From contig NZ_FQVJ01000017.1 of assembly GCF_900129125.1 (NCBI RefSeq), forward strand, positions 1 through 64,000: DNA of 64,000 bases. The letters are read 5' to 3'. A program made the translations under genes and the position numbers. The stretch is from Acidocella aminolytica 101 = DSM 11237 (lineage in GTDB: Bacteria > Pseudomonadota > Alphaproteobacteria > Acetobacterales > Acetobacteraceae). Positions within the stretch are counted from its first letter, which is position 1. Each line of letters starts with the position of its first letter. The notes under the pieces are model-generated. The model was not told the DNA's origin. It searched no databases and worked only from the letters and a program-made list of their open reading frames with translations. Shown here in pieces: positions 1-64,000 of the stretch.

Positions 1-1
1 C

Positions 2-304
2 GCTGAACCGCTGATCAACACAACCAAGGTGCCCAAGAAATTCCTCGCCGACAAAGCTTATGACAGCGCCGAATTACGCAAGGTACTGAAAAAGCGCGGC
101 ACAAAGCCGGTTATTCCAAATAAGTGCAACCGCAAGAAGCCCTTCAGCTTCAGCAAAAAAGCCTACAGGGATCGACACCTCATCGAAAATGCCTTCTGTC
201 GCCTGAAAGACTTCAGACGTATCGCAACACGTTACGACCGGCTCGAAGTCAATTTCGCCGCATCAATATACCTGGTTGCCGCCATCGTCTGGTGGATTTT
301 ATGA
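2..304 (+). CDS. IS5-family transposase, C-terminal part (runs off window start)
   Basis: The reading frame is open from base 2 and encodes the end of a DDE transposase of the IS5 (IS427-like) type. Seen: an F-L-A-D-K-A-Y-D block, which in this family holds the second catalytic Asp, then a basic stretch, then R-D-R-H-L-I-E-N-A-F, where the Glu is the expected third catalytic residue, and R-R-I-A-T-R-Y-D close to the end. The N-terminal half lies outside the window, so integrity cannot be judged; the visible part has no stop or frameshift. The element end is probably just downstream, near 305-315. Confidence 0.8.
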   Translation, partial: AEPLINTTKVPKKFLADKAYDSAELRKVLKKRGTKPVIPNKCNRKKPFSFSKKAYRDRHLIENAFCRLKDFRRIATRYDRLEVNFAASIYLVAAIVWWIL

Positions 305-495
305 GTCTGGACCCTAATAATAAACTGAAAAATATGAATAATTTTTAGAATTTTTCGTTTGTGTGATAATATATGTGATAGATTTAGCGAAGTCATTACG
401 GTAAATCGTGAAAAAAGTGCTAATCGCACTCATCATAGGCGAAATGGTTTCAGCACGCCCCCTGAACAACTGCCCAACACAGCCGGAACTGGTGC
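305..495. other. AT-rich gap between IS5 end and vapC
   Basis: About 190 bases, clearly richer in A and T than the surrounding genes. It should contain the right end of the IS5-like element. I see no convincing gene, hairpin or promoter here. Confidence 0.5.
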
Positions 496-897
496 TCATA
501 CCAACCAATCCTCGCATCTCAACCCCTGAACTCGTTGGAACTCGCCCAAATTACCCGTGACAACAACCAAGCCCCGGCTGCGGGCATGCCCGGCGATCAT
601 AAGGTCATACGGGCCGATCACGCAGCCCCGCATCTCAAGTTCAGCCCTGATTTCGGCGGTGTGCGCCGCCGCATCACTGTCAAACGGCAGAACCGTCAGT
701 CGCCCGGAAAAATGCTCCACATCGCGGCGAATGCGGGGCGGGTCGTTCGATCGCTCGGCCCCGTACAGCAATTCATAGAGCACCACATCAGAGAGACAAA
801 GTGCCTCGGCATTCGCATTGAACCTCGCCCGCAAGCCCTGCGGCCGGTCGCGCAGCACACGGATGCAAAGATTAGTGTCCAGCAGATAGCGCAGCAT
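496..897 (-). CDS. vapC: VapC-family PIN-domain toxin
   Basis: 133 residues, the normal VapC length. PIN-domain ribonucleases of this family cleave tRNA or rRNA using acidic residues that bind Mg2+. Visible acidic positions are Asp7 in YLLDTN, the Glu in VLYELLYGAE, and the Asp in IGPYDLMIAGHA; the closing V-V-T-G-N-L-G-E-F is the usual fourth motif. The start codon overlaps the stop of the upstream antitoxin gene at base 897 (translational coupling), the standard vapBC layout. Function is by family; the cellular target is unknown. Confidence 0.88.
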   Translation of the reverse strand: MLRYLLDTNLCIRVLRDRPQGLRARFNANAEALCLSDVVLYELLYGAERSNDPPRIRRDVEHFSGRLTVLPFDSDAAAHTAEIRAELEMRGCVIGPYDLMIAGHARSRGLVVVTGNLGEFQRVQGLRCEDWLV

Positions 898-1121
898 CAG
901 AAGCGCTCACGTTCCTGCATCGCCGGCTGCTCGCGCCCGTTCAGGTCAATCCCCGGCGCGTCAAAGAAATCATCCCAGGCCGTACCAGCAGGCGCGATGA
1001 TCCGACGCGGGCCATCAGGGACTATGACCACTTCGCGCACCTCATCAGCAAAGGCCAAGGCCTTGGGCAGCCGCACTGCTTGTGAGCGGTTGGAGAGGAA
1101 CAGGGATGTGCGCGCCAGCAT
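897..1121 (-). CDS. vapB: VapB-type (AbrB-fold) antitoxin
   Basis: 74 residues. The N-terminal half, with LFLSNRSQAVRLPKAL, is the swapped-hairpin AbrB/MazE-like DNA-binding fold of VapB proteins; the acidic, Phe/Trp-rich second half is the expected toxin-neutralising tail. An AGGAG ribosome site lies just upstream of the ATG and overlaps the end of the palindrome at 1132-1160, so the protein probably represses its own operon there. First gene of a two-gene operon with the PIN toxin. Confidence 0.88.
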   Translation of the reverse strand: MLARTSLFLSNRSQAVRLPKALAFADEVREVVIVPDGPRRIIAPAGTAWDDFFDAPGIDLNGREQPAMQERERF

Positions 1122-1131
1122 GAGAAAACTC

Positions 1132-1160
1132 CTGAGTATATCCCGTCAGGATATACTCAG
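1132..1160. promoter_or_regulatory. Perfect 12-bp inverted repeat upstream of vapB (operator)
   Basis: CTGAGTATATCC and its exact complement are separated by five bases. The repeat begins 11 bases upstream of the vapB start codon. A -10-like TATATC (minus strand, 1150-1155) lies within the promoter-distal arm. Position and symmetry fit the binding site of a dimeric VapB or VapBC complex; promoter assignment is inference. Confidence 0.75.
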
Positions 1161-1256
1161 ACTCTGACTTCAATTCAACAATATTCATGGGCGTGAATGC
1201 TCAGCGCGCTTGGCGTCAGACCTTCAATCACGCAGCAGCCGGCGTGATGTCCGAAC

Positions 1257-3017
1257 TTACGCCGTCGCGGCAATCCCCGGGGCATATTCAAATCGCTGTC
1301 CGGCCGCTTCGCCCGCCGCGAACGCATCGCTAAGAACCAGCTTGCCGCGGCCGAGTGCACGGGAACTGAGGCTAAGGCCCAGTTTATCCATCTCCTGCTC
1401 CACCATCGCCGCCTTGGCCGGCACCAGATCACGGCCCGAGCCACCGCGCATGGTGGCCTCGCGCGTGGCGCGGATAGCATGGAGCTTGCCGGAAATGCCC
1501 CGCGCCAAGCCGGTCTGGAACGAGTTTGTCGCGGCTCGCCGTTCACCGGCCATCTCGAAATAAATATCGCTGGCGCGGAACGCGTTGGTCTCTGTCTCAA
1601 ACGCACGCTCAACCATCTCGTAGAGATACCGTGCCGCCGTCACATCACCACGCAGGCCGAAGAAGATATAGCGTAACGGCGCAGCCTCGGCGCGCTCCGC
1701 CCAGACGCGGCAGTCAAAAAAATTCGCAATTGCTGGGATGCATTCATCAATCGGTGCGATGCGGCGGCGGTTGGTCTGGATACCAATGCCCTCGCAAGAC
1801 TGTGCCCTAAATTCAAGTTCACCGAGTGACAGACCGTAGCGGTCCAATAACTCGGCCACCTTTTCCGCCGCTGCCAGCGCTTCATGTTCCGTGCAACCTT
1901 GCGCCACGGTTTTGGCGCGCAACGCCTGGATGCGCTGCACCAGCCGTTCCAACTCGGGGTCTTCCGCCACGCGCCCACCTGTCAGTTTTGCCCGCAACGT
2001 CTCAAAAAGCGTGCGCACCCGCTGCGGCCAGCCTTGTTTGGCAACGACATCGGCAAGCCCGGAGGCAATCAAAGCCAGGGTAAGCCCGCCAACGCCATGG
2101 CGCTCTCGGTGCTGCGCCACCTCCAACTGCACCAAAAGCAAACGCTCAATGGCCGCGGCAACATCATCCCTGCCGCCATCGCGGGACAGTACGGCGGCGG
2201 CCAATGTATCGAGTATATTCGCCAGACTGGCCGTTTGCCGCGTGCGCTGAAGCAAATTCGCGTCCGGTGCCCGCGCGTCCAGCGCCAGCCACGCCATGGC
2301 GAGGTCTTCCAACTCGCTTTGCTCTTCTTCAAACAGCCCCACGCCGCCAGCCTCGCCCATCGGCCGATTCAGGCCCGGGACATCCAGCGTGCCATGGCGG
2401 ACCACATGGGCATAAACCGCCTCCGCCCAGCGCACATTGGCGCTTGCAGCCGAGGCACCTGCCGCCGGATGGCCGGCCGCCACCGCCAGGGCAGCAACAT
2501 CGAGCGGCGTTGCCGCACCCGCCAGGCAACCAACTCCGCCGGGCAGCGTCACCACGCGGCCGAATAGGGTCGTACCGTCCAGCAGGGGCAAAAGCTCCGC
2601 ATCCGCCAGACGCAACACCTCACCCGTGACAACATCCCGCACTCTGATCCCGGCACCGTCAGCGCCTTGCTCCAGACGCAGCAAGCGGAATCGCGCCCGG
2701 CAAAGGGCCGCCACCGCCTCCCTCTCCGCCACCGGGGCATTCCCCCAACTCCTGGCAAGGCGATCAAACGCGGTTGCGCCACTGGCGGAAGGCTGCGAGA
2801 GCAACAAATCGGACGAAAGCAGCACGGCGTCCGCCATCATGGCGAGCATCCGCTCCTCGGACATATCCTGCACATCCCGCTCGCGCTGGGGCAACCATTT
2901 GCGGACGATGCCATCGCCACGCTCGCGCGCCACAAATTTCGCCGCCGCCTCAATCAGGCCGTCAATCAGGTGACAAACCTCCTCGGAGGACGATGTGGCA
3001 GTAGCGGCACGCGACAT
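1257..3017 (-). CDS. DUF2786-containing protein of unknown function
   Basis: The frame is open to 3161, but the ATG at 3017 has an AGAGGAG ribosome site a few bases upstream and begins a typical N-terminus (MSRAATATSS), giving 586 residues. The C-terminal third carries a DUF2786 signature (T-E-H-E-A-L-A-A-A-E-K-V-A-E-L-L-D-R-Y-G) followed by R-R-R-I-A-P and a stretch rich in aromatic residues; the long N-terminal part (about 370 residues, Ala-rich helices) is not recognised. DUF2786 has no assigned reaction that I can vouch for. It sits between VapBC and an ISL3 element inside a defence island, which suggests but does not show a role there. Confidence 0.65.
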   Translation of the reverse strand: MSRAATATSSSEEVCHLIDGLIEAAAKFVARERGDGIVRKWLPQRERDVQDMSEERMLAMMADAVLLSSDLLLSQPSASGATAFDRLARSWGNAPVAEREAVAALCRARFRLLRLEQGADGAGIRVRDVVTGEVLRLADAELLPLLDGTTLFGRVVTLPGGVGCLAGAATPLDVAALAVAAGHPAAGASAASANVRWAEAVYAHVVRHGTLDVPGLNRPMGEAGGVGLFEEEQSELEDLAMAWLALDARAPDANLLQRTRQTASLANILDTLAAAVLSRDGGRDDVAAAIERLLLVQLEVAQHRERHGVGGLTLALIASGLADVVAKQGWPQRVRTLFETLRAKLTGGRVAEDPELERLVQRIQALRAKTVAQGCTEHEALAAAEKVAELLDRYGLSLGELEFRAQSCEGIGIQTNRRRIAPIDECIPAIANFFDCRVWAERAEAAPLRYIFFGLRGDVTAARYLYEMVERAFETETNAFRASDIYFEMAGERRAATNSFQTGLARGISGKLHAIRATREATMRGGSGRDLVPAKAAMVEQEMDKLGLSLSSRALGRGKLVLSDAFAAGEAAGQRFEYAPGIAATA

Positions 3018-3167
3018 TGGCAACTCCTCTGTTGACCGCTTTTGTATAGCAAGCAGACCGCGAGTCGCACATGAGCCGCCCGGGACCAAAGGCCAACCTG
3101 ACGCTTGGCCAGGTTGGCCTGGCTTGGAGCGATCCCGTGGAAGCACGTGACCGGTTGGCACTGGATA

Positions 3168-3191
3168 TTTTGTAAGCTTTGTGCTACAAAA
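3168..3191. repeat. Inverted repeat sharing an 11-mer with the downstream parDE-type operator
   Basis: TTTTGTA and TACAAAA flank a 10-base spacer. The 11-mer TTGTGCTACAA at 3179-3189 also occurs, on the other strand, in the operator region of the ParE/RHH pair at 9811-9821. It lies directly before the ISL3 insertion with no antitoxin gene attached, so it may be a leftover promoter/operator. Confidence 0.35.
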
Positions 3192-3245
3192 ATATACTTA
3201 ATAGTCGCGCAAAGACATCAAAATTGTCGATTTCCGCTGAGGTCT

Positions 3246-4896
3246 GGCTCTGACTCACATTTGCTGCTGGCGATGCTCATGCGCCGACTACGCGCGCCTG
3301 AAGCAGGTCAAGTTTCGGGCGCCCATACATCTGTCGCTTGATAAGTTTGAGGCGCGTGAGTTGCCCCTCAGTCTGTCCGTTCGACCATGGCGAGACGATC
3401 GCGTTTCTGACAGCCGTCTGGTCCTTTTCGACGCCACTGGCGAATGACCCGATGAGGCTGCCTTTGGCAATCGCCAGCCAGTCAACGAGCTTTGCCGCTG
3501 ATCTTGAGCGGATCATGGATTGGAAGTCCCCAATCGCTTTGCGCGCCGCGACCAATTCAGGGACGCTTGCCTCGATGGCTGCCACCAGGATCGCTTCGGA
3601 TTTAACAAGCCCATCCCGTGCCGAGGTCATCAGGCGGGCAATGACCTTGGCTGAGGGCGTGCGTGCAAATCCACTTTGATTGGCCTTTTCAGCGAGGCGC
3701 CGGCGCTGTGCCCATTGCGAGACGACACCGCTCTGGCCGACAAAGCCTTCCGCGCGCATCTCACGCCAGAGCGCCAGAGCATTGCGGGCACCGCTTTCCC
3801 ATCTGTTGTTTAACCACGGCAACCAGCTGTCCAGAGAGCTTGGCCGGGTGCGGAAAACGTCCAGTCGCTGTCCGCGCAAACCGTTGCGAACGAGCTTTCT
3901 GCTATGACCTGTTTGCCGGACAATCTGCCTGATGGACGTCCCGTTGTTCGCCAGCTTCAAGATCGCTTCGTTTGTTTCCTGCCGTCGCCGGTAGCCTTCG
4001 TATTGCAGCTTCTCAGCATAGGTCAGAAGCTTGGGATCGATGTCATTGCCGCCAACCGACTGCCTGATCTGCCGCATGGACTTGTTGACGGCGTCCAGAA
4101 AAGCTCGGCTCGAATTCTCCATAAGATGCCAACGATCGGCAACCTGCTGGGCTTCAGGCCGCCCTTTTGCAATTGCCTCGCCATATCCGCCGCCCCGGTC
4201 ACGGGCAACGATCGATATCGACGGGCGGTTAGCAAGCCAGGCTCGAGACGTTTCCAGCGTTCGGTCCGGCAATAGGGTAACAGGCTTCCGGCGCTCCAGA
4301 TCGCAAATGATCGTCCCATAGCTCTGGCCTCGCCGGAAAGCGAAATCGTCAATGCCTATGACACGAAGCTCATCAGTCTGATCAACCGCACGCCGGCGCA
4401 CCACGCGCAGCAAGGTGTCCTTGCTAACCGGCATCATGAGCCGAGTGGCGAAAGCCGCCCCAGGTCTGCCACCCAACGCCAGCCCGAGATGATGGACAAT
4501 TGTTTCAAGCCGCTGAGTGCGTCGAGCATAGCAAGACAGAACGCCATGATCGAACTGCTCGCAGAAGATACGCCGCCGGCAAATAGCCGTGTCACACCAG
4601 AACCGGCGCGCCCTGATCGCAAGAAAGGCGCGGCGGCCACCCAGAGGAAGATCCAATGGTCGGCGGATATATCTGCTCTGAACACGGTAACTCCGCCGCC
4701 CGCAATCGGGGCAAGTCCCAGAACCATGCCGTGAGCGCAGCAGGATTTCGACACCTTCGCCGACATTCTGTACTGAGACAACAATGAAGCCTTCTGGTGC
4801 GAGGTTTGCGCGTTGAAATCGACCGTGCATGGCAGATACTCCCAATGACGCGGTCAAACGATAACACCTAAACAGCAGCAAAAATGAGTCAGAGCC
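3246..4896 (-). mobile_element. ISL3-family insertion sequence with terminal inverted repeats
   Basis: The element is bounded by 24-base terminal repeats at 3246-3269 and 4873-4896 that differ at only two positions and begin GGCTCTGACTCA. It contains a single transposase gene. ISL3 elements usually make 8-bp target duplications; the eight bases on either side here do not match, so either the flanks were rearranged after insertion or the duplication has decayed. A 3'-end fragment of a related copy lies at 25137-25314. Confidence 0.85.
3277..4830 (-). CDS. ISL3-family transposase
   Basis: 517 residues from the ATG at 4830 (MHGRFQRANL); the frame is open to 4911 but that extension would run through the terminal repeat. 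The N-terminal zinc-finger region CPDCGRRS...C...C and a DDE core are visible: V-I-G-I-D-D-F-A-F-R-R-G, V-A-R-D-R-G-G-G-Y, and the Glu within S-N-G-Q-T-E-G-Q near the end, the classical ISL3/IS204 arrangement. No stop or frameshift was found, so it may still be active. Confidence 0.9.
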   Translation of the reverse strand: MHGRFQRANLAPEGFIVVSVQNVGEGVEILLRSRHGSGTCPDCGRRSYRVQSRYIRRPLDLPLGGRRAFLAIRARRFWCDTAICRRRIFCEQFDHGVLSCYARRTQRLETIVHHLGLALGGRPGAAFATRLMMPVSKDTLLRVVRRRAVDQTDELRVIGIDDFAFRRGQSYGTIICDLERRKPVTLLPDRTLETSRAWLANRPSISIVARDRGGGYGEAIAKGRPEAQQVADRWHLMENSSRAFLDAVNKSMRQIRQSVGGNDIDPKLLTYAEKLQYEGYRRRQETNEAILKLANNGTSIRQIVRQTGHSRKLVRNGLRGQRLDVFRTRPSSLDSWLPWLNNRWESGARNALALWREMRAEGFVGQSGVVSQWAQRRRLAEKANQSGFARTPSAKVIARLMTSARDGLVKSEAILVAAIEASVPELVAARKAIGDFQSMIRSRSAAKLVDWLAIAKGSLIGSFASGVEKDQTAVRNAIVSPWSNGQTEGQLTRLKLIKRQMYGRPKLDLLQARVVGA

Positions 4897-4999
4897 CCTT
4901 ATTGACCCCAATCCGCCGCTCTTCGCCGTCCCACGTCCGAGAGGATTGTGAGGGGAAGCTGGTGGGAAGATGCGGTGCGAACCGCGTGCTTCCCGCTGG

Positions 5000-5275
5000 T
5001 CAGGGCCAGCGCTGGGCCGCGTGCAGCACGCGCAGAATGGCGACGGCGTTCGTGGCGACCTGATAGATCAGGATGTAATTCTGGTGCGCCACGAGCTCGC
5101 GCGTGCTGGCGACGCGGCCAATGCGGCCCTGGCTTGGGTGGTCAACCAGACGTGCCGCCTTTTCAGCCAGGAGCTCGTCCAGCGCCAGCGCGGCGATCGG
5201 ATTGTCCGCCTCGATATGATCGTAGATGATGTCGCGGTCCTGGATGGCTTCTGGCGTCCAGTACAGCGCCCTCAT
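5000..5275 (-). CDS. parE: ParE/RelE-family toxin, copy 1
   Basis: 91 residues with the RelE/ParE fold pattern: an N-terminal YWTPEAIQDRDIIYDHI helix, PIAALALDELLAEKAARLVDHPSQGR, and a C-terminal R-E-L-V-A-H-Q-N-Y-I-L-I-Y-Q-V strand. Family members either inhibit DNA gyrase (ParE) or cleave mRNA on the ribosome (RelE); the sequence does not decide between them. The gene overlaps the upstream antitoxin gene by four bases. A near-identical copy lies at 9218-9493, with a handful of substitutions. Confidence 0.85.
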   Translation of the reverse strand: MRALYWTPEAIQDRDIIYDHIEADNPIAALALDELLAEKAARLVDHPSQGRIGRVASTRELVAHQNYILIYQVATNAVAILRVLHAAQRWP

Positions 5276-5559
5276 TCGCCGGTTTCAAGTTTGCGGCGCG
5301 TGGCGGCGCGGCGTGCGGCGAAGCGCGCTTCGACATCGGCGGCGGGGACCAGACGGCCAGCGCTGGCCGACTCCAAGCCAAGTTGGACCTGCTCGCGGAA
5401 CCACGTATCGTGGTCAGCGGCGTGAAGCTGCTGCTGCACGTAATCGCGCATGAAATCACGCAGCAGCTGGGCGCCGGAGCGGTCTCGCATCTTGGCCGCT
5501 TTGGAGAATTCGTTTTTCAGGGCCTCGTCGACCCGGAAGGTGAAGGTTGCTTCGCTCAT
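5272..5559 (-). CDS. RHH-type antitoxin, copy 1
   Basis: 95 residues from the ATG at 5559 (MSEATFTFRVDEAL); the frame is open further upstream, but the same start is conserved in the second copy. The N-terminus has the ribbon-helix-helix/RelB-like strand TFTFRVDEALKNEFSKAAK that inserts into DNA; the C-terminal half, Ala/Arg-rich, should wrap the toxin. It precedes and overlaps the ParE-type toxin gene, the order usual for this class. Annotated as antitoxin by family and context. Confidence 0.82.
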   Translation of the reverse strand: MSEATFTFRVDEALKNEFSKAAKMRDRSGAQLLRDFMRDYVQQQLHAADHDTWFREQVQLGLESASAGRLVPAADVEARFAARRAATRRKLETGE

Positions 5560-5693
5560 CGTGCCCCCACGCCCATGTATTACAAGAGGTGTACAACGTA
5601 GCACGCCCGAAGCGGGTTGCCAATGAGGTTCAAGCTACGCGAGGGCGTGTAGATTACGCCCTTGGGGAGCGTGCAACTTGGCGCGTTCTCGTC

Positions 5694-8060
5694 TCACCCC
5701 TGATCCTCAATCTCGGTCGCCATTCGATACCCCATCGCCCGATAGCCACGCCGCCGCTTGTCCCACATCCGCAGAAGCGCAGGATGTCCGGTGTCGACGA
5801 AATCAATGATGCGGACATCGACCTTGTGCGCATGCTCCCGGTGCAGACGGCCCGCATATTGCTGCAACGTTCCAGTCCAGGAGATCGGCATGGCCAGCAC
5901 CAGGGTGTCGAGAGGCGGATGGTCGAATCCTTCTCCCACCAGCTTGCCTGTGGCCAGCAGCACGCGCGGCGCATCAGGCGGCAAGGCATCGAGCGCTGCG
6001 ATCAGCGCCGCACGCTGCTTCCTGGACATGCGGCCATGCAGCACGAATGGATCGGAGACAACGCCCGTCACTGCTGCCCGGATGGCGTCGAGATGCTCGG
6101 TGCGTTCGGTCAACACCAGCACCTTGCGCCCCTGCCGAAACGCATCGTGCACTTCGGCCGCGATGGCCTCAGTGCGGGCCTGGTCAGTGGCGAGATGCCG
6201 GAATACGTCTTGGATTCCAGCGTCGGAGGGCAGGTCAATCCGCGAGAAACGCGACCTCGGTATCATTGCCATGTCGTGAGGTGCGCCAGCAGGTTTCGCC
6301 GCCTTGTGCCGGATCGGCCCACACTGCATGAAGATGATCGGCTGCTGACCATCGCGGCGAATTGGCGTTGCCGTCAGGCCAAGCACATACTTCGCCTTCG
6401 CGCGTTTCAGAATGGCATCGAAAGAAACCGCACCCACATGGTGGCACTCGTCCACGATGACCTGACCGTAACCCTCGACCAACGGGTTGACCTCACCGCG
6501 CCGTGACAGCGATTGCATCACGGCGATGTCGATCTTGCCCGTGGGCTTGGCCTTGCCGCCGCCAATGATGCCGACCGTCTCTTTGCCGACGCCCAGAAAC
6601 GCTTGCAGGCGCTCCTGCCACTGTTTGAGCAGCTCGGTGCGGTGCACCAGTACCAGTGTGCTAACAGCACGGCGCGCGATGATCGCCGCGGCCGTAACCG
6701 TCTTGCCGAAGGCTGTCGGCGCGCACAGCACACCTGCCTCGTGATTCAGCATGGCCGAAGCGGCTGTCTCCTGGTCGGGACGCAGGGTGCCCACGAAGGC
6801 GATGTCGGTCGGGTCACCATCCACGCGCTCGTCATGCAATTCGTACGCTATGTCATTCTCACGCAGAAGGACGAGTGCGGCCTCAAGACAGCCGCGCGGC
6901 AAAGCAATATGCCGCGGATAGTTCTCGGCGCTGCCAATGACGCGAGGCTTGTCCCAGACAGACATCCTCATCGCCTGGGCTTTGTAGAATTCAGGGTTCT
7001 GGAAGGCCGCGAGCCGGATCAGGCGATTGGCCAAAGCTTGCGGCAGTTGGTCCTTCTCGAAATAGACCAGATTGGCCAATGTCACGGTCAGTGACGTTGG
7101 CATGGGCCCGGCCAATTTTTTCTGGGGCGCCGCGCTTTCACGCCGCCATGGGGTAGCCAAATCCTCGTCGTCGATGAAGGTGACATCCAGCGGATGAACG
7201 CCGCCCGTGGCGCGCAGGATGGTGGGCTCGATATCCTCGACCGGCATCGGCGCAATGGCAGCCAGGAATGCCCATTGATCGGGGTACGGCTGGAGGTTGG
7301 TATCGACGAACACACTTCCGCCCTTCTCACGGGGCTTCTTCTGCAGCGGCAATGCGATCAAATTGCCGAAGCCACCCTTGGGCATCGTATCCTGGTTGGG
7401 GAAAAGCCGGTCATAGGAGGTCAGCTTCAGTTGCCGCGTGCGCGAGCAGGTATGGCTGATGATGGCCGTGCCAAGACGGCGGGCATCCCGCGCCGGTACG
7501 CGATTAGCGAAAAAAATCCAAACATGCGCGCCGTTGCCGGACCGCGAAACTTCCAGAACAGACGGGACGCCGAGCTCGCTGCAAGATTGCATGAAAGCGC
7601 GCGCATCATCCCGCCATTCGGCTTCGTCGAAATCTGCTGCCAGAAAATAACAGGTATCATCTTCCAATAGGGGATACAGACCGATCGTATGCTGGCCAGC
7701 CAAGTGGTCATAAATTACAGTGTCGGACAGCGGACTCAGTAAGCGGTTGGTGCAATCACCACATTTGATGCGCGGCTTTTCGCAAATTCCGGGCCGCCAT
7801 TCATTGGCGCAGGCTGGGGCGTAGCCGGATCTTCCGGAATTCTTGCTTTCCCAGCGGATGGGGTAGACGTCGGTGCGACCGCGGAAAAGGCGACGGAACA
7901 GAGCGACCTTCTCCTCCGTGGAAAGGTGCGACGATTCCGGTTCTCCTACCGTTGGGGCAGATGGAGGTGGCTGCCGCCAAGCGACGCCATGAGCTTCAAG
8001 CAGCGCGATCAGGCGAGCGTTCTCTGCCTGCAGCGCTGCTAGTGTGTCCGGTTGGTCCAT
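5694..8060 (-). CDS. TOTE-type archaeo-eukaryotic primase fused to SF2 helicase
   Basis: 788 residues. In order: a short coiled coil (about 5-25, LAALQAENARLIALLEAHG), a region with four Cys (84, 93, 100, 103) that could bind zinc, a TOTE-class archaeo-eukaryotic primase core with metal-binding D-F-D at 143-145 and a G-A-H motif at 177-179, then a superfamily 2 helicase with Walker A APTAFGKT (447-454), DECH (537-540), TAT (563-565) and the motif VI QYAGRLHRE near the end. Proteins of this class are predicted components of mobile-element conflict systems. No C-terminal nuclease domain is recognised. The gene lies between two copies of the same toxin-antitoxin pair. It is intact; the primase assignment rests on motif reading. 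Confidence 0.82.
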   Translation of the reverse strand: MDQPDTLAALQAENARLIALLEAHGVAWRQPPPSAPTVGEPESSHLSTEEKVALFRRLFRGRTDVYPIRWESKNSGRSGYAPACANEWRPGICEKPRIKCGDCTNRLLSPLSDTVIYDHLAGQHTIGLYPLLEDDTCYFLAADFDEAEWRDDARAFMQSCSELGVPSVLEVSRSGNGAHVWIFFANRVPARDARRLGTAIISHTCSRTRQLKLTSYDRLFPNQDTMPKGGFGNLIALPLQKKPREKGGSVFVDTNLQPYPDQWAFLAAIAPMPVEDIEPTILRATGGVHPLDVTFIDDEDLATPWRRESAAPQKKLAGPMPTSLTVTLANLVYFEKDQLPQALANRLIRLAAFQNPEFYKAQAMRMSVWDKPRVIGSAENYPRHIALPRGCLEAALVLLRENDIAYELHDERVDGDPTDIAFVGTLRPDQETAASAMLNHEAGVLCAPTAFGKTVTAAAIIARRAVSTLVLVHRTELLKQWQERLQAFLGVGKETVGIIGGGKAKPTGKIDIAVMQSLSRRGEVNPLVEGYGQVIVDECHHVGAVSFDAILKRAKAKYVLGLTATPIRRDGQQPIIFMQCGPIRHKAAKPAGAPHDMAMIPRSRFSRIDLPSDAGIQDVFRHLATDQARTEAIAAEVHDAFRQGRKVLVLTERTEHLDAIRAAVTGVVSDPFVLHGRMSRKQRAALIAALDALPPDAPRVLLATGKLVGEGFDHPPLDTLVLAMPISWTGTLQQYAGRLHREHAHKVDVRIIDFVDTGHPALLRMWDKRRRGYRAMGYRMATEIEDQG

Positions 8061-8167
8061 AGGTCAACTCGCTGACGAGCAAGGGGTACGGCCCATCACA
8101 ATGCCAGTATCTAGCCCAGTTCGGGGTGAGGCAAGATGAAACTCCTGCCAGCAATTAGACCACCCCA

Positions 8168-8581
8168 TCACCGCCGATGCAGGGCCAGGAAATCGCGCAC
8201 GGTCACGATCTTCGTGCCTTCGTACAGCCGCAGGGCCAGCAGATCGCGTTTGTCACCCGTCACCAGAAAATCGGCCGCGCCCGCCGCGGCAATCGCCAGC
8301 AGGTAATCGTCGTTCGGATCAGGGGAGACGGAGATGACCGGGCGGTCATTGACCACCACCGCAAGGTCGCGCAGCTCGTTGATAAGGCGCCCAGCCAGCG
8401 CCGGGGCCAGCCGTTCGCGGATTTTCGGATAGCGTGTCACGCGCCTCAATTCGTCGAGTTGACCGGCGGAGGTCAGAAGATCGAACCGCCCTTGGCGCCA
8501 GAGCACGATCAGATGGGCCGGTAGCGACGTGCCCGCGAGCAATGCGCTGATGAGCACGTTGGTGTCGATGACAAGACGCAC
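8168..8581 (-). CDS. PIN-domain toxin (COG1569-type)
   Basis: 137 residues. Seen: the N-terminal RLVIDTNVLISALL PIN motif, a central LDELRRVTRYPKI helix and S-P-D-P-N-D-D-Y-L-L-A-I-A, then D-F-L-V-T-G-D-K-R-D-L-L, which is the standard toxin layout of this PIN subgroup. It would be an Mg2+-dependent RNase. The gene begins three bases after its antitoxin gene ends. It ends about 110 bases upstream of the TOTE gene start, with which it could share transcription. Confidence 0.85.
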   Translation of the reverse strand: MRLVIDTNVLISALLAGTSLPAHLIVLWRQGRFDLLTSAGQLDELRRVTRYPKIRERLAPALAGRLINELRDLAVVVNDRPVISVSPDPNDDYLLAIAAAGAADFLVTGDKRDLLALRLYEGTKIVTVRDFLALHRR

Positions 8582-8584
8582 GGG

Positions 8585-8851
8585 TCAGCCGGCGCTTTTC
8601 GCAGATGTCTCCTCACGTGCTGCCGCGACGGCTTCTTCGAGCAAGTCGTCCAGCTCGCCCGGTTCCAGATCAGAGAACTTATCCCGCGCCTCGGCCATGG
8701 TCTGCTCCAGAACCCGCCATTTGACGGCGTCCTCGATGAATTTGGACAAATCCCCCTTCTTCATCCCCCGCTGGGCAAGGAAGCTGCGGACCGAGATATC
8801 GGTATCCTTCGACACAGATACCGTCCACCGGGTCGTGGTGTCGTTGGGCAT
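8585..8851 (-). CDS. Antitoxin partner of the PIN toxin
   Basis: 88 residues from the ATG at 8851 (MPNDTTTRWTVSVSKDTD); a longer open frame reaches 8992, but its extra N-terminus is unlike coding sequence. The strand-forming N-terminus TRWTVSVSKDTDISVRSFLAQRG followed by K-K-G-D-L-S-K-F-I-E-D-A-V is ribbon-helix-helix-like; the acidic C-terminus (LEPGELDDLLEEAVAAAREE) fits toxin binding. First gene of the pair. Direct repeats at 8872-8886 lie just upstream. Confidence 0.75.
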   Translation of the reverse strand: MPNDTTTRWTVSVSKDTDISVRSFLAQRGMKKGDLSKFIEDAVKWRVLEQTMAEARDKFSDLEPGELDDLLEEAVAAAREETSAKSAG

Positions 8852-8871
8852 GGCTGACTCCTGACAATAGG

Positions 8872-8886
8872 CGCTTATACGCTTAT
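8872..8886. promoter_or_regulatory. Direct repeat CGCTTAT x2 upstream of the RHH antitoxin gene
   Basis: Two exact copies of CGCTTAT spaced eight bases apart, 20 bases before the start codon. Tandem half-sites spaced this way are typical of RHH repressor operators. Inference from position and repetition. Confidence 0.45.
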
Positions 8887-9217
8887 CTACATACCATGCT
8901 TTCACTCTATGTGCAAAAAAGACGCAACCTGCGGTGAATAGGGCCTCGGCCGGCTCTTTCCATAATTGCGGATTCTCACACGAAGGCGGCACTCCTGACC
9001 CTCAGATTCGTAGTAGGTTCGAAACGAAATTCCGAGGTCCCTTGCTCGCCTCTGCGGGCCGCGCATGACCCCGCTTGGCCATGCCGGCGGTCATGTTGGA
9101 TGCGGGCGGCACCCCCTGCATGCCCTGAACCGCCGCTCCTCACCGTCGTCCGCCCGAGGGGATTGTGAGGGGAAGCTGGTGGGAAGATGCGGTGTGAACC
9201 GCATGCTTCCAGCTTGG

Positions 9218-9493
9218 TCAGGGCCAACGCTGGGCAGCGTGCAGCACGCGCAGAATGACGACGGCGTCCGTGGTGACCTGATAGACCAGGATGTAATTCT
9301 GGTGCGCCACGAGCTCGCGCGTACCGGCGACGCGGCCAATGCGGCCCTGGCTTGGATGGTCAATCAGACGCGCCGCCTTTTCAGCCAGGAGTTCGTCCAG
9401 AGCCAGCGCGGCGATCGGATTGTCCGCTTCGATGTGATCGTAGATGATGTCGCGGTCTTGGATGGCCTCGGTCGTCCAGTACAGCGTCCTCAT
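9218..9493 (-). CDS. parE: ParE/RelE-family toxin, copy 2
   Basis: 91 residues, almost identical to the toxin at 5000-5275; the differences are conservative (for example VAGTRELVAHQNYILVYQVTTDAV here against VASTRELVAHQNYILIYQVATNAV). It overlaps its antitoxin gene by four bases in the same way. The surrounding non-coding DNA is also duplicated (see the repeat entries), so this arose by segmental duplication rather than independent acquisition. Confidence 0.85.
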   Translation of the reverse strand: MRTLYWTTEAIQDRDIIYDHIEADNPIAALALDELLAEKAARLIDHPSQGRIGRVAGTRELVAHQNYILVYQVTTDAVVILRVLHAAQRWP

Positions 9494-9777
9494 TCGCCGG
9501 TTTCAAGCTTGCGGCGCGTGGCGGCGCGGCGTGCGGCGAAGCGCGCTTCGACATCGGCGGAGGGGACCAGACGGCCGGCATTGGCCGCGTCCAAGCCAAG
9601 TTGGACCTGCTCGCGGAACCACGTATCGTGGTCGGCGGCGTTAAGCTGCTGCTGCACGTAATCGCGCATGAAATCACGCAGCAACTGGGCGCCGGAGCGG
9701 TCCCGCATCTTGGCCGCCTTGGAGAATTCGTTTTTCAGAGCCTCGTCGACCCGGAAGGTGAAGGTTGCTTCGCTCAT
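9490..9777 (-). CDS. RHH-type antitoxin, copy 2
   Basis: 95 residues from the ATG at 9777; nearly identical to copy 1 (5272-5559), with differences concentrated near residues 60-75 (LDAANAGRLVPSADVE against LESASAGRLVPAADVE). The open frame continues upstream to 9930, but the start shared by both copies is preferred. Upstream is an imperfect inverted repeat (9791-9820) likely to be its operator. Confidence 0.82.
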   Translation of the reverse strand: MSEATFTFRVDEALKNEFSKAAKMRDRSGAQLLRDFMRDYVQQQLNAADHDTWFREQVQLGLDAANAGRLVPSADVEARFAARRAATRRKLETGE

Positions 9778-9790
9778 CGTGCCACCACCA

Positions 9791-9820
9791 TGTGTTACAA
9801 GAGATGTGCATTGTAGCACA
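9791..9820. promoter_or_regulatory. Imperfect inverted repeat, operator/promoter of the copy-2 ParE/RHH pair
   Basis: TGTGTTACAA and TTGTAGCACA are complementary at nine of ten positions around a 10-base spacer. A minus-strand -10-like TACAAT lies at 9810-9815, about 33 bases upstream of the antitoxin ATG. In copy 1 the matching distal arm (5596-5605) has drifted, so the operators of the two copies may no longer be equivalent. Confidence 0.55.
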
Positions 9821-9902
9821 ATGGGTCCCGAGTTGCCAGTGGTTTGAGCTACGCAAGGGGGTAACCTCTTGCCCGGCGTGAAATGCCAAGCCTCCGCCGT
9901 GC

Positions 9903-10307
9903 CTACGATCCCCGCAGCCAGTTCTCGCACGCGAGCCCGTCGACCCGGCCGAACTCCCGCTCATTGTCCGTCACTACGGTGCAGCCCAGCGCCTTGGCCT
10001 GGGCCGCGATCAGCAGGTCGTTGCCGCCGATGGGCGTGCCGGCCAGCTCCAGCTGCGCCCGGATGGCGCCGTAGGCCTCGTCTGCCGGTTGCTCGAATGG
10101 CGCCACGTCCAGCACGGACAGCACCGTTTCGAGCTGCTGCGCCAGCCGCGCGGAGCCGCGCTTGGCGGCGCCGAAGCGCAGCTCCGCCGCGACAATGATG
10201 CTGGTGCAGACTTCGGCTTCCCCAACGCGCCTGATCTGCTCGGCGACGCGCCCTTGCGGATGCCGGATGAGGTCGGAGAGGATGTTGGTGTCCAGCAAGT
10301 AGCGCAT
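9903..10307 (-). CDS. vapC: VapC-family PIN-domain toxin (second VapBC)
   Basis: 134 residues from the ATG at 10307 (MRYLLDTNILSDLI); the longer open frame is not real. Acidic PIN residues: Asp in LLDTN, Glu in VAAELRFGA, Asp in IGGNDLLIAAQA, and the closing TVVTDNEREFGRVDGL. The start overlaps the antitoxin stop in an ATGA arrangement at 10307. Same family as the toxin at 496-897 but clearly diverged from it. Confidence 0.9.
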   Translation of the reverse strand: MRYLLDTNILSDLIRHPQGRVAEQIRRVGEAEVCTSIIVAAELRFGAAKRGSARLAQQLETVLSVLDVAPFEQPADEAYGAIRAQLELAGTPIGGNDLLIAAQAKALGCTVVTDNEREFGRVDGLACENWLRGS

Positions 10308-10540
10308 CAGAGCGCCACGTCGTCCGGCGGCAGATCCTCGATCGGCGCGAAATCCTCGTCCAGGGCGGGGAGGGTGGCCAGCAGAGCCAGCAGCGACCTG
10401 GGTGCCACCGGCTCGATGATCAGCCGGTTGCCCTCCTTGTGCATGACGGCGTCCTCGCCCGGCAGCTCGAACTCCCGGGGGATGCGCACGGCCTGATTCC
10501 GGCCGTTCTTGAAGAGTTTGACGTGGCGGGTGGGTTCCAT
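10307..10540 (-). CDS. vapB: VapB-type antitoxin (second VapBC)
   Basis: 77 residues with the AbrB-fold start HVKLFKNGRNQAVRIPREFELPGEDAVM and an acidic tail LDEDFAPIEDLPPDD that would occupy the toxin active site. Preceded by a near-consensus promoter overlapped by two GACATATGCC direct repeats (10546-10575), consistent with autorepression. Operon of two genes with vapC. Confidence 0.9.
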   Translation of the reverse strand: MEPTRHVKLFKNGRNQAVRIPREFELPGEDAVMHKEGNRLIIEPVAPRSLLALLATLPALDEDFAPIEDLPPDDVAL

Positions 10541-10545
10541 GGTGC

Positions 10546-10575
10546 ATAGCAGGCATATGTCGCGGCATATGTCAA
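10546..10575 (-). promoter_or_regulatory. Promoter and repeat operator of the second vapBC
   Basis: On the minus strand TTGACA (10570-10575) is followed after 18 bases by TGCTAT (10546-10551), a good -35/-10 pair. Two exact copies of GACATATGCC, 12 bases apart in register, fill the spacer (10552-10561 and 10564-10573). Repressor binding there would block RNA polymerase directly. Confidence 0.7.
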
Positions 10576-10600
10576 GGGAGGCGTTTTCTTTAAAAGTCGA

Positions 10601-13600
10601 CTAAGGCCGGATGGCACTGCCGCTTGGGAATGCATGGTGGAGGACTTCAGGATTTTCTTCCATCTCATCTTCGCCTTCGTCCTCGCCATCAGATTCGGTG
10701 AACGGTGAGCTGATGTCCTCGATTTCCGACTCTTGTCCTTGGGCAAGTACCTGAGCGTCACGCCGAGCCTGCTCCTCTACGCGGCGTGACAGAGACTCTC
10801 GCAAGGTCTGCTCAATGAAAGCGGACATCTTGGCCATCTCTCGGTTCTGGTCCCTGAACCAGTCCGTCGACCAAACACGGTAGATGGTCCAACCGAGGCT
10901 TTCGAGAATCTGCTGGCGTAGGCGATCACGGTCACGTGCTGACAGACTGGAGTGGTAGGCTGCTCCATCACACTCGATACCGACCAAGAAGCCGTATGGC
11001 CATTCGGGGTGGCGTACGCCAAGATCAATTCGGAAACCTGCCACGCCGACTTGCGCAACGACCTCGTAACCCTTCGCTTCCAAACGTTCCTTCACGAAGC
11101 GTTCGAAGTCGCTGTCACACTCTTGGTGAACTCCCACCGTACCGCTGTCTAGTCGGCCGGTCGCGGCGAACTGGAGATAGTCCTTAAGCAACCGCGTTCC
11201 ACGGGGGGTGTCGACCCCAACTCGTATCTGATCGGGGCGCATGGAGGAGAACACTGTCACTCCATGCTTGGCTCGTGAAAAGAGTACGTTGAGACGGCGA
11301 TCGCCGGCGCCACCTACAATGTCACCAAACCGTTGCATGAGATTACCCTGCTCGTCGGGGCCATAGACGGTTGAGATGAAAATGACGTCGCGCTCATCTC
11401 CTTGGACGTTCTCAAGATTCTTGACGAAGAAAGGCTCCAGGCCAGACGCCCATCGTGCTCGGTAGTACTCGGCCACCGTGTTGCGCACGAACAGACGGTC
11501 CATTTCGGCCAATATAAGGTCGCGCTGAGGTTGGTTGAGCGCAACGATGCCCAGGCTTTTGTCCGGATTCTTGGCCATGAAATCGACCGCCGCTTGGGCA
11601 ACCACATTGACTTCGGGTACGTTGACGCTGGCGCGATATTGTCCTGAGACCGGTACGAACTTGACCCCGTACTGTGGATGACCCTCTTGGGGTGAAGGGA
11701 AGACAATGAGACGATCCCCATAAAAGTGGCGATTGGAGAACGCTATGAGCGAGCCGTGGCGGGAACGATAGTGCCACAGCAGCTCCCGTAGTGGTTGGAA
11801 AGCAGTGCTGGCCACATCCAGGATGCTCTCTGCGACAACCTTCTCGAACTCCTCCTCCCTATCCGACTGACCGTCTACACCCTGGCGGGCGAAGTGATTC
11901 GATGGCGGCAACTGCTGAGAATCACCAACAATGACGGCCTGCTTCGCACGGGCGAGCGTCGAGATGGCCTCTTCGGGGCGCATCTGCGAGGCCTCGTCGA
12001 TGATCACAAGGTCGAAGGTTTGACCGGCCTTGAGAAATTGCGCCACAGAGGCAGGAGACATCATAGTGCAAGGCTTCAGAGCTCTGATTGCCCCCTGCGC
12101 CCGATCCAGGAGATCGCGTAGGGGAATATGCCTCTTTTTTTTCGCTATCTCGTTACGTACCAAACTCGCTTCCGTACACTCACCTTTCTTGGGTGATTGT
12201 ATGCCTTGCGGGACAGGGGCAGCAGCCAGCGAACTGACCAGCTCAAGCCGACGCATGTCCATTATGCGCCTGTCAAGCTCTTGAAACCGGCGGCGAAGAT
12301 CATCTAGCGAAAGCGCGGATGCTGATCCAAGTTCAGGGTATTGCTCCATGACTCGCCTGGCCAATGAGCGGTGGAGAATCCGATCATATGCATCGGCTGT
12401 TCTCTGGTAAGGCTCATTGGCCTCGTCATAGGCATCTAGCAGAGGCCCAAGGCCGTCGGCCCTTGCATCTGTGATGCCTCTCCGGAGCGTGACCCAGCGC
12501 ATCAACTCGTCTCGTTCCTCACCAGCCCTACGCAGAAGGCCGACCACTTCTGAGGTAGGCTTGGCTGCGAATACGCCAACCTCGTGGTCTATAAGGTGCT
12601 CCTCTATCACGACCCCTAACATGGCAGAGAGCTCGGACGAGGCGTCCCTCGCTCGTTCTTTCAACTCGTTACCCACCTCGCGCAGGGTCTGCACCGTCTC
12701 AGAGGCGTTGAGCTGCGCCGCGATGGCTTGGCACACCGTATCGTCGGAGGCATGAGTATACAGAGCGTTCGCAGAACGAAGAGCGGCTTCGAGAGCGGCC
12801 GAGTCAGTCTCGCCGCCATGCCATGCTGTGCCAAGCAAGGCTGGCCCTTTGGACGTCACAAGGCGCGTATCGATCTCCTCGATGCGTGCCAGGATGGACA
12901 TGACCCCTTCGGCCTGAGTAGGGGTAGCGTCGGCACGTACACCGCCGGCCGAGAAGGCATTGCACAATACGTCGGCCTCAAGCCCGAGGCGTTCCAGGGC
13001 GGAGCAGCGTTCTGCAAGATCCACGTCCAAATGCGTAGCATCGCTGGCGAGTTGACGTAGTTCGCCGAAGTGATCATCGGCAGCCATCGCCTTCAGGCCA
13101 TCCAGGCTTTCAACGTCGCTGTGAAGTAAGAAACGACGGATGGCGGTCTCCGCATCCCCAAGGCCAGCAAAAACTGAACGGACATCGGTTGCAAAACGGT
13201 TGGCGGCTAAGAGCGAGCCGATGTCTGTCTCCAGCCCAACGAAACGATGCTGACAGATGGCGCGTAGAGCTTGATCGCCATCGAATGCTTGTCGAGCCTC
13301 GAGATGCTCAGCTATTTCGATGAGAAGTTCAGCTAGCCTCGCTTCCGTATACTTCTCGCTACCCTTGAGCATTGCCAAAGCAGTCTTCTTGGCTGTCTTG
13401 AACTCACCGCCAAATTTGCCGAGTGTACCTGTTGTTTTGAGTACACCCGCGTGACGACGCAGATCAATCACCGATAGGCTGGCGTCGAAAACGAATCTCT
13501 CCCGCAACTCTGCATCCTTGGCACGCAGGTGCGATAGACGCCCATGTGCCCGTTCAAGTGCAACATGCGACGTTTCTTCGACTACCGAGGGGATACGGCC

Positions 13601-16106
13601 AAGTAACACGTTGCGATCTGTACGGGCGATGAGATCGGTCGCCTGCACGGCAAGACGCAGCGTTCTAGGCGAAATCAGCCCCTGAATTCCCAAGGCATCG
13701 AAAAGGCTCTTAGCTAGCATGACTACGCTATTCAGGCGTGCCAGCTCACTGCGGGCCTGCACGGCCTTTTCGGCAATCTGGCTTAGGGTCATATCTGAAA
13801 GGCCCAGAACCTTCGCTCGGCTGGCTAGACTGGCAGCAGCCTCTCTGCTGAGGGTTGTGGTACTGGATACCAGCAGTTGGTCACGCTCGGCCAACGCTTC
13901 AGTACGTGCCAAAAGATCGGCGATGACGGCACGGACGGCCTCCTCGCAAGTCGGGTCCCTCAAGATGAGGCGCACCACATGGTCCTCTGCCATGGGTTCT
14001 GGCAACGGAAGAGAGGACAGTACCGCCCCAAATACCCTTAAGTCTGCAAGGGTTTCTGGGACTTGCAGTTTGAGGGCGCCGAGCAGTGTGGTGGCACGAG
14101 ACAGAAGTTCAAGGGTCAATTTGGCGCGACCCACCGCATCGACAACCTCGGGCACGTCGAGAACTTGGAGGCTAGGACGCGTAACGAAAGACCAAGGGTG
14201 AGCATTGACACCACCGAACCGCTCGATCGTCTCAGAGACGATTTGCTCAATGGCCAGAAGGCGGTCGCGTCGGCGCTCGGCGTCAAATCTGGCTGTCACT
14301 ATGGCGTCGGGCAAGAATACCCGGTCTAGCCCCTGGAAACGCGGAACGATGGCGCGTGTGCGCTGCTCCGCCCAGAGGATGTCGTGGATGGTCATCTTGC
14401 GCCAAATACCCCGGTCACACACTTCCAGGGCGCTGAAAGGCCGATTCATTGTCACGGCATGTTTGGTGAGGCGTTTACGCAGCGACTGCAATTCGTCCAG
14501 GGACGCCGTGATGGAGGAGACCGTTCTTGTGGCGGTGAGATTGAGACGACGTTCGAGGCCGGCCAGCACTTCCGACTTTTTGGCCTTGGTCGAATGTAGT
14601 TCAAAGCAGAATTCGCCGAGTCCGGCATCATCGAGACGCTTCTTCACCACGTCGAGGGCCGCGGTCTTTTCTGCAACAAATAGGACCTTCCGACGCTTCG
14701 CCAAGGCTGCTGCGATAACATTGGCGATCGTCTGTGATTTGCCCGTTCCGGGAGGACCTTTGATGACCAGATTCCGCCCGCGCATGACGTCGATGATAGC
14801 CTGGTGCTGAGACGAATCTGCATCACGAATAAGCAGAGGCACTTCAGCCTCCACCGCGGGGTCCTCGATGTCGTGGGTCTCGGCCGTGGGGTCGCCGGCC
14901 TCCTTGCGCCCGAATACTTCGCCTAATACGCCTGCCTTGGCCAACCCACCTTCACCCCCCCCAACGTTCAGGGGCAAGATCATTGAACATCACGAGGCGG
15001 GAGAAGGAAAATAGGCCCAGTGTGGAGAAACGACGAACACGCCAACGTGGCAGACCTTCGATTACTTTGGTCATCCGTGCCATGTAGGACTCAGCGGTGT
15101 CTCCTTCCTCAAGTGGAGGGACGATGAGGTTGTAATCCTGTGCCAAACGCTGGAGCAGGGTGATATTGATCATCGGTTCGGCATCACCGCGAAGGTAGTA
15201 GCGGTATTGCCCCTTTGCCTTCATCGGCTTGCGATCAAGCTCAACCGGGTAGAGCAAGAGGGGCGCAATCATCGACTTCTCCGCCTGGGGTGTTTCTACC
15301 CATTCGAGAAAGCCGATTGCCAGATGGAGCAAGTTGACCCCCATCTCCTGCTGCGCAGTACGGGTCTCGTCCAAGACACCAGCGAGCTTACCTTGCAGAT
15401 TGTCGGGTAAGAGTAGGGTCTGGATTTCTTTGTCGGCGTCGTCACTTTCATCCTCATCGATCACGGGATGTGGTAGGTCGAAGGTCGGTTCAATGCCATT
15501 GAGGCGGGCCCAGTCGGCGATGGAAGCCAAACGGCCTCCTTTGGCAGGCGGCAGCCCCATTTCGGAACGTACACGATCACGGATTGTGCGGTCCAGTCGG
15601 AGGGACTTGTCAGAGGTGACGTCCTCTTCCTCTTGGCCGAGTGCAATCCATGCGGGATCCAAGCGGCGAGCCTCATCCAACGCCATCAGAAAGGCATCTG
15701 ACCTCTCATCGGGTAATTCCCCTTCTGGCTCGGGCAAGGGGCGGAACGAGAGGCTCTTACCTGAGGTAAGGCATTCATGGAGAAAGTCTGGTTGCGCGTC
15801 GATGATACGGACTTGGGTTTTTGCCCGGTCAGAATGCGTGTAGTTAAGCAGCTTGTTGCTGTTGCGCAGGTCCAGGAGACGGATGCGCAAATCCGCGAGA
15901 AGCTGCCCAGTGAGACCCTCAAGCGACACGTCCTGTAGCTCCCCTCTCGAATATTTTGGAAGGTTAACCAAGGGTTGCAGGGACGACAAGATCGCTTCCC
16001 AAAACGGTGCGGAAAGACGCGACAAACCTCGGACTGGAGCGGGCGTTGTGCTGCCACGTGCCCATTTCAGGTTGACTGTCGCGCCAAAAAAGTATGAAAT
16101 TATCAT
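10601..16106 (-). pseudogene. DUF4011-helicase-Vsr (Hhe-like) defence protein, frameshifted
   Basis: Two reading frames make up one very large protein (about 1,800 residues). The upstream frame (16106 to 14952) encodes the DUF4011 N-terminus, with I-R-L-L-D-L-R-N-S-N-K-L-L-N-Y, and ends at ...FNDLAPERWGG-stop; the downstream frame (to 10601) continues the homology with EGGLAKAGVLGEVFG, then an SF1 helicase with Walker A GPPGTGKS, Walker B VIIDEASQM and GDSQQLPP, and a C-terminal Vsr/DUF559-like nuclease (DFERFVKERLEAKGY, RIDLGVRHP, GIECDGAAYH). The break is at a run of eight G on the coding strand (14955-14962); seven G would restore one frame. The real start may be a GTG at 15929 with GGGGAG upstream, since the ATG at 16106 falls in the next operon's operator palindrome. 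Known relatives of this architecture include a single-gene antiphage protein. Split product, phase variation or sequencing error cannot be told apart here. Confidence 0.75.
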
Positions 16107-16108
16107 AC
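16092..16108. promoter_or_regulatory. Palindrome upstream of parDE (operator)
   Basis: GTATGA and TCATAC form a perfect 6-bp dyad around AATTA, 22 bases before the antitoxin ATG at 16130. It fits a ParD dimer site, and it lies in the shared divergent region with the large helicase gene, which it could also affect. Confidence 0.55.
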
Positions 16109-16129
16109 CGAACTACAGGAGCCCCGACC

Positions 16130-16429
16130 ATGGCCGGCCGAACGGCATCATCCATCGAGAAGCGCACCATCAGCCTGCCGGCGGAGCAGGCAAGCTATAT
16201 CGATGCCCTGGTCGCCTCCGGCGGCTACGCGTCGGCGAGCGAGGTTGTCCGAGCCGGGTTACGCGCGCTGCAGGAGCGCGACGCGGCGGTGGAGCGCTGG
16301 CTGCGCGACGCGGTGGTCCCCGTCTATGACGCCATGCAGGCCGATCCCGGCCGGGGGCGGTCCGCCGCACAGGTGGCGGATCGCCTGCGCGCCCATCATG
16401 AACAGCGCCTGAAAAAAGACCGCGCGTGA
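16130..16429 (+). CDS. parD: ParD-family RHH antitoxin
   Basis: 99 residues from the ATG at 16130 (MAGRTASSIEKRTISLPAEQ). The ribbon-helix-helix signature K-R-T-I-S-L-P followed by Y-I-D-A-L-V-A-S-G-G-Y-A-S-A-S-E-V-V-R-A-G-L-R-A-L is textbook ParD/CC2985. The C-terminal part (RLRAHHEQRLKKDRA) binds the toxin. The stop codon overlaps the GTG start of parE by one codon register (GTGA). Confidence 0.92.
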   Translation: MAGRTASSIEKRTISLPAEQASYIDALVASGGYASASEVVRAGLRALQERDAAVERWLRDAVVPVYDAMQADPGRGRSAAQVADRLRAHHEQRLKKDRA

Positions 16430-16731
16430 CGCGGGCCGTCATTTTCGCGCCGGAAGCCGAAGACGACCTTCTCCAACTCTACGACTTCATCGCCGATCGG
16501 TCCGGCCCTGACCATGCGTACGGCTACGCCGAGCGAATCAGGTCCTATTGCCTTGCCTTCGAGACCTTCCCGGAGCGCGGCATCCGCCGGGATGACCTGC
16601 GGCCAGGGTTGCGGCTTGTGAGGTTTGAGCAGCGCGTCACCATCGCCTTCCACCTCACCCCGGCCGCCGTCGTCATCGACCGAATCCTGTACGGCGGGCG
16701 CGATGCGGAAGGGCTGCTGGCGGATGAGTAG
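16426..16731 (+). CDS. parE: ParE-family toxin
   Basis: 101 residues beginning with GTG at 16426, overlapping parD by four bases. RelE/ParE fold markers: APEAEDDLLQLYDFIADRSG, A-E-R-I-R-S-Y-C-L-A-F-E-T-F-P-E-R-G, R-R-D-D-L-R-P-G-L-R and the C-terminal I-D-R-I-L-Y-G-G-R-D. Family members poison DNA gyrase. Immediately upstream of the type I restriction operon, whose leader hairpin follows. Confidence 0.9.
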   Translation: MTRAVIFAPEAEDDLLQLYDFIADRSGPDHAYGYAERIRSYCLAFETFPERGIRRDDLRPGLRLVRFEQRVTIAFHLTPAAVVIDRILYGGRDAEGLLADE

Positions 16732-16771
16732 CGTCTACCCGCAACGTGATCAGGCGTTGCGGAGATTAACC

Positions 16772-16806
16772 GGGCTATTCTCCGCACAATCTGCGGCGAA
16801 TAGCCC
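16772..16806. repeat. Long hairpin between parE and hsdM
   Basis: Two 15-base arms (16772-16786 and 16792-16806) pair at 14 of 15 positions around the loop CAATC. There is no T-run after it, so it is not a standard intrinsic terminator. It sits 140 bases upstream of hsdM and 40 bases after parE; it could be a transcription or RNA-processing signal, or a palindromic repeat unit. Confidence 0.6.
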
Positions 16807-16946
16807 ACGCGAACCAGGGAGCCGGCGATCCTGAGGCGCCCAGCTGGTGGCGAAGGCGCCTGTTGCGCCTCCGCCGCCCGGTTGCCATCCCCCACCCGAT
16901 CGGCCAAAAATCGGGCCATAGACAGAGTGACGAAGAAGAGAGACGA

Positions 16947-18488
16947 ATGCTGACAGGTGAGATCCGCAACCAGGTCGACCAGATTTGGAATAATTTCTGG
17001 ACCGGCGGCATCTCCAACCCGCTCGAGGTCATCGAGCAATTCACCTACCTGCTCTTCATCCGCCGGCTGGATGAGGAGCACGCCCGCGAAGAGGCTATGG
17101 CCAACCGGCTGAAGAAGCCCATGGCGCGTCGCATCTTCCCCGAGGGCGTGGACGACAAGGGCTGCCCCTATGAGAGCATGCGCTGGTCGAAATTCCGCAA
17201 CCTCGGCTCGCCCCAGGAGATGTACGAAGTGGTGGCGGAGCACGTCTTCCCCTTCCTGCGCACCCTGGGCGGCGACGGCTCCACCTACGCCCACCACATG
17301 CGCGACGCCCGCTTCACCATCCCCACGCCGGGCTTGCTGGTGAAGGTGGTGGAAGGCATCGACAAGGTGCCGATGGAGGACCGCGACACCAAGGGTGACC
17401 TCTACGAATACATGCTGGGCAAGATCGCCACCGCCGGCCAGAACGGGCAGTTCCGCACGCCGCGCCACATCATCCAGCTGATGGTCGAGCTGACGGCCCC
17501 CACACCGAAGGACGTGATCGTCGACCCTGCCTGCGGCACCGCCGGCTTCCTGGTGGCGGCGGGCGAATACATACGCCACCACCACCCCGAAGTGCTGCGC
17601 GACGACAAGCTGCGCGCGCATTTCCACCACGGCATGTTCCACGGCTTCGATTTCGACGGCACCATGCTGCGCATCGGCAGCATGAACATGATGCTCCACG
17701 GCGTGGACAATCCCGACATTCGCTACCGCGACAGCTTGGCCCAGGAGCATACCGAGGATGCGGAGCGTTACTCCCTGGTGCTGGCCAACCCGCCTTTCGC
17801 CGGCGCGCTGGATGCCGAGGCGGTGGCCAAGGACCTCACCGCCATCGTCAAAACACGCAAGACCGAGCTTCTCTTCCTCGCTCTCTTCCTGCGGCTGCTC
17901 AAACCCGGCGGACGTGCTGCGGTGATCGTGCCGGATGGTGTGCTGTTCGGCTCCTCCAAGGCGCATAAGGAGCTGCGCCGCATGCTGGTGGAGGAGCAGA
18001 AACTGGACGGGGTGGTCTCGCTGCCCTCGGGCACCTTCCGCCCCTATGCCGGCGTCTCCACCGCCATCCTGCTCTTCACCCGCACCGATTCCGGCGGCAC
18101 GGATGGGGTGTGGTTCTACGACATGCAGGCGGACGGTTTTAGCCTGGACGACAAACGCCAGCCGCTGCTGCCGGAGCAAAAACTGGGCGTGGCGCCAGCG
18201 CAGAAATTGGACGAGGCCGAGCACGCGAAGAATAACCTGCCAGACGTGCTGGCCCGCTGGCGCGCGCGCGACGGGGCGGAGAAGAAACGCCCGCGCACGG
18301 CGCAGAGCTTTGTCGTGCCCAAGGCCGACATCGCGGCGGCGGGCTGGGATTTGTCCCTGAACCGGTACAAGGAGATCGTGCGCGAGGATGTGCAGCACCG
18401 CGCACCGAAGGAGATTTTGGCCGAGTTGATGAAGCTCGAAGACGACATCCGCGCGGGGATGCAGAAGCTCGAGGAGATGCTTAGCTGA
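16947..18488 (+). CDS. hsdM: Type I restriction-modification methyltransferase subunit
   Basis: 513 residues from the ATG at 16947 (MLTGEIRNQVDQIWNNFW), preceded by AAGAGAG. HsdM N-terminal helical domain (about 1-150), then the SAM-binding motif D-P-A-C-G-T-A-G-F-L at 193-202 and the catalytic N-P-P-F at 281-284 for N6-adenine methylation. It forms M2S to protect host DNA and, with hsdR, M2S R2 for cleavage. First gene of hsdM-hsdS-hsdR; its last base is the first base of hsdS. Confidence 0.97.
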   Translation: MLTGEIRNQVDQIWNNFWTGGISNPLEVIEQFTYLLFIRRLDEEHAREEAMANRLKKPMARRIFPEGVDDKGCPYESMRWSKFRNLGSPQEMYEVVAEHVFPFLRTLGGDGSTYAHHMRDARFTIPTPGLLVKVVEGIDKVPMEDRDTKGDLYEYMLGKIATAGQNGQFRTPRHIIQLMVELTAPTPKDVIVDPACGTAGFLVAAGEYIRHHHPEVLRDDKLRAHFHHGMFHGFDFDGTMLRIGSMNMMLHGVDNPDIRYRDSLAQEHTEDAERYSLVLANPPFAGALDAEAVAKDLTAIVKTRKTELLFLALFLRLLKPGGRAAVIVPDGVLFGSSKAHKELRRMLVEEQKLDGVVSLPSGTFRPYAGVSTAILLFTRTDSGGTDGVWFYDMQADGFSLDDKRQPLLPEQKLGVAPAQKLDEAEHAKNNLPDVLARWRARDGAEKKRPRTAQSFVVPKADIAAAGWDLSLNRYKEIVREDVQHRAPKEILAELMKLEDDIRAGMQKLEEMLS

Positions 18489-19705
18489 TGCTCCAGAAGG
18501 TCCACCCTTCGCCGACCATCCAGCATGTGCCGCTTGCCACGCTGGTACTGGACGTGACGACGCGAAACCCCGGCACAAAGCCAAACGAGACTTTCACATA
18601 TGTCGATCTCAGTGCCGTCGATCAGGAGCGGAAAGCCATCGTGGGCGCGCGTGCTCTCGTAGGTAGCGAGGCACCGAGCCGCGCCAGACAAGTCATCTGC
18701 GCGGACGATGTTCTGGTGTCCACTGTGCGCCCGAACCTGAATGGGGTTGCGCTGGTTCCCGAGGATTACGACGGTGCGATTGCCTCGACCGGCTTTTGCG
18801 TGCTGCGCCCAAATAGAAAGCTTCTTGATCCAGTCTTTCTTTTTCAGTGGGTTCAATCTCCGGCTTTCGTCGCGGACATGATACGGAAAGCAACCGGTGC
18901 GAGTTATCCCGCCGTCTCTGACCGCATTGTCCAGGAATCCCTAATCCCACTCCCCCCACTCCCCGAGCAGCGCCGGATTGCGGCCATTCTCGACCAGGCT
19001 GATGCGCTGAGGGTGAAGCGGCGCGAGGCGTTGGCCATGCTCGACGAAATGGCCCAGGCCATTTTCGTGGAGATGTTTGGTGATCTTCGTGAAAATGCGC
19101 TGAAGTGGCCAATTTATCCAGTATCACATTACGTTTCTGAGTTTCAGGGTGGGAAAAGCCTTGAGGCGAATGGCGACGAAATATCCGCAAAGTATCGCGT
19201 CCTCAAGATAAGTGCGGTTACTGGAATGATGTTTCGTCCGACAGAATGCAAACCTCTGACGGACGATTACGAACCACCTTCAGAGCATTTTGTGCGCCCT
19301 GGTGACCTGCTGTTCAGCCGGGCCAATACAACAGAGCTTGTCGGTGCTGTCGCCTATGTTGAAGAGACGCCACCAAACCTTGTTTTGCCCGACAAGTTGT
19401 GGCGGTTTGTGTTCCGTAAACCGCTATCAGTAGACCCTTTGTTCATATGGGCATTATTCCAGACTCCTGCCGTGCGCGATGAAATTGAACGCCGGGCGAC
19501 GGGAACGAGTGGTTCTATGAAAAATATCTCTCAGGGGAAGCTGCTGGCTCTGCCGACGATTCTACCTCCGCTAACAAAGCAGCGCGAATTCACCAAACGC
19601 CTGCGTGAGCTTCAATCGGTGAAGGTGCGGCAATCCTTTTTTGCCATTGAAGCGGATTCATTTTTTGCCTCCCTCCAACACCGCGCCTTCACAGGGACCC
19701 TGTAG
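18488..19705 (+). CDS. hsdS: Type I restriction-modification specificity subunit
   Basis: 405 residues, with two target-recognition domains separated by conserved helical regions. The first conserved region is P-L-P-P-L-P-E-Q-R-R-I-A-A-I-L-D-Q-A-D-A-L followed by a long helix (RVKRREALAMLDEMAQAIFVEMF); the second ends L-P-P-L-T-K-Q-R-E-F-T-K-R-L. It determines the bipartite DNA target, which cannot be read from the sequence. The start overlaps the hsdM stop (TGATG). The middle part is lower in GC than hsdM and hsdR, normal for the exchangeable recognition domains. Confidence 0.95.
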   Translation: MLQKVHPSPTIQHVPLATLVLDVTTRNPGTKPNETFTYVDLSAVDQERKAIVGARALVGSEAPSRARQVICADDVLVSTVRPNLNGVALVPEDYDGAIASTGFCVLRPNRKLLDPVFLFQWVQSPAFVADMIRKATGASYPAVSDRIVQESLIPLPPLPEQRRIAAILDQADALRVKRREALAMLDEMAQAIFVEMFGDLRENALKWPIYPVSHYVSEFQGGKSLEANGDEISAKYRVLKISAVTGMMFRPTECKPLTDDYEPPSEHFVRPGDLLFSRANTTELVGAVAYVEETPPNLVLPDKLWRFVFRKPLSVDPLFIWALFQTPAVRDEIERRATGTSGSMKNISQGKLLALPTILPPLTKQREFTKRLRELQSVKVRQSFFAIEADSFFASLQHRAFTGTL

Positions 19706-19707
19706 CC

Positions 19708-22700
19708 ATGTCGCAGTTCGGCTTTCTCCAACCAGAATGGCCGGACATTTTTGGTGCGGCCGCGCGCGCCGAGGCGCAGGCGCTGTCAGACCCGCGCGCC
19801 GCCGCCTTCTACGCCCGCCGCACTCTGGAGCTGGTGATGGCTTGGCTCTACAAGGCCGATGCGCGGTTGAATCTGCCCTACCAGGATAATCTCAACGCCC
19901 TCATCCACGAGCCGAGTTTCCGGACCGTGGCGGGTCAGGCGATCTTCGCCAAAGCCCGCTACCTCAAGGATGTCGGCAACAAGGCCGTGCACAGCGACAA
20001 GCCCTTCTCCGAAACGGAAGCGCGCACGGCCCTGGCGGAGCTGTTCCACCTCTGCTTCTGGCTCGCCCGCCATTACGCCCGCGGCCCCAAGCCGGCGGAC
20101 AGCATGGCCTTCGACGCTTCAAAACTTCCCCGCCCGATGGCCCAGGTGGCCAAAATCACGCTGGACCAGTTGCGCCGCCGAGAGGCCGAGTTGCAGGAGC
20201 GCGACGAAAAACTCGCCACCCTGCTGGCGGACAAGGCGCATCTGGACGAAGAACTGGCCCGCCTGCGCGCCGAAGTCGCCGCCGCCCGCACCGCCAATAT
20301 GGCCGTGCCTGACCATCACGATTATGGCGAAGCCGCCACCCGCGACAATTTCATCGACCTGCTGCTGCGCGAAGCCGGCTGGAACCCGAACGCGCCGAAC
20401 GTGGCGGAGTATGAAGTCACCGGCATGCCCACCACCAGCCGCCAGGGCTTCGTGGATTACGTGCTCTGGGGCGATGACGGCAAGCCGCTGGCCCTGGTGG
20501 AAGCCAAGGCCACCCGCCACGCCGCCCTGAAAGGCCAGCAGCAGGCAAAACTTTATGCCGACTGCCTGGAGGCGATGACCGGCCAGCGCCCCATCATCTT
20601 CTGCTCCAACGGCTATGAGCATTGGATTTGGGATGACACCGCCTATCCGCCCCGCGAGGTGCAGGGTTTCTACAAGAAGGACGAGCTGGAGCTGCTGATC
20701 CAGCGCCGCACCACCCGCCGCCCCCTGGCCGAGGCCCAGCCGGACGAAGAGATCGCCGGCCGCTACTACCAGCAACGCGCCATCCGCCGCATCGCCGAAA
20801 CTTTCGAGGATCACCACCAGCGCAAGGCCCTGGTGGTGATGGCCACGGGTGCGGGCAAGACCCGCACGGTCATCGCCCTGGCGGACATGCTGATGCGCGC
20901 CAACTGGGCCAAGCGCGTGCTCTTCCTGGCAGACCGCGTCTCCCTGGTAAACCAGGCCGTGCGCGCCTTCTCGAAAAACCTGCCCTCCTCGTCGCCGGTG
21001 AATCTGGTGACGGATAAGCACAGCGAGGGCCGCGTCTTCGTCTCCACCTACCCCACCATGATGAAGCTGATCGACGAGCAGGATGGCGCCGCCCGCCGCT
21101 TCGGCACCGGGCATTTCGACCTCGTGATCGTGGACGAGGCGCACCGCTCCATCTACCGCAAATACAGCGCCATCTTCGACTGGTTCGACAGCTTGCTGGT
21201 CGGCCTCACCGCCACGCCGAAGGACGAGATCGACCGCAACACCTACCGGCTCTTCGAGCTGGAGAACGGCGTGCCGACCGACGCCTACCCGCTGGAGCAG
21301 GCGGTGGCGGACAAGGTGCTGGTGCCGATGCAGGCCATCTCCGTGCCGCTGAAATACCCCCGCCAGGGCATACGCTACGCCGACCTCTCCGAGGAGGAGA
21401 AGGAAGATTGGGACGCGCTGGAATGGGACGAGGAAGACGGCCCGCCGGAGAGTGTGGACCCGCAGGCGGTGAATAAATGGCTCTTCAACGCCGACACGGT
21501 GGACAAGGTGCTCATGCACCTGATGACCCACGGCCAGCGCGTGGAGGGCGGGGACAGGCTGGGCAAGACCATCATCTTCGCCAAGAACCACAAGCATGCC
21601 GAATTCATCCAGGAACGTTTCGACGCCAATTACCCTCACCTCAAGGGCAGCTTCGCCCGGGTGATCGACTTCCAGATCGATTACGCGCAGAGCCTGATCG
21701 ACAGTTTTTCCATCGCCTCCAAGGCGCCGCACATCGCCATCAGCGTGGACATGCTGGATACCGGCATCGACGTGCCCGAAGTGGTCAACCTCGTCTTCTT
21801 CAAGCTGGTGCGCTCCAAGACCAAATTCTGGCAGATGATCGGGCGCGGGACGCGGTTATGCCCGGACCTGTTCGGCCCGGGGCAGGACAAGAAATTCTTC
21901 TACGTCTTCGATTTCTGCCAGAATTTGGAATTTTTCAGCCAGCCCGAGGCGCAGGCGGAAGGCAACGTGGCGGACAGCCTCTCGGCCCGGCTGTTCAAGA
22001 CGCGCCTGAAGCTGGTCGGCGCGCTGGATGAGGGAAGGGAAGAGGATGGCGCGCATGCCGGCCTGCGCGGCGATGTCGCCGCCCAGCTGCAGCGCGAGGT
22101 GGCGGCGATGAACCTCGACAATTTCATCGTGCGGCCGAAGCGCAAGCTGGTGGAGACTTACTCGAAGCCGGAGGCGTGGGAGCAGCTGGACGATGATGCC
22201 CGCCACGTGCTGGCCGAGGAAGTCGCCAACCTGCCCGCCGAGCTGGACCCGGAGCGGCTGGAAGCCAAGCAGTTCGACATGCTGGTGCTGAACCTGCAGC
22301 TCTGCGTGCTCAAGCGCCAGCCTGGCTTCGTGAAGCTGCGCAAGCAGGCGGAGGAGATTGCCGCAGCACTTGAGGCGCAGGCCAGCATCCCCATCATCCA
22401 GGCCGAGCTGGCGCTGATCCACGACATCCAGACCGATGCCTGGTGGCAGGACGTGACGGTGGAGATGCTGGAGCATGTGCGCCGGCACCTGCGCGGCCTC
22501 GTCCACCTGATCGAGAAGCGCAAGCGCGCGATCATCTACACGGATTTCGAGGACGAGCTCGGCGAGGGCGAGCTTGTGCCGTTCGAGCAATTCGGCCCGC
22601 CGGATTCCTTCGAGAAGTTCAAGGCGAAGGCGCGCTTCTTCCTGCGCCAGCACGAGGACCACATCGCTGTGCACAAGCTGCGCACCAACAACCAGCTCAC

Positions 22701-23076
22701 CCAGACCGATCTGGACGAGTTGGAGCGCATGCTGCGCGAAAGCGGCACCGGCACCGCGGACGACATTGAGCAAGCGAAAGCCTCAGCCGCTGGGCTTGGG
22801 CTTTTCGTGCGCTCACTGGTAGGGCTGGACCGCGGTGCGGCCAAGGCGGCGTTCTCGGCTTTCATGGCCGGGCGCGCGCTGAGCGCCAACCAGATCGAAT
22901 TCATCGACATGATCGTGGAGCAGCTGACCGAGAGCGGCGTGATGGACCCGGCGCGGCTGTATGAGTCGCCCTATACCGACCTCAACGATCAAGGGCTGGA
23001 CGGGCTGTTCGGCGGCGAGGCGGCGGACGCGCTGCTGGCCGTGCTGGACGAGATCAAGCGCCGCGCGGCGGCGTAG
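19708..23076 (+). CDS. hsdR: Type I restriction endonuclease/translocase subunit
   Basis: 1,122 residues. A DUF4145 domain at the N-terminus (about 20-110, AEAQALSDPRAAAFYARRTLELVMAW), a coiled-coil linker (about 150-195), the HsdR nuclease domain with V-E-A-K-A-T near 270, then an SF2 helicase/translocase with Walker A M-A-T-G-A-G-K-T, V-D-E-A-H-R-S and M-I-G-R-G-T-R-L. The C-terminus is of the EcoEI R type. It starts two bases after the hsdS stop. The operon ends with a hairpin at 23091-23121. Confidence 0.96.
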   Translation: MSQFGFLQPEWPDIFGAAARAEAQALSDPRAAAFYARRTLELVMAWLYKADARLNLPYQDNLNALIHEPSFRTVAGQAIFAKARYLKDVGNKAVHSDKPFSETEARTALAELFHLCFWLARHYARGPKPADSMAFDASKLPRPMAQVAKITLDQLRRREAELQERDEKLATLLADKAHLDEELARLRAEVAAARTANMAVPDHHDYGEAATRDNFIDLLLREAGWNPNAPNVAEYEVTGMPTTSRQGFVDYVLWGDDGKPLALVEAKATRHAALKGQQQAKLYADCLEAMTGQRPIIFCSNGYEHWIWDDTAYPPREVQGFYKKDELELLIQRRTTRRPLAEAQPDEEIAGRYYQQRAIRRIAETFEDHHQRKALVVMATGAGKTRTVIALADMLMRANWAKRVLFLADRVSLVNQAVRAFSKNLPSSSPVNLVTDKHSEGRVFVSTYPTMMKLIDEQDGAARRFGTGHFDLVIVDEAHRSIYRKYSAIFDWFDSLLVGLTATPKDEIDRNTYRLFELENGVPTDAYPLEQAVADKVLVPMQAISVPLKYPRQGIRYADLSEEEKEDWDALEWDEEDGPPESVDPQAVNKWLFNADTVDKVLMHLMTHGQRVEGGDRLGKTIIFAKNHKHAEFIQERFDANYPHLKGSFARVIDFQIDYAQSLIDSFSIASKAPHIAISVDMLDTGIDVPEVVNLVFFKLVRSKTKFWQMIGRGTRLCPDLFGPGQDKKFFYVFDFCQNLEFFSQPEAQAEGNVADSLSARLFKTRLKLVGALDEGREEDGAHAGLRGDVAAQLQREVAAMNLDNFIVRPKRKLVETYSKPEAWEQLDDDARHVLAEEVANLPAELDPERLEAKQFDMLVLNLQLCVLKRQPGFVKLRKQAEEIAAALEAQASIPIIQAELALIHDIQTDAWWQDVTVEMLEHVRRHLRGLVHLIEKRKRAIIYTDFEDELGEGELVPFEQFGPPDSFEKFKAKARFFLRQHEDHIAVHKLRTNNQLTQTDLDELERMLRESGTGTADDIEQAKASAAGLGLFVRSLVGLDRGAAKAAFSAFMAGRALSANQIEFIDMIVEQLTESGVMDPARLYESPYTDLNDQGLDGLFGGEAADALLAVLDEIKRRAAA

Positions 23077-23090
23077 GCCCGGCGCGGGAA

Positions 23091-23121
23091 GGGCACCTGG
23101 ACCGTTTCGGCCCAGGTGCCC
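23091..23121 (+). terminator. Hairpin after hsdR
   Basis: GGGCACCTGG and its exact complement flank an 11-base loop 14 bases after the hsdR stop codon. The T-run after the stem is weak (GGTTACTTGA), so it may need Rho or be a bidirectional signal with the convergent gene at 23161. Confidence 0.6.
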
Positions 23122-23160
23122 GGTTACTTGATCTTCAGGATATGGATGACGCCCTGCGGT

Positions 23161-23397
23161 TCACTCGGCCGCGTCGGCGTCCTCGCCGGCCAGCCACCAG
23201 CCCATCCGCCCGCCCCCGATCCAGCCTTCCGCGTACAGCTTCGACAGCGCGGCGGAGATGGAACCGAGCGGCACCTCACCGGCATTTTCCGCGGCCAGGA
23301 GGACGGCGATCTGCGGGCGGGTCAGGGTGGTGTGCTGCTTCAGCAGATGGGCGATTCGCGCGGAGACGGTGTTGGCTGTGAATTGGCGCCGAAGTGG
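23161..23397 (-). CDS. Small winged-helix-like protein, 5' end probably replaced
   Basis: The frame is open to 23514, but the upstream third lies inside an IS-ended element (23391-23548) and is unlikely to be native. The remaining 79 residues look like a winged helix: VSARIAHLLKQHTTLTRPQIAVLLAAENAGEVPLGSISAALSKLYAEGWIG. I do not recognise a named family. It is convergent with hsdR. It may be an intact short gene with an unidentified start, or the C-terminus of a longer gene cut by the element. Confidence 0.4.
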   Translation of the reverse strand, partial: PLRRQFTANTVSARIAHLLKQHTTLTRPQIAVLLAAENAGEVPLGSISAALSKLYAEGWIGGGRMGWWLAGEDADAAE

Positions 23398-23548
23398 GCC
23401 CCCTCCGAAAATCGCTTCAAGTGGCTGAAATCCAAACATAAACAAAATTTGAGAGGGGCCCGATCTGCGCCGATCGGGACCCCTGCTAGGCACTAATTCT
23501 TTTATGTATTTCAATGGATTGTGTTAGTACCGGGAGGGGGACCACTTC
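23391..23548. mobile_element. 158-bp element with IS-like terminal inverted repeats (MITE-like)
   Basis: The ends GAAGTGGGCCCCCTCC (23391-23406) and GGAGGGGGACCACTTC (23533-23548) are complementary at 15 of 16 positions. The interior carries no gene but has a strong hairpin (23454-23484). The size and lack of a transposase fit a non-autonomous element or an internally deleted IS; the end sequence reminds me of IS21-like termini, which is not verified. Confidence 0.55.
23454..23484. terminator. Strong hairpin inside the 158-bp element
   Basis: AGGGGCCCGATC pairs with GATCGGGACCCCT across the loop TGCGCC, a 12-bp stem with one bulged base. A short T-rich stretch (ATTCTTTTA) follows about 13 bases later on the plus strand. 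It may stop transcription entering the element. Confidence 0.5.
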
Positions 23549-23618
23549 AGTGCCGGTTCACAGTCGCGGCGCTATTCGCCGATCTCCGACCTGACGCCAG
23601 GGTGCAAGAGGAGGCGGG

Positions 23619-25013
23619 TTAACCTGTCATTGCCCCCCAAGCCGCCTTCGCCGATCCAAGTGGCGAGGCGGGCAAATCCCAGTGCAAGGGGCTGCCGCCG
23701 ATCAGGATGGGAGACCGCAGCCGGCGCGCCGGTCCCCATGCAGTGTGCTCCGTCTCGGGTGTGTAATCCTCGTCTCGCAGCGTGCTGAAGGCGGCTTCGG
23801 CCTGGGGCTCGCCGCCGTTCACCAGCAGCGCGGCGGTGCGCGCCAGGGAGAGCCGTGCGGTGAACGCGGCTTCATCGCGCACCCGTGCAATCAGCCCGCG
23901 GATCGCCGCGGCCGCCATGAGGTAGCCGGTGGCGTGGTCCAGCGCCTGGGCGGGAAGCGGCACGGGCCGTTCGGCCTGTCGCCAGCGCATTCCTTCATCC
24001 GCGATGCCAGACGACATCTGCACGAGGCTGTCGAACCCGCGCCTGCCCGCCCAAGGCCCGGTCCAGCCATAGGCACAAAGGGAAACATCGATCAGGCCGG
24101 GGCTGATCGCGCGGCGCTGCGCCTCGCCATAGCCGAGCCCTTCGAGCGCGCCGGGGCGGTAGCCGTGCACCAGAATGTCGGCTTCTTCCAGAAAATCCTC
24201 GAAAACGCAACGATCTGCCGTCTGATGAAGGTTGAGCCGCGCGCAGCGTTTGCCAAGGGTGACCTCCGGCACCACGCCGGGTTCGTCCCAGCTAGGCGGA
24301 TCGATCCGCAGCACCTCCGCGCCCAGCCCGGCCAGAAAGCGCGTCGAGATCGGTCCCGCCAGCACGCGGGTCAGGTCAAGCACCTTGATCCCGGAAAGCG
24401 GGCGGGACGGGTGCAGGCGCCATCGCCGACGCATGCCGGGCTGGGTTTGCGCCGTGGCGATCAGCGGTTCCGCCGCCACCGCGCGGCCCTGCTCATGAAC
24501 TCGCCACGCATCCAGCGAACGCATCGTAGCCGCGCAGCCGCCGGCGCCGATAACTGCCGCCTCCAACTCGTCCGTACCGCGCCGTGCAACGGCCTCGGTC
24601 ACTGAATCCCGATCGCCGGCGCAGCCGAGTACGGCCAGCGCCACCGCGCGATGGTGTGGGGCGTTTGTGTGAAGCCTGATCCATCCGTCGGCCGTCTCAT
24701 AATCACCGGCGATCGGGTCCCAGGGAACGGGGAGCTTCCACCCCTCCGGGCTCAGCGACCACTGGAACCATGCCGATGCCAGATGCCTGTCGACCGTGAC
24801 GGGCGTCGCCGCTCCGTCCAGGCCCAGAAGTTCCGACAAGGCCAATCCGGCAGTCGCGATAGCCGCCACCGCAAGATCGGTCACCGCGAAGCAAGAATGC
24901 AGGCTCTCACCGCCTGTGACATGCAGACGCTCGGCGGCGCTGGGCGGCAGCGTTACCGCATGCAGAGCATCTACGAGCATCCTTCCGAGGGGAGAGGGAA
25001 GTGTGTCGGACAT
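23619..25013 (-). CDS. CaiB/BaiF-family (class III) CoA-transferase
   Basis: 464 residues from the ATG at 25013 (MSDTLPSPLGRMLVDAL). Class III CoA-transferases move CoA between carboxylic acids through an aspartyl-CoA intermediate. Signature parts are visible: S-G-I-K-V-L-D-L-T-R-V-L-A-G-P in the second half, E-V-L-R-I-D-P-P-S-W-D, L-N-L-H-Q-T-A-D-R, and D-I-L-V-H-G-Y-R-P-G-A-L-E-G-L-G-Y. The first 180 residues form an extra N-terminal part, so it resembles the longer two-part members. The open frame upstream of 25013 is an ISL3 remnant in antisense. The substrate is unknown; no catabolic neighbours in the operon. Confidence 0.85.
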   Translation of the reverse strand: MSDTLPSPLGRMLVDALHAVTLPPSAAERLHVTGGESLHSCFAVTDLAVAAIATAGLALSELLGLDGAATPVTVDRHLASAWFQWSLSPEGWKLPVPWDPIAGDYETADGWIRLHTNAPHHRAVALAVLGCAGDRDSVTEAVARRGTDELEAAVIGAGGCAATMRSLDAWRVHEQGRAVAAEPLIATAQTQPGMRRRWRLHPSRPLSGIKVLDLTRVLAGPISTRFLAGLGAEVLRIDPPSWDEPGVVPEVTLGKRCARLNLHQTADRCVFEDFLEEADILVHGYRPGALEGLGYGEAQRRAISPGLIDVSLCAYGWTGPWAGRRGFDSLVQMSSGIADEGMRWRQAERPVPLPAQALDHATGYLMAAAAIRGLIARVRDEAAFTARLSLARTAALLVNGGEPQAEAAFSTLRDEDYTPETEHTAWGPARRLRSPILIGGSPLHWDLPASPLGSAKAAWGAMTG

Positions 25014-25136
25014 TGCCTGACGGTACGCCGCTGCGGAGGAAGTGGAAATAGCTAGGTGGAGGAAGAAGCGGTAAACGCTGGCTCGCTGTTTTTTGCCTGC
25101 GCTGGTTGAATTCAGGTACGTGTCCTGTTCAGACGA

Positions 25137-25314
25137 TCTCGATGACTGGCTGGCGATTGCCAAAGGCAGCCTCATCGGGTCATTCGTCAATGACGTCGAA
25201 AAGGACCAGACGGCTGTCAGAAACGCGATCGTCTCGCCATGGTCGAACGGACAGACTGAGGGGCAGATCACGCGCCTCAAACTTATCAAGCGACAGATGT
25301 ATGGGCGCGAAACT
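25137..25314 (+). pseudogene. ISL3 transposase C-terminal fragment
   Basis: Encodes the last part of the same kind of transposase as at 3277-4830: DWLAIAKGSLIGSF...SNGQTEG...RLKLIKRQMYG. It then loses the frame by a two-base deletion before LDLL. It differs from the full copy at a few residues (SFVNDVEKD against SFASGVEKD), so it is not a recent excision product. Confidence 0.85.
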
Positions 25315-25398
25315 TGATCTGCTTCATGTATGGGTAGGTACCCAGGACGAGGAGAGGATTTTGGCCCGCATGAATACTCACAACCGCGCCATACATCA

Positions 25399-25560
25399 CG
25401 TACGTGGCAGAATCGAAAAATCTTCGGTACTTGGAAACAAAGCTATAGATTACGACGAATGCGATGATGTGGTCTTGCTAAATCCGTTGTTCAGGTCTGT
25501 CTCACCGCCATCGCTTATAACCTCAAACGCATTCTTAACATCGACATTCAAGCGGCCTGA
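25399..25560 (+). pseudogene. IS5-family transposase C-terminal remnant
   Basis: Reading from 25405 gives N-R-K-I-F-G-T-W-K-Q-S-Y-R-L-R-R-M-R, an in-frame TGA, then C-G-L-A-K-S-V-V-Q-V-C-L-T-A-I-A-Y-N-L-K-R and a stop at 25558. This is the end of an IS5-type transposase (the IFGTWK and AYNL motifs), inactivated by the stop and probably by an upstream frameshift. Joined directly to the ISL3 fragment. Confidence 0.7.
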
Positions 25561-25662
25561 TTTTAGCATGCCCGCGCTACCCCGCTTCACAGGAATATGG
25601 CCAATCTAGCTCGCATCCCAAACGGCGCGCGAACATTGAGTGACCTGCCCAGACGCTTCATC

Positions 25663-25691
25663 TTGACGGTAATGAAAAAACTCCTTACAAT
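25663..25691 (+). promoter_or_regulatory. Near-consensus promoter of the third VapBC module
   Basis: TTGACG (25663-25668) and TACAAT (25686-25691) are separated by exactly 17 bases, each one base from the sigma-70 consensus in all but one or two positions. It lies 28 bases before the ATG at 25719, so the leader is short and includes the AGGAGG ribosome site. Confidence 0.7.
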
Positions 25692-25718
25692 TTAAAGGGA
25701 CGGGCTAAGGAGGCTTTG

Positions 25719-25985
25719 ATGGCATCGCTTGCGGTCACAGTGAAAGGGCAGGTCACGTTGAAGCGGGACTTGCTGCAGCACCTCGGCATCAAGCCGGGAG
25801 AGAGGGTTGAGTTTGAAAAGCTGCCGGGCGGCGAGCTGAAGGTGCGCGCGGCACGGCCAAGCGGAACAATTGACGGCTTCTTCCATGCGCTGGACGGCAA
25901 GGTGAAGCTGAATAAGCCGCTCAGCATCGAGGAGATGAACGACATCATCGCCGCTGGCTGGGCGGGTGAGCTAGGCGACGAATGA
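25719..25985 (+). CDS. AbrB-type antitoxin (third VapBC module)
   Basis: 88 residues from the ATG at 25719, with AAGGAGG seven bases upstream; a TTG three bases earlier is in frame but less well placed. A-V-T-V-K-G-Q-V-T-L-K-R-D-L-L-Q-H-L-G-I-K-P-G-E-R-V-E is the SpoVT/AbrB DNA-binding fold. The rest (IDGFFHALDGKVKLNKPLSIEEMNDIIAAGWAGELGDE) is the toxin-binding arm. It ends in an ATGA overlap with the toxin gene. Confidence 0.88.
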   Translation: MASLAVTVKGQVTLKRDLLQHLGIKPGERVEFEKLPGGELKVRAARPSGTIDGFFHALDGKVKLNKPLSIEEMNDIIAAGWAGELGDE

Positions 25986-26380
25986 AGATCACCGCCGACA
26001 CCAATGTGCTGGCCCGCGCCATCCTGCAAGACGACGCCGCACAATGCCGTACCGCGCGCAAGTCGCTCAAGGACGCCACTCTGATCGCCGTGTCGCTGCC
26101 CTCCCTGTGCGAGCTGGTGTGGTTGCTGCGGCAGGGTGCCAAGTTGTCGAAAGAGGATGTGGCAGTAGCCATCCGGGCCCTCTTGGACGCCGGAAACGTG
26201 GTCATGAATCGCCCCGCCGTGGAGGCCGGGCTTGCTCTGCTGGAAGCAGGTGGAGACTTCGCCGATGGTATCATGGCCCATGAGGGCAAATGGCTGGGAG
26301 GCGAAACCTTCGTGTCCTTCGACAAGAAGGCGGTCACGCTGCTATCCAAGCAGGGTGAGACCGCCCTGCTACTGACCTAA
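25982..26380 (+). CDS. VapC-like PIN-domain toxin (third VapBC module)
   Basis: 132 residues. Acidic PIN motifs: I-T-A-D-T-N-V-L near the start, S-L-P-S-L-C-E-L-V-W-L-L in the middle, G-G-D-F-A-D-G-I-M-A-H and T-F-V-S-F-D-K-K-A near the end. Overlaps the antitoxin gene by four bases (ATGA), so expression is coupled. Same broad class as the toxins at 496 and 9903 but of a different subgroup (AbrB rather than VapB-type partner). Confidence 0.87.
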   Translation: MKITADTNVLARAILQDDAAQCRTARKSLKDATLIAVSLPSLCELVWLLRQGAKLSKEDVAVAIRALLDAGNVVMNRPAVEAGLALLEAGGDFADGIMAHEGKWLGGETFVSFDKKAVTLLSKQGETALLLT

Positions 26381-26401
26381 AAAGAACGCTTTGGCTGAGT
26401 G

Positions 26402-26444
26402 TGGTATTTTTCGTGGTATCCCTAAATTTTTCCTTGAAATACCA
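26402..26444. repeat. TGGTATTT/AAATACCA inverted repeat after the PIN toxin
   Basis: Eight-base arms (26402-26409 and 26437-26444) with a 27-base loop that itself has another GTGGTAT. AT-rich flanks with several T-runs. Could be a terminator or an attachment-site remnant; nothing decides. The rest of 26381-26560 holds no gene. Confidence 0.3.
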
Positions 26445-26559
26445 TTGATTTTAAAAGGGTTTTATCTAATCAATGATCGGCTATTTAGCCGACGTTTAGG
26501 AGTTCAAGGCTGAAGAATGAGCATTAACACTGCCGGATTAGCGTAAACTCTCGGTTGTT

Positions 26560-27330
26560 GCGTGCCCCTGCAACCAAATTAAATTGTGAAAACGGAACAA
26601 AAAACCGTCCGCAGACCCGCGGGTGGTTTTGCCGTTTGCAGCGCCCAGCACACAAGGCAAGAATCCCATACTCTTGCGGTACAGCCTGGCGTCCGGGTCG
26701 GTGGTTGGGGCATAGGTCTCGTTCGAACGTGTCTCGCCGCGGAAATTCCGCCCGACATTGTGCTCCGTGGGCCGTGCCGGAGGCTCATCCTGATCCTTGG
26801 GCACAAAACTCTTCATGCTGACCTCCGCAGCTTTCCATTGATACAATGCATCAATGAAACCTTGGCTGCTCCGCCCACGCATCAATCAGTGTGCCATCTT
26901 CAGAGAAATGTTCCGACGACAGCAGGCGTTTGACCCGGGGCAGCGCCAGCGCCCTTGCAGGAAGGCCCGTGCCACATCAGCCTGCAGCAGTCGGTCGCGA
27001 TTATGGGTGAAGCCCGTCGGGTGCCACACGGGCGCATCCATCGAGAGCCCGACAAACCAGCGGAACAGCAGATTATAGTTCATCTGCTCCATCAGCATCC
27101 GCTCCGAGCGCACAGAGTACAACGCTTGCAAAAGCGTCGCCCGCAGCAGCATTTCAGGCGGGATCGAGGGTCGGCCGGTATACGCATAAAGCCCCGAAAA
27201 ACTACTGCTCAAGCCTGCAAGAATTTCATCCGCCAGCGCTCGGATCACCCGCAATGGATGATCCGAAGGCACAGGCTCCTCAAGCCGAACAAAACTGAAA
27301 AGCTCGTCACCCAAACCAGACCGACGCCGC
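26560..27330 (-). pseudogene. IS5-family transposase, frameshifted and C-terminally truncated
   Basis: The N-terminal part (about 27317 down to 26900) reads GLGDELFSFVRLEEPVPSDHP, then A-Y-T-G-R-P-S-I-P-P-E-M-L-L-R-A-T-L-L-Q and L-L-F-R-W-F-V-G-L-S-M-D, typical of a common IS5 subgroup. The frame changes near 26900, where the other frame gives R-V-K-R-L-L-S-S-E-H-F-S-E-D-G-T-L. A short insertion follows, and a third part (around 26830-26660) reads S-M-K-S-F-V-P-K-D ... R-S-N-E-T-Y-A-P-T-T-D-P-D-A-R-L-Y-R-K, then homology stops. Clearly dead. Confidence 0.85.
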
Positions 27331-27633
27331 TTCCCCTCTCCTGCCGGGATAATCTGAAGCGCGCAGGCGGTGGGACTGACCTGGCCGACGGGGCTGCAGG
27401 AGGCGCGTCTGTGTGCCCGCAGCGGCACCGCGGGCGGTACGTGCTGGCGTGGATCTGATGGTGCTGTGGGAAAAATATCGCGCGGCGCATCCGGATGGGT
27501 ATTGGCTCGCTCGGTTTTAGAGAAGAGAGCAAGCTCTCCATAGCCTAGTTTTCTCACGTATTGCTGCCTCTGTTCATCACCTAATTGATTCTAAAAAATT
27601 GTTGCTTTGGTGGGGCGTTGTTGATTATGGGGG

Positions 27634-27708
27634 CTAGTGAGCGCGACCACTCGTGCAGACCAATCGAACCGCCTCATCTTCAATGTCACGACTATGCCGT
27701 TGCGCCAT
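27634..27708 (-). pseudogene. IS3-type OrfA N-terminal remnant
   Basis: 24 codons starting ATG at 27708 read M-A-Q-R-H-S-R-D-I-E-D-E-A-V-R-L-V-C-T-S-G before a stop. The same N-terminus, M-A-Q-R-Y-I-R-D-V-E-D-G-A-V-R-L-V-R-T-S-G, begins the remnant at 61756, so both derive from the same element type. The remaining 27331-27896 apart from this holds no gene I can support. Confidence 0.6.
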
Positions 27709-27896
27709 AGATGAAAAAATTCCCTATAACATTAGAGGCGTTTCACTTTTCCGAAGCAACTTCAAGGTGAGGTTTTCTACGTAGTTGATCAGCAAGTCGG
27801 ACAGGCCGCTTATGTACCTTAAATTTCCATGCAGAGGGGGTAGGGCTCCAGATTTGCCGTATCTTCATATAGGTTTAGAAGGGGGGGGAGGAACCG

Positions 27897-28832
27897 ATGC
27901 GGATCAATAGCCTGGACTTGAATCTGCTTATCGTCCTCGATGCGCTGCTGACGCACGAAAATGTTACCCGCGTCGCGGAGCAGTTGAATGTGACGCAGCC
28001 GACGATCAGTAATGCGCTCTCCCGATTAAGGCTGCATTTCAAGGACGAGCTTTTGGTGATGCTCGGGCGGCGCATGGTGCCAACGCCTTTGGCCAACCGG
28101 CTGCGCGATCCGGTTTCGGAGTTGTTGCGGCAGGCTCAGCGCGTGGCGCTTACCCGCTCCAACTTCGATCCCGCGGAAGCCGAGACAGATATTGCCATTG
28201 CCGCTTCGGACTATGTCGTCGACGCCTTGATGCTCGATGTTCAGCGGGAGTTGCTGCATCGCGCGCCACGAATCAATACCCAGATCGTCAGTGTTTCAGC
28301 CCCGGCAAGGCAGCGATTTGCCGATGGCCAGATGGATCTCATGTTTCATCCACCCGAATTCGTTAACACGAATGACTATTTCGAACGCGTGTTCGAAGAT
28401 AAGTTTGTCCCGGTGATCTGGGAGGGAAATGACGCGATCGGCGCAACATTGCCGCTAGCCGCGTTTCAATCGATGCCCTATGCGGCCATCGAATTTGGCG
28501 AATCCTCCCATATCAGCCAGTCTGATCTTTATTTTTCGCGCGCGGGCATTACCCGGAATATTCGTCTTCGTCTGCCCAACTATATCAATCTGGCGGCGGC
28601 CGTCATAGGCACGCCTTTGCTGGCAAGCCTGCCTTGGCTGCTGGCACGCCATTGGGTCGGCAAAGGACTTCGGGTGGTGAAGCCCGATTTCACCTTCCCC
28701 ACGCTGCCAGAAGTGATGTGCTGGCCAGCTCATCTCAATGACGATCCCGGCAATCAGTGGTTGCGCGGGCTGGTCAAGGATAAGGCGCAAAGGCTGCAAG
28801 CCCTGATCGACGCGGCGTTTTCCCATTCATAG
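27897..28832 (+). CDS. LysR-family regulator (NodD-like branch)
   Basis: 311 residues; ATG at 27897 preceded by GGGGAGG. The N-terminal helix-turn-helix L-D-L-N-L-L-I-V-L-D-A-L-L-T-H-E-N-V-T-R-V-A-E-Q-L with Q-P-T-I-S-N-A-L-S-R-L-R is intact, and M-L-G-R-R-M-V-P-T-P-L is the linker start; the NodD/NahR-like branch generally uses aromatic or flavonoid inducers. It lies upstream of, and in the same direction as, the catabolic cluster at 29042-36813, whose likely activator it is; a candidate site lies at 28935-28951. The link is inference from position. Confidence 0.88.
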   Translation: MRINSLDLNLLIVLDALLTHENVTRVAEQLNVTQPTISNALSRLRLHFKDELLVMLGRRMVPTPLANRLRDPVSELLRQAQRVALTRSNFDPAEAETDIAIAASDYVVDALMLDVQRELLHRAPRINTQIVSVSAPARQRFADGQMDLMFHPPEFVNTNDYFERVFEDKFVPVIWEGNDAIGATLPLAAFQSMPYAAIEFGESSHISQSDLYFSRAGITRNIRLRLPNYINLAAAVIGTPLLASLPWLLARHWVGKGLRVVKPDFTFPTLPEVMCWPAHLNDDPGNQWLRGLVKDKAQRLQALIDAAFSHS

Positions 28833-28934
28833 ACAATCCTTATTGCTTTCATTCAAAACGATGATTTGATCGGCCGTCTCCCCTGGCTCAATGAATGCAC
28901 AAGAAAATTTGTGAGGGGATTTCGTCTTTGCCGA

Positions 28935-28951
28935 GCGGATAATTTATTCGC
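28935..28951. promoter_or_regulatory. Imperfect palindrome upstream of the catabolic cluster
   Basis: GCGGATAA-T-TTATTCGC, complementary at seven of eight positions, about 90 bases before the first catabolic gene. AT-centred dyads of this kind are typical of LysR regulator sites. No clear -35/-10 pair could be fixed in the 28833-29041 gap. Confidence 0.4.
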
Positions 28952-29041
28952 GTCATGGCCCGGGTGAACGGGCTCGATTTCTGTTTTGACTCTCATCAGA
29001 CGTAACCCTCGCACAGTGGCTGGGTATGCGCGGAGATATGC

Positions 29042-30199
29042 ATGTTTCGCTATTTTCCTACCAATTATGTTTGGAATCTTTCTGTTGATCTTGCCTTCGA
29101 GATGGGTGCAAGGATCGGCGAGATCGAGGAGATGTGTGCGCCTTTACTGGAGGCGGCGAAATCCCCCGATGCCGCTGGCACGCGGGCGTTCCGCGAAGCC
29201 TGGGAAAAAATGGCCGGCAAGCTGGTCGAGCTCGCGCAGGAAGACGAATCCGCGGGGCGGCTTCTATCCGCTGGTGAAAAGCTCAATCGCGCCGCCATAT
29301 ATTTGCTGACCTGCGAGCGCCTGCAGTCGCGTGACGCGCCTGGCCGGCTCGACCTTTATAAAAATGTTCTGGCGGTTTTCAAAAAGGGCGTTGCGCTCTC
29401 GCGGGAGAATTGCCGGCTCGTGGAAATACCTTACGAGGGCAAGGTGATTTCCGGCTTGTTCGTGCAGGCGGAAGGGGTCAGCGGCCCCGCGCCCGTGCTG
29501 TTGCAGGTCAACGGCCTGGATTCGACGAAAGAGATGAAATACCGCGTCGGCCTTCCGGCGTGGCTGGCGCGGCGGGGGGTGTCCTCGCTGGTGATCGATC
29601 AGCCCGGCACAGGCGAGGCGTTGCGCTTGCATAACCTAACAGCACGTTATGATTCCGAGCATTGGGCCAGCGTGGTGGTAGATTGGCTGGAAGCCCAGCC
29701 AGAGATCGACCCCAAGCGGATCGGCATGGAGGGCGTGTCGCTGGGCGGCTATTATTGTCCGCGCGCCTTGGCCTTCGAGCCGCGCTTTGCCATGGGTGTG
29801 GCCTGGGGTGCGAATCATGATTGGCGGGAGGTGCAGAAGCGCCGTCTGGCAAAAGAGGGAAGCTTTCCGGTGCCGCATTACTGGGAGCATGTCTGCTGGG
29901 TCTGGGGTGCCGCGAATATCGATGAATTCATGACCATTGCTGAGAATGTGCATCTCGACGGGATTCTGGACCGCATCAAGGTGCCGTTTTTGGTCACGCA
30001 TGGCGAGAAGGATTCACAAATTCCGCTGGACATGGCGCGCCGCACGTATGATGCGCTAGTCAACAGCCCCAGGCGTGAGCTGAAGATTTTCACCGACCGC
30101 GAAGGTGGCGTGCAGCACTCAAGTTTCGATAATTCCATCAATGCCGGCCACTATATCGCCGATTGGGTGGCGCAAACCCTCGGCGGCCGTCTGGCCTGA
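29042..30199 (+). CDS. Alpha/beta hydrolase, C-C-bond hydrolase type
   Basis: 385 residues; ATG at 29042 with GGAG upstream. The first 130 residues form a helical N-terminal extension; the alpha/beta hydrolase core has the nucleophile elbow G-V-S-L-G-G (Ser), the acid region T-H-G-E-K-D-S-Q-I-P and the His in G-V-Q-H-S-S-F-D-N. The long helical N-domain and overall pattern resemble 2,6-dihydroxypseudooxynicotine hydrolase and relatives, which cut the bond between a polyhydroxy-aromatic ring and its acyl side chain. That would make it the entry enzyme of the cluster, releasing a hydroxylated ring. Substrate is inference. First gene of the operon; 21 bases to the next. Confidence 0.8.
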   Translation: MFRYFPTNYVWNLSVDLAFEMGARIGEIEEMCAPLLEAAKSPDAAGTRAFREAWEKMAGKLVELAQEDESAGRLLSAGEKLNRAAIYLLTCERLQSRDAPGRLDLYKNVLAVFKKGVALSRENCRLVEIPYEGKVISGLFVQAEGVSGPAPVLLQVNGLDSTKEMKYRVGLPAWLARRGVSSLVIDQPGTGEALRLHNLTARYDSEHWASVVVDWLEAQPEIDPKRIGMEGVSLGGYYCPRALAFEPRFAMGVAWGANHDWREVQKRRLAKEGSFPVPHYWEHVCWVWGAANIDEFMTIAENVHLDGILDRIKVPFLVTHGEKDSQIPLDMARRTYDALVNSPRRELKIFTDREGGVQHSSFDNSINAGHYIADWVAQTLGGRLA

Positions 30200-30220
30200 A
30201 CCGATATCACGGAGATAGTC

Positions 30221-31177
30221 ATGAACATCACCAGCCTCGAGGGGCTTGTTTTCGGTGTTGACGATGTTGGCGCCTGCAACGAGTTCCTCGCCAATATGGG
30301 ACTTGAAGCTGTTGAGCGTAGCGGTGGCGGCGGGCGTTTCTTCGCCGAGGATGGAACCTGGATCAGCACTCGTCCGCGTATGGATGAGAGCCTGCCCGCA
30401 CCGCTGGAGACCGGTTCCATGTTGCGCGAGACCGTCTACGGCGCCGCCGACGCGGACACGATCGAGGCGGTTGCCAAGGAGATGGCGCGTGACCGTGAGG
30501 TCACCCGGCATGCCGATGGCAGCATCGGATTTTACGATGATCTGGGGTTTGCCTTGCGGATTTGTCTCTCGACCCGCAAGCCGCTGGAGGTGCCGGCGGA
30601 GGTGATGCTCAACGTTCCAAATTCCACGCAAAGCCGTGGGTTGAATGTCACGGGTGTCACGCCGGGCGCGCCTGCGGCGCAGCCGCGCACATTGTCCCAC
30701 GTAGTGTATTTCGTTCCCGATGTCGCGGCGGCCGAAGCGTTTTATACGGAGCGTCTAGGATTTCGTTGCACGGATCGCTTCACCGATGTCGGACCCTTCC
30801 TGCGCCCGGCCGGCATGGCGGATCATCATGCCTTGTTCTTGATCCAAAGCCCGCCGCATATCAAAGGCATCGAACATTTCGCCTTCCACATGGCCAGCCC
30901 CTCGCAGGTTCTGGCGGCGGGAACGCAGATGGTAAAGCGCGGCTTTCAGAGTTTCTGGGGGCCGGGGCGGCATCATTTCGGCAGCAACTGGTTCTGGTAT
31001 TTTAATTGCCCAATGGGCTGCCATGCCGAATTCGACGCGGACATGGATCAGCATGACGATCATTGGGTGCCCCGTGCCACGGCGATGGGGGCCGAGGCCA
31101 GCCAGGCTTACCTTTTCCAGTTTCGTGAAAAATGGGCGCCCGGCGGGCCGCCGCCAAATGCCCGGCCGGCCAGCTGA
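30221..31177 (+). CDS. Two-domain VOC (extradiol-type) dioxygenase
   Basis: 318 residues with two vicinal-oxygen-chelate modules: an N-terminal one (5-115) without a full metal set and a C-terminal one (155-290) with the likely Fe ligands His in T-L-S-H-V-V-Y-F, His in I-E-H-F-A-F-H-M and Glu in C-H-A-E-F-D-A-D-M-D. This is the architecture of type I extradiol ring-cleavage dioxygenases, which open catechol-like rings next to the hydroxyls. It lies between a hydrolase and a Rieske/FAD pair, and starts 21 bases after the hydrolase. Substrate unknown. Confidence 0.85.
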   Translation: MNITSLEGLVFGVDDVGACNEFLANMGLEAVERSGGGGRFFAEDGTWISTRPRMDESLPAPLETGSMLRETVYGAADADTIEAVAKEMARDREVTRHADGSIGFYDDLGFALRICLSTRKPLEVPAEVMLNVPNSTQSRGLNVTGVTPGAPAAQPRTLSHVVYFVPDVAAAEAFYTERLGFRCTDRFTDVGPFLRPAGMADHHALFLIQSPPHIKGIEHFAFHMASPSQVLAAGTQMVKRGFQSFWGPGRHHFGSNWFWYFNCPMGCHAEFDADMDQHDDHWVPRATAMGAEASQAYLFQFREKWAPGGPPPNARPAS

Positions 31178-31179
31178 GC

Positions 31180-31551
31180 ATGACGGTGCTCTGTCATATT
31201 TCAGAGATTCCGGATGCGGGCGCCATCGGTGTCGAGCCTGGCGAAGACGGGCACGATACGATTTTTCTGGTCCGCCGCGCCGGGCGTGTCTATGCCTACC
31301 GCGATTCCTGTCCGCATTGGCCAGGGGCGCGCATGGCCTGGAGGCGCCATGAATATCTGGACGCGGACGGCGCGCATATCGTCTGCCACGGTCACGGGGC
31401 CCTGTTTGATATTGAAACCGGCGATTGCCTTTCGGGGCCTTGCGCCGGCTTGTCGCTCAGCGCCCTGCCGGTGGAGCTGACAGCGCAGGGTTTGGTGCGG
31501 CTCATGCCTATTCAACCTGCGCCCCTGACCTCAAAGGATATTTCGAAATGA
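31180..31551 (+). CDS. Rieske [2Fe-2S] ferredoxin
   Basis: 123 residues from the ATG at 31180, two bases after the dioxygenase stop. Rieske ligands are visible: C-P-H (D-S-C-P-H-W-P-G) and C-H-G-H (H-I-V-C-H-G-H-G-A-L-F-D). Small soluble Rieske proteins of this type feed electrons to oxygenases. No cognate terminal Rieske oxygenase is present in the cluster; it may serve a partner outside it, or an assembly with the adjacent enzymes. It overlaps the next gene by four bases. Confidence 0.9.
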   Translation: MTVLCHISEIPDAGAIGVEPGEDGHDTIFLVRRAGRVYAYRDSCPHWPGARMAWRRHEYLDADGAHIVCHGHGALFDIETGDCLSGPCAGLSLSALPVELTAQGLVRLMPIQPAPLTSKDISK

Positions 31552-32675
31552 GTGAAATGGCGAAGAAGGTTCTCGTCATTGGCGGCGGGTTCGCGGGCAT
31601 GGCCGCGGCGATTGAGTTGGCCAAGCGGGGCATGCAGGTCGAACTGGTTGAGATCGATCCGGGCTGGCGCGCCTATGGTGCCGGCATCAGCCTGGGCGGG
31701 GCGACATTGCGGGCATTACAAACCTTGGGCATTCTCGATAGGTTTTTGCGCGCCGCCCACGCCTCGGATGGCGTGGATATCTGCACCCCGGCCGGGGGGC
31801 TGATCAGCCAGTTGCCAACCCCCCGCCTGGCGGGGCAGGAGGTGCCGGGCGGTGCTGGCGTGATGCGGCCGGTCTTGGCTGGCATTCTCGCCTCCGCCAC
31901 GCGCGAGGCCGGTGTGGCGGTGCGGCTGGGTGTTACATTTTCCAGCATCACCCAGAACGAAGCCGGCGTGGAGGTTGCCTTCACCGATGGTGGGACAGGC
32001 CGGTATGATCTGCTGATCGGCGCCGATGGGCTTTATTCCAAGGTACGCACGGCATTATTCCCGGACGCGCCGGCGCCAGCCTATAGTGGCCAGGGTGTGT
32101 GGCGGGCGGTGCTGCCGCGCCCGTCCGAGATCGAGCGCTGCACGATGTGGATGGGCGATATGGTCAAGCCGGGGGTGAATCCGGTTTCCGCCGAGGAGAT
32201 GTATCTTTTCGTCACCGAAGACCGCGCGGCGCATGAGCGTCTGGATCCGGCCGGCTTCGTCGATCATCTGCGCGGCTTGCTGGCGCCATTCCCGGCTCCG
32301 GTTTTGCAGGCGATCAGGGCGCAGTTGGGGACGCAGTCGCAGATCATCTACCGGCCACTGGAAGGGCTGCTGCTGAAGACCTGGTATCAGGGCAGGGTGG
32401 TGCTGGTGGGCGATGCCGTGCACGCTACGACCCCGCATCTGGCCTCCGGCGCCTGTATCGGGATTGAGGACGGCATCGTGCTGGCCGAGGAACTTGCCGT
32501 TGGCGGCGGCATCGAGGCGGCACTCTCGCGTTTCCAGGCTCGGCGCTGGGAACGCTGCCGCATGGTGGTGGAAAACTCAGCACGGCTTGGCGTGATTGAG
32601 CGGACGGGAGGCGATAAGGCGGAACATGCGCAGATCATGCAGGCCAGCCACCAAGCGCTGGCGGCGCCGATATGA
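31548..32675 (+). CDS. FAD-dependent aromatic hydroxylase
   Basis: 375 residues from the ATG at 31548, overlapping the Rieske gene (ATGA). Class A flavoprotein monooxygenase marks: Rossmann G-G-G-F-A-G-M-A-A-A at the start, D-L-L-I-G-A-D-G-L-Y-S-K-V-R (DG motif) and R-V-V-L-V-G-D-A-V-H-A-T-T-P-H (GD motif). Such enzymes hydroxylate phenols using NAD(P)H and O2, producing the dihydroxy or trihydroxy ring that the VOC dioxygenase would cleave. Confidence 0.9.
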   Translation: MSEMAKKVLVIGGGFAGMAAAIELAKRGMQVELVEIDPGWRAYGAGISLGGATLRALQTLGILDRFLRAAHASDGVDICTPAGGLISQLPTPRLAGQEVPGGAGVMRPVLAGILASATREAGVAVRLGVTFSSITQNEAGVEVAFTDGGTGRYDLLIGADGLYSKVRTALFPDAPAPAYSGQGVWRAVLPRPSEIERCTMWMGDMVKPGVNPVSAEEMYLFVTEDRAAHERLDPAGFVDHLRGLLAPFPAPVLQAIRAQLGTQSQIIYRPLEGLLLKTWYQGRVVLVGDAVHATTPHLASGACIGIEDGIVLAEELAVGGGIEAALSRFQARRWERCRMVVENSARLGVIERTGGDKAEHAQIMQASHQALAAPI

Positions 32676-32691
32676 GGAAAGGGTCTCACTC

Positions 32692-33678
32692 ATGAAGCTG
32701 GCCAGTTTGCGTGACGGCAGCCGCGATGGGCGGCTGGCCGTGGTCTCGCGTGATCTCTCCCGCGCCTGCCTGGCGCCCGTGCCCACCATGCTGGCGCTCA
32801 TGGACCAGTGGGTGGCGCAGGAGCCAGTGCTGCGCCGCCTGTATCAAGCCTTGAACGAAGGTAAGCTCGAAAGTTTCGCCTTCGACCCCGGCCAAGCGAT
32901 GGCGCCGCTGCCGCGTAGTTTTCAATGGCTGGATGCATCCGCCTTCCTGGCGCATGGCGCGTTGATGACCAGGGCGCTGCGCCTGGAGAAGAATGTGCAA
33001 GGCGATGTACCGCTGATTTACCAGGGCGGATCGGATAGCCTGCTCGGCCCGTGCGAGGATGTGCCATTCCCCTCGGAAGGGTTGGGAATCGACTTCGAGG
33101 GCGAGTTTGCCGTGTGCCTGGGCGATGTGCCGATGGGGGCAACCCAGGAGGAGGCGGAACAGGCGATCCGCTTGCTGACAATCGCCAATGATTGGAGCTT
33201 GCGGACGCTTGCCGTGCGGGAGATGGCCACTGGCTTTGGCTGGCTGCAATGCAAGCCCTCTACCAGCTTCGCGCCGGTGGCGATCACGCCAGATGAGCTG
33301 GGGCGGGCCTGGGACCAGGGACGGGTGAAATTGCGCCTCTCGGTGAGCCTGAACGGCGCGCTGTTCGGCAAGCCCGATGGCGCGGCGATGGATTACGGCT
33401 TTCCGGAGCTGATCTGCCACGCGGCACGCACACGCCGCCTCTGCGCTGGCACGTTACTGGGATCGGGAACCGTTTCGGAAGGGGCGCCGCAGCGTGTGGG
33501 GAGTGCTTGCATCGCGGAGATGCGCGGTGGCGAGATGATCCTGCACGGCGAACCGCGAACCGCCTTCCTGAAGTTTGGCGATGAGGTCGCGATGACAGCT
33601 TATGACGCCGAAGGCCATGCGCCATTTGGCGCTCTGTCACAACGTGTCGTCGCCGCGCAGCGTCAGGAAATACCCTGA
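32692..33678 (+). CDS. Fumarylacetoacetate-hydrolase-family enzyme
   Basis: 328 residues from the ATG at 32692 with GAGG upstream. FAH-fold signs: G-L-G-I-D-F-E-G-E-F-A-V-C-L-G-D with metal-binding Glu residues, A-N-D-W-S-L-R-T-L, S-T-S-F-A-P, and G-T-L-L-G-S-G-T-V-S-E-G. The family hydrolyses acylpyruvate-type ring-fission products. Fits the step after extradiol cleavage. Confidence 0.88.
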   Translation: MKLASLRDGSRDGRLAVVSRDLSRACLAPVPTMLALMDQWVAQEPVLRRLYQALNEGKLESFAFDPGQAMAPLPRSFQWLDASAFLAHGALMTRALRLEKNVQGDVPLIYQGGSDSLLGPCEDVPFPSEGLGIDFEGEFAVCLGDVPMGATQEEAEQAIRLLTIANDWSLRTLAVREMATGFGWLQCKPSTSFAPVAITPDELGRAWDQGRVKLRLSVSLNGALFGKPDGAAMDYGFPELICHAARTRRLCAGTLLGSGTVSEGAPQRVGSACIAEMRGGEMILHGEPRTAFLKFGDEVAMTAYDAEGHAPFGALSQRVVAAQRQEIP

Positions 33679-33831
33679 TTTCGCAGCCGTCTTATCGAAT
33701 TTTCCATGGCGATAGAGACGCTCAATGGGAGCCATATAAAAACTAAATTTTTCAAACATCCATGATTATGGATTGATCGCAGCCGTCCAAGCAGCGCGCA
33801 AAGCGCCTTTATAACGAGAAAGTTTGGGGAA

Positions 33832-34776
33832 ATGAAAAAAATCCTAAAAACATCTGTGGCCCTCTTATGCTGCCTCGCGGCGGCACCGGCCTTGGCGTTC
33901 GAAAATGACAGCGCCCCCTATCCCGTCGGCACCACCTCGATCGGCATTGCCTCCTTGCCGCCCATTCCGGGTGTTTTTCTGTTGGACCAAACCGACGTCG
34001 CCGGCGCTGGCTACCTCACGGATAGCCACGGCAACAAGAAGGAGATCCCTCCCTTCAAGGTGCATTCAGTATCAACCACCCCGCGCATCCTGATCAGTTG
34101 GCCGGTGACATTGCCGGGCAATGGGCGTCTCTACACGCAAATCGTCCCGCCGATCGTGTTTCTGAACACGGAAGTGTTCGGGCAGAAATTTCATACTGCC
34201 GGTGTGGCGAATTTCACCATCACGCCGTTTCTTGGCCAATGGAGCGTGACACGGAATTTCAAAATCGCCAGCGGGTTCGACTTCATTCTGCCCACCGGCG
34301 CCTACAGCGCCAGTAAGCCCGCCATCGCCTCCGGCTATACCACCTACTCGCCAGTGCTCTCGCTGCGCTACAACAATCCGCGGGGGCTGGATATTGGCGT
34401 TTCCAACCGTCTGTTCTTCAACGCCACCAATACGCGCACCAATTACCATTCCGGCGACGCCTATATGGCGGATTATATCGCCGGCTGGAACATCGGGCAT
34501 GTCGAGCTAGGCGTGACCGGCGGCTGGCTGCAGGAATATCAGCGCGATAGCCAGTATGGCGCCGCGATTCCCGGCTCGCGCCAGGAGATTTTCAGGATCG
34601 GCCCATCCATTACTTATAGCGGCCGGTTCCTGGGCAAGATCCCCTTCATCGTCAACGTCAACGACCAGTTCGACGTGATTTCAAAAAATGCGCCGAAGGA
34701 AAATAATTTCTGGGTGAATATCGGCTTTCCGCTATTCGCGCCGCCGCCGCCGGCCCCGCCGGTACAGTCAAGTTGA
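33832..34776 (+). CDS. Outer-membrane channel, MetA-pathway/SphX type
   Basis: 314 residues with a signal peptide: K-K-I-L-K then a hydrophobic core ending A-A-P-A-L-A before F-E-N-D, where signal peptidase would cut. The mature part is rich in alternating aromatic strands (ITPFLGQWSVTRNFKIASGFDFILPTGAY, SLRYNNPRGLDIGVSNRLFF), an outer-membrane beta-barrel of the phenol-degradation (Phenol_MetA_deg) family. Likely the uptake porin for the cluster's substrate. 153-base leader, RBS GGGGAA. Confidence 0.8.
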   Translation: MKKILKTSVALLCCLAAAPALAFENDSAPYPVGTTSIGIASLPPIPGVFLLDQTDVAGAGYLTDSHGNKKEIPPFKVHSVSTTPRILISWPVTLPGNGRLYTQIVPPIVFLNTEVFGQKFHTAGVANFTITPFLGQWSVTRNFKIASGFDFILPTGAYSASKPAIASGYTTYSPVLSLRYNNPRGLDIGVSNRLFFNATNTRTNYHSGDAYMADYIAGWNIGHVELGVTGGWLQEYQRDSQYGAAIPGSRQEIFRIGPSITYSGRFLGKIPFIVNVNDQFDVISKNAPKENNFWVNIGFPLFAPPPPAPPVQSS

Positions 34777-34787
34777 AGGAACAGACG

Positions 34788-35984
34788 ATGAGCGAGACGC
34801 AACGCCAAGCCGGAAACGGCCAAGGTATCTTGTTGCTATGCGGGTCGTGCCTGCCAATTCTGGGCGCGGTCTTGCTTGGGCCGGTGCTGGCCGACGTGCA
34901 GACGCATTTCATTACATCCCCCGACGTCGCGACCCTGACGCCGGTGATGCTCACCATTCCGGCCCTGATGATCGCGGTATTTTCGCCATTGGCCGGCTGG
35001 CTCGCGGACAGGTTCGGCAGGCGTCGATTACTACTCGTCGGCCTGCTGGTCTACACGCTGTTTGGTACGGCGCCGCTTTATCTGCCGAGTTTGCAGGCGA
35101 TCGTGCTATCCCGCGCGGGGCTGGGGCTGACAGAGGCGGTAGTGATGACCATCTGCACCGCGCTCATTGGCGATTATTTCGAAGGTAATAGGCGCGAGTT
35201 TTGGCTCTCTATGCAGGGGGCGGTTGCGTCGTTCGCTGCCGCCGTGTTTTTTGGGCTCGGGGGCGCGCTGGGGGAATTTGGCTGGCGCACGCCGTTCTGG
35301 CTCTACGTCGCCGGAATCCTGATGTTTCCCTTTGCCTTGAAGCTATTGTGGGAGCCAGCCAAACCGCATGCCTTCGCAGTGCATCTAGGCGAGCAGAAAC
35401 TTCCCTGGCGGGTACTTGCTGTCGCGTATCCTTTCGCATTGGTCACGGGCATCGCACTGTTAATGGTGCCCATTCAGCTCAGCTTCATTCTACATGGGCT
35501 AGGGCTCGATTCGCCAGCGACGGCGGGGCTGCTCTCCGCCGGCAACCAAGCCTCGGTGCTGGCCGGCGCTTTGTTGTTTCGTTTGCTGGTGCGCTTTGGC
35601 TATGTGCCTGTTTTCGGGGGCGGGTTTTTCGCGGCAGGCGTCGGGCTGCTCCTGGTCTCGGTCAGCAAAGGGCAGGGCGGTTTGCTTCTGGGTGGTTGTT
35701 TGAACGGTTTGGGGTGTGGCTTGTTGCTTGTAGGATTGATTACCTGGGCTTTGGCGGCGTTGCCGGCGAAGGTTCGCGGCATCGGCGCGGGCGGGTTCAA
35801 TGCCTGCGTTTTCCTGGGTGAATTCCTCAGCCCTCTGGTCATCCTAGTGTTGCGACATGCCGGCGTCAGCTTGGTGAACGCCTTGGCCCTTTGCGGCTGG
35901 GCGCTAGTTGCGTTAATTTTGCCTGGGCTGTTCGCGCCTCTGGCCAACCGTGTGCGAACCGCCGCGGTACCGGCCGCCGACTGA
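34788..35984 (+). CDS. MFS transporter
   Basis: 398 residues from the ATG at 34788 (MSETQRQAGNG), preceded by GAAGGAA; a TTG at 34773 in the same frame overlaps the porin gene and is less likely. About 12 transmembrane helices, with the A-G-W-L-A-D-R-F-G-R-R-R-L-L-L-V loop of major facilitator proteins between helices 2 and 3. Inner-membrane import of the aromatic substrate is inferred from its place beside the porin. Confidence 0.88.
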   Translation: MSETQRQAGNGQGILLLCGSCLPILGAVLLGPVLADVQTHFITSPDVATLTPVMLTIPALMIAVFSPLAGWLADRFGRRRLLLVGLLVYTLFGTAPLYLPSLQAIVLSRAGLGLTEAVVMTICTALIGDYFEGNRREFWLSMQGAVASFAAAVFFGLGGALGEFGWRTPFWLYVAGILMFPFALKLLWEPAKPHAFAVHLGEQKLPWRVLAVAYPFALVTGIALLMVPIQLSFILHGLGLDSPATAGLLSAGNQASVLAGALLFRLLVRFGYVPVFGGGFFAAGVGLLLVSVSKGQGGLLLGGCLNGLGCGLLLVGLITWALAALPAKVRGIGAGGFNACVFLGEFLSPLVILVLRHAGVSLVNALALCGWALVALILPGLFAPLANRVRTAAVPAAD

Positions 35985-36027
35985 TCGCACTCGCGCCAGC
36001 CTATAGATATTCCTTTCCGGAGTGAAC

Positions 36028-36813
36028 ATGATGAGATGCTTTCTCGATCTCTCGGTGGCTATTGATAACGATACTCCTGCAGACCCGCCGCCCCTACGCC
36101 CAAAAATCCGGTATCAGGATCATGCGCAAAGCGTAGCGGAAATGTTGGGGTTCTTCCCCGGCCTCACGTCTGGGCAATTGCCGGATAGTGCCGGCTGGGC
36201 GGTGGAAGAATTGCACATCACAGCCCATAACGGCACTCATCTGGACGCGCCCTGGCATTATCATCCGACGATGAATGGCGGCGAGCGCGCGATCACGATC
36301 GACGAAGTGCCGTTGGATTGGTGCTATCGTCCCGGCGTCAAGTTGGATTTCCGGCATCTGGAAGACGGCTATGTGGCAACTGCGGCGGATATCGAGGCGG
36401 AGTTGCAGCGGATCGGTTATACGTTACAGCCGCTGGATATCGTGGTGATCAACACCGCCGCCGGCGAGGCTTACGGCACGCCGACTTATCTGGGCAAAGG
36501 CTGCGGAATTGGCCGCGAGGCCACTTTATATTTGCTGGAAAGGGGAGTGCGTGTCACCGGCACAGATGCCTGGAGTTGGGACGCGCCCTTTCCTTACACC
36601 GCCAGGCGTTTCGCCGAGACCGGCGATGCGTCGTTGATCTGGGAAGGGCACAAGGCCGGTGCCAAGATCGGCTATTGTCACTTGGAAAAGCTCGCTCGCC
36701 TGGAGGAACTGCCGCCATTTGGCTTTGATGTCATCTGCTTTCCAACAAAAATTAAAAATGGTTCCGCTGGCTGGACGAGAGCGGTAGCGGTGTTTGAATC
36801 GGAAGCGGGGTGA
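36028..36813 (+). CDS. Cyclase-family amidohydrolase-like enzyme (kynurenine formamidase fold)
   Basis: 261 residues from the ATG at 36028 with GGAG 7 bases upstream. The metal-binding motif H-N-G-T-H-L-D-A-P-W-H-Y of the cyclase/KynB family is exact, and Y-L-G-K-G-C-G-I-G and T-G-T-D-A-W-S-W-D follow. These Mn/Zn enzymes hydrolyse amides, lactones or cyclic intermediates. As last gene of the cluster it may open a lactone or isomerise a product. No transcription terminator was found downstream. Confidence 0.85.
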   Translation: MMRCFLDLSVAIDNDTPADPPPLRPKIRYQDHAQSVAEMLGFFPGLTSGQLPDSAGWAVEELHITAHNGTHLDAPWHYHPTMNGGERAITIDEVPLDWCYRPGVKLDFRHLEDGYVATAADIEAELQRIGYTLQPLDIVVINTAAGEAYGTPTYLGKGCGIGREATLYLLERGVRVTGTDAWSWDAPFPYTARRFAETGDASLIWEGHKAGAKIGYCHLEKLARLEELPPFGFDVICFPTKIKNGSAGWTRAVAVFESEAG

Positions 36814-37158
36814 TTGCGCGTAACTTTCTGTCTGTCGGGCCTGGGCGTTAAGACGGTCTGCTCAATACCAAATTCAAGGGCGTGATCTGGGTGATCCAGG
36901 GGTTGACTGACTAAAGCAAATACGATCAATTGGTTATTTTGATGTTCGGTGCGATACAGGTTCAAGAAGTGCACTGTGCCAGCATGGCTCTTCAGGTCAA
37001 ATCCAACCATGCAAGACAAGGTGACATTGGATGGACACCGCATGGCCCCAGGGGCGTATAATTCTAAGGATCGACTTTGGTAAGTGCCGCCAGAGGAGAG
37101 AAGTTATTGTCATATGGCGATGCGTTACGCGTATATAGTCATATGACAGGAGCTGTCC
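36814..37158. other. Gap between catabolic cluster and RES-Xre module
   Basis: 345 bases with no supported gene. The last 60 bases before the antitoxin contain CATATGGCG... and a short ATATAGTCATATGACA segment; the repeated CATATG words may belong to the antitoxin operator, as this class of Xre antitoxin autoregulates. Confidence 0.3.
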
Positions 37159-37561
37159 ATGTCCGTGCTCAGCCAGATCATCGTTGCGTCGAAACCCTTT
37201 TCACCTGCCCCGATCACCGCTGAAGAGGCAGGTGCCATGTTCCGTACGGCCTTGAATCTCTTCCGCCTATGGGGGGTGACAGACGATCAGGCCGCGATCA
37301 TCCTCGATTTGCCGCGCCGTACCTTCGCCCGCTGGAAGGCAAGCGAGGTTGGTCGGATTGGCCGTGACGGCAAGGCCAAGCTCTCCAATATCTTGGGGAT
37401 CCACAAAGCCTTGCGGATCATTTTCAAGGAGCCGGCGCGCGGCTATGGCTGGATCAAAGCCATTTAGTGGCCGCTCGGCTTTGGATGTTATGCTCCATGG
37501 TGAATTAGCCGATCTCATGCGCGTGCGGAATTATCTGGACGCGGAGCGTGGCGTCTGCTGA
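37159..37561 (+). pseudogene. Xre/MbcA/ParS-type antitoxin (DUF2384), frameshifted
   Basis: The first frame (ATG at 37159) encodes the helix-turn-helix part with AEEAGAMFRTALNLFRLWGVTDDQAAIILDLPRRTFARWK, then ...FKEPARGYGWIK and a stop at 37465. The next frame continues the family pattern: F-S-G-R-S-A-L-D-V-M-L-H-G-E-L-A-D-L-M-R-V-R-N-Y-L-D-A-E-R-G (to 37561). Intact members carry both in one frame, the second part being the toxin-binding DUF2384 region. A small deletion near 37457-37466 is the likely cause. Confidence 0.85.
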
Positions 37562-38277
37562 TCGACCCGTCGATCGTCCCCATCTCGCCGGTTCATTGGG
37601 TTGGCGCCAGGCGGATCATCCGCAGCCTGTATCCGCCGATCAATTTATTTGAGGATATCGCCGATCCAGAAGATTGGCCCTTGTTGATTGCCGCCGAGCA
37701 GAAGACCAATCCGCGCCTAATGGAAACGATCGGTACCTTTGATCTCGTACCGGTGACGCGGCGCGTTTCCGGGCCTGGAGCGAGTTATCTCATGGCCCCG
37801 TTCACGCATGTCTACCCTGAGCGGCCGAGCCGGTTCGGCGCAGGCACCTATGGTGTGCTGTACGCCGCGCGGACATATGAGACGGCCTTGCTTGAAACCA
37901 TTCATCATCATGCCCGCTTCATGGCACAGACCGGCCAACCGCCTGGCTGGACCTCGCAATTCCGGGTGCTTGTGCGCGATATTCTGGCTTCACTCCATGA
38001 CCTGTGGGGTGGGATTGACGCATTCGCATCCACACTGGACCCGAATTGCAATACTGCGGCGCAACAACTGGCCGCGGCGTTGCGGGACAGCGGATCTCAT
38101 GGGCTGGTCTACCCGAGCAGGCGTGCCCCTGCTGGTGTTTGTGTCGGGCTGTTTTACCCGGATCTAGCCTCGCCGCCTGTGCAATGGCGCCATCTTGATT
38201 ATCACTGGGATGGTGTTCGCGCTGATCTAGTCCGTGATGATGGGACAGGAGAGGTTTTTCGGTTGAAAGAATGGTGA
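37549..38277 (+). CDS. RES-domain toxin without an obvious start codon
   Basis: The frame is open from 37504. Coding homology begins with W-R-L-L-I-D-P-S-I-V-P-I-S-P at 37549, but the only start-like codons nearby are CTG (37555, 37558) or TTG at 37681, deep inside the domain. RES domain signs: H-V-Y-P-E-R-P-S-R-F-G-A-G-T-Y-G-V-L-Y-A-A-R-T-Y-E-T-A-L-L-E-T and L-V-Y-P-S-R-R, which hold the Arg, Tyr, Glu and Ser used to break down NAD+. With the antitoxin frameshifted, loss of the start may be what makes it harmless. Could also be expressed from CTG. Confidence 0.7.
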   Translation, partial: WRLLIDPSIVPISPVHWVGARRIIRSLYPPINLFEDIADPEDWPLLIAAEQKTNPRLMETIGTFDLVPVTRRVSGPGASYLMAPFTHVYPERPSRFGAGTYGVLYAARTYETALLETIHHHARFMAQTGQPPGWTSQFRVLVRDILASLHDLWGGIDAFASTLDPNCNTAAQQLAAALRDSGSHGLVYPSRRAPAGVCVGLFYPDLASPPVQWRHLDYHWDGVRADLVRDDGTGEVFRLKEW

Positions 38278-38557
38278 AGTGGGCGGAAGCAAACGAGGCC
38301 AGATTGTTCACGCCCATTTTGTGAGGTGACATCCTACAGCCCACCCGGCGCTGTTGTGACGCAAATGGGTGGTTTGGGTACGCTTCGAGTGAAATGGTGA
38401 AGGATTGTGTTTAGGCCAGCCCATTAGGACTTTTTGAGTCAAAAATTGAAACGATCAAGGACTTTTACATTTATTATTTTAGTGTGTTGTCTAGTCTCGG
38501 GACGTCATTGGGATCAGGTAAGCTAGAGCTCTCTGCAGTATTGGGAAGATGACCTGC
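38278..38557. other. Gap between RES module and YedK pseudogene
   Basis: 280 bases; AT-rich near 38440-38490. No gene, hairpin or promoter is convincing. Confidence 0.3.
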
Positions 38558-39017
38558 GCACTGAATGCAAGCTGTTCAATGCCAGGGCGGAGACGTTGGC
38601 GACGCCCCCATGTTTCGGGCGGCTTTTGTCCATAATCGCTGTCCAATTCTAGCCGATGCCTATTTTGAGTTGCGGATACAGCCGTATGGCCAGCATCCCT
38701 ACACCTTAGCCCGCCGGGACGGGGTACCGATGATGTTCGTAGAGCTGTGGGATATATGGAAGGGCACAGATGGAGGGAAGCACCGCAGCTTCACCCTGAT
38801 CACAACTGAGTCCAATAATATCGTCCGACCCTGCTATGATCGCATGCCGGTGACTGTGGAGAACGAAAATTAGCCCCTATGGCTTGCAGACGCAAAGGGC
38901 AATGTGCGGGTGTTGCTGCGCCCGGCGGAAGAAACCAACCTCAAAGCCTGGCCGGTTAGACGGCACGTAAACAGCTCTAGAAATAATCACGCCCAGTTGT
39001 TGGAGGTGGCGCAATGA
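38558..39017 (+). pseudogene. SOS-response-associated peptidase (YedK/HMCES-like) fragment
   Basis: Starts with N-A-R-A-E-T-L-A-T-P-P in one frame, shifts to M-F-R-A-A-F-V-H-N-R-C-P-I-L-A-D-A-Y-F-E-L, then P-Y-T-L-A-R-R-D-G-V-P-M-M-F-V-E-L-W-D-I-W-K-G and F-T-L-I-T-T-E-S-N-N-I-V...D-R-M-P-V. An in-frame TAG at 38871 (expected Trp) precedes P-L-W-L-A-D-A-K-G and stop at 39015. The catalytic Cys2 N-terminus that crosslinks abasic sites in ssDNA is missing. Three independent lesions: 5' truncation, frameshift, nonsense. Confidence 0.85.
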
Positions 39018-39099
39018 CGTACGAAATCGGCAGGGGCGGGCGCGATGGGTACGAGAGCGGCCTGAGCGCTCTATGACGCTCACTAAGAAGATATACAAT

Positions 39100-39135
39100 G
39101 GTGAGTGGCAACGCTGCTCTGCATTGTCACTCACC
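39100..39135. terminator. Hairpin in the convergent gap before the basic-protein gene
   Basis: GGTGAGTG (39100-39107) and CACTCACC (39128-39135) are perfect complements with a 20-base loop, between the ends of two convergent genes. A bidirectional terminator is the simplest reading; no strong T-run. Confidence 0.45.
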
Positions 39136-39143
39136 TTAGCCTT

Positions 39144-39728
39144 TCACTCCTGATCTAGATTTTCTTCAAATGCCCCATCAGTTGAAATTTCCTCATGAGT
39201 TTCAAGCATTGTTTCAAAGGGAGCCGATTTAGCTTCAGAGAGGATAGGCTTCTTTTGCCGCTTTGGCTTTACTCTGTCGGTCTCTTTGTTGGCAACAGAT
39301 TCAGCTTTTTTTAGTTTTTTGTTGAGCTGAATAACTTCAGCTTCTAGTTCTGCCACATGCTTATTTGCCTGCGTTAGTTCAAGCTTCATCGTCTTTGCGC
39401 GCAGTTTAGCGCGATCGAGTGATTTTGCTTGACGGGTAGCGAGTGCCTTCAAATCGACGACTTTCAGACCTTTGAAAGGATCCGCCGGTTCTTTCGCTTT
39501 GGTCCTGGAAGTGACGGGCTTTCTAGCAGGAGCGGCTTTGGCGGCGCTCTTCAGGCGGCGTGTTCCTGTTAAAGTTTTTCGGCGATTGCTTCCCGCCCTG
39601 TTGGATTTAGCGGCGTCGTCTGTAACGATGTCCGCCTTTTTTCTCCTGGCCACGGGCTTTCGTTTTGCTGTGACCGTACCTCGGGCCGTAGTGATTCGCT
39701 TTTTGGTTGTTGTCGACGCGCGGGCCAA
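39144..39728 (-). CDS. Basic Lys/Ala-rich protein with coiled coil, unknown function
   Basis: The ATG at 39764 lies in AT-rich sequence; a TTG at 39728 with TAGGAG seven bases upstream (minus strand) is a better start, giving 194 residues. The first ~75 residues are dense in Lys, Arg, Thr and Ala (T-T-T-K-K-R-I-T-T-A-R-G-T), like H1-type nucleoid proteins. A helical coiled coil follows (about 100-145, LKALATRQAKSLDRAKLRAKTMKLELTQANKHVAELEAEVIQLNKKLKKAE), and the tail is acidic. Nucleic-acid binding is likely from composition only. Flanked by AT-rich DNA. Confidence 0.55.
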   Translation of the reverse strand: MARASTTTKKRITTARGTVTAKRKPVARRKKADIVTDDAAKSNRAGSNRRKTLTGTRRLKSAAKAAPARKPVTSRTKAKEPADPFKGLKVVDLKALATRQAKSLDRAKLRAKTMKLELTQANKHVAELEAEVIQLNKKLKKAESVANKETDRVKPKRQKKPILSEAKSAPFETMLETHEEISTDGAFEENLDQE

Positions 39729-39764
39729 TAGGATTCTCCTAACAAAAAATGAAGAAAATTTCAA

Positions 39765-40253
39765 ACTTCATATATGGTACGATATTTTTTTCTTGTTATT
39801 CAATACCTGCATCAATTATTTGAAATACTTATACACTTAATGTCTGTCAATTCCTTGTTCCGCTTCAGTAGGTGAGCGCAGAAATATTCCAAAATTTATG
39901 CATGAAAAATATTGTGTTTGGAAGAAGCATCAAAGGCGCAATCGAGGTGAATTCGAATAACTCGCCCTGCTCCTGACCGATCATTTAGATTCGAATATGA
40001 AGCTTTTTATCCCAAGATAGAGATGAAATATTCATCGTCGTATATAGAACGATAAATTTATAGGGAAAAGTAATTTATAGATCGGGAATTATTTAAATGC
40101 TATCGTGTGGAAATGTGATGGAAGACCTAGAGTATCGTAAAATAAAACTCTTGATGCTGTCGAAAGTGGCTAGACTGGCTAAGAATTGGCTTAAGGACGC
40201 GGCAATTTTTCGTCTATAAAGACGTAGCGATTGATGCATATCAAAGCATACAT
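39765..40253. other. AT-rich gap upstream of the ars-type operon
   Basis: About 490 bases of unusually AT-rich sequence between divergent genes. No gene is supported; it must hold the promoters of the basic-protein gene and the ArsR operon but no consensus pair is clear. Confidence 0.4.
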
Positions 40254-40273
40254 ATATGCGTTCATGCGCATAT
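40254..40273. promoter_or_regulatory. Operator of the ArsR operon
   Basis: ATATGCG and CGCATAT, perfect 7-bp arms around TTCATG, overlapping the ATG at 40272. ArsR/SmtB proteins bind 12-2-12-type dyads in exactly this position, so the gene is likely autorepressed until arsenical binds. Confidence 0.6.
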
Positions 40274-40577
40274 GCAAATCATGAGCGAAGTATGCAGCAT
40301 CCTTAAAGCCCTTGCCGAACCCACCCGCTTAGCCGCCATGCGGGTGCTTTGGGATGGCCAGGAGCGTTGCGTGTGCGAGCTGATGCAGCGGCTTAGTGTC
40401 ACTCAATCGCGCATGTCCCGTCACATGGCGGTGCTAAAAGCTGCTCGGCTAGTAACGGACCGTAGAGATGCTCAATGGGTACGCTACCGCCGCGCTGCTG
40501 CCATCCCGGTTGAAATCGAGGGGATCATTGAGGCAGTACTCATCTTGTCTACCCAAGCAGACCGGATCGCCGCATGA
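40272..40577 (+). CDS. arsR: ArsR/SmtB-family metalloid-responsive repressor
   Basis: 101 residues (98 if the ATG at 40281 is used). Winged-helix core L-K-A-L-A-E-P-T-R-L-A-A-M-R-V-L-W, sensor C-V-C-E-L (the ELCVCEL-type As(III) site on helix 3), Q-S-R-M-S-R-H-M-A-V-L-K-A-A-R-L-V recognition helix and R-R-D-A-Q-W-V-R-Y. It should leave DNA when arsenite or methylarsenite binds the two Cys. Its stop overlaps the permease start (ATGA). Confidence 0.92.
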   Translation: MQIMSEVCSILKALAEPTRLAAMRVLWDGQERCVCELMQRLSVTQSRMSRHMAVLKAARLVTDRRDAQWVRYRRAAAIPVEIEGIIEAVLILSTQADRIAA

Positions 40578-41638
40578 CCGTTACAATCATGAACCATGAA
40601 AAGCCACGGAAAAAGGCGCCTAGTGAGGTATGGCTTATCATAGGCACAATTCTCGCCATTGCGCTTTGGATCATAGTCTATTGGCAACTACAGTCTTTCT
40701 CGGTTTGGGTGGTCTCTATACTGCCCATCCCGCATGGCGGACACCTAGATGAAGCTCTGGCCTTTTTTGTTTTTGATACACCGAAAGTTCTGATGCTGCT
40801 TGCGCTAGTTGTATTCGGCATGGGGGTGGTGCGGAGCTATTTCTCACCCGATCGTACGCGCGCCTTTCTGGCCGGTAAGCGCGAAGGATTGGGGAATATC
40901 GCGGCCGCCAGTCTGGGCGTTGTCACGCCGTTCTGTTCATGCTCGGCTGTGCCCTTATTTGTCGGTTTCGTCTCAGCGGGTGTGCCGCTGGGGGTGACCT
41001 TCTCTTTCCTGATTGCTTCGCCGATGATCAACGAGGTGGCTTTGGGGCTGCTCTTTGCCATGATTAGCTGGCAAGTCGCACTCACCTATCTCGCATTCGG
41101 GCTGGTGGTAGCTATCAGTGCCGGATGGATCATTGGAAGGTTGCATCTGGAAGGGTGGCTGGAGCCATGGGTGCGCGAAATCCGCGGTAGCACGGTGGCA
41201 GCAGAAGCCAAAGGGATGAGTATGGCCGAGCGAATCCACGCGGGCATTGATGCCATGCGCGACATTTTTGGCCGAGTTTGGATGTGGATTATTGCTGGCA
41301 TCACAGCTGGCGCCTTCATCCATGGCTACGTCCCAACCGAGATGCTCTCTGGCCTCATGGGGCGTGACCATTGGTGGTCTGTTCTAATGGTCGTACTCAT
41401 CGGCGTGCCGATCTATTCTAACGCGGCTGGCATATTCCCCGTCATCCTGGCGTTGCTCGGCAAGGGGGCAGCCTTGGGTACGGTTCTCGCCTTCATGATG
41501 TCAGTCACGGCCCTTTCGGCGCCGGAGATGGTGATTCTTCGCAAAGTGCTCTCTCTGCGGTTGATCACTATCTACATCGCTGTTGTTGCGGTTGGCATCA
41601 TCGCCGTCGGCTATATTTTCAATGCCTTGTTCTCCTAA
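40574..41638 (+). CDS. arsP: ArsP-type permease (DUF318/COG0701)
   Basis: 354 residues, eight or so transmembrane helices. The hallmark F-C-S-C-S-A-V-P-L-F pair of Cys in the first half matches ArsP, which exports trivalent methylated and aromatic organoarsenicals; S-P-M-I-N-E-V and P-I-Y-S-N-A-A-G-I follow. The regulator overlap and the thioredoxin-like partner 15 bases downstream support metalloid efflux. Another permease substrate cannot be excluded. Confidence 0.85.
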   Translation: MTVTIMNHEKPRKKAPSEVWLIIGTILAIALWIIVYWQLQSFSVWVVSILPIPHGGHLDEALAFFVFDTPKVLMLLALVVFGMGVVRSYFSPDRTRAFLAGKREGLGNIAAASLGVVTPFCSCSAVPLFVGFVSAGVPLGVTFSFLIASPMINEVALGLLFAMISWQVALTYLAFGLVVAISAGWIIGRLHLEGWLEPWVREIRGSTVAAEAKGMSMAERIHAGIDAMRDIFGRVWMWIIAGITAGAFIHGYVPTEMLSGLMGRDHWWSVLMVVLIGVPIYSNAAGIFPVILALLGKGAALGTVLAFMMSVTALSAPEMVILRKVLSLRLITIYIAVVAVGIIAVGYIFNALFS

Positions 41639-41653
41639 CATCGGATTCTGCTC

Positions 41654-41890
41654 GTGAAAGACGTTAAAATTCTCGGTTCCGGCTGCAAGCGTTGTGTGGC
41701 CACAGCCGAACTAGTGCAAGCTGAGGCAGCGCGGCTAGGTATTCCTGTCAGCGTTGAGAAGGTAACGGATTATGTGACTATCGCTGGATATGGCGTGCTC
41801 TCGACCCCGGGCGTTGTCATTGATGGCAAGGTCGTCCATGCAGGCGGGGTACCAAAAGCTGAAGATATTGCCAGTTGGCTCTCAAACTGA
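41654..41890 (+). CDS. Small thioredoxin-fold redox protein (TM0996/MTH895 type)
   Basis: 78 residues from GTG at 41654. CxxC active site G-C-K-R-C near the N-terminus and the cis-Pro loop S-T-P-G-V-V-I-D-G. Proteins of this type accompany COG0701 permeases and probably hold their Cys or the metalloid in the right redox state. Third gene of the operon. Confidence 0.85.
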   Translation: MKDVKILGSGCKRCVATAELVQAEAARLGIPVSVEKVTDYVTIAGYGVLSTPGVVIDGKVVHAGGVPKAEDIASWLSN

Positions 41891-42047
41891 TTGGGTGTTT
41901 CCTGGCTGTAAGAAGTGCCGACAGCCCTCTTCGCATGCAAACCGAGCTCTCTTATAGACAAGTAGCGGCTGATTATGGGCGGGATGGAGCCGATATTGTT
42001 GAAAAGGCCCTGCTTATTTCTTTGTAACCCCGCGATGGCCGCGCTTC

Positions 42048-42960
42048 ACTTAACGCATGCGGCAGTGGTGATCGTGCGGTACCGAGCTTTGCCGGTTTTC
42101 GCCAAGTGAAGCGGTGCGGGCGGTGCAGGAATATCTCGGTAAGCTGAACGATGCCGCGTTTGGATCGGCAACCGAGGTGACGCCAAAATTCGTACTTTCC
42201 AGTGACTCGGCATCTCAATGGACCGGCGCGCTCAAAGGGCCTGCTTTTCACATACGCTACCAATTATCTGATCGACGTCGAGAGCGCGATCATCCTTGAC
42301 ATCGAGGCTACCAGAGCGGTTCGCCGGGCCGAGGTTGGCGCATCCCGCACCATGCTAATTGGGGTCAAAGAAATGTTCGGCCTGAAACCCGCGTGGGTGG
42401 CCGCCGACAGTGCTTATGGTTCGGCCGCCAATTCGGCTTGGCTTGTGAAGCAAAAAAAAGTTCGCATCGTACATCCTGATCTTTGATAAATCGCAGCGGA
42501 CAGATGACACCTAATCCCGCAGAGACTTTACATGGTACGGCAAAAATGGCCGCTACATCTGCGCAGAAGGAAAAACACTCGTTCAATATCGTCGGACATA
42601 TACGACGCCCCGAATTGGCATAGACCAGGATAGCTTTCGCCGTTATCTCGCCCCTTCAAAAAATTGTTTCATTTGTTCCTCAAAATCACGCTGCTGCCCC
42701 AACGCGCCCGCGCGCGAAATACTACGCGATTTGAATGAAGACAGCGCGATTTGGCACGCGCCATATGCAAAACACCTTAGTATAAGAGAACCCGCTGTTG
42801 GAGAAAGAAAGCCGAAATTCTGTTCGCGCATCTCAACCGTATCCTGAATCTCGGTAGACTGAGGCTTCGAGGCCCTTCAGGTACCTGTGACGAATTCTTA
42901 CCGGCCGCGACAGCTCAAGATCTATGGAAACTCACGAAGCTTAGGCCAATGAGAGCGGGT
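42048..42960 (+). pseudogene. IS1182-family transposase, multiply frameshifted
   Basis: Family blocks appear in successive frames: F-T-Y-A-T-N-Y-L-I-D-V-E-S-A-I-I-L-D-I-E-A-T-R-A (42240-42310), L-K-P-A-W-V-A-A-D-S-A-Y-G-S-A (Asp, catalytic region), R-T-Y-T-T-P-R-I-G-I-D near 42595, a Cys-rich piece C-F-I-C-S-S-K-S-R-C-C-P-N-A-P-A-R near 42665, and the end I-L-N-L-G-R-L-R-L-R-G-P near 42845. Many stops and shifts. Nearly full length, so it decayed in place. 42961-43187 shows nothing further. Confidence 0.8.
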
Positions 42961-43187
42961 GGCATGCGCCCAGCCACAACATAGTCCGAGATAGCGCACT
43001 ACGAAGGACGTGAAGTAGACACCGACGCCGGGAGCCAGTTGCTCGACCAAAGAATTGTGCGCCAATTGTCGATTAAATCAACAATATCCGTCCATATAGG
43101 CTCCTTTGGATCGCCCCCCGATATCCCCAACCAGGGCATTCCTGCGCAAAGTCGGCGATCTTGAAAGAGGCCGCTTTGGTGCTCGCT

Positions 43188-44732
43188 CTAAGGTTGTGGT
43201 TCAATTTCTCCCGGCCGCCAGGATTTGTTGAACCAAGCCTCAAGGGGCCCGTAGAGCCGCAAAATGGTAAACCAAGTCTGGCCGGGAATCGTCTGTACCC
43301 AGTTGGGTTCCTTGCCGGGAGGCGGCTTGGGTCCGAAATACACATCAACCGAATCGTCGCCGTTCACCAGTAGGTCATTCTTCTGGCTGCTCACGCTAGG
43401 GAAGCGTTGGTTGGTTTGTAGCATCGACCGTGTTTGGGTGCTGTATACGATCACCGACCAGAACGTCTTGACGGGGACGTGCGGTGGCAGGTGCAGCTTG
43501 TAAGTTTTTCCGCCATCCAGCGCGTTGTTGTTGGCGTCGAGAGCTGACCATGGATAGGTGGAACCCTCGCCAACGATCTTAGTATCCATCGCCGGGGTGA
43601 CACCCGTTGCCAGGAAGAAGAAGAAGGCTGCCGCATCGAGGTTGGCCACGCCAGGCTGCCACTCGAATTTGTAACCGCCAAAGAAGGCCAGCCGCCAGTT
43701 TGAGTCGTCGAAGAAGTATCCTTCTTTCCCGCGCAGTCGATAGCTGATTGCCCGGGCGGTGGCGTCGCCTACGGCCGCAGCTTCGGTGAGGATCTTCTTC
43801 ATGCGTGCGTCTGGCGCGAACGTCTTACCTTTCAGGATGCCAATTGACGCCCAGAACCCCAGGGTGGTCGGATCGACGGAATCGATCGGCTCCTCCTGCA
43901 CGACCTGATTGAGCATTTCCCAGAACTGGTACCCAGCAGGCCCGACCATATTGAACGGCTTGCCTGACATATCGACGAAGTTGGGCGTCGTCGGATAGGC
44001 GGCCTGCGAGAGCGGGTAGATCCTCGTAAACTTTTTGACCAGATCCACGCCCGGTTTAGGGTCGCCATGGACAAGGAAACTGCGCCAGACGGGCCAGATG
44101 CTGTATGTCGGGCATCGCACGACATGGTAGCCTTTCGGTACCTGGCCCTTGTGACCTGGGGGGAGCAGCAGATACTTGCCGCCGCGTCCCTCGTCTGGGC
44201 CTGTGATACCCAGGTCTCCGACCCAGTGATACCACATGTCATCGATCAGTCCGAGCACATTCGGTGGGACTTCCAGAACCAATGGTCCATTGCGAAGATC
44301 CAGCCAGAACCACGAGTAAGCCGTATTGTCGTTCGCAGTTAGTTCAACGGTGCGGGAGTCAACTAACTGCTCCCAAATCGGCACGGTCTTGTTCGCTGGT
44401 CCCACAGTCAGGATTGCGCTCTTGTTCGCCAACTGATTGACCGGAGGTAGACCGAGCAGGTACGCTTGCACTGCGCGCTGGAAATCGAGATTGTGGTAGA
44501 GTATTTCGGTAGTGGCCGCATCCGGAACGCCGCCGTCGAAGTGAAGTGTCCCCAGGCGCGTTTCGATCTCCTCCGGGACACTCACGTCGCGTGGCGTCGG
44601 TGTTGAGTATTTTAGATCGGCATCTGCTGGTGCGCCGGAGAGCAGTTGCGCCAGCGCCACTCCTGGTGCGCCACCCGCCGCCGCGATTGTTGCCAATGTT
44701 CCTGATTGAAGCAGTTCGCGCTTGGTCACCAT
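43188..44732 (-). CDS. DUF1254/DUF1214 exported protein
   Basis: 514 residues from the ATG at 44732 (MVTKRELLQSGTLATIAAAGG) with GAGGGG upstream. The N-terminus looks like a signal peptide (V-T-K-R then a Gly/Ala-rich core ending G-V-A-L-A-Q), so export to the periplasm is likely. DUF1254 in the first half (F-Q-R-A-V-Q-A-Y-L-L-G-L-P, N-D-N-T-A-Y-S-W-F-W-L-D-L-R, E-V-P-P-N-V-L-G-L-I-D-D-M-W-Y) and DUF1214 in the second (Y-S-T-Q-T-R-S-M-L, D-V-Y-F-G-P-K-P-P). No reaction is known for the family. Free-standing gene. Confidence 0.85.
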   Translation of the reverse strand: MVTKRELLQSGTLATIAAAGGAPGVALAQLLSGAPADADLKYSTPTPRDVSVPEEIETRLGTLHFDGGVPDAATTEILYHNLDFQRAVQAYLLGLPPVNQLANKSAILTVGPANKTVPIWEQLVDSRTVELTANDNTAYSWFWLDLRNGPLVLEVPPNVLGLIDDMWYHWVGDLGITGPDEGRGGKYLLLPPGHKGQVPKGYHVVRCPTYSIWPVWRSFLVHGDPKPGVDLVKKFTRIYPLSQAAYPTTPNFVDMSGKPFNMVGPAGYQFWEMLNQVVQEEPIDSVDPTTLGFWASIGILKGKTFAPDARMKKILTEAAAVGDATARAISYRLRGKEGYFFDDSNWRLAFFGGYKFEWQPGVANLDAAAFFFFLATGVTPAMDTKIVGEGSTYPWSALDANNNALDGGKTYKLHLPPHVPVKTFWSVIVYSTQTRSMLQTNQRFPSVSSQKNDLLVNGDDSVDVYFGPKPPPGKEPNWVQTIPGQTWFTILRLYGPLEAWFNKSWRPGEIEPQP

Positions 44733-44940
44733 ACTGTGTCCCCTCTCTGCTGATCTGCGTGATTTCTCCGTTCTTTTTATGGCAATGGCTTCAAAAACCA
44801 CATTGACATAGATCGTTTTGCTTCGGATTCAAAAATTATTAATTATCCTGAAATAGTGACTTTATGAAAATTGGTTGGTTCAGAAGCTTAAGTTGGCCGA
44901 CCGTGCGACTTCCCCGCTCTGAGCTGAACCACCAACTCAA
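44733..44940. other. Promoter gap of the DUF1254 gene
   Basis: 210 bases, AT-rich near 44820-44870 (minus-strand promoter likely). No gene. Confidence 0.3.
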
Positions 44941-45253
44941 GGTACGGTTGTTTGCTGTGGTGTCTGGAATCGGACAAGCTGCACACCGATAAAGGTTACG
45001 ATCACGGACGCTGCCGCTACGCCTGCAAGCGTCGCAATATCAAACCGTGCATTGCCCGAAGAGACCAGGATACCTCGCAGAAAGTCGGTCGTCATAGATG
45101 GGCGGAGGGTGCCAAGATTCAATCGGCGCAACCAGTGGAAAGCACCTGTAGGGCATCGAACGAAGCTTCGCCTGGATAAACCGATTCCGAAGGCTGACTA
45201 TTCGATACGAACGCCGCATCGATATTCATAAGGTCCTCACCACCATCGCCTGA
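44940..45253 (+). pseudogene. IS5-family transposase C-terminal remnant
   Basis: K-L-H-T-D-K-G-Y-D-H-G-R-C-R-Y-A-C-K-R-R-N-I-K-P-C-I-A-R-R, then S-Q-K-V-G-R-H-R-W and, after frameshifts, F-R-R-L-T-I-R-Y-E-R-R-I-D-I-H-K-V-L-T-T-I-A with stop at 45251. These are the last two catalytic regions of an IS427-like DDE transposase. Related in type but not identical to the end at 2-304. Confidence 0.75.
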
Positions 45254-45254
45254 T

Positions 45255-45838
45255 CATTTATATGCCCGCGTGCGTCATGGCAGGCCAAAAAGACTGCAAT
45301 ACCAGAAATGTCGCCGGGCTGACCAACGAGCCCAAGTGGCTTTTGCGCTGCGCATTGCAAAAGAACTCCGCGCTAATAAAGCCAGCGGTATGCGTTCCCT
45401 CCGTCTCGACAATACCAGGGTTGATCGCGTTGACGTGGATTTGCGGGCGCACAGTTCCGCAACCAACACGCCGGTAATAGCGTCTACAGCGCCCTTGGTC
45501 GCAGTTTAGACCACAGACTGCAGGGGCGGAATGCTGGTTACGACTAAGGAGATGTTGATCATGCTTTCACCTTCCCCAAGATACCTCACCGCAGCACGCA
45601 TAGTGAGCAGCGCGCTGAGCTCATTAACGTCGAATATCTTATGATAATAGTCCTCCGTCACGGCCTCGATCGACTGTATCTCGTAGACGCCAGAAATATT
45701 CAGCAGCACGTCGAGCCGGCCAAAAGCTTTCACCGCCGTGTCAATGACGCTGTCTGCAGGACGCGCCTTAACGATGGCAGCACCAATTCCCTTGGATGCT
45801 CCTGTTACCACAGCGACTTTACCTGCAGGTTTCGACAA
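45255..45838 (-). pseudogene. Short-chain dehydrogenase, decayed
   Basis: The ATG at 45838 begins K-V-A-V-V-T-G-A-S-K-G-I-G-A-A-I-V-K (NAD-binding TGxxxGxG), but some 30 residues are then deleted. G-R-L-D-V-L-L-N-I-S-G and D-V-N-E-L follow; the catalytic YxxxK is lost. The rest is in other frames: R-V-N-A-I-N-P-G type sequence V-N-A-I-N-P-G-I-V-E-T-E-G-T-H-T-A-G-F near 45400. Next to an ArsR pseudogene that would have been its divergent regulator. Confidence 0.75.
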
Positions 45839-45949
45839 GACCCGCTCCCTGAAAGGACCGGACCAAACACCAACATGGTGCGCCTCAATCCGCTGGTACT
45901 AGAGAGTGGAACTATTGAACAAGGCATCGAGTCCTCTTATGTACAAAAA

Positions 45950-46280
45950 ATGGGACTCCTATTTCACCCACCAACGCAGAAAATCCGGCTGGAGGCGATT
46001 TTGTACGCCCTTTCTGACCCGAGTCCGGCTATTGTCGTCGCCAAAATAGCCAGTGCGGGCAATTCCCAGACTTGCTTGGCTTTTGCGTGCATGGGCGATC
46101 GGGTGATTCCCAAAAACCTTTCTGTCCCAGCATTCAAAAATTCTTCGCGAAGCGGGGTTGATCCGTTCAGGACGTCACGGTGTCGAGATGCGTAATAAGT
46201 CGCGCTGTTGCGAGGTTGAAGGTCGCTTTCCTGGCTTAATTTTAGCAATCTTGAATACCTGCGCACGCGACACCCAATAG
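45950..46280 (+). pseudogene. ArsR-family regulator, frameshifted
   Basis: ATG at 45950: M-G-L-L-F-H-P-P-T-Q-K-I-R-L-E-A-I-L-Y-A-L-S-D-P-S, then C-L-A-F-A-C-M-G-D-R-V-I-P-K-N-L; after a frame change near 46130 the continuation R-E-A-G-L-I-R-S-G-R-H-G-V-E-M-R-N-K-S-R-C appears, ending at TAG 46278. This is an ArsR helix-turn-helix regulator of the type usually paired divergently with an SDR gene, as here. Confidence 0.7.
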
Positions 46281-46392
46281 AACCAGACAAGGTAAGAATT
46301 TCAGGTTGCCCGACCACAGCTGCCAACTCGGAACTGGCTATGAGACCACCGGTCGTAATTTCAGAACAGTCTTTCCCCAGGTAGGAACGTTT

Positions 46393-47319
46393 ATGCCGAC
46401 AGTTTTATCGCTTTCGAGTGTAACAAAAATATATAAATCAGGCCAAACCGCGTTGCATGAGATCGATCTTGTGATAGAGAAGGGCGAGATATTCGCGCTA
46501 CTCGGCCCCAACGGAGCGGGCAAGACGACGCTTATTAGCATCATCTGCGGTTTGGTCTCGATGACCACCGGGCATGTTTCCGTCAATGGGTACGACATTA
46601 TCAAGGATTATCGCTCCGCGCGCGCCATAATCGGCCTCGTCCCTCAGGAGATTTCACTCGATATCTTCACGACAGTCGAGGATACCGTGCGATTCAGCCG
46701 CGGTTTGTTCGGAAAGCCGAATGCCCCTGACTATATCGAACAACTACTACGTGATCTTTCGCTCTGGGAAAAGCGTAGCGCACGTCTCAACGAGCTATCG
46801 GGTGGAATGAAGCGCCGAGTGATGATCGCCAAAGCGTTGAGCCATGAGCCGGACATTTTGTTCCTCGACGAACCAACCGCCGGTGTTGACGTCAATCTCC
46901 GCCGTGACATGTGGGACCTTGTGCGCCGGTTGCGTGATCGCGGTGTCACCATCATCCTTACCACCCATTATATCGAGGAGGCTGAGGAGATGGCAGACCG
47001 CGTTGGCGTCATCGACAGAGGTCGGCTCATGCTTATAGAGGGGACCGCGACACTAATGCACAAGCTTGGCAAACGGCGACTGACAATCCTATTGCACCAA
47101 CCTCTGATGACGATCCCGCCCGCACTCGCCCATTGGCCGCTACAGCTTGACGCCGAAGGCAGCCGCCTTGTCTATGAATTCGACGCTAACGCATCGGACA
47201 CTAGCATACCCCACCTGCTACGCGATATTGGCGCCGCTGGAATCGACTATACCGACCTTGAGACCAGCCGGAGTACGCTCGAGGATATTTTCGTCGGGCT
47301 GCTGGAGGGGCAGATATGA
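46393..47319 (+). CDS. ABC transporter ATP-binding protein (ABC-2 exporter)
   Basis: 308 residues from the ATG at 46393 ([17 protein letters not shown]). Walker [10 protein letters not shown], signature L-S-G-G-M-K-R-R, Walker [13 protein letters not shown] and H-loop [11 protein letters not shown]. Together with the next gene, which it overlaps in ATGA, it forms a two-gene exporter of the drug/polysaccharide (NodIJ/YadGH-like) group. Substrate unknown. Confidence 0.92.
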
Positions 47320-48086
47320 GTGGTTTCAATTTGCCTGGCATCTGGGCTATCTACCGCACCGAGATGGCGAGAACACGGCGGACGATACTGCAGAGCGTGG
47401 CAACCCCTGTGATTACCACAGTGCTCTATTTCATTGTGTTCGGTAGCGCGATTGGCTCGCGTATGCACCAGGTGGCTGGCGTCAGCTACGGAGCCTTTAT
47501 CGTGCCGGGATTGATCATGCTTACCCTGCTAACGCAGGGCATTTCCAATGCATCGATTGCGATCTATTTTCCGAAATTCACCCGCACGATATTCGAGATT
47601 TTATCGGCACCGATCTCGAGCATGGAGGTGGTTTTGGCTTATGTCGGAGCCGCCGCAACGAAAGCGATCCTAATTGGCTTGATCATCCTCGTCACGGCAA
47701 CGTTCTTCGTTCCCGTGCAAATTATGCATCCGGCTTGGATGATCGCCTTCCTCGTGCTCACCGCTCTGACCTTTAGCCTGTTTGGCTTCCTTATCGGCAT
47801 TTGGGCCGATAGCTTCGAGCAACTGGCGGTGATTCCGTCGTTGGTGGTCACACCCCTCACATTCTTGGGTGGTGCTTTTTATTCGATCGACATGTTACCC
47901 CAGCCATGGCGGACGGTCAGCCTGTTCAACCCCGTGGTTTATCTTGTGAGCGGGTTTCGCTGGAGCTTTTATGGGTCTGGAGATGTCGGCGTCGCGGCGA
48001 GCTTGATCTTCGTCATCACGTTTATGGTTTGTTGTCTGGCCCTGCTCTCGTGGGTTTTCCGCACAGGATACCGCCTGAAGTCATAA
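47316..48086 (+). CDS. ABC-2-type permease
   Basis: 256 residues, about six transmembrane helices with the ABC-2 family pattern [23 protein letters not shown] and [18 protein letters not shown]. Translationally coupled to the ATPase. Forms a homodimeric membrane channel with two ATPase subunits. Confidence 0.9.
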
Positions 48087-48205
48087 GCTCTGACTCTAAT
48101 GCTCTCCTTGCAATCAACTATCTCGGGTATTGCTCGGTGAGGAGGTGGCCGACGGCGGAGGGATCGCTTTAAGAATGTTGGACCACGAAAGTGGACATTT
48201 CTCCC

Positions 48206-49120
48206 TTATTCGCTGGCAAGGTCAGCACCATTGGATTCTTCCTTCAGAATATCGATAAATGCCCGAAGCGTTGCCGGAATGTAGCGGTTTCCCGGGTAGT
48301 ACAGGGCCAATCCGGGCGACGGAGGACACCAGTCTGGGAGTAACCGGACCAGCCGGCGGGAAGACAACCCTGCTTGGGCAAAAGATTCTGGCACATAGGC
48401 AATACCAAGTCCGGCCATCGCCGCCTGAACCAGGAGATCATTATCGTCAAGCGTCAGAGCGCCCGGCGGGTCGAGCACGAATTCCTCGCCGAGCCGGCTG
48501 AATTCCCAGCGATAACGCTTTCCACTGGGGAGTCTCTGGCGGATGCAGGTGTGATGGGTGAGATCATCCGGCGTCGTCACCGGCAGGCGTCCTTTCAGAT
48601 AGTCCGTGGAGGCTATTGCGATGAAACGAACATCACCGCCAAAGCGGACAGCAATCATGTCTGCGGGTACCGCGTCGTAAAGCCGCACCCCCGCGTCAAA
48701 ATTCTCCGCAACAATATCCACAAGGCGTCCCTCCGAAACGAGGTCTAATTCCACCTGGGGATAGCGGGCCAAGAAACGAGGGACGACAGCGCCGAGGAGA
48801 AGCTGTGCGGCCCGTTTATTGGCGTTGATCCTCAACAAACCACTTGGCTCGCCACGCGCCTCGGCCAGCCCGTCGATAGCGGCATCTAAGCCTTTCATTA
48901 TCGGTGTCAGACGCTCGAGTAGTCGCAAGCCAGCATTTGTTGGTGCGACGCTACGTGTTGTCCGGTTGAGCAGGCGGACCCCGAGGTGTCTCTCGAGTCC
49001 AATTAACGTGTGACTGAGCGCGGAACGCGATATGCCCAACGCATCGGCCGCCTTTTGAAAGCTAAGATGGCGCGCAACGGCTGCAAAGGCTTCAAGCTCA
49101 TTCAGGGTCGGTCTCGTCAT
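48206..49120 (-). CDS. LysR-family regulator (CrgA-type)
   Basis: 304 residues from the ATG at 49120 (MTRPTLNELEAFAAVARHLSFQKAADAL). Intact helix-turn-helix with S-R-S-A-L-S-H-T-L-I-G-L-E-R-H-L-G-V-R-L-L-N-R-T-T-R-S-V. Divergent from the SDR gene at 49220, with a 99-base gap that should carry both promoters; LysR regulators usually control the divergent neighbour. Confidence 0.92.
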   Translation of the reverse strand: MTRPTLNELEAFAAVARHLSFQKAADALGISRSALSHTLIGLERHLGVRLLNRTTRSVAPTNAGLRLLERLTPIMKGLDAAIDGLAEARGEPSGLLRINANKRAAQLLLGAVVPRFLARYPQVELDLVSEGRLVDIVAENFDAGVRLYDAVPADMIAVRFGGDVRFIAIASTDYLKGRLPVTTPDDLTHHTCIRQRLPSGKRYRWEFSRLGEEFVLDPPGALTLDDNDLLVQAAMAGLGIAYVPESFAQAGLSSRRLVRLLPDWCPPSPGLALYYPGNRYIPATLRAFIDILKEESNGADLASE

Positions 49121-49219
49121 TGGTGCAAAATCCACACTAGGTCGGTCGAGTTCTGGAGTCTTATACCACCAATCGGCCGTGCGTAGATCTAGCGTGACGA
49201 ATCGCGAAAGGTAGATTCT

Positions 49220-50053
49220 ATGACAAAGACTTGGTTCATTTCTGGTGCCGCCTCCGGTCTCGGACTGGAGATGACCCAGCAGCTTCTTGCGCGCGGGGAC
49301 GCGGTTGCTGGGACGTCACGCCGCGACGGCGCACTCGCTAATTTAGAGGAGAAATATCGAGAAACTCTCCTTGTCCTTAAGCTTGAACTGACAGACGTCA
49401 AAAGCATTCGCGCGGCAGTAGATGCGGCATTCGAGGAGCTTGGGACCATAGACGTTGTGGTAAGCAATGCCGGCTACGGCCTCGTGGGAGCTGCGGAGGA
49501 ACTCTCAGATGCACAGATTGATCAGCAGATCGCAACCAATTTGGTAGGCTGCATACAGCTCATCCGCGCCGCATTGCCGCATATGCGGACGCAAGGCGGT
49601 GGGCGCATTGTTCAGATATCATCGGAGGGAGGGCAAATCGCTTACCCCAACTTTAGTCTTTATCACGCAAGCAAATGGGGAATAGAAGGCTTCATTGAAG
49701 CGGTATGTCAAGAAGTGGCGCCGTTCGGAATTGATTTCGTGATTGCCGAACCAGGTCCAACGGCGACGAAATTCCGGGAAGGCTTGGTGCATGCTGAAAG
49801 TATGGCAGTATATGATGATACGCCTGCGGGGCAGATTCGGCGGTTAATCCAAACCGGCGCCTTCGTCCTGAAGGGCGATGCGGCACGAACTGCCGCGGCC
49901 ATCATTTCGACGGCTGACAGAGAAAAACCGGAGCTGCGTCTTGCCTTGGGAAGCGCGGCTTATCAATCCATCTCGAAAGCACTCGCTGCTCGACTGTCAT
50001 CTATTGAAGGTCAGCATGATGTCGCATTCGCAGCAGATCGGCCCGATGTCTAA
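49220..50053 (+). CDS. Short-chain dehydrogenase/reductase
   Basis: 277 residues. Cofactor motif S-G-A-A-S-G-L-G, N-A-G in V-V-S-N-A-G-Y-G, catalytic Ser in I-V-Q-I-S-S-E-G-G and the Tyr-Lys pair in Y-H-A-S-K-W-G-I-E. G-T-S-R-R-D after strand two suggests NADPH. Classical SDR length. Substrate unknown; likely regulated by the divergent LysR protein. Confidence 0.92.
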   Translation: MTKTWFISGAASGLGLEMTQQLLARGDAVAGTSRRDGALANLEEKYRETLLVLKLELTDVKSIRAAVDAAFEELGTIDVVVSNAGYGLVGAAEELSDAQIDQQIATNLVGCIQLIRAALPHMRTQGGGRIVQISSEGGQIAYPNFSLYHASKWGIEGFIEAVCQEVAPFGIDFVIAEPGPTATKFREGLVHAESMAVYDDTPAGQIRRLIQTGAFVLKGDAARTAAAIISTADREKPELRLALGSAAYQSISKALAARLSSIEGQHDVAFAADRPDV

Positions 50054-50089
50054 ACGCAGCTGGGTGGTCATTTATGAATAGACCCCAGA

Positions 50090-51247
50090 TTTATGAACGC
50101 CTTCAATCCCAATTTTGAAGACAGGAGGAGACGAGGAGAAAGCCCAAGTTCAGAGATGAGTCCAGGCGTGATGCAGTGCCCAAGATTACCGAGCGTGGTT
50201 ATCCGGCAGCGGAGGTGTCTCAGCGCCTCGGCGTCAGTCAGCATTCACGGTGTGCCTGGAAGCGCCAACTGGCGAAGGTGGTGCGGGGCGATACTGGCGA
50301 AGATGCCGAGATCCGTCAGCTACAGCGTGAACTGCCCCAGGTGACCGAGAAGCACGACATTGGAAAAGGCCACCGTGTATTTGGCTCGGGCGGCAAAGTG
50401 AGAAACGCGTTTATTGCCGCGCACCATGACCAGTTCCAGGTTCGATCGATGTGTCGGGGGCTGCATATCCAGCCCAACGGCTTTTGCTTTGCTGAAGAGC
50501 CCGGTGAGCCAGCGCCTAGAAAGACGCTCAATACACGGAGCTAATCCGAAAAGCCTCGAACGACAGAAATAAGGTTTATGGCTATCGAAAGCTGCAGGAT
50601 GACCTCCTGGATCGCGGCGAGACATGCTGTCCAACAGCATTGCCCGATTGACCGAGCTGGAGGGTATCAAGGCGTAAATCGGCTACAAGAGCCGACCGGG
50701 AAGCTATAGTGGTAAGCTGTCTCTGGCAGTCGAAAAACCCTCTCGATCGTCAGTTAGACGTTGCTGCGCCCGAGCAAGCTTGGGTAACGGACATCACCTA
50801 CTTTGGCACTTTGGAAGGTTTTTCTATCTGACCCTCGTGATCGTTCTCTATTTTCGCCGTGTTGTGGATTGGTTGATGCAAAGTCGGTAGACCACCGCTA
50901 GGGTATTGCAAGCGGTGCACTTGGCGGTATGGCGGCGCAAGTCGAAGCACCGAGTGCTGATCCATTCCGATCAGGGCGCGCGGTTCACCAGCATAGACTG
51001 GGCTGCGTTCATCCGGGCTCACAATCTTGAGCACTCGATGGGCCGAAGCGGCAACTGCCATGACAATTTCGTCGCCGAGAGCTTATTCTCGTCGCTAAAG
51101 CGTGAGTGAACTTGGCACGACACCTACAAAATGCGTGGAGAAATCCGGTGGGACGTGTTCGACTAGATCGAGATGTTCTACAATCCCCTGTCCGAGCACG
51201 TCAGGAGCAGAGTGCTGCCACCCGTCGGGTTCGAGAACAATAGTTTT
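50090..51247 (+). pseudogene. IS3-family element, orfA/orfB decayed
   Basis: OrfA is recognisable as S-R-R-D-A-V, then T-E-R-G-Y-P-A-A-E-V-S-Q-R-L-G-V-S-Q-H-S and W-K-R-Q-L-A-K-V (50160-50290). OrfB pieces follow in changing frames: A-F-I-A-A-H-H-D-Q-F-Q-V-R-S-M-C-R (50405), V-Y-G-Y-R-K-L-Q-D-D-L (50580), A-W-V-T-D-I-T-Y (first Asp, near 50780), V-L-I-H-S-D-Q-G-A-R-F-T-S (second Asp, near 50960), N-C-H-D-N-F-V-A-E-S-L-F-S-S-L-K (Glu, near 51060), and a tail to about 51247. Several stops and shifts. Confidence 0.85.
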
Positions 51248-51325
51248 TGAAAGCGAAAGGCGTCTAGAAAATTAGGTGCTATTCAGATCTCGTTTTTAAG
51301 ATGGCTATCACTCAAGTATTGTATT

Positions 51326-51628
51326 TTGAAGCTACTTAAGGGGGGATTCATACCGGCTCGCGCGGAGCGGAAGGAGGAAGGTGTATTAAGCTTCTGGGAG
51401 CCGGTTTATCCGATTAACCCTCGGGGTTGGACGGTTCTATGTCAACTGGATGGTATCGTGTACGAAGCAGGAGTAAGGCCAGCCGCGCCCCGTCTGCTGG
51501 ACCAGCCCAACCGCCGGTTTCGCCCGCCGGCTCCGAATATGTTGTGGCATGGCGATTTTATTTGCATCTCAACCTGGCAAGAGTTTGCCTGTGTCGCCCG
51601 CATTATTGATGCCTTTGCTACGTCGTTC
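51326..51628 (+). pseudogene. Second IS3-family orfB fragment
   Basis: In the frame of 51326: R-P-A-A-P-R-L-L-D-Q-P-N-R-R-F-R-P-P-A-P-N-M-L-W-H-G-D-F, then S-T-W-Q-E-F-A, I-I-D-A-F-A, matching the start of the DDE core of IS51/IS407-type OrfB (the D in W-x-x-D-F is the first catalytic Asp). No flanking orfB sequence. 51629-51865 holds no gene; it is the leader of the next one. Confidence 0.65.
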
Positions 51629-51865
51629 TTATTCTGTCTTACCTTCAACTTTTCGTCAAATTCGATACCAGGTGGAACCAGAGAGGGTTTTGTAATAAAG
51701 TCTTGCTTTGATGTGAGGGTAGGGGGCGTATTCACAAATGGGCGGTCAACTTATAGGGGGGGGAAGCGCGAGCCTGTCCCAGTACCCTAGTTTTCGGCCT
51801 TGTGGCGTCTCCTTTCAAGGGCTTGGCATGTTTGAATTGCTCCCAGCAGGGGATGAGATGGGCTG

Positions 51866-54034
51866 ATGCAGCTTTCCAAACCGGTGATTGTCATTGTTGA
51901 TGACAGCCCCACGAACAGGCGGATTTATGCTCGTTTGTCCCGGAATCTGGGTTTTGAGGTCCAGGTCAAGACGTTCGAAAATCCCGCACAAGTGCTTGAC
52001 TGGCTTCCAAATAATCGGGTCGATCTGATCATCACTGACTATAAGATGCCGATCATGACCGGGGATAAGCTGGTGACCCATATCCGCGCCTTCGACCCCA
52101 ATATCCCGGTGATTGTCGTGACGGCTTATAATGACCGCAGCTATCGGGTGGCGTGCCTGGATGCAGGCGCCACGGATTTCCTGCTCAGCCCTGTAGATCA
52201 TGTCGAGTTTGTAACCCGCGCGCGCAACCTGCTCAGACTCCGTTCACACCAGCAAATCACCGCGCGCAGGGCGGAAATGCTTGAACGGCGCCTTGCTTCG
52301 GGTATCAACGCGCAAGACTTATTTGTGCTGGATAGCCGCGAGGCATTGGCTCAGGTGATCGATACGGTGCCAGCCATGATCAGCGCAGCGGACCGGGCAG
52401 GCAACTGCATTTTCGTGAATGCGCTGCAGGCCGCGGTTGCTGGTGGGATTCCAGCGGATCTCGTCGGGCAGCCAGTGGAAGCATTGTTGGGGTGGGAACG
52501 CGGCGCCTCAAGCCGGCGGCTCGATCGGCTGGTGCTGGAAACCGGTCAAGCCTTACCATCCAGAGAAGAGGAGGTGTTGACCGATTCTGGTGACACTCAT
52601 GTTTATCTCACCACTAAGGTACCGCTACGCGACAGAAATGGGGTTGCGATCGCGGTTCTCACGACCTCGGTTGATATCACCGAGCGGCGGAATGCTGAAA
52701 GACGCCTGGAATATCTAGCTAGTCATGATCCGCTGACCGAATTGCCCAACCGTGCACTACTGCGTGAGCGAATTCAACGGGAGTTCGCCCGTGGGCGCCG
52801 AGGCGATCAGCATTTTGCGCTACACTTTATTGATCTGGACCGCTTTAAGGCCATTAACGATTCGCAGGGGCATTTGCAGGGCGATAGGCTGCTGCGTCGC
52901 ATAGCGGATATGCTGACTGACGTGGTGAATGAAGGCGATACCGTCGCGCGCATCGGGGGTGATGAGTTCGCCGTGCTGCAAACCAACATTACCGGGCCTG
53001 ACGATATGGCGAGCCTCGCGGGCACCATCATTGCGCGGTTAAATGAGAGTGAGCAGTCCCCAGATCCCCTGAATGTTGGTGCGAGCATCGGTATTTCCAT
53101 CGCGCCGCTGGATGCGCAGGATGCCGAGGCGCTGATGAAGAACTCTGACCAAGCCATGTATGCCGCGAAGCTAGCGGGCGGTAATATGTGGCGTTTTTTT
53201 GCTGCCGAGATGGGAGCCACCTCCGGTGAAGTGGTGAATCTGGAACGCGACCTGCGCAACGCCATCACTCAGCAGGAATTCATTATCAATTATCAGCCGC
53301 AATTTGATCTGCGCAGCGGCGCGCTGTTGGGGGCGGAGGCGCTGCTGCGCTGGAAGCGCCCGGATTTGGGGCTAGTCTACCCTAATCTTTTCCTGAGTCT
53401 TGCTGAGGAAACCGGCCTTATACTGCCAATCAATGAATGGGTCATAAATGAGACCTGTCGTCAGATTTCGACCTGGGAGAAGCAGGGGGTTGAATTGCGG
53501 GTGGGGCTTAATATCTCCTCTATCCAGTTTCGCCGCCGGACGATTTTCCAGACAGTCTCTAATGCGATCGCCGAAGCGGGGATCAATCCGAAATCTCTTG
53601 ATTTGGAACTGACCGAAGGGATTTTGCTGCGCGATGTTGATGACACTATTGCCCAGCTTGACGCCTTGCGCGGCCTCGGGGTTACTTTATCCCTCGATGA
53701 TTTTGGGACCGGCTATTCCTCGCTCAGCTATATCCAGAAATTTCCTCTCGACCGACTGAAGGTAGACCGTTCCTTTATTCAACGATTGGCCGAGAACAAG
53801 AATGACCTCGCTATCGTGCGTACAATCATTGATCTTGGCCACATCCTAAAGCTGAGTGTGCTCGCGGAGGGAGTTGAGACTAGTGCTCAGCTTGCTCTGC
53901 TGCAAGCTGAAGGCTGTGACGAAGGGCAAGGCTTTCTATTAGGCAAGGCGCTGCCGCCTGAGCGTTTTCTAAAAGAGTTTTACTGCCAGGGCACTCAAGT
54001 CTCGCTCCTGAATTCAAAGCGGACGGTAAGATGA
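51866..54034 (+). CDS. Response regulator with PAS-GGDEF-EAL output (c-di-GMP turnover)
   Basis: 722 residues. Receiver domain (7-120) with phospho-acceptor Asp58 in I-I-T-D-Y-K-M-P; PAS (about 160-285); GGDEF intact at 364-368 (R-I-G-G-D-E-F-A); EAL intact at 491-493 (G-A-E-A-L-L-R-W) with D-D-F-G-T-G-Y-S-S-L and K-V-D-R-S-F-I downstream. It can in principle both make and hydrolyse cyclic di-GMP. It overlaps the RpfC-like kinase gene by four bases, so the two are surely a pair; it takes the place that the HD-GYP protein RpfG has in Xanthomonas. 51866 starts at ATG. Confidence 0.93.
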   Translation: MQLSKPVIVIVDDSPTNRRIYARLSRNLGFEVQVKTFENPAQVLDWLPNNRVDLIITDYKMPIMTGDKLVTHIRAFDPNIPVIVVTAYNDRSYRVACLDAGATDFLLSPVDHVEFVTRARNLLRLRSHQQITARRAEMLERRLASGINAQDLFVLDSREALAQVIDTVPAMISAADRAGNCIFVNALQAAVAGGIPADLVGQPVEALLGWERGASSRRLDRLVLETGQALPSREEEVLTDSGDTHVYLTTKVPLRDRNGVAIAVLTTSVDITERRNAERRLEYLASHDPLTELPNRALLRERIQREFARGRRGDQHFALHFIDLDRFKAINDSQGHLQGDRLLRRIADMLTDVVNEGDTVARIGGDEFAVLQTNITGPDDMASLAGTIIARLNESEQSPDPLNVGASIGISIAPLDAQDAEALMKNSDQAMYAAKLAGGNMWRFFAAEMGATSGEVVNLERDLRNAITQQEFIINYQPQFDLRSGALLGAEALLRWKRPDLGLVYPNLFLSLAEETGLILPINEWVINETCRQISTWEKQGVELRVGLNISSIQFRRRTIFQTVSNAIAEAGINPKSLDLELTEGILLRDVDDTIAQLDALRGLGVTLSLDDFGTGYSSLSYIQKFPLDRLKVDRSFIQRLAENKNDLAIVRTIIDLGHILKLSVLAEGVETSAQLALLQAEGCDEGQGFLLGKALPPERFLKEFYCQGTQVSLLNSKRTVR

Positions 54035-56526
54035 GTTGGCTGACACGTGCTGCTAGCCGGATACGGAATGGGGCTCGTATTCTTGCGAAGCGTCTGCGAG
54101 GTCGGCCAGACAGCGAACATGAGATGAGTTTCAATCGCTTGGTTTTTGCGGGGCTCATCGTCCTTATTCTGTTGCCTGGGACAGGCAGCGCCAGTTCTCA
54201 TCTCGCGCTGGCCTGGATGGTTGTTTATTTTGTCCTGGCATTTGGCGGGTTGGCTCACATCATCTGGCGCCCTGGCATTTGCCAGGCGCGCAGAGTTTAC
54301 GCGCTGTTGTTAGATTGCGGCTTTCTTTCCTGGCAGTTGCATCTAGGCGGTGAGCGGGTGGCGTTGTTTTATCCCGTCTATCTTTGGGTCATTTTTGGGA
54401 ATAGTTTTCGGTTCGGCATCAAGTTTCTGCTTCTCGCAGTGCCGGTTGCCACACTCAGCTTTCTGCTGGTCGTGCTCAGTACGCCATTCTGGTTTTCACA
54501 GCCGCATCTTTCCGCTGGACTGCTCATTGGGCTCGTTATCCTGCCGGCCTATGCGGGCACTTTGATCAAGAAGCTTTCTCTGGCCACCCTGGCGGCGGAG
54601 AAAGCCAATAAGGCTAAGAGCTTGTTCTTAGCTAGCGTTAGTCACGAGTTGCGCACGCCTTTAACGGCTATTATCGGCATGAACCAGATGTTGCGCACCA
54701 CCGCGCTCGGTAGCGCCCAGAGGGAGATGGTCGAGACGGTGGACGTCGCGAGCCGCTCCCTGCAGACGCTGATCAACCAATTGCTTGATTTCTCCCGTAT
54801 TGAAGCTGGACAAATGACCAGCACGATCGAGGAATTCGATCTGCTGACCTTGCTGATTGACGTACGGCGCATCGTCGAAAGCCAAGTTCGGGAAAAAAAT
54901 TTGGCATTCACGATTCATGTCACGCCGCGTACGCCGCTTCGTGTAAAGACCAGTCGTCTGCAATTGCAGGAGATATTGGTGAATTTGGTCGGTAATGCCG
55001 TGAAATTCACCGAAGCCGGCAGTGTCGAGATCGCGCTGGACGGCCAGCTTATGGAGGGAAGTGAAGGCGAACTGACCTTGAGGGGAGAGATAGCGGATAC
55101 AGGGATTGGCATTCCGGTTGAAGCGCAGGCCCGTATCTTTGAGAGCTTTACCCAAGGCGATGCCTCGATCCTCAACAAGTTCGGCGGAACCGGCCTGGGG
55201 TTGGCGATCACCCGCCGCCTAGTCGGAATTTTGGGTGGTGATATCACGGTTGAAAGCAAGGTCGGGGAGGGGAGCCTGTTTAGGTTCCATATTAAGGCCC
55301 TCCGCGCCACCGAGGAGGCTTGGCAGCCGCCCGCCGGTAAGGTCGGGCTGCACGTACGTAACCCGCTGAAGAGGTCCCTATTGCGCACAACCCTCACCGC
55401 TATGGGTGTGAAGGTGGAGTTGATGAAGCCGGCCAACGCCGCGTCCGCTGAGGAAAGCGGTGTAAGCATGGTTGTGGAATATTACGCCGATGGCGAGATG
55501 GTGGACATGCCGAGCGGGGGGCTCCCTCGGACAATTCTTATCCAGCCATCCGCAGCGCCGGGGCTACCGGAGCGTGCCATTCGGCAGCGCTGCGTGACTC
55601 TGCTGTCAGACGATTTCTCGGATCAGGAATTGCAGCAGGCACTGCTTATCGCTAGCCGGTTCAGTGTGTCTGAGATGAGCGCCTCTCGGGAGGGTGAGAT
55701 ACTAACGGCGCCAGTGCTGCCGCCTTTGCCAGTCTCTCTCATCAGTCGTGATGTGCTGTTGGTGGATGATAACCGCATTAATCAGCGCGTGTTCACCCGT
55801 ATTCTGGAAGCCGCGGGACATAAGGTGACAGTGGCGGATGACGGTAACCGCGCCATCGATATGCTGGAGCGTGAGGGGGAACGATTTGATATTGTTCTGA
55901 TGGACTTCAATATGCCCGGCATGGACGGGCTGGAAGTGACCAAGTTGTATCGATTGATGTCACTTGGCCAGACACGATTGCCGATTATTGGTCTGACAGC
56001 GGATGCCTTTGCCCAGGCGAACGGGGATTGGCGTAATGCCGATATGGATGACTGCCTAGTGAAGCCTGTGGCACCACAGGATTTGGTGGCGGTAGTTGAA
56101 AAAATGGCCCGTGTGCGTCAGGGGCAATCATCCGCTGCGCCCGTTGAGGCGCGGGCCAAGCAGAACATCCCAGCTTTGGATGAGGCGATCATCGCCAATC
56201 TGCGGCAGTTAGGAGATAGCCAATTCCTGCATGAGCTGCTTTCTGACTTTCTTGCCGATGCGGAGAACCTGATCGATCAGTTGGTCGCTGACGCGGCGCG
56301 CGGCGACAGCCCGGAATTTCGTAACCATGCTCATGCTTTGCGGAGTAGTGCTGCAAATGTCGGCGCTAAGGGGTTGGGGGAGCTATGCACCAACTGGCAC
56401 GGGCTGCGGGGGACTGAACTGAGAGCACAGGCGGCATCGTTTGCCGCCCGTGCGGATGTTGAATTGAAGATGACTAGGCAGGCCGTTATGGCCTTGGGCA
56501 CGATCCGCAGGGTAAATAATCAATGA
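54031..56526 (+). CDS. RpfC-like hybrid sensor histidine kinase
   Basis: 831 residues. N-terminal membrane region (about 35-185) with five or so helices and no large periplasmic domain, as in RpfC; HisKA with S-H-E-L-R-T-P (His205), HATPase with N-A-V-K-F-T-E and T-G-L-G-L-A-I-T; a receiver with L-L-V-D-D-N and Asp625 (L-M-D-F-N-M-P-G); C-terminal Hpt with A-H-A-L-R-S-S (His768). The complete His-Asp-His relay, membrane plan and convergence with rpfF point to DSF sensing. It is coupled to the REC-PAS-GGDEF-EAL gene. Confidence 0.9.
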   Translation: MSWLTRAASRIRNGARILAKRLRGRPDSEHEMSFNRLVFAGLIVLILLPGTGSASSHLALAWMVVYFVLAFGGLAHIIWRPGICQARRVYALLLDCGFLSWQLHLGGERVALFYPVYLWVIFGNSFRFGIKFLLLAVPVATLSFLLVVLSTPFWFSQPHLSAGLLIGLVILPAYAGTLIKKLSLATLAAEKANKAKSLFLASVSHELRTPLTAIIGMNQMLRTTALGSAQREMVETVDVASRSLQTLINQLLDFSRIEAGQMTSTIEEFDLLTLLIDVRRIVESQVREKNLAFTIHVTPRTPLRVKTSRLQLQEILVNLVGNAVKFTEAGSVEIALDGQLMEGSEGELTLRGEIADTGIGIPVEAQARIFESFTQGDASILNKFGGTGLGLAITRRLVGILGGDITVESKVGEGSLFRFHIKALRATEEAWQPPAGKVGLHVRNPLKRSLLRTTLTAMGVKVELMKPANAASAEESGVSMVVEYYADGEMVDMPSGGLPRTILIQPSAAPGLPERAIRQRCVTLLSDDFSDQELQQALLIASRFSVSEMSASREGEILTAPVLPPLPVSLISRDVLLVDDNRINQRVFTRILEAAGHKVTVADDGNRAIDMLEREGERFDIVLMDFNMPGMDGLEVTKLYRLMSLGQTRLPIIGLTADAFAQANGDWRNADMDDCLVKPVAPQDLVAVVEKMARVRQGQSSAAPVEARAKQNIPALDEAIIANLRQLGDSQFLHELLSDFLADAENLIDQLVADAARGDSPEFRNHAHALRSSAANVGAKGLGELCTNWHGLRGTELRAQAASFAARADVELKMTRQAVMALGTIRRVNNQ

Positions 56527-56558
56527 TTTTATACCCCGCTTGTTCGTAGCCTCGGCTA

Positions 56559-57530
56559 TTACTCTGCAGCCATGATTATGGATGGCTGAGGAAGCATCGC
56601 CGCCAAGCGGCGGTCCTGTGCTGCGCAGAGTCTGTCCATCTTACGCAGGTCCGCTTCCGTCAGGTTCAAGGCGGCTTCCGCCCAGATATCGACCACATCG
56701 ATCAACTCCTCCAGCGTCACCGGGTTGACCCTGCGCCGCGCGCGGTAGGTGGACATATGGGCGTTAAATTTCCGGTTATGATGGGAGATATAATCCTGTA
56801 TGGTCTGCTCACCTTGCCCATCTTCCGCCAATACATCGACCACACCGATCTCGAACAACTCTTCAGCTGAATAAATCCGGCCGGAGAGGATCATTTCTTC
56901 CGCGCGCTTGCGGTCGATCCGGCGGGAAAGGAAGCTGTAAGCCCCCATGCCGGGAAACATATTGAACAGGATTTCGGGGAGGCCAAGTTTGGCGCTGCGT
57001 TCCGCGACGATCATGTCGAAGGACAAAGCGTGCTCAAAACCGCCGCCGAGGGCATCACCCTGCACCAACGCCATGGTAATAACAGGAACATCAAAGGCAA
57101 TTGCGTTGCGGTGGATCGCTTTCACTGCAACGTGCCCATAATGGCGCAGTGCCTCTAAATCCCCCTGACGGATGCGCTGTGCGAAATGGCCGAGATCGCC
57201 ACCAAGGTTATAAATGCCCGGAACTGCCGACGCCATCACAAACCATGAAAACGGCATGTCTTCCCGGCGTGGAGACCGGGCGAAGGACGAGGTGATCAAA
57301 TTCTGCATCTCGCCGATATCTTGCATGAGTTCGTGAGTATAAGAGGGCCGCCCCTGCGGCTGCATGAAGCACCAGCAGGCGCTGCTGGGCATATCCAGTT
57401 CCAGCCGGAGATTGTCGAAGCGCCGCGTAAGAAGGTCTTGAAATGAAAGCTGGTATATATCCTTGTTCTGCTGGCAGGAGGAGGTCGCGTTCTGAAGGCT
57501 GGATACAGTGGTAAAATCAACGAAGTTCAT
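56559..57530 (-). CDS. rpfF: DSF synthase, RpfF-type crotonase
   Basis: 323 residues. Crotonase fold; the two catalytic Glu residues needed for acyl-ACP dehydration and thioester hydrolysis are at 166 (G-G-G-F-E-H-A) and 186 (G-L-P-E-I-L-F-N-M-F-P-G-M-G-A), 20 apart as in Xanthomonas RpfF. F-S-W-F-V-M-A-S and the N-terminus also match. The product would be a cis-2-unsaturated fatty acid signal. Convergent with the kinase/regulator pair, the gap being only 32 bases. Upstream, 5' leader with an inverted repeat at 57558-57598. Confidence 0.93.
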   Translation of the reverse strand: MNFVDFTTVSSLQNATSSCQQNKDIYQLSFQDLLTRRFDNLRLELDMPSSACWCFMQPQGRPSYTHELMQDIGEMQNLITSSFARSPRREDMPFSWFVMASAVPGIYNLGGDLGHFAQRIRQGDLEALRHYGHVAVKAIHRNAIAFDVPVITMALVQGDALGGGFEHALSFDMIVAERSAKLGLPEILFNMFPGMGAYSFLSRRIDRKRAEEMILSGRIYSAEELFEIGVVDVLAEDGQGEQTIQDYISHHNRKFNAHMSTYRARRRVNPVTLEELIDVVDIWAEAALNLTEADLRKMDRLCAAQDRRLAAMLPQPSIIMAAE

Positions 57531-57557
57531 TGCATCTCTCCATAGGTTAAGGCTTCT

Positions 57558-57598
57558 CCGTCAGGCATTTTGGTAGGCGCCCCCCTTCCGCCTGACGG
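57558..57598. promoter_or_regulatory. Inverted repeat in the rpfF leader
   Basis: CCGTCAGGC and its exact complement GCCTGACGG, with a 23-base gap, about 28-68 bases upstream of the rpfF ATG. Could be an operator, or an RNA stem in the leader. Inference. Confidence 0.45.
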
Positions 57599-58566
57599 TT
57601 GCATGCAGAATATGACCTGAAATTGGTGGTAGAGCTGAAAAAACTTTGACACTGTGAGGCGGTACCATGGCCTCCTCTAACGAGGTTTTGTCTAAGTATA
57701 TGATATAATTTATAAAAATGAATGGATGAGGTGAAGCGGTTCTGCTTGTGGTTTTGTCTAACCTCGGCTTCGGCCATTTTTTCGACAAGCCGGTTGGAGT
57801 GAGCATGGGGAGTGACCAGAGCCGTCGCGGGTTCGGGGGCGTTAGTCTTTCTATACGCCGACGGCTGACTTACGCTTTGTCTTTAATATTGTCGCATGGC
57901 AGCGATTTGTCTCAAAACAAAGATTTTCTCCCGAATAACCAGGAAGAAGGGCTGTTGAGCATTGCTGGCTTGAGCTAGCGGCGCACCTTTTAAGGCTCCC
58001 GACCGGAGGCGTGCGATAATAAGGTGCCACATTCCAGCCAACTGGAGTTTTATATGGCGATTTTGTGCTGGCTGCAGAGGAGGTCCAATAACACGGCTAG
58101 CCTTCTTGGTTGCCCATGCCGCGTGTTGTTTTACGACGGTCATTCAATTCTTATGCGAATATATCGATTCGTCGCCTGTTTGTGTGGTACGCGTATCGCC
58201 AGGGAGACTGGAGTTTCGGTGATGAAAGTTCTTTCAATCCCGCCGAAATTGTAGTGGCAGCGGAAACGCCCACATATAGTATTCTTCTTTTAAAGGCAGA
58301 TGCTACTGTGGTTCGCTGGGCGGCGAGACGGAAGGACCTATAATGCTGTTCGCATTGCGGAAGTTGTCAGGCTTTTTTCTGTGAACCGGACGGATGGCAT
58401 AACGCAAGCACGGTGAACGGCGCGCGTATTTAGCGCTTTTATTGCACCAAGACCGATGGAGTCAGGCCCACCAAAATTGGAAAGCGCCGTTGCCAAAGTT
58501 TTTGTTGAGGTGCGGGTCGTTGCCGCTTGAGTGACGTTCCCAGCGCTGTCCAACAGTTCCAGGGGC
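57599..58566. other. Long intergenic stretch between rpfF and the MFS gene
   Basis: Nearly 970 bases without a gene I can support. AT-rich at 57690-57730 (probable rpfF promoter). Several short open frames exist on both strands, but none has a recognisable domain or a convincing ribosome site. One of 78 codons starts at 58574, in ATGAATGA overlap with the MFS stop; it could be translated with it but I cannot support a function. Confidence 0.4.
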
Positions 58567-59754
58567 TCATTCATTTCTGCATCCGGCAGTAAGATCGATG
58601 ACGAAAGCGAATATCATAGCTAGCGTGCCGACGATGAAAAGTAACTGGTAATCACCGGTCCGAGAGAAGATATACGACAGGCCATAGGCAGCGGCGGCCT
58701 GGAAAATCGCAAAGCTCACCGTCGCCTTGCTCCAGGCGGCCTTTTGCTCGGCCGGGTGATGAGCAAGCAGTTCGTGCACACGCCCGAGCACCAACGGCAC
58801 GATACCCGGCGTAAACGCGCCGACGATGACGCTGGACAGCATGAGTGAGGACGCTCCACCACTCAAAGTAGGTAACAGAACAGCGCCAGCTTCAATGAGA
58901 TACGTGACGCGCAGAACACGCGCAAACCCCAACCGGTCCGCCACGTGCCCGTTTAGGATTGGGCCGACCACGGCGCCTAGTCCAAATAATACCCAGTATT
59001 CCGCGCCAGTACGCAATCCTAGCCCCAGCCCCCGTGCGATGAAATCGACCAGGAACAGCATATGCGGCACCAGCCCCACTGCGTTGAGCGCATATTCGGC
59101 ATAGAGCGCCCGCAAAGCAAGCGAGTTAGGCGTTTTACGAGGCTTTGTTTGAGGCGCTTTTTGTTCCGCGGGCCACCCACGCCATGAAACTAGTGTCAGC
59201 AGCAGGGAGATGGCGCCAAGCCCCATCCAGCTTTGCCGTAGCCCCTGGCTCAAGAGTAATGGCACGAGCGTGCCAGAGGCAGCGATGCCCGCGCCAACGC
59301 CCATAAAGATAACGCCCCCGGCAAGGCCACGTCGGGATGGTGGCAGATGTGGCAATACAGTGGGGGCTGCAAGAACCATCAGTACACCGCCAGCAAGTCC
59401 AGCGCAGAAGCGCCAGATGAAAAACCACGAAAAATCAAGTGGATAGGCGCAGGAGAAGAAGGACAAAGTCGCCAATCCCATCATCGTCCTAAGTGTTGAA
59501 GTGGCTGTCATCCGCGCCGCGAGCGGCCGGCCCGCGAGCGCGCCTGCCAGATATCCTGCGAGATTTGCCGCCCCTAGATACACTGCCGCTGAAGGCTGAA
59601 ACCAATGTGCCCCAATGATGGCAGGCAGCAGGGGCGTATAGGCGAACCGAGCCAAGCCGATCCCGACTAGGCTTGCGCAGAAGCCCGATAAAATCCCCAT
59701 CCAAGCGCGGTTTGCCCGGATGGTGGTCTGATCCTTGGTGGTTGATGCATCCAT
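58567..59754 (-). CDS. MFS transporter (YbfB/YjiJ-like)
   Basis: 395 residues from the ATG at 59754 (MDASTTKDQTTIRANRAW), with AAGAGG six bases upstream; an ATG at 59793 is in frame but poorly placed. About 12 transmembrane helices; V-G-I-G-L-A-R-F-A-Y-T-P-L-L-P-A-I in helix 1 and G-R-P-L-A-A-R-M in the 2-3 loop match the YbfB group. Divergent from a LysR gene with a perfect palindrome between them. Substrate unknown. Confidence 0.9.
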   Translation of the reverse strand: MDASTTKDQTTIRANRAWMGILSGFCASLVGIGLARFAYTPLLPAIIGAHWFQPSAAVYLGAANLAGYLAGALAGRPLAARMTATSTLRTMMGLATLSFFSCAYPLDFSWFFIWRFCAGLAGGVLMVLAAPTVLPHLPPSRRGLAGGVIFMGVGAGIAASGTLVPLLLSQGLRQSWMGLGAISLLLTLVSWRGWPAEQKAPQTKPRKTPNSLALRALYAEYALNAVGLVPHMLFLVDFIARGLGLGLRTGAEYWVLFGLGAVVGPILNGHVADRLGFARVLRVTYLIEAGAVLLPTLSGGASSLMLSSVIVGAFTPGIVPLVLGRVHELLAHHPAEQKAAWSKATVSFAIFQAAAAYGLSYIFSRTGDYQLLFIVGTLAMIFAFVIDLTAGCRNE

Positions 59755-59801
59755 AACTACCTCTTGAGCGTCGAATTGCGTTGAGATAGCCACGGCAAAG
59801 A

Positions 59802-59826
59802 ATCTTATAAAACGAATTTATAAGAT
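59802..59826. promoter_or_regulatory. Perfect 10-bp palindrome between divergent MFS and LysR genes
   Basis: ATCTTATAAA and TTTATAAGAT flank ACGAA. It lies midway in the 108-base gap, 37 bases before the LysR ATG. Fits a LysR T-N11-A-type site controlling both genes. Confidence 0.7.
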
Positions 59827-59862
59827 ACAATCTATCTAGTTTTGTGATATGTTGTGTTGGCT

Positions 59863-60738
59863 ATGGATGCATCCGATCTGAAAATTTTTGAAGCCGTCGC
59901 TCGGTTGGGCAGCATGAAGCGTGCCGCTGAGGAGCTGAATACGGTCCAATCTAACGTGACGGCCCGGATCAAGGCGCTGGAGGATGATCTCGGTCTATCC
60001 TTGTTTCAGCGCCATGCACGAGGCGTCAAGGCAACCGGGCCGGGGCAGCGTATGCTGCCCTTTGCCGGGCGGGTGGCGAAGTTGCTGGCCGATGCGCGGG
60101 CGGCGGCGAAGGATGACGGTATGCCAAACGGGCCGCTACAAATCGGCAGTCTGGAGACGACAACAGCCCTGCGCCTAGCTCCGCTGCTTAGTCGCTTCAC
60201 TCTTGCTTATCCCGAAGTCCAGCTCGTCGTGACTACCGGCACAACCGCACGGTTGGTAACAGACGTACTGGAATACAGGGTGGATGGTGCTTTTGCCGTA
60301 GGGCCGATAGAGCACCCAGACTTGGAGCGGCAGGTGGCTTTCACGGAGGAGTTGGTTCTCGTTACGCCACCCACTGTCACCGTCCCCCAGGCGCTGGCGA
60401 AGAGCGGTACATTGCGGACCATCGTTTTTCAGTATGGCTGCTCCTACCGGCAGAAACTGGAAGCAATCTTGTCCAGCATGGGCATCGCCAACGCTAAACC
60501 GCTTGAGCTCGGTTCGCTCGACGCAATGATAGCCTGTGTTTCCGTAGGGGTGGGGGTGACGCTTTTGCCCAGGAGGGTTGTCGCCCATGCGGTGAAAGAA
60601 AACAAAGTTTTGGCGCATGCGCTACCGCAAATACAATCGCATGCGGAAACGCTCTTTATTCGACGGAAGGATACCTACACTTCCAGTGCTATGAAAGCGT
60701 TTCTGAAATTGTGTGAGGCACAGGAGGAGGTTGGCTGA
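59863..60738 (+). CDS. LysR-family regulator
   Basis: 291 residues from the ATG at 59863 (MDASDLKIFEAVARLGSMKRAAEELNTVQSNVTARIKALE). Complete helix-turn-helix and effector domain, typical of the CysB/CrgA-length group. Divergent to the MFS transporter, which it probably controls through 59802-59826. Confidence 0.92.
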   Translation: MDASDLKIFEAVARLGSMKRAAEELNTVQSNVTARIKALEDDLGLSLFQRHARGVKATGPGQRMLPFAGRVAKLLADARAAAKDDGMPNGPLQIGSLETTTALRLAPLLSRFTLAYPEVQLVVTTGTTARLVTDVLEYRVDGAFAVGPIEHPDLERQVAFTEELVLVTPPTVTVPQALAKSGTLRTIVFQYGCSYRQKLEAILSSMGIANAKPLELGSLDAMIACVSVGVGVTLLPRRVVAHAVKENKVLAHALPQIQSHAETLFIRRKDTYTSSAMKAFLKLCEAQEEVG

Positions 60739-60832
60739 GTGGATGCTTTGCCCAAAATTGAAGGATAAAAATAGTGCACTGATCGACAGGTAGTTTACAT
60801 TCTGGTGGAACCTTGAACTTGGGAAGACGGCG
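60739..60832. other. Short gap before IS debris
   Basis: About 95 bases. No gene or structure seen. Confidence 0.3.
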
Positions 60833-61421
60833 ATGGTGAAGGGGCCTGCTGTTGCTATCATCCTGGATGCTGCTCAGAAAGCAGCCCTGACTGCGCTGGT
60901 CCGCAAGCGTGGCCGGCGCAAACGGGCGGTGGGCACACGCTCACCAATTATGGTGTTCGATCAGCCGAACCAGCGCTGGGCCTGGGTTTCGTGTCGGACG
61001 CGCTGAACAATGGACGGAGCTTCCGCGGTTTGACGGTGGTGGATGACTCTATGCGCGAATACCTGGCGCTGGTGGCCGACACCTCTCTGTCAGGAGAAAG
61101 GCTCGGTCGCGAACTCAACCAGATCGGCGAACGCCCAGCCATCAGCTGATCCAGAAGGTCTTTGTCGATGCTCATACGTGAATCTCCTATTCAAGTCGTT
61201 ACCACGTCAGCGCACAAAATTCAGGATAGTCCCGGTAAGCCGCAGCAGAATGCGGTTGTAGATAGCTTCAACGGTCGATTCCGTGATGAATGCCTCAACG
61301 TGTCCCTATTGAGCAACCTGGGTCACGCCTGGTCTGTCATCGAGGCGACTATAATGCTGTCAGACCACACATCAGCCTTGGCGGCATGACGCCAGAGGCT
61401 TTGGTTCGACACGCAAGCTAG
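60833..61421 (+). pseudogene. IS630-like start fused to an IS3-family orfB remnant
   Basis: ATG at 60833 opens M-V-K-G-P-A-V-A-I-I-L-D-A-A-Q-K-A-A-L-T-A-L, like an IS630 transposase N-terminus. At about 60895 it runs into IS3 OrfB: K-R-G-R-R-K-R-A-V-G-T-R-S-P, P-N-Q-R-W, then in other frames D-F-V-S-D-A-L-N-N-G-R-S-F-R-G-L-T-V-V-D-D (first Asp), L-V-A-D-T-S-L-S-G-E-R, P-G-K-P-Q-Q-N-A-V-V-D-S-F-N-G-R-F-R-D-E-C-L-N, and the typical end G-M-T-P-E-A-L-V-R-H-A-S at 61421. The middle catalytic region is deleted. The two parts look joined by illegitimate recombination. Confidence 0.7.
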
Positions 61422-61489
61422 GCATATATCAATCCACGGTCCTAACTTAAAGATGAGGGCATGTTGGGGGACGGGGTAATGCCGCCTAC

Positions 61490-61756
61490 CTACGATTTCA
61501 GAAAGCCTCCTTCTACCTTACCGAATAAGCAGCACAAGCTTGCTGGCCTGCCGCTCCACTGCACATCGATGCCGCTAGGGGGGCCACGCCATCTCTCCTG
61601 GCGGAGGTTCTCATTTTCCCGCCTCTGGCAGAGCCACCTTGTCAGCGGTGATATGCCGATACCAAGATCCTCGGCTATCGCCCGGCGAGTGTACCCGCTC
61701 GTGCGGACCAGCCGAACCGCCCCATCTTCAACGTCCCGGATATACCGTTGCGCCAT
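61490..61756 (-). pseudogene. IS3-type OrfA remnant
   Basis: ATG at 61756: M-A-Q-R-Y-I-R-D-V-E-D-G-A-V-R-L-V-R-T-S-G-Y-T-R-R-A-I-A-E-D-L-G-I-G-I-S-P-L-T-R-W-L, the helix-turn-helix of an IS3 OrfA, then unrelated sequence from about residue 58. Same type as the stub at 27634-27708. Confidence 0.65.
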
Positions 61757-62405
61757 GAGGGAGTTGCCCTTCTATACAATAAGGGGCTCCACTTTCGTGA
61801 AGCAAGTCCGCTTGGAATATGCTAACAAAAAACGCGAATTTGCACAGCCTCGGTCGTCTCCCGCCAGTACGACCGGCGCCCGTTGATCGTAGTTAATCTT
61901 ATTTCCTGCTCCAAAGCTGCCAGACCGTTGTCGGTCTATCTTGTCGATATAATTAGATGGCACGGTTCCTCTGGCGGATGTGCCGATAAATTTAATCCTA
62001 TTCTGCGTAGTCGCTAAGCATCTTTCTTGGTGTTTGTGTATCGCAACAAAAAGCTTTAGAGCTGACGCTGGCTAGCTGCTGTGAAATGCCTTGAGGTTTG
62101 CGGAGGCGAGCAGGTTGACAGCTATGTACATTATCCTGAGAGGCACAACCACTACAGTTGCAAATTTGCGCGACACTCTTCGGCGTTTTTGCAAAATAAA
62201 CTCAGCAAGAAAAATAAAACCATAAACTTCAGTAAGTTATTTTTGGCACGATGGTTGCTCATCCCCCCCATGTTCATCTTGCGATGGGCACGGGAAGATC
62301 CCCGCCATGACCGGTCCAATAAAACCCGGCGCGGAGGGGAGACGCAAATCACACGGCTCAAGGAATGAGCGGTTTTTTGATGTCTAATGTTCAAGGGAGT
62401 TGTTG
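61757..62405. other. Long gap upstream of the APC permease
   Basis: 650 bases with no supported gene. 61757-61800 may be the end of the IS3 remnant. The last 100 bases form the permease leader, with AGGGAG seven bases before the ATG at 62406. No riboswitch or attenuator could be recognised. Confidence 0.35.
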
Positions 62406-63902
62406 ATGGAACCACATGAGCATCGCGCAGATGCCATTCACGTCGCATCAGACGACGTGCAATTGGCAGCGCTTGGATATAGTTCGAATTTCGACCGCAC
62501 CATGTCCGTATGGCAGAATTTTGCCCTGGGCTTCACGTATCTTTCACCGGTCGTCGGTGTTTATTCTGTATTCGCTTTTGGACTGCAGGCTGGCGGTCCA
62601 CCGATGATCTGGTCTTACGTCATTGCCGGTCTTGGCCAGTTTCTGGTGGCCCTGGTGTTTGGTGAGGTCGTCTCACAATTTCCTATCTCAGGTGGGCTAT
62701 ACCCCTGGGCGCGCCGTCTGGTTGGGCGGCGCTGGGCTTGGATGGCAGGCTGGCTCTACGGTTGGGCGCTATTCACGACCATCGCTGCTGTTACTCTGGG
62801 AGCTGGACCGTTTCTGGCTACCCTATTCGGGGTCAATAATACTCCGATTTTTACCACCATTGCGGCCCTGGCGTTACTTGGGTTGTCCACTGTTATCAAC
62901 ATGCGCGGTACCAAGTTGCTCGCCCAAGTGGCGATGTTCGGCTTCATATGCGAGTTGGTTGGCGCGATCGTGGTGGGAGTAGATTTATTTACGATGCACC
63001 GTGAGCAGCCGCTATCAGTTGTGTTTAATACCTTCGGTATTCAGGGAACGGGTTCCTACTGGCCTGCGTTTCTCGCGGCAGCATTGGTTGGGTTGTTCTG
63101 CTGCTACGGCTTCGAAGCTTGTGGGGATGTAGCGGAAGAGACCCCGAACCCGGGCGTTAAGATTCCCAAAGCCATGCGAATGACAATTTATGTTGGCGTT
63201 GGTGCTTCCATCTTCGTCTGCTTGGCGTTGATTATGGCGATCCCTAACATGGGCGACGTCATCTCTGGTAAGGTCGCTGATCCGATCGGCGAAGTGCTTG
63301 CCAACGCGTTCGGTCCAATTGGCGCAAAGGCGGTTATCGTAGTGGTAATGGTCTCGTTTATGTCATGCGTGCTCAGTCTGCAGGCCGCCGTCAGCCGTCT
63401 GCTCTTTGCCTATGCGCGCGATAGAATGATCGTCGGCAGCACCTTTCTCACCCGTTTGGCCAAGCATGCTCATGTACCCGAGGGGGCGTTACTGGTGGCC
63501 GGTCTGGTTCCGGCAGCCATCGTCGTCATTGGCTATTTCCTGCAAAACGCTCTGGCTACGGTTCTAAACTTTGCGGTGATTGGCATCTATCTGTCCTTCC
63601 AAATGGTAGTCGTCGCAGCCCTGTATGCCCGTGCCCGCGGCTGGCAACCGGGTGGTCACTTCCGCCTTGGAGCCTGGGCCTGGCCCGTGAACATCCTGGC
63701 GCTCGGATATGGCGTTTCCGCCATTGTCAACATGGCTTGGCCACGCACGCCTTCCGAAGCCTGGTACCTGAACTGGTCTATGCCTCTCACGGTGGTGATC
63801 ATCGGTGGGGCCGGCGTTTTCTACATGCTGGCCGGGCGGCCGTATGAGCGCGGCTCCGCGCCCTATGGCGATGCGGCGGAATTGCACAAGCGCCTACGCT
63901 GA
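62406..63902 (+). CDS. APC-family amino acid/amine permease
   Basis: 498 residues from the ATG at 62406 (MEPHEHRADAIHVASDD). Twelve or so helices; G-E-V-V-S-Q-F-P-I-S-G-G-L-Y-P-W-A-R-R-L-V-G is the family's helix 2/3 signature and G-F-E-A-C-G-D-V-A-E-E-T-P-N-P is typical of the eukaryotic-like amino-acid/choline/GABA permease branch. Ligand unknown. A new gene begins 30 bases after its stop. Confidence 0.9.
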   Translation: MEPHEHRADAIHVASDDVQLAALGYSSNFDRTMSVWQNFALGFTYLSPVVGVYSVFAFGLQAGGPPMIWSYVIAGLGQFLVALVFGEVVSQFPISGGLYPWARRLVGRRWAWMAGWLYGWALFTTIAAVTLGAGPFLATLFGVNNTPIFTTIAALALLGLSTVINMRGTKLLAQVAMFGFICELVGAIVVGVDLFTMHREQPLSVVFNTFGIQGTGSYWPAFLAAALVGLFCCYGFEACGDVAEETPNPGVKIPKAMRMTIYVGVGASIFVCLALIMAIPNMGDVISGKVADPIGEVLANAFGPIGAKAVIVVVMVSFMSCVLSLQAAVSRLLFAYARDRMIVGSTFLTRLAKHAHVPEGALLVAGLVPAAIVVIGYFLQNALATVLNFAVIGIYLSFQMVVVAALYARARGWQPGGHFRLGAWAWPVNILALGYGVSAIVNMAWPRTPSEAWYLNWSMPLTVVIIGGAGVFYMLAGRPYERGSAPYGDAAELHKRLR

Positions 63903-63932
63903 TCCTGATCCTCTAGCTAAAAGATTATAAAA

Positions 63933-64000
63933 ATGATGACTGAACTGACGGCCGGGGCTATAGCTCCGGATCCGCGAGGCGCGGCTTGTTTCCATGTCGT
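63933..64000 (+). CDS. Start of an unidentified gene (runs off window end)
   Basis: ATG at 63933, followed directly by a second ATG, then 20 further codons without a stop (T-E-L-T-A-G-A-I-A-P-D-P-R-G-A-A-C-F). No family can be assigned. Probably cotranscribed with the permease. Confidence 0.4.
   Translation, partial: MMTELTAGAIAPDPRGAACFHV

Follow-up and report, generated by a model that had tools for sequence, protein, structure and literature searches.

The region 51866-57530 of the window (the whole 64,000-nucleotide stretch of Acidocella aminolytica DNA that was analysed) contains the genes of an RpfF-type DSF synthase, an RpfC-type hybrid kinase and a REC-PAS-GGDEF-EAL regulator, which confirms the observation made in a preliminary description. 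With a probability of about two in three, these genes make up a three-gene quorum-sensing cassette of the DSF family, in which an RpfC relay would feed an RpfG-like PAS-GGDEF-EAL regulator and a high signal would lower c-di-GMP. According to the proposed mechanism, RpfF would produce a cis-2-unsaturated fatty acid, to be sensed by the membrane-embedded RpfC-type kinase, and the phosphorelay would run from His205 to Asp625, to His768 of the Hpt domain and finally to Asp58 of the regulator, the genes of the regulator and the kinase being presumably co-transcribed. Phosphorylation of the regulator would alter the turnover of c-di-GMP, most likely through a higher net phosphodiesterase activity of the EAL domain, and a high signal would therefore decrease the c-di-GMP level, the PAS and GGDEF domains of the regulator acting as further inputs. 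The loss of the receiver Lys, the intact GGDEF domain, the loss of the sensor residue Gln22, a missed RpfF model and the patchy distribution of the locus count against the cassette reading.

Layout and distribution of the cassette

The features of the region are as follows:

51864-57650, no strand: extent of the cassette, from nucleotide similarity to the relative G008 and to Acidocella facilis
51866-54034, forward: REC-PAS-GGDEF-EAL response regulator, 722 aa (ORF, Pfam, catalytic residues)
52037-52039, forward: codon of Asp58, predicted phospho-acceptor of the receiver (Asp in 65/65 homologues)
52955-52969, forward: GGDEF motif, residues 364-368, intact, I-site Arg at -9 absent (residue alignment)
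53336-53344, forward: EAL motif, residues 491-493, with the full EAL catalytic set in the protein (residue alignment)
54031-54034, forward: four-base overlap between the regulator stop and the kinase start codon (ORFs)
54031-56526, forward: RpfC-type hybrid histidine kinase, 831 aa (ORF, Pfam, residue alignment)
54103-54126, forward: sensor motif RPDSEHEM, adjoining the first hydrophobic segment, Met32 occupying the position of Xcc Gln22 (alignment; roles from PMC5391125)
56559-57530, reverse: rpfF-type DSF synthase, 323 aa (ORF, NCBIfam, PDB matches, tree)

On the ORF map, the regulator gene precedes the kinase gene, and the rpfF gene is convergent with the latter. The ORFs, their order, the four-base overlap, the relay residues His205, Asp625 and His768 and the spacing of the RpfF glutamates given in the preliminary description all agree with the recomputed values, and the Pfam domains support its reading of an RpfF/RpfC locus linked to a PAS-GGDEF-EAL regulator instead of an HD-GYP one. 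Nucleotide similarity starts at 51864 and ends at 57650 with G008 and at 57548 with Acidocella facilis, the flanks having been searched separately. Insertion-sequence-like remains, judged by eye, adjoin the cassette. Scans for promoters (3 versus 4.4 in shuffled sequences) and terminators (4 versus 7.0) yielded no excess.

A GGDEF-EAL partner adjoins RpfC in 65 distinct collected loci, mostly alphaproteobacterial, in the order rpfG-rpfC/rpfF. It is located upstream of the kinase gene and on the same strand in all of them (a gap of up to 3.5 kb being allowed), and rpfF is convergent in 60, otherwise oriented in 4 and off the contig in 1. The partner similarly lies upstream in 7/7 loci with an HD-GYP regulator and in 16/17 with a histidine kinase (HK), rpfF being convergent in 24/24 of these. 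Partner types were set by BLAST to the window domains and by the HD-GYP motif, and ten proteins, an HD-GYP regulator and an RpfR-like protein among them, were checked with Pfam. The order and strand of partner and kinase, constant in 65/65 loci, together with low dN/dS values that indicate purifying selection (0.08-0.13 for the three genes in comparisons with two relatives, approximate given a dS of about 1 or above), are beyond chance. A decaying or orphan locus, devoid of any signalling function in this genome, could be suspected from the nearby insertion-sequence-like remains and from the patchy occurrence in the genus (RpfF with at least 74% identity in 5/37 genomes, some of them incomplete), but it is very improbable in view of the three open frames, the catalytic residues present and these dN/dS values.

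The confinement of the arrangement to the genome of the window, a singularity implied by the preliminary description, is ruled out by the same partner in other loci, and the GGDEF/EAL neighbours that it proposed to look for in relatives do occur there. Since many other alphaproteobacteria share the same wiring, the association of RpfC with a GGDEF-EAL regulator is a widespread alternative to the Xanthomonas wiring, and not an oddity of one genome. When the class was sampled evenly (24 RpfF genomes), the partner is a histidine kinase in 15 and a GGDEF-EAL protein in 2. GGDEF-EAL partners reach 59 of the best 80 of at least 570 confirmed loci, a share inflated because those 80 were chosen by their similarity to the window RpfF. 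Neighbourhoods were read in 26 of the 63 genomes of the phylum with RpfF, and 6 of the 80 named loci were excluded, as duplicates of sampled genomes, when the 65 and 17 loci were counted. RpfC-RpfG pairs are reported in alpha- and betaproteobacteria and in Nitrospira from KEGG orthology in an excerpt of PMC8895600, where the domains of the partner are not given. Among the open-licence literature matches listed, a scope outside which most subscription papers fall, the accessible text describes no RpfC-linked REC-PAS-GGDEF-EAL regulator.

The predicted synthase and sensor kinase

The RpfF protein belongs to the Pfam family ECH_1 and possesses the catalytic residues Glu166 and Glu186, separated by 20 positions. 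Among 129 RpfF rows, a glutamate occurs at these two positions in 128 and 126, respectively, and an aspartate otherwise. A PDB search retrieved four chains at 3e-50 to 1.4e-46, two of them named RpfF (3m6m, 6dgn) and two named crotonase or putative enoyl-CoA hydratase (7zq7, 5fus), the next chain being at 8.9e-16. The NCBIfam model PRK08788 was reached with 371.9 bits for a cut-off of 177, and the specific RpfF model NF053515 was missed (206 bits versus a cut-off of 550). In a quick tree, which, like that of the kinases, carries a single kind of support value, 96 RpfF rows are split from 9 hydratase rows by a branch at 100. The protein thus groups with the RpfFs, as the preliminary description had assumed, and an ordinary enoyl-CoA hydratase is ruled out.

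The kinase consists of a hydrophobic input domain, recognized by hydropathy, followed by the HisKA (195-260), HATPase_c (309-423), Response_reg (575-689) and Hpt (735-791) domains characteristic of RpfC. Its recomputed relay residues, His205 of HisKA, Asp625 of the receiver and His768 of Hpt, are conserved in 101/101, 100/101 and 100/101 kinases, respectively, the missing ones being gaps. The input domain failed to match any solved structure in the search performed with it, and scored 63-116 bits against those of seven kinases adjoining HD-GYP regulators, in line with the alignment of the N-terminus with RpfC expected from the preliminary description.

With respect to the sensor region, the window kinase keeps four of the five Xcc RpfC residues Arg15, Asp17, Ser18, Glu19 and Gln22, the last being replaced by Met32. 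According to the available text of PMC5391125, Xcc RpfC needs Gln22 for DSF sensing; Q22A is among three replacements after which 22.9-32.9% of the response to DSF remains, and this response is likewise reduced by Q22E and Q22N. The corresponding position is occupied by Met, Ile or Leu in 64/65 kinases beside GGDEF-EAL partners, whereas Gln is kept in 23/24 kinases with HK (16/17) or HD-GYP (7/7) partners, a distribution accounted for by a single change on the kinase tree (n = 101, computed with the sensor column left in). Because Gln22 is replaced in these kinases, their ligand preference may differ. The relay could accordingly operate as proposed while the kinase responds, not to a classical DSF, but to some other lipid or to a DSF-related molecule of different chain length, in either case made by RpfF. 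This is a possibility of some substance, the odds leaning against it; it is compatible with the main explanation, and the two probabilities need not sum to one. The loss of Asp17 and Ser18 in part of the same clade also points in this direction. However, the window kinase retains the Arg, Asp, Ser and Glu of the motif, section 8 of PMC5391125 makes no mention of a Met at the Gln22 position, and the pattern may reflect the plain descent of one kinase clade. In addition, DSF is sensed by helices IV-V of PA1396 from P. aeruginosa, a protein that can dispense with much of its N-terminal region, as stated in an excerpt of PMC6536496.

The regulator and its predicted output

The regulator comprises Response_reg (8-118), PAS_4 (166-275), GGDEF (285-440) and EAL (461-694) domains. 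Its receiver matches best those of GGDEF-EAL and HK partners, followed by the RpfG-type receivers, according to bit scores: it reaches 77.8-103 bits with the seven receivers of HD-GYP partners, at most 60.8 bits with all 96 kinase receivers, and at most 59.7 bits with 49 of 50 other receivers, which include truncated versions of the same kinases originating from shorter loci, the remaining one, at 115 bits, being an rpf-linked regulator. The receiver tree (133 columns, 47 of 97 inner branches unresolved) places one of the seven HD-GYP receivers, among the HK partners. Since its receiver scores nearest to other rpf-linked receivers, including those of RpfG, the partner is best understood, to judge from its sequence, as an RpfG-like regulator whose output differs. 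The usual conserved Lys of the receiver is replaced by Ser in 60, Thr in 4 and Ala in 1 of the 65 partners, whereas the HD-GYP partners possess Lys (6/7) or Arg (1/7). Owing to the Ser found in the window receiver, phospho-activation may be non-standard.

The idea that the locus blends both DSF designs, put forward in the preliminary description, is not supported by these receiver scores; the GGDEF-EAL part groups apart from that of RpfR in one tree, but may share a clade with it. An RpfR gene that gained a receiver and came under the control of RpfC is an improbable origin for the regulator. Both proteins display a PAS-GGDEF-EAL organization and adjoin rpfF, and a joint clade of the GGDEF-EAL partners and RpfR was not rejected (p-AU 0.50), in an analysis in which the free search did not recover the partners as one clade and constraining them together raised the likelihood. 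Nevertheless, in a tree of 93 rows RpfR clusters at 97 with further GGDEF-EAL proteins from the genus of the window, the GGDEF-EAL partners are separated from the other rows by a branch at 94, and the PAS models differ, PAS_4 in the window versus PAS_9 in the single RpfR-like protein examined. The REC-PAS part is, moreover, common to the HK partners, the window PAS scoring a median of 127 bits with GGDEF-EAL partners and 84 with HK partners. A partner that would simply be RpfR is ruled out by the REC domain, the RpfC-type kinase and the separate tree groups.

Concerning the sign of the response, which the preliminary description suspected to be different, the nine EAL catalytic positions counted are intact in 65/65 partners, whereas the GGDEF motif is canonical in 58/65 and substituted in 7/65, a contrast favouring the breakdown of c-di-GMP, as in both known DSF systems, RpfG and RpfR, which lower c-di-GMP on signal according to the available part of PMC13220807. 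The reverse, in which phosphorylation would switch on the GGDEF half and the signal would raise c-di-GMP and favour attachment, appears unlikely with regard to these counts and precedents. It draws on the intact motif and Mg-binding Asp of the GGDEF domain in the window regulator and on the absence of the I-site Arg, which together make a synthase activity possible; product inhibition is not expected in the absence of this Arg.

Significance and comparison with known DSF systems

The available portions of reviews (PMC4504480, PMC13220807) distinguish two ways in which DSF acts on c-di-GMP, through RpfC/RpfG or through RpfR. With a third route from RpfC to a GGDEF-EAL protein, and a fourth from RpfC to another histidine kinase, DSF signalling would reach across a large part of the Alphaproteobacteria, and both the receptor residues that set ligand choice and the coupling of one phosphorelay to interchangeable outputs would become testable. 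More broadly, and somewhat short of even odds, a third DSF-type class might exist in Alphaproteobacteria: a mobile cassette of three genes, with an RpfC clade of its own that would have given up the DSF-essential Gln and hence respond to a different fatty-acid signal, and with a bifunctional regulator of the GGDEF-EAL type resting on an RpfG-like chassis, the output of which would have been exchanged during evolution (HD-GYP, histidine kinase, HisKA_2, GGDEF-EAL, GAF-PAS or none).

The cassette shares with the RpfF/RpfC/RpfG system of Xanthomonas both catalytic glutamates of RpfF, an RpfC-type kinase of HisKA-HATPase-REC-Hpt organization, a regulator gene that precedes the kinase gene on the same strand, with a convergent rpfF, and a receiver whose scores with RpfG-type receivers exceed those with almost every unrelated receiver. 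It differs by its PAS-GGDEF-EAL output, which is HD-GYP in RpfG, by the Met at the Gln22 position and by the Ser that replaces the usual Lys of the receiver. The RpfF/RpfR system of Burkholderia and Cronobacter similarly associates rpfF with a PAS-GGDEF-EAL neighbour; however, RpfR, described in part of PMC4504480 as a protein whose own PAS domain binds the signal, is devoid of a REC domain and of an RpfC-type kinase, whereas the window regulator has a REC domain ahead of the PAS domain, and the kinase is present. The alphaproteobacterial loci associating rpfF and RpfC with a REC-PAS-histidine kinase (n = 17, found here) resemble the cassette in their REC-PAS front, RpfC-type kinase and gene order (16/17), but differ in their HisKA-HATPase output and in kinases that keep Gln22 in 16 of the 17.

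The rpf cassette and its distribution

The cassette is composed of three genes:
51866-54034 (+), regulator (partner)
54031-56526 (+), RpfC-type kinase
56559-57530 (-), rpfF

The preliminary description was confirmed for the open reading frames and their orientation, for the overlap of four bases and for rpfF converging on the kinase gene, as well as for the positions of the kinase residues His205, Asp625 and His768 and of the catalytic pair Glu166/Glu186 of RpfF. According to Pfam, the regulator is organized as REC-PAS_4-GGDEF-EAL and the kinase as HisKA-HATPase_c-REC-Hpt. Among solved structures, RpfF matches four RpfF-type chains at 3e-50 to 1.4e-46, the next match being a hydratase at 8.9e-16; it reaches the cut-off of the broad NCBIfam model PRK08788 and misses that of the specific RpfF model. 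A branch with support 100* separates it, along with 95 other RpfF rows, from nine hydratases, and no grouping with ordinary hydratases was seen. The RpfF/RpfC locus with a swapped partner output, as first noticed, is real.

Using the RpfF alignment as query, one genome per species was scanned and the best 80 of at least 570 loci were analysed. In this sample, biased towards the window, a REC-PAS-GGDEF-EAL regulator accompanies an RpfC-type kinase in 59 loci, the others displaying a REC-PAS-HK (histidine kinase) partner (5), a regulator matched at REC-PAS alone (5) or at REC only (1), a kinase without partner in the stretch (1), or neither kinase nor partner (9). In an even class sample, RpfF occurs at E <= 1e-45 in 24 of 385 genomes, with a REC-PAS-HK type partner in 15, GGDEF-EAL in two (the window and genome G167) and REC-PAS-HisKA_2 without RpfC in the stretch in one; no partner was recognised in the neighbourhoods of six, a contig end explaining three of these. 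In the phylum sample, 63 genomes possess RpfF, and the 26 neighbourhoods analysed comprise GGDEF-EAL with REC (3), HD-GYP (7), RpfR-like (5), other GGDEF-EAL neighbours devoid of REC or RpfC (4), a kinase without recognised partner (5), another hybrid kinase (1) and none (1). The cassette is one instance of a form of DSF signalling that is widespread in alphaproteobacteria and of which no description was found among the matches listed from the open-licence literature.

Other rpfF neighbourhoods were also encountered. In locus L222 (genome G703, 9240-12124), the gene that comes after rpfF, on its strand, encodes a MerR-PAS-GGDEF-EAL protein, a DNA-binding domain being fused to c-di-GMP domains next to the DSF synthase. 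In three genomes of family f70 (loci L207, L211, L212), GGDEF-EAL proteins of ~800 aa, containing PAS_7 in L207 and L211, adjoin rpfF without RpfC. Genome G269 encodes two RpfF-like proteins (L087, L092), with RpfC in neither retrieved stretch. Loci L109, L122 and L145, labelled Mycobacterium, Terriglobia and Burkholderiales, conflict with their RpfF/kinase tree neighbours and probably come from mislabelled or mixed assemblies.

Origin and surroundings of the cassette

The window is part of a contig of 70,478 bases (C57) in a genome of 3.96 Mb. The row closest to it in the kinase tree comes from the congeneric genome G008, and the closest with a species name from Acidocella facilis; this placement suggests Acidocella as the genus. 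Five of the 37 congeneric genomes carry an RpfF with at least 74% identity (G000, G005, G008, G020, G036). When window 40001-64000 was compared with the retrieved stretches of G008 and A. facilis, nucleotide similarity to both began at 51864, two bases 5' of the regulator start codon, and stopped just beyond rpfF. Both flanks, 46.0-51.8 kb and 57.7-62.0 kb, were compared with 41 genomes: G008 (80% complete) carries the left-flank transporter-like genes on contig C36 and its rpf locus on C114, and gave no match for the right flank. The closest relatives of all three proteins outside the genus belong to Ancylobacter and Kaistia, which are members of a different order. Taken together, similarity ending at the cassette edges, left-flank genes located elsewhere in G008 and these distant relatives suggest that the three genes move as one unit, presumably by transfer.

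Between an SDR gene and the cassette, 50176-51250 has by eye the appearance of degenerate IS3-type transposase remains. Short stretches at 60898-61809 recur at 80-94% identity on several further contigs of this genome and are probably insertion-sequence remains. The G+C content is 0.56-0.66 up to 36 kb and 0.50-0.56 thereafter.

The kinase clade and its sensor residue

According to PMC5391125 (section 8), the DSF response of Xanthomonas (Xcc) RpfC requires Arg15, Asp17, Ser18, Glu19 and Gln22. The window kinase keeps the first four of these residues and has Met in place of Gln22. Among 101 kinases, Met, Ile or Leu occupies this position in 64/65 with GGDEF-EAL partners and 5/5 with REC-PAS-only matches, Gln occurring in 16/17 HK, 7/7 HD-GYP, 1/1 REC-only and 5/6 partnerless kinases (the sixth has a gap). 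On a quick kinase tree, which includes the sensor column, a single change is needed for the residue and four for the three partner types (minimum possible, two). Two loci are exceptions: L088 combines a Gln kinase with a GGDEF-EAL partner, and L070 (genome G282) a Met kinase with an HK partner encoded on the opposite strand. The residue thus tracks the kinase clade rather than strictly the partner type.

The coordinates of L088 are:
L088 (genome G167), 9647-15304

Its GGDEF motif is degenerate (RSDEF); the tree places its REC among the receivers of HK partners, the best single BLAST matches of this REC being mixed, and its PAS finds its best single matches among GGDEF-EAL partners. A domain swap or a re-pairing possibly accounts for this locus.

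As a hypothesis, the residue could be tied to ligand choice, against which stands PA1396, whose DSF sensing is assigned to helices IV-V in PMC6536496. This position is the point most deserving experiment.

The partner compared with RpfG and RpfR

After duplicate removal, 65 GGDEF-EAL, 17 HK and 7 HD-GYP partner loci were retained. The partner gene is found 5' of the kinase gene and on the same strand in 65/65, 16/17 and 7/7, respectively, and rpfF is convergent in 60/65, 17/17 and 7/7. The window receiver scores 100-272 bits with GGDEF-EAL partners (self included), 108-135 with HK and 77.8-103 with HD-GYP partners, versus at most 60.8 with 96 kinase receivers; 50 other receivers reach at most 59.7, apart from one at 115 bits, a REC-PAS-HisKA_2 regulator of genome G384 that is a second copy of one in locus L078. 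The regulator thus looks like an RpfG-type receiver linked to the PAS common to HK partners and to a different output, as judged from bit scores, since the receiver tree leaves most HD-GYP receivers unplaced.

In Roseomonas relatives, the partner (253-286 aa) is REC-PAS alone, devoid of any output domain:
L111, 13277-14041
L118, 13241-14002 (a PAS-HWE histidine kinase gene lies directly upstream)
L119, 13416-14276
Among the same relatives, the L130 partner is REC-PAS-GAF-PAS.

In Inquilinus-type loci, one or two extra proteins matching the RpfC input domain and HisKA start sit between regulator and kinase, the position of rpfH in Xanthomonas:
L107, 13686-14591 and 14848-15678
L109, 13737-15098 and 14612-15454
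L113, 4142-5053

None of the 65 partners departs from the expected residue at any of nine catalytic positions of EAL (Glu, Asn, Glu, Glu, Asp, Asp, Lys, Glu, Gln), whereas the GGDEF motif is canonical in 58 and altered in 7; an I-site RxxD occurs in 24. Given the usual roles of these residues, phosphodiesterase activity is the more constrained function. According to PMC13220807, both RpfG and RpfR degrade c-di-GMP on signal; the cassette is expected to do likewise, and the earlier proposal that the response might differ in sign finds no support, though it keeps a low probability. A Ser at the usual conserved Lys position of the receiver in 60/65 GGDEF-EAL partners counts against this simple reading.

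In a 93-row tree, one branch (94) has the partner GGDEF-EALs to one side, and another (100*) sets off RpfR, which joins four other proteins of the window's genus at 97*. In a smaller tree under a richer model, the partners did not come out as a single clade when the search was unconstrained, although constraining them to one gave no poorer fit (p-AU 0.80); nor could a clade shared with RpfR be rejected (p-AU 0.50), so separate origins are not claimed. The idea of a mixed form of the two DSF designs finds no support, though it keeps some probability, the receiver scores rather fitting an RpfG-type chassis with another output.
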